5,775 nt of DNA from an uncultured Prevotellaceae bacterium (GTDB taxonomy: Bacteria; Bacteroidota; Bacteroidia; Bacteroidales; Bacteroidaceae). A program made the position numbers and the translations under genes. This document shows positions 1 through 5,775 of the stretch, in pieces; the stretch's first letter is position 1, and each line of letters starts with the position of its first letter. The stretch is from NCBI GenBank assembly GCA_937892315.1, contig CALAVF010000110.1, positions 1 through 5,775 on the forward strand. The letters run 5' to 3'. The notes beneath the pieces are model-generated. The model made no database searches and was not told the DNA's origin. It worked only from the letters and a program-made list of their open reading frames with translations.

Positions 1-127
1 ATCTGGGAAATGTGTAGAATAAGCGGCCCTAAGTCGGAGATGACAGACGATGTTCGTTGCGTACATGTTCCGTTTTCACTTTGCGAAAACACACTTTTGC
101 AATGCCCTACAGTGTCATGGAGATCGA

Positions 128-1270
128 TTAAACTGAAAACGTCTTATCCCACAACCCTTTAAAGAAGTCGAGCACATAGATACACTCGATATCATCAACA
201 CGGCGGGTTAGAGGGTCGAGGGAAACAATCACTCGCCGGCAAGCGGGATGGTCTTCACCAAAAACTCTTAGCCCTTTCAAATGCTTAGGCATCACTTCTT
301 CAACAGACTTGATTTCAATGGCCACCTTCGCATCGCCAAGAATCACATCCACTTCCACCCCATTATAAGTTCGCCAATAAGACAAGCGGTCCTCGCTGTG
401 GGTATAATGCAAAAAGGCTATAATTTCCTGTATGACAAGATGTTCAAAAGCATGGCCATATTCCAATGTGCCTCGTACAAGCGCCTTTCGATGCAAAAGA
501 TAATTAGCCACTCCTACATCGAAGAACATAAACCTCGGGGATTGAACCAAGCGTCGTTTCATCGTTTTGGTATATGCAGGGATACGATATCCCACCAACG
601 TGTCTTCCAATATATCGAAATAGGAATTGACTGTAGGAGAACTGACTCCGCATTCTTGTGCGATATTGTTATAATTGACAATTTCACAATCGGTCAGGGC
701 AGCCACCTCCAGGAAACTATGGAAAGCATTTAGGTTTCTCACCAACGCCTCCTCTTTGATTTCCTCTTTTAAATAGACATCTATATACGCAGAGAGACGA
801 CGCCATGGATCTGTTGCCAGATAATGAGATGGAATCATTCCGAAATTGACAGCCCTGTCGATGTTAAAATCTGGGATTTCAGCACTGACCAAAGGGTAGA
901 GATAAACAGGCAGAGCCCTTCCCCCCAAAGTGTTTTGTCCTCTCCGTTTGAGTTTCCTTGCACTTGACCCACAGAGAATGAAAAGATGGTTGCGCTCCGA
1001 TATCAAGCGATGAACCTCATTGAGCAATTCCGACACCTCGGGAATCTCGTCGATAATAACCAGCGTCTCTGAAGGTTTATCTTTCAACATGTCATACAAC
1101 ACCTCCGGATGCCGTTGCATGCGATACCTCATTGCCGTATCGAGCAAATCAATATAGATGCTTTTAGGAAACTGTCGCCGCAAAATCGTACTTTTCCCCG
1201 TCTGGCGAGCACCAAAAAGGAATATAGACGAATCCAACTCACTGACAATCTGCAAAATACGATCAAGCAT
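128..1270 (-). CDS. AAA ATPase with C-terminal nuclease-like domain (AAA_14 / DUF4143 type)
   Basis: Intact 380-residue protein, a normal length for this family. Visible in the sequence: Walker A GARQTGKST at residues 20-28, Walker B TLVIIDE at 69-75, a sensor-like LFILCGSSARKL at 96-107 followed by GGRA at 116-119, a helix-turn-helix-like stretch around NIAQECGVSSPTVNSYFDIL, and a C-terminal VEVDVIL...AIEIKS (about 305-322). The last resembles the acidic/lysine core of PD-(D/E)XK nucleases (E306, D308, E319, K321). Known of the family: these ATPases are abundant and multicopy in Bacteroidota and their biological role is poorly defined. They are predicted cytosolic and some are suspected to act in toxin-antitoxin or mobile-element functions. 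The ATG at 1270 is the first in frame after a leader of about 110 nt. It is transcribed alone, away from its neighbour. ATP binding is well supported; nuclease activity is inference. Confidence 0.93.
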   Translation of the reverse strand: MLDRILQIVSELDSSIFLFGARQTGKSTILRRQFPKSIYIDLLDTAMRYRMQRHPEVLYDMLKDKPSETLVIIDEIPEVSELLNEVHRLISERNHLFILCGSSARKLKRRGQNTLGGRALPVYLYPLVSAEIPDFNIDRAVNFGMIPSHYLATDPWRRLSAYIDVYLKEEIKEEALVRNLNAFHSFLEVAALTDCEIVNYNNIAQECGVSSPTVNSYFDILEDTLVGYRIPAYTKTMKRRLVQSPRFMFFDVGVANYLLHRKALVRGTLEYGHAFEHLVIQEIIAFLHYTHSEDRLSYWRTYNGVEVDVILGDAKVAIEIKSVEEVMPKHLKGLRVFGEDHPACRRVIVSLDPLTRRVDDIECIYVLDFFKGLWDKTFSV

Positions 1271-1293
1271 AACAACTGATATAAATTTTTAAA

Positions 1294-1389
1294 CTTTAAA
1301 TTTTCATGTAAAATCAAAAGTAGCACTTTAGAATTTCATGAAAAATCAAAAGTAGTACTTTAGATTTTCAAGCAAAATCACAAGTGCAA
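1294..1389. repeat. Three tandem 32-bp near-palindromic repeats in the ATPase leader
   Basis: Units begin at 1294, 1326 and 1358, exactly 32 bp apart. Each contains an inverted repeat of two 12-bp arms around a 5-bp centre: 1293-1304/1310-1321, 1325-1336/1342-1353 and 1357-1368/1374-1385. In every unit the arms match at 10 of 12 positions (idealised arm ACTTTTGATTTT). The centres are CATGT, CATGA and CAAGC. They lie between the promoter and the start codon of the ATPase, as expected for tandem operator sites or RNA hairpins in the leader. There are no unique spacers, so this is not a CRISPR array. Confidence 0.85.
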
Positions 1390-1417
1390 AGATAAGGAAA
1401 AAAGATTAACCACCAAA
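1387..1417 (-). promoter_or_regulatory. Bacteroidota-type promoter of the ATPase gene
   Basis: Read on the minus strand, TTTG (1417-1414), a 19-bp spacer and TATCTTTG (1394-1387) match the Bacteroidota primary sigma consensus TTTG-N19-21-TAnnTTTG. The predicted start lies near 1380, giving a leader of about 110 nt that is largely occupied by the 32-bp repeats. A second -7-like box, TACTTTTG, lies inside the repeats at 1354-1347 with TTTG 18 bp upstream and could be an alternative start. Confidence 0.7.
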
Positions 1418-1487
1418 TAATAACGGGCTTTTTCTTTGAAAAAAGGGAAAAAGAATCACCTTCACAAGGTTTGCGAAGCATTTATTC

Positions 1488-1518
1488 TTGTATATCAGTA
1501 TTTTTCAGTCTACCTTTG
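1488..1518 (+). promoter_or_regulatory. Promoter of the short secreted-protein ORF
   Basis: TTG at 1488-1490, a 20-bp spacer and TACCTTTG at 1511-1518 match the Bacteroidota consensus. The -7 box is followed by CAAC, and the ATG lies 17 bp downstream. The 11-bp element CACAAGGTTTG sits upstream at 1463-1473 and recurs at the promoter at 3846. Confidence 0.7.
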
Positions 1519-1534
1519 CAACAAGCAACGACCA

Positions 1535-1741
1535 ATGAAAGGAACAAGAATTATTCTGCCCCTCCTGCTTTTACTCATGACCATAGAACTGCTATCAAAT
1601 AGCCAAAGCCAGAGTATTGCCGGGGTATGGATAAACCGACCAATCTATCAGGCCAACCTTTCAACAACTCTGATTCTAAAAAAACATTACATCGAAACAA
1701 TCCGGCGCCACCTCTCCGACTGCAACCAAGGAGTTGCCTGA
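1535..1741 (+). CDS. Short predicted secreted protein, possibly a gene remnant
   Basis: A 68-residue ORF starting at ATG 1535, just after a consensus promoter. An in-frame TTG further upstream at 1436 is ignored because it precedes the promoter. Residues 1-24 look like a signal peptide: MKGTR, then IILPLLLLLMTIELL, then a polar SNSQSQS segment. After this comes IAGVW, reminiscent of the start of the mature part in small lipocalin-like secreted proteins; that resemblance is weak. The remaining 38 or so residues show no recognisable domain. The last 55 bp overlap the 3' end of the convergent gene at 1687. Either this is a genuine small secreted peptide or the 5' end of a longer gene whose body was lost. 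I do not recognise the family. The promoter and signal peptide argue that the start is real. Confidence 0.45.
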   Translation: MKGTRIILPLLLLLMTIELLSNSQSQSIAGVWINRPIYQANLSTTLILKKHYIETIRRHLSDCNQGVA

Positions 1742-3075
1742 TTGTCAATACAGTAAATCATGCTGCTGTCGAGATTGACACAATACAATCCGTCAGAATT
1801 GCGCTGGATAATATACTCCTCAGGGTGTAGCAGTTTGGAACCCAATCGGTTGATGGCAGTTTTGATCTTGGCTATTTTGGGGTTGCGGATGGTGGGGTCT
1901 TCCAGATTGGGCACAGCATCGGCATCACCACCGAACATCCTGTATATCCGCGCATATTTGTCCATCAGCCGCCGCATACGCTCATCGCGCTTCTTCAACT
2001 GCAAACCGTTGTTAGGGCTGTTGAGGTTGAGCCCACCGGTAATCGACTCGGCCAAGGTGAGCACATACAAGGCCTTCTCCGAACGAGTGACCTTCAACTC
2101 CTCGTTGATCTCGCGGAAGACTATCTTCTGACGGAAGGTGTCGAGAAGGATGGTGCTTAACGACTGTTCTTTCATCATGCACAGGTCGATGAGTTGCTTG
2201 AACACGCCGCTGTACACAAAACGGTCTTCACTGTTATAGACATTGCGGAGAATGGAATACTCCGAGTTCATCATCGAGGTGAAACGGAACATGAATTGTT
2301 TGATCTCGCCCATCACATCATCTTCGATGGACAACTTCAGGAAATTGGCGAAGATATGGTCCTCCGACACAGACTCACCCACCTTCACAAGAAGCGAGGG
2401 GTAGGTATCTTGCAGGGCATGAAGATGAAGTTTCCTGCAAAGATGGTTCTTACAGAAATCGACGGTGGTCATGGAGGAAATCTGCTGTTGTATGTCAACC
2501 ATAGCCGACTCAACCAGATTGGGTGTGAGAAAACTTATCACCTCCTTGAACAGTTCCGGGGGTGTGCTCCGATAGGTCTGGGCAATCTGCGGAATATAGG
2601 CGAACTCAAAACCTGCCAATCGCATGGCGTTCTCTATCTCATGGTAATGAACGCTCATCACCTCATTGACACGGGGAGAGAAATCCGACTCCACATATAT
2701 CACTTGTGAATTTTCCAGTTGCAACCCTTGTTGGGGCACCTGCACGCGCACCATCTCTGCATCATACTCACCCTCAAAGCAATAGGCCAGGGCTATCATG
2801 AGCAAAGCCTCGGCCTTGTTGCACTGCCCGTCGGCCAAGGTGATGGCTCGGAACAGTGTCATCAACTCTTCTTTCTCCTTCTTGCTCAGATGGCACAGGT
2901 TGTTGACGGCATCGGCAAAGGTTGTGAAGCGCGCTTCGCTGAGTGCTTCGGCTGACAGTCCATAGTCGGATTTCACTTGTCTGAAAAGAGCCATCTCACG
3001 GCTGTCGATGACGGAATCGGCTTTGATGAGGTCGGTAACGATACGGGCTATGGATATCTTCTCTATTCTGTTCAT
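1687..3075 (-). CDS. TerB-like domain protein with long uncharacterised C-terminal region
   Basis: Intact 462-residue protein. Residues 1-105 form an all-helical, TerB-like (tellurite-resistance B) segment with two acidic motifs in matching places: LIKADSVIDSREM (16-28) and TLADGQCNKAEALL (79-92). These resemble the metal-binding ADGxxxxxE repeats of that fold. No transmembrane segment or signal peptide is visible, so it is probably cytosolic. The remaining 350 or so residues are predicted mostly helical, with no motif I recognise. The C-terminal part (about 380-462) is mixed and ends in a basic, tryptophan-containing tail. TerB-like domains occur as fusions in stress, phage-defence and membrane-associated systems, but a tellurite role cannot be inferred here. 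It stands alone, with its own promoter 24 bp upstream and divergent from the basic protein at 3263. Start ATG 3075 fits the promoter position. Confidence 0.88.
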   Translation of the reverse strand: MNRIEKISIARIVTDLIKADSVIDSREMALFRQVKSDYGLSAEALSEARFTTFADAVNNLCHLSKKEKEELMTLFRAITLADGQCNKAEALLMIALAYCFEGEYDAEMVRVQVPQQGLQLENSQVIYVESDFSPRVNEVMSVHYHEIENAMRLAGFEFAYIPQIAQTYRSTPPELFKEVISFLTPNLVESAMVDIQQQISSMTTVDFCKNHLCRKLHLHALQDTYPSLLVKVGESVSEDHIFANFLKLSIEDDVMGEIKQFMFRFTSMMNSEYSILRNVYNSEDRFVYSGVFKQLIDLCMMKEQSLSTILLDTFRQKIVFREINEELKVTRSEKALYVLTLAESITGGLNLNSPNNGLQLKKRDERMRRLMDKYARIYRMFGGDADAVPNLEDPTIRNPKIAKIKTAINRLGSKLLHPEEYIIQRNSDGLYCVNLDSSMIYCIDNQATPWLQSERWRRIVSM

Positions 3076-3098
3076 AGTGGTTTTCCAATTATAATGTG

Positions 3099-3129
3099 CA
3101 AAGATAATGTTTTTTTCTTATCCACGCAA
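3099..3129 (-). promoter_or_regulatory. Promoter of the TerB-like gene
   Basis: On the minus strand, TTG at 3129-3127, a 20-bp spacer and TATCTTTG at 3106-3099, followed by CA as at most other promoters here. The start codon is 24 bp further on, so the leader is very short (about 18 nt). Confidence 0.7.
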
Positions 3130-3185
3130 CATTGCGACAATTCAGCGGCAAGAAATCGGAAAACAGCCGCAACGTTTCCGCTTTC

Positions 3186-3216
3186 ATTGCCCATCTATTT
3201 TTTATGATTACATTTG
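3186..3216 (+). promoter_or_regulatory. Promoter of the lysine/arginine-rich protein gene
   Basis: ATTG at 3186-3189, a 19-bp spacer and TACATTTG at 3209-3216 fit the Bacteroidota consensus. It is divergent from the TerB-like promoter, with about 80 bp between them. The leader to ATG 3263 is rich in A and C and has no Shine-Dalgarno sequence, as is usual in this phylum. Confidence 0.6.
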
Positions 3217-3262
3217 CCATCGAAAGAAAACCGAAAACTCTCAACCTAACAACAAACAACCT

Positions 3263-3781
3263 ATGAAAAAGAATGGACTTAATATGGTAGAAGAGAAGAT
3301 TAACAATATTGACCGGATAGCCAGTATCAACACCGCCAAAAAGAAGAAGGCGAAGAAAAGGGCTCTGAAACGGTTTGAGAAGCAATTGGATTGCCTTTGT
3401 CCGATAAAGAAAAAGAAAGTCTTGAGGCTTTCACAAAGTATGAAAGAGGCGCAAGCGAGGCGCAAGGAGGCCAAGCATTGGCAGTCTGTGACCAGCACCA
3501 TGCGTTATAAAAAGGCTACCACTAAAGCCTCAAGCAGGAAGGTTACACGCATGGTTATCGATGATGTGTTCGAAGGCATTCTGCTCAACCTCCACCCGAA
3601 GAACCAAGATAAAAGCATGGCTGTACAAATGCGCATTCTACGTCGCATCGTGGAAAAACGGCAGGCGCAAACCACTCATAGGCTCATGGGGCGCTCCCGC
3701 GGCCTTTTGACCCATCACACGGCTGAAGTCTGCATTTGCCAAAGTATGAACGATATACGGACTTATCAAATGTGTATGTGA
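3263..3781 (+). CDS. Hypothetical lysine/arginine-rich basic protein
   Basis: A 172-residue protein if started at ATG 3263. This start lies 46 bp after the predicted -7 box; an upstream in-frame start at 3107 precedes the promoter and is dismissed. ATG 3284 (residue 8) is an alternative. The N-terminal two thirds is strongly basic, with runs such as AKKKKAKKRALKRFEKQ and PIKKKKVLRL followed by helix-forming EAQARRKEAKHWQ. Around residues 95-135 is a less charged stretch, VTRMVIDDVFEGILLNLHP, then an arginine-rich helix. There is no signal peptide or membrane segment. The charge suggests nucleic-acid or ribosome binding, which is inference only. The last 30 residues, rich in H, C, T and M, look atypical and may reflect a shifted or eroded 3' end. 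I do not recognise the family. Confidence 0.6.
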   Translation: MKKNGLNMVEEKINNIDRIASINTAKKKKAKKRALKRFEKQLDCLCPIKKKKVLRLSQSMKEAQARRKEAKHWQSVTSTMRYKKATTKASSRKVTRMVIDDVFEGILLNLHPKNQDKSMAVQMRILRRIVEKRQAQTTHRLMGRSRGLLTHHTAEVCICQSMNDIRTYQMCM

Positions 3782-3845
3782 AAGAATATATACATTCCAC
3801 AAGGTTTGGGAAGGGGGAAAAGGATGGTAATTCAAAAATGTATTG

Positions 3846-3853
3846 TATCTTTG
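3846..3853 (+). promoter_or_regulatory. -7 element for the secreted protein / lipoprotein operon
   Basis: TATCTTTG, followed by CAAC as at 1511. No good -33 TTTG is visible at 19-21 bp; the best is ATGG at 3824-3827 with an 18-bp spacer. Its weak -33 region and the upstream element CACAAGGTTTG (3798-3808) suggest activator dependence. The leader to ATG 3928 is about 68 nt. Confidence 0.5.
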
Positions 3854-3927
3854 CAACGAATATTCCATCAAGCAATAATGACGAATCATTTCAAGTGAAG
3901 ACAATTCTTTAAACCGACACCCGATCG

Positions 3928-4149
3928 ATGATGAAATCACTATTATTAGCCCTGCTGTTGTGCTCCTCGGCAAGCATTACGAACAACAGCACCACCGTGT
4001 ATATCAGTACGGGCAATGGGGCTTACGCCTATCACGCCAAGAAGACGTGCAGGACATTGAAAAGATGCCTCGAAGAGGGACACGTGAAAACCATCACGCT
4101 GGACGAGGCCCTGCAAATGGGCAGACGACCCTGTAAAGTGTGCCACTAA
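3928..4149 (+). CDS. Small secreted protein with His/Cys putative metal-binding motif
   Basis: A 73-residue protein with a short hydrophobic signal sequence (MMKSLLLALLLCSSAS, 1-16). Cys12 is not in a proper lipobox because it is preceded by Leu, so export by ordinary signal cleavage is favoured. The mature part follows a pattern seen in many small bacterial proteins: VYISTGNGAYAYH (24-36), C41, L44, then ITLDEALQMGRRPCKVC (56-72). His36, Cys41, Cys69 and Cys72 could form a zinc site like that of the Ada metal-binding fold. This pattern is often found C-terminal to nuclease-like or thermonuclease domains, or as a stand-alone small protein. Start ATG 3928 or the adjacent ATG 3931 is equally possible. 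It is 5 bp upstream of the lipoprotein gene, so the two are likely co-transcribed and translationally coupled. The precise function is unknown. Confidence 0.8.
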   Translation: MMKSLLLALLLCSSASITNNSTTVYISTGNGAYAYHAKKTCRTLKRCLEEGHVKTITLDEALQMGRRPCKVCH

Positions 4150-4154
4150 ACGAG

Positions 4155-4757
4155 ATGAAAATGAAAAGGATAATGTTTTTACTTACGCTCATTTTCCCCC
4201 TCTTGACCGTCTACTCATGCGGTCAGGCCAGGGAAGGCAGCAAGGCAAACGATGACCAGCAGAAAGAACTGAAAGGCATCATACGGGCTTACTCCGACAA
4301 AGTGGAGGAGATACTTGAAAAGAATGAAATCCTTACTTCCTTCGATTTTTTCCTCTACGACATCACCCGCGACGGAGTACCAGAACTTTGGGTTGATCAC
4401 GGCAGTTGTGAAGCCGACCGCTATCTGGATATATACACCTATGAGAATAGGCATGCCAAGTTATTATACAACTGTGGGATAGACCATGCCGAATTCCATC
4501 AGGGAAAAGATTATATTCTCATGTGGCAAGCACACATGGGTCTTTCCGATTGGCACCACTTTACTTACGATGGTAAAATAAAAGACACCATTGTTTTCGA
4601 ACAACACCTGAAAGAGGAACAGATTGTTCTCGATTATATCGAGCCACAAGAACCCGAGGTGCCATCGTTCGCTTCCAACGAACAGACTGAGGATGTGGAG
4701 GAATACATCGCCGGAGTTGTCTCCCGCCTCCTCGTCGAGGAAGGGAACAACCGCTGA
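4155..4757 (+). CDS. Predicted lipoprotein with calcium-loop-like motif
   Basis: A 200-residue protein from ATG 4155. An in-frame GTG at 4140 lies inside the preceding gene, and ATG 4161 is a further option. The N-terminus MKMKRIMFLLTLIFPLLTVYSC is a lipoprotein signal with lipidated Cys22; no acidic residue follows immediately (GQAREG). Residues 33-60 form a charged helix. FFLYDITRDGVPELWVD (65-81) is an EF-hand-like loop of the D-x-[NT]-x-D-G-x-x-E-L type (D69, T71, D73, E77), common in Bacteroidota lipoproteins. Then follow aromatic-rich beta-like strands (YLDIYTYENRHAKLLY, ILMWQAHMG, WHHFTYDGKIKDT) and an acidic C-terminal helix. It is probably anchored in the periplasm or at the cell surface. 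Its partner is the small His/Cys secreted protein 5 bp upstream. No enzymatic motif is visible and the specific role is unknown. Confidence 0.82.
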   Translation: MKMKRIMFLLTLIFPLLTVYSCGQAREGSKANDDQQKELKGIIRAYSDKVEEILEKNEILTSFDFFLYDITRDGVPELWVDHGSCEADRYLDIYTYENRHAKLLYNCGIDHAEFHQGKDYILMWQAHMGLSDWHHFTYDGKIKDTIVFEQHLKEEQIVLDYIEPQEPEVPSFASNEQTEDVEEYIAGVVSRLLVEEGNNR

Positions 4758-4833
4758 CAATTTGGAAAAAAGGCCCGGCCTCATCAACCTCATTAAAAAC
4801 GAGGAGACGAACATTCAGTTCGCACCTCTACCC

Positions 4834-4841
4834 TACCTTTG
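4834..4841 (+). promoter_or_regulatory. -7 element of the reverse transcriptase gene
   Basis: TACCTTTG followed by CACA, 28 bp before the ATG, so the leader is short (about 22 nt). No TTG lies 19-21 bp upstream, so the -33 box is poor. It indicates that the reverse transcriptase has its own start rather than depending only on read-through from the lipoprotein operon. Confidence 0.5.
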
Positions 4842-4869
4842 CACACAAAAACGAACCACATTTACGAAA

Positions 4870-5739
4870 ATGAAAAATATCCTTTCCCTGAACCACAAAG
4901 AAGCCATGGACTTCTTCATGCAGACGGAACAGTTCCACGGATTCGAACTGCCGGAGTATATCACTTTCGACAAGATGCTGGCTTATGTGAAGCAACGCAT
5001 CGGCAACACGCCTTACGAGGAGTGCATCAAAGAAGATACACCGCCCGAGACGTTATCCGACGTCAACCTTGACCTGCTGATGAACAAAGACGGCAAATAT
5101 GCCGTGCGTCCGCTCATTCTCGCCAACCCCTACCTCTACTATTTCCTCGTGAGAGAACTATGCTCCAAAGAGGGGTGGAAGACGGTAAAAGGGTGCTTCC
5201 AGCGGTTCCAGGTACCCCATATCACGGCTTGCGCCCTGCCCGTGATCACTGACAGGAAGGAGAAGTTCTATAAGTCGAACACCATCCTGCATTGGTGGAA
5301 CAGTTTCGAGCAACGCTCAGTGGAACTGTCGCTCGAATACCGTTTCATGTTCTCCTCCGACATCACCAACTGCTACGGGTCGGTCAATCCGCAGTCGTTC
5401 AACCTCGCTTTCGGAGTGACGGACACGACGGAAGCGGCAAAAGACAACCTGGCTATCAGTGCCCACATCCAACAGTTGCTGCGTGCCTTCCAGCAAGGGC
5501 GCAACATCGGCATACCGCAGGGCAGCGCCATCTTCGATTTCCTGGCAGAGATATTGCTGAGTTATGCCGACCTGCGGCTCCACCAGGCGATAGACGCGGA
5601 AGGTATCAACGTGCCCTATGAGGTGCTCCGCTACCGTGACGACTACCGCATCTTCTGCAACGACAAGGACCAACTGGAGCGCATCTCCTATCTACTCCAA
5701 GGAGTGCTGGAAAGCCTCAACTTCCGCATGAACAGCCAG
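4870..5739 (+). CDS. Reverse transcriptase (unknown-group/Abi-like, DRT-type candidate), 3' truncated
   Basis: The first 290 residues of an RNA-directed DNA polymerase; no stop is reached before the adapter at 5740. Visible RT motifs: NKDGKYAVRPLILANPYLYYFLV (72-94, fingers region), SSDITNCYGSV (162-172, motif A with catalytic D164), GIPQGSAIFDFLAEILL (214-230, motif B), and RYRDDYRIF (254-262, motif C with D257 and D258). LESLNFRMNSQ (280-290) is the start of motif D/E, where the gene breaks off. All three catalytic aspartates are present. Known of the family: YRDD rather than YADD, the RPL...P..Y..LV block and the N-terminal SLNHKEAMDFF...LPEY pattern fit 'unknown group' RTs related to Abi proteins, many of them anti-phage (DRT). 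There is no group II intron or retron signature. The exact subgroup, and any C-terminal domain or partner, lies beyond the contig. Start ATG 4870 follows a -7 box at 4834. Its codons look GC-richer than those of the ATPase gene, which hints at transfer. Confidence 0.88.
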
Positions 5740-5775
5740 AGATCGGAAGAGCGTCGTGTAGGGAAAGAGTGTAGA
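5740..5775 (+). other. Illumina TruSeq adapter contamination
   Basis: From AGATCGGAAGAGCGTCGTGT at 5740 to the last base, all 36 bases match from memory the TruSeq universal adapter read-through sequence. Translated in the RT frame it gives RSEERRVGKECR, a peptide well known as an adapter artefact in protein databases. These bases are not genomic, and the contig really ends at 5739. Confidence 0.97.

Follow-up and report, generated by a model that had tools for sequence, protein, structure and literature searches.

The closest described relative of the reverse transcriptase (RT) analysed here is Abi-P2 of E. coli P2-like prophages. PMC9508834 describes Abi-P2 as synthesising DNA without a template, with the Y61F substitution abolishing DNA synthesis and Y46F preserving it, and reports that the P2-EC30 Abi-P2 protein confers resistance to phage T5. 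Class 1 UG RTs are characterised in PMC13174585 by an RT fused to helical repeats and by DNA made without a nucleic acid template. The literature covered treats Abi-P2 as a stand-alone protein of prophages and assigns its DNA product no defence role.

The reverse transcriptase gene of the window and its family

The window, the whole 5,775-nucleotide stretch of DNA that we analysed, contains a plus-strand RT ORF of 290 residues, for which the ORF listing and translation place the ATG at 4870 and the last codon at 5739. The features to which we refer are as follows.

4834-4841, plus strand: TACCTTTG, a Bacteroidetes-type -7 promoter-like box, called from the consensus
4870-5739, plus strand: 5' 290 codons (fingers and palm) of an RT very likely of the Abi-P2 family, from profile, PDB match and alignment
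4957-4959, plus strand: codon of Y30, aligned with Abi-P2 Tyr61, from PDB match and alignment
5359-5361, plus strand: codon of the motif A aspartate D164, from translation and alignment
5509-5526, plus strand: motif B GIPQGS, residues 214-219, from translation and alignment
5632-5643, plus strand: motif C YRDD, residues 255-258, with Y255 equivalent to Abi-P2 Tyr282, from PDB match and alignment
5740-5775, no strand: non-biological Illumina TruSeq adapter remnant, from an exact 36-base match to the adapter

The RT ORF is formally open to the contig end at 5775, and positions 5740-5775 equal the first 36 bases of the Illumina TruSeq adapter. Since aligned relatives also extend about 260 residues beyond window residue 290, the biological sequence stops at 5739. 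The truncation, already remarked upon in a sequence-only reading of this DNA, is thus a library artefact and not a mutation; the portion lost from the window copy is the helical domain at the C-terminus, which in its kin spans about 260 residues. The same reading had described a 112-bp upstream gap and a -7 element belonging to the RT itself, and both are borne out: an upstream stop lies at 4757, and the box matches the Bacteroidetes -7 consensus, TAnnTTTG, 36 nt 5' of the ATG, which gives the RT transcript a very short leader. Motifs A (D164), B and C, reported there as intact, occupy the same positions in our alignment, which includes the catalytic aspartates D164, D257 and D258. An incomplete copy with two relatives (L001 and L024) among housekeeping genes could be a non-functional relic in a chromosomal context; however, the break is adapter and was not caused by mutation, all motifs are intact, and the 290 codons run without stop or frameshift, and we regard a relic as very improbable.

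Comparison with profile collections placed the window gene in a single family. The PADLOC AbiP2 profile (PDLC03744) matched residues 1-290 with 341.5 bits (E 2.1e-102), against 83.2 bits for the runner-up RT_UG14, 67.1 for Drt6, 65.8 for Drt4 and 34.5 for AbiK. Among NCBIfam models, Drt3b (55.6 bits), group II RT (41.3 bits, cut-off 300) and retron St85 (27.8 bits, cut-off 235) all fell far under their cut-offs; the Drt2 profile scored 24.2 bits and Pfam RVT_1 a sub-threshold 25.5 bits, and DGR profiles were absent both from the eight listed NCBIfam families and from the 25 PADLOC families displayed out of 60. The top PDB match was 7R08, the solved E. coli prophage Abi-P2 (E 3.5e-47), with one further PDB sequence matching at E 6.1e-7. 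Group II, retron and DRT2/3/4/5 identities were dropped on their profile scores relative to AbiP2. The gene is therefore very likely an Abi-P2 family RT, which puts a name to the candidate DRT-like defence RT of the earlier reading and answers the profile search suggested there, without the best match to a group II intron or retron profile that would have refuted that reading; taken alone, the window copy is an ordinary further member of this known family.

Half of the candidate database proteins (462 of 924) matched the window RT at E <= 0.001, with identity reaching 68% among the best 120 of the 462. Six records matched in the phage collection, among them the RTs of P2-EC30 and P2-EC58, which align along the full query with 32-34% identity, and 120 matched in the plasmid collection, of which 23 covered at least 80% of the query and all were below 60% identity. 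The AbiP2 profile was found in 18 of 397 genomes from the family of the genome carrying L001 (E <= 1e-50), and at E <= 1e-20 the window RT itself had matches in 6 of the 393 order-sample genomes and 9 of the 395 phylum-sample genomes, each of the three counts including the L001 genome. Two small samples, the genus of G025 (1 of 3) and the family of G696 (1 of 14), returned only the genome on which each was centred. Viral contigs searched with patterns from the window RT itself gave no relative, and a search with an alignment of relatives gave 15 loci, of which L059 was taken up for its gene context. An RT tree had also been proposed, and in our 33-row tree the window RT does group with Abi-P2-type YRDD relatives (L021, L022, L023, L001 and L033), apart from a YVDD subgroup, but with moderate support only (SH-aLRT 82-93 on the forks near it, none starred).

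Other window ORFs offered separate observations. The RT has a GC content of 0.54 and a GC3 of 0.75, compared with 0.45-0.51 GC in five other ORFs of the window, a weak hint of separate origin. On the minus strand, positions 128-1270 encode an AAA_14/DUF4143 ATPase that matches the PDC-S01 candidate profiles of PADLOC, and 1687-3075 encode a 462-residue protein whose N-terminus matches TerB weakly, below threshold. In the protein database the only identical copy of the latter is that of the window; the best kin are 69% identical and one Muribaculaceae-named relative stands at 35%; a search of 393 order-sample genomes, run without a positive control, gave no match at E <= 1e-60.

Fold, priming tyrosine and proposed activity

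The helical half was approached through a relative, the full-length L001 RT of a Muribaculaceae MAG (552 residues, 60% identical to the window RT). Its AlphaFold2 model, built from a 29-row alignment, reached a mean pLDDT of 83.8, and Foldseek against the PDB placed six 7R08 chains on top (TM 0.81-0.84 by target), followed by DRT4 (0.54), UG15, DRT6 and AbiK structures (TM 0.48-0.61 by target). As modelled, L001 carries the whole Abi-P2 fold, including the helical C-terminal domain that stands in place of a thumb, and from this relative we infer such a domain for the window RT. Elsewhere in the family, the 653-residue L033 RT (L033:7314-9275) carries an acidic insert, about 100 residues long, that separates its RT and helical parts.

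The phmmer alignment pairs window residue 1 with residue 32 of the 7R08 chain and is gap-free to residue 50, so that Tyr61, required for DNA synthesis in Abi-P2, corresponds to Y30 and the dispensable Tyr46 to F15. Tyr282 falls on Y255 of the YRDD motif, as expected from PMC9508834, which supports this numbering. Of the 26 rows aligned (the window, 22 loci and three database proteins, with the contig-cut L034, L035 and L036 left out), 25 retain Y30; the exception is L029, whose ORF start is set downstream of the site, with ELPEYYNF encoded in frame immediately 5' of that start.

On this basis the window RT is, in our judgement, quite probably a self-priming, template-independent DNA polymerase that would stop phage by abortive infection. 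At full length, about 550 residues, the protein would fold as an RT lobe and an alpha-solenoid lobe and would assemble into trimers, as does E. coli Abi-P2. The Y30 hydroxyl would take the first nucleotide, and the D164/D257/D258 site would then extend single-stranded DNA on the protein with no RNA template. During infection, this activity would arrest or kill the cell before phage release. Both the DNA synthesis and the defence role are likely by analogy with the enzyme of PMC9508834. Against them stand an identity of no more than 32-34% between the window RT and the E. coli proteins, the reliance on relatives for an intact gene (the helical half being absent from the window), the helicase gene near the RT in 10 of 18 related loci and the housekeeping surroundings of at least 2 of the 18.

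A different mode of synthesis would follow if the gene encoded an ncRNA-templated class 2 RT resembling DRT2 or DRT9. In systems of this kind an ncRNA lies close to the RT, and the downstream flank of the window gene lies beyond the cut; yet the Drt2 profile score is dwarfed by that of AbiP2, the L001 model aligns with DRT9 structures at a TM of only 0.28-0.29 by query, and an Rfam search of the whole window, which ends upstream of the RT's 3' flank, was empty up to E 1. We give this possibility hardly any credence. An upstream ncRNA is disfavoured, as the earlier reading had anticipated in calling the gap short for a long one, by the -7 box lying 36 nt from the ATG and the lack of an Rfam match. 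Its further suggestion of a downstream ncRNA found no support: Rfam gave no match in a window that ends inside the RT, and Abi-P2 is described as template-free (PMC9508834). In the relatives compared by eye, flanks of 66 nt before and 120 nt after the RT revealed no common element suggestive of a conserved ncRNA.

Neighbours of related reverse transcriptase loci

Any partner genes of the window RT would lie past the cut, and the earlier reading, pointing out that some such RTs have partners, had suggested looking at the neighbours of full-length homologues. We inspected 18 context loci, comprising 17 of the 18 AbiP2-matching loci of the L001-family sample and L043 of the order sample; G102 (36% identical) and the RTs of L044-L047 (35-41% identical) were left out of this count. 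A helicase gene adjoins the RT or sits one gene away in 10 of the 18, as listed here.

L021: UPF1-like SF1 helicase, close to the RT
L023: UvrD-type helicase, partial, 221 nt from the RT
L026: DEAD plus UvrD helicase, 274 nt from the RT
L027, L028 and L030: SF1-PIN helicase, 3-4 nt upstream of the RT
L031: SF1 helicase with TBP-TOTE, in two pieces, one gene away from the RT
L033: DEAD helicase, after the DUF1848 gene that follows the RT
L035: SF1 helicase with TBP-TOTE, complete, directly downstream of the RT
L043: SNF2 helicase near the RT

The remaining eight loci are L001, L022, L024, L025, L029, L032, L034 and L036, with a contig end cutting downstream of or within the RT in L032, L034 and L036. 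The AAA_19 domain was found in 8 of 52 genes of the RT same-strand runs (gaps under 300 nt, ORFs chosen mechanically) versus 2 of 133 other genes of the same loci (Fisher p 0.0007), a difference to be read with the facts that a single module recurs in L027, L028 and L030, which are thus not independent, that defence genes cluster anyway, and that one of the two AAA_19 controls is the L026 helicase, put there by the strand rule. The concern that homologues might sit in housekeeping context holds in part: a defence-like context is not universal, at least two of the 18 loci (L001 and L024) looking like ordinary chromosomal, housekeeping surroundings, but a helicase is close by in more than half. 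This proximity suggests that a mechanism resting on one protein, as in E. coli Abi-P2, may be only part of the story.

Several gene arrangements recurred or stood out among these loci. A cassette of a 1900-2000-residue protein, an SF1 helicase-PIN protein and an Abi-P2 RT, 3-4 nt apart, occupies L027:2-10067, L028:2-9707 and L030:7960-13747; its large protein is cut by the locus end, and the first 505 residues of the L027 copy match PADLOC TmtA (E 7.4e-76). In L031:4264-9778 and L035:1-4867, an SF1 TBP-TOTE helicase and a DUF7017 protein stand beside the Abi-P2 RT, upstream of it in L031 and downstream in L035. In L022 a gene resembling GajB lies about 1.2 kb downstream of the RT in the opposite orientation, and a DUF1848 gene directly follows the RT in L028 and L033. 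That RTs of this type have partner genes is not entirely new, given that PADLOC lists a DUF1848 RT partner and that PMC8934634 reports AbiP2-related RTs in CRISPR-Cas loci.

A further arrangement was seen in two close relatives. In the first (L059/L082, from a 44-kb IMG/VR contig), an RT of 557 residues, 62% identical to the window RT, is followed after 9 nt by a 507-residue protein with four S1 stretches, after 1 nt by a 1214-residue AAA_11/AAA_12 UPF1-like helicase, with a 20-nt overlap by an 1838-residue DarT-type protein and after 56 nt by a 239-residue macrodomain protein; upstream on this contig lie two putative integrase-like recombinases. In the second (L021/L087), the RT is 68% identical to the window RT and lies 15 nt after a NusG-like gene, so that the RT is not always the first gene; 27 nt further comes a 1397-residue protein joining S1, AAA_11/12 (UPF1-like helicase) and Ppx/GppA domains, then after 2 nt a 1712-residue DarT-domain protein and after 14 nt a macrodomain protein close to that of L082.

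The two helicases are 41% identical over 893 columns, and that of L059 matches NAM7/UPF1 structures (E 4.9e-21, PDB). The macrodomain matches 5m31 (E 5.6e-29, PDB), a DarG structure. The 1712- and 1838-residue proteins are mutually homologous, and the DarT domain PF14487 was detected in the L021 protein (Pfam, E 3.2e-6) and is precomputed for 114 of the 120 listed among 329 relatives of its ART region, two of which bear the source name 'DarT ssDNA thymidine ADP-ribosyltransferase family'. PDB sequence searches returned DarT at E 0.89 for L087 and not at all for L082, and were otherwise negative, so the DarT-type assignment rests on PF14487 and on DarT-type motifs conserved in three large proteins.

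The RT is optional to the helicase-DarT-macrodomain operon: in G224 an operon without an RT (L084) encodes the helicase, DarT-type and macrodomain proteins, and the G224 RT (L033) lies elsewhere with DUF1848 and a DEAD helicase. This helicase occurs in 5 of 397 family-sample genomes (E <= 1e-20) and was seen beside an Abi-P2 RT only in G025; in G073 helicase and RT are on separate contigs, and the G118 and G144 contigs are cut close to the helicase, with one or both flanks outside the contig. Compact operons of helicase, a 1476-1838-residue DarT-type protein and a DarG-like macrodomain span L084:2407-11671, L087:2427-9000 and L088:6376-16293. An operon search of viral contigs recovered the contig of L059 again and four more distant loci. 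Given the 329 ART-region proteins, the few named ones being from Bacteroidota, this system is likely widespread in that phylum.

These gene orders raise the alternative that the RT is a subunit of a multi-gene defence operon, likely comprising the S1, UPF1-like helicase and DarT-type proteins and a macrodomain antitoxin, with RT-made ssDNA as the DarT substrate or guard. The operons of the 68% and 62% identical relatives, together with the NAM7/UPF1 and 5m31 matches, speak for it. Against it, the full operon is present in only two of the six nearest relatives whose surroundings were analysed (L001, L021, L022, L023, L033 and L059), the L001 RT standing alone, L022 being without a same-strand downstream gene, and L023 and L033 having other neighbours; the NusG-like gene precedes the L021 RT, the core exists without an RT, PDB support for DarT is insignificant or absent, and the window sequence ends at RT residue 290. 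We consider it unlikely for the window RT. Its more specific form, an undescribed Bacteroidales immune operon in which protein-bound ssDNA would be the substrate of, or check on, the DarT-type enzyme, with S1/UPF1-like subunits as phage sensor and the macrodomain as antitoxin, is rather doubtful. Since its Pfam family is named for ssDNA modification, the DarT-type enzyme might use the product of the RT. Our literature search, with the main survey of RT partners outside its scope, returned no published description of the RT-S1-UPF1-DarT-macrodomain order. Mestre 2022 is reportedly a survey of UG/Abi RTs. The partner operons of the relatives are the part worth following and, if the operon reading is true, the role of untemplated DNA becomes directly testable.

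Comparison with known systems

Several described systems resemble parts of these loci. The pairing of RT and DUF1848 in L028 and L033 is that of RTasDUF1848, the RT-associated DUF1848 already in PADLOC's DRT set. The 1397-residue helicase of L021 recalls Mokosh, scoring 319.8 bits against the PADLOC MkoA profile, but it is joined with S1 and Ppx/GppA domains and is followed by a DarT-type gene. The operons of two relatives share with the DarTG toxin-antitoxin a DarT-type ART domain followed by a macrodomain protein; in contrast to DarTG, this ART domain lies within a protein of 1712-1838 residues, after a UPF1-like helicase, which an Abi-P2 RT precedes in two cases.

Lactococcus AbiK and the class 1 UG/Abi RTs DRT4 and DRT6 have an RT plus a helical domain in common with the family described here, and studied class 1 members perform template-independent and in some cases protein-primed synthesis, according to PMC9508834 and PMC13174585. 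They differ in their profile scores against the window RT (Drt6 67.1, Drt4 65.8 and AbiK 34.5 bits) and in their fit to the L001 model (TM 0.48-0.61). The nearest counterpart is Abi-P2 of prophages EC30 and EC58 (7R08), from which the window RT is set apart by an identity of 32-34%, by its Bacteroidetes-type promoter-like box and by the frequent presence of a helicase gene near the RT in its relatives, and with which it shares the RT lobe end to end, the YRDD, GIPxGS and motif A aspartate, the priming tyrosine and, as a feature of the modelled relative L001, the helical C-terminus.
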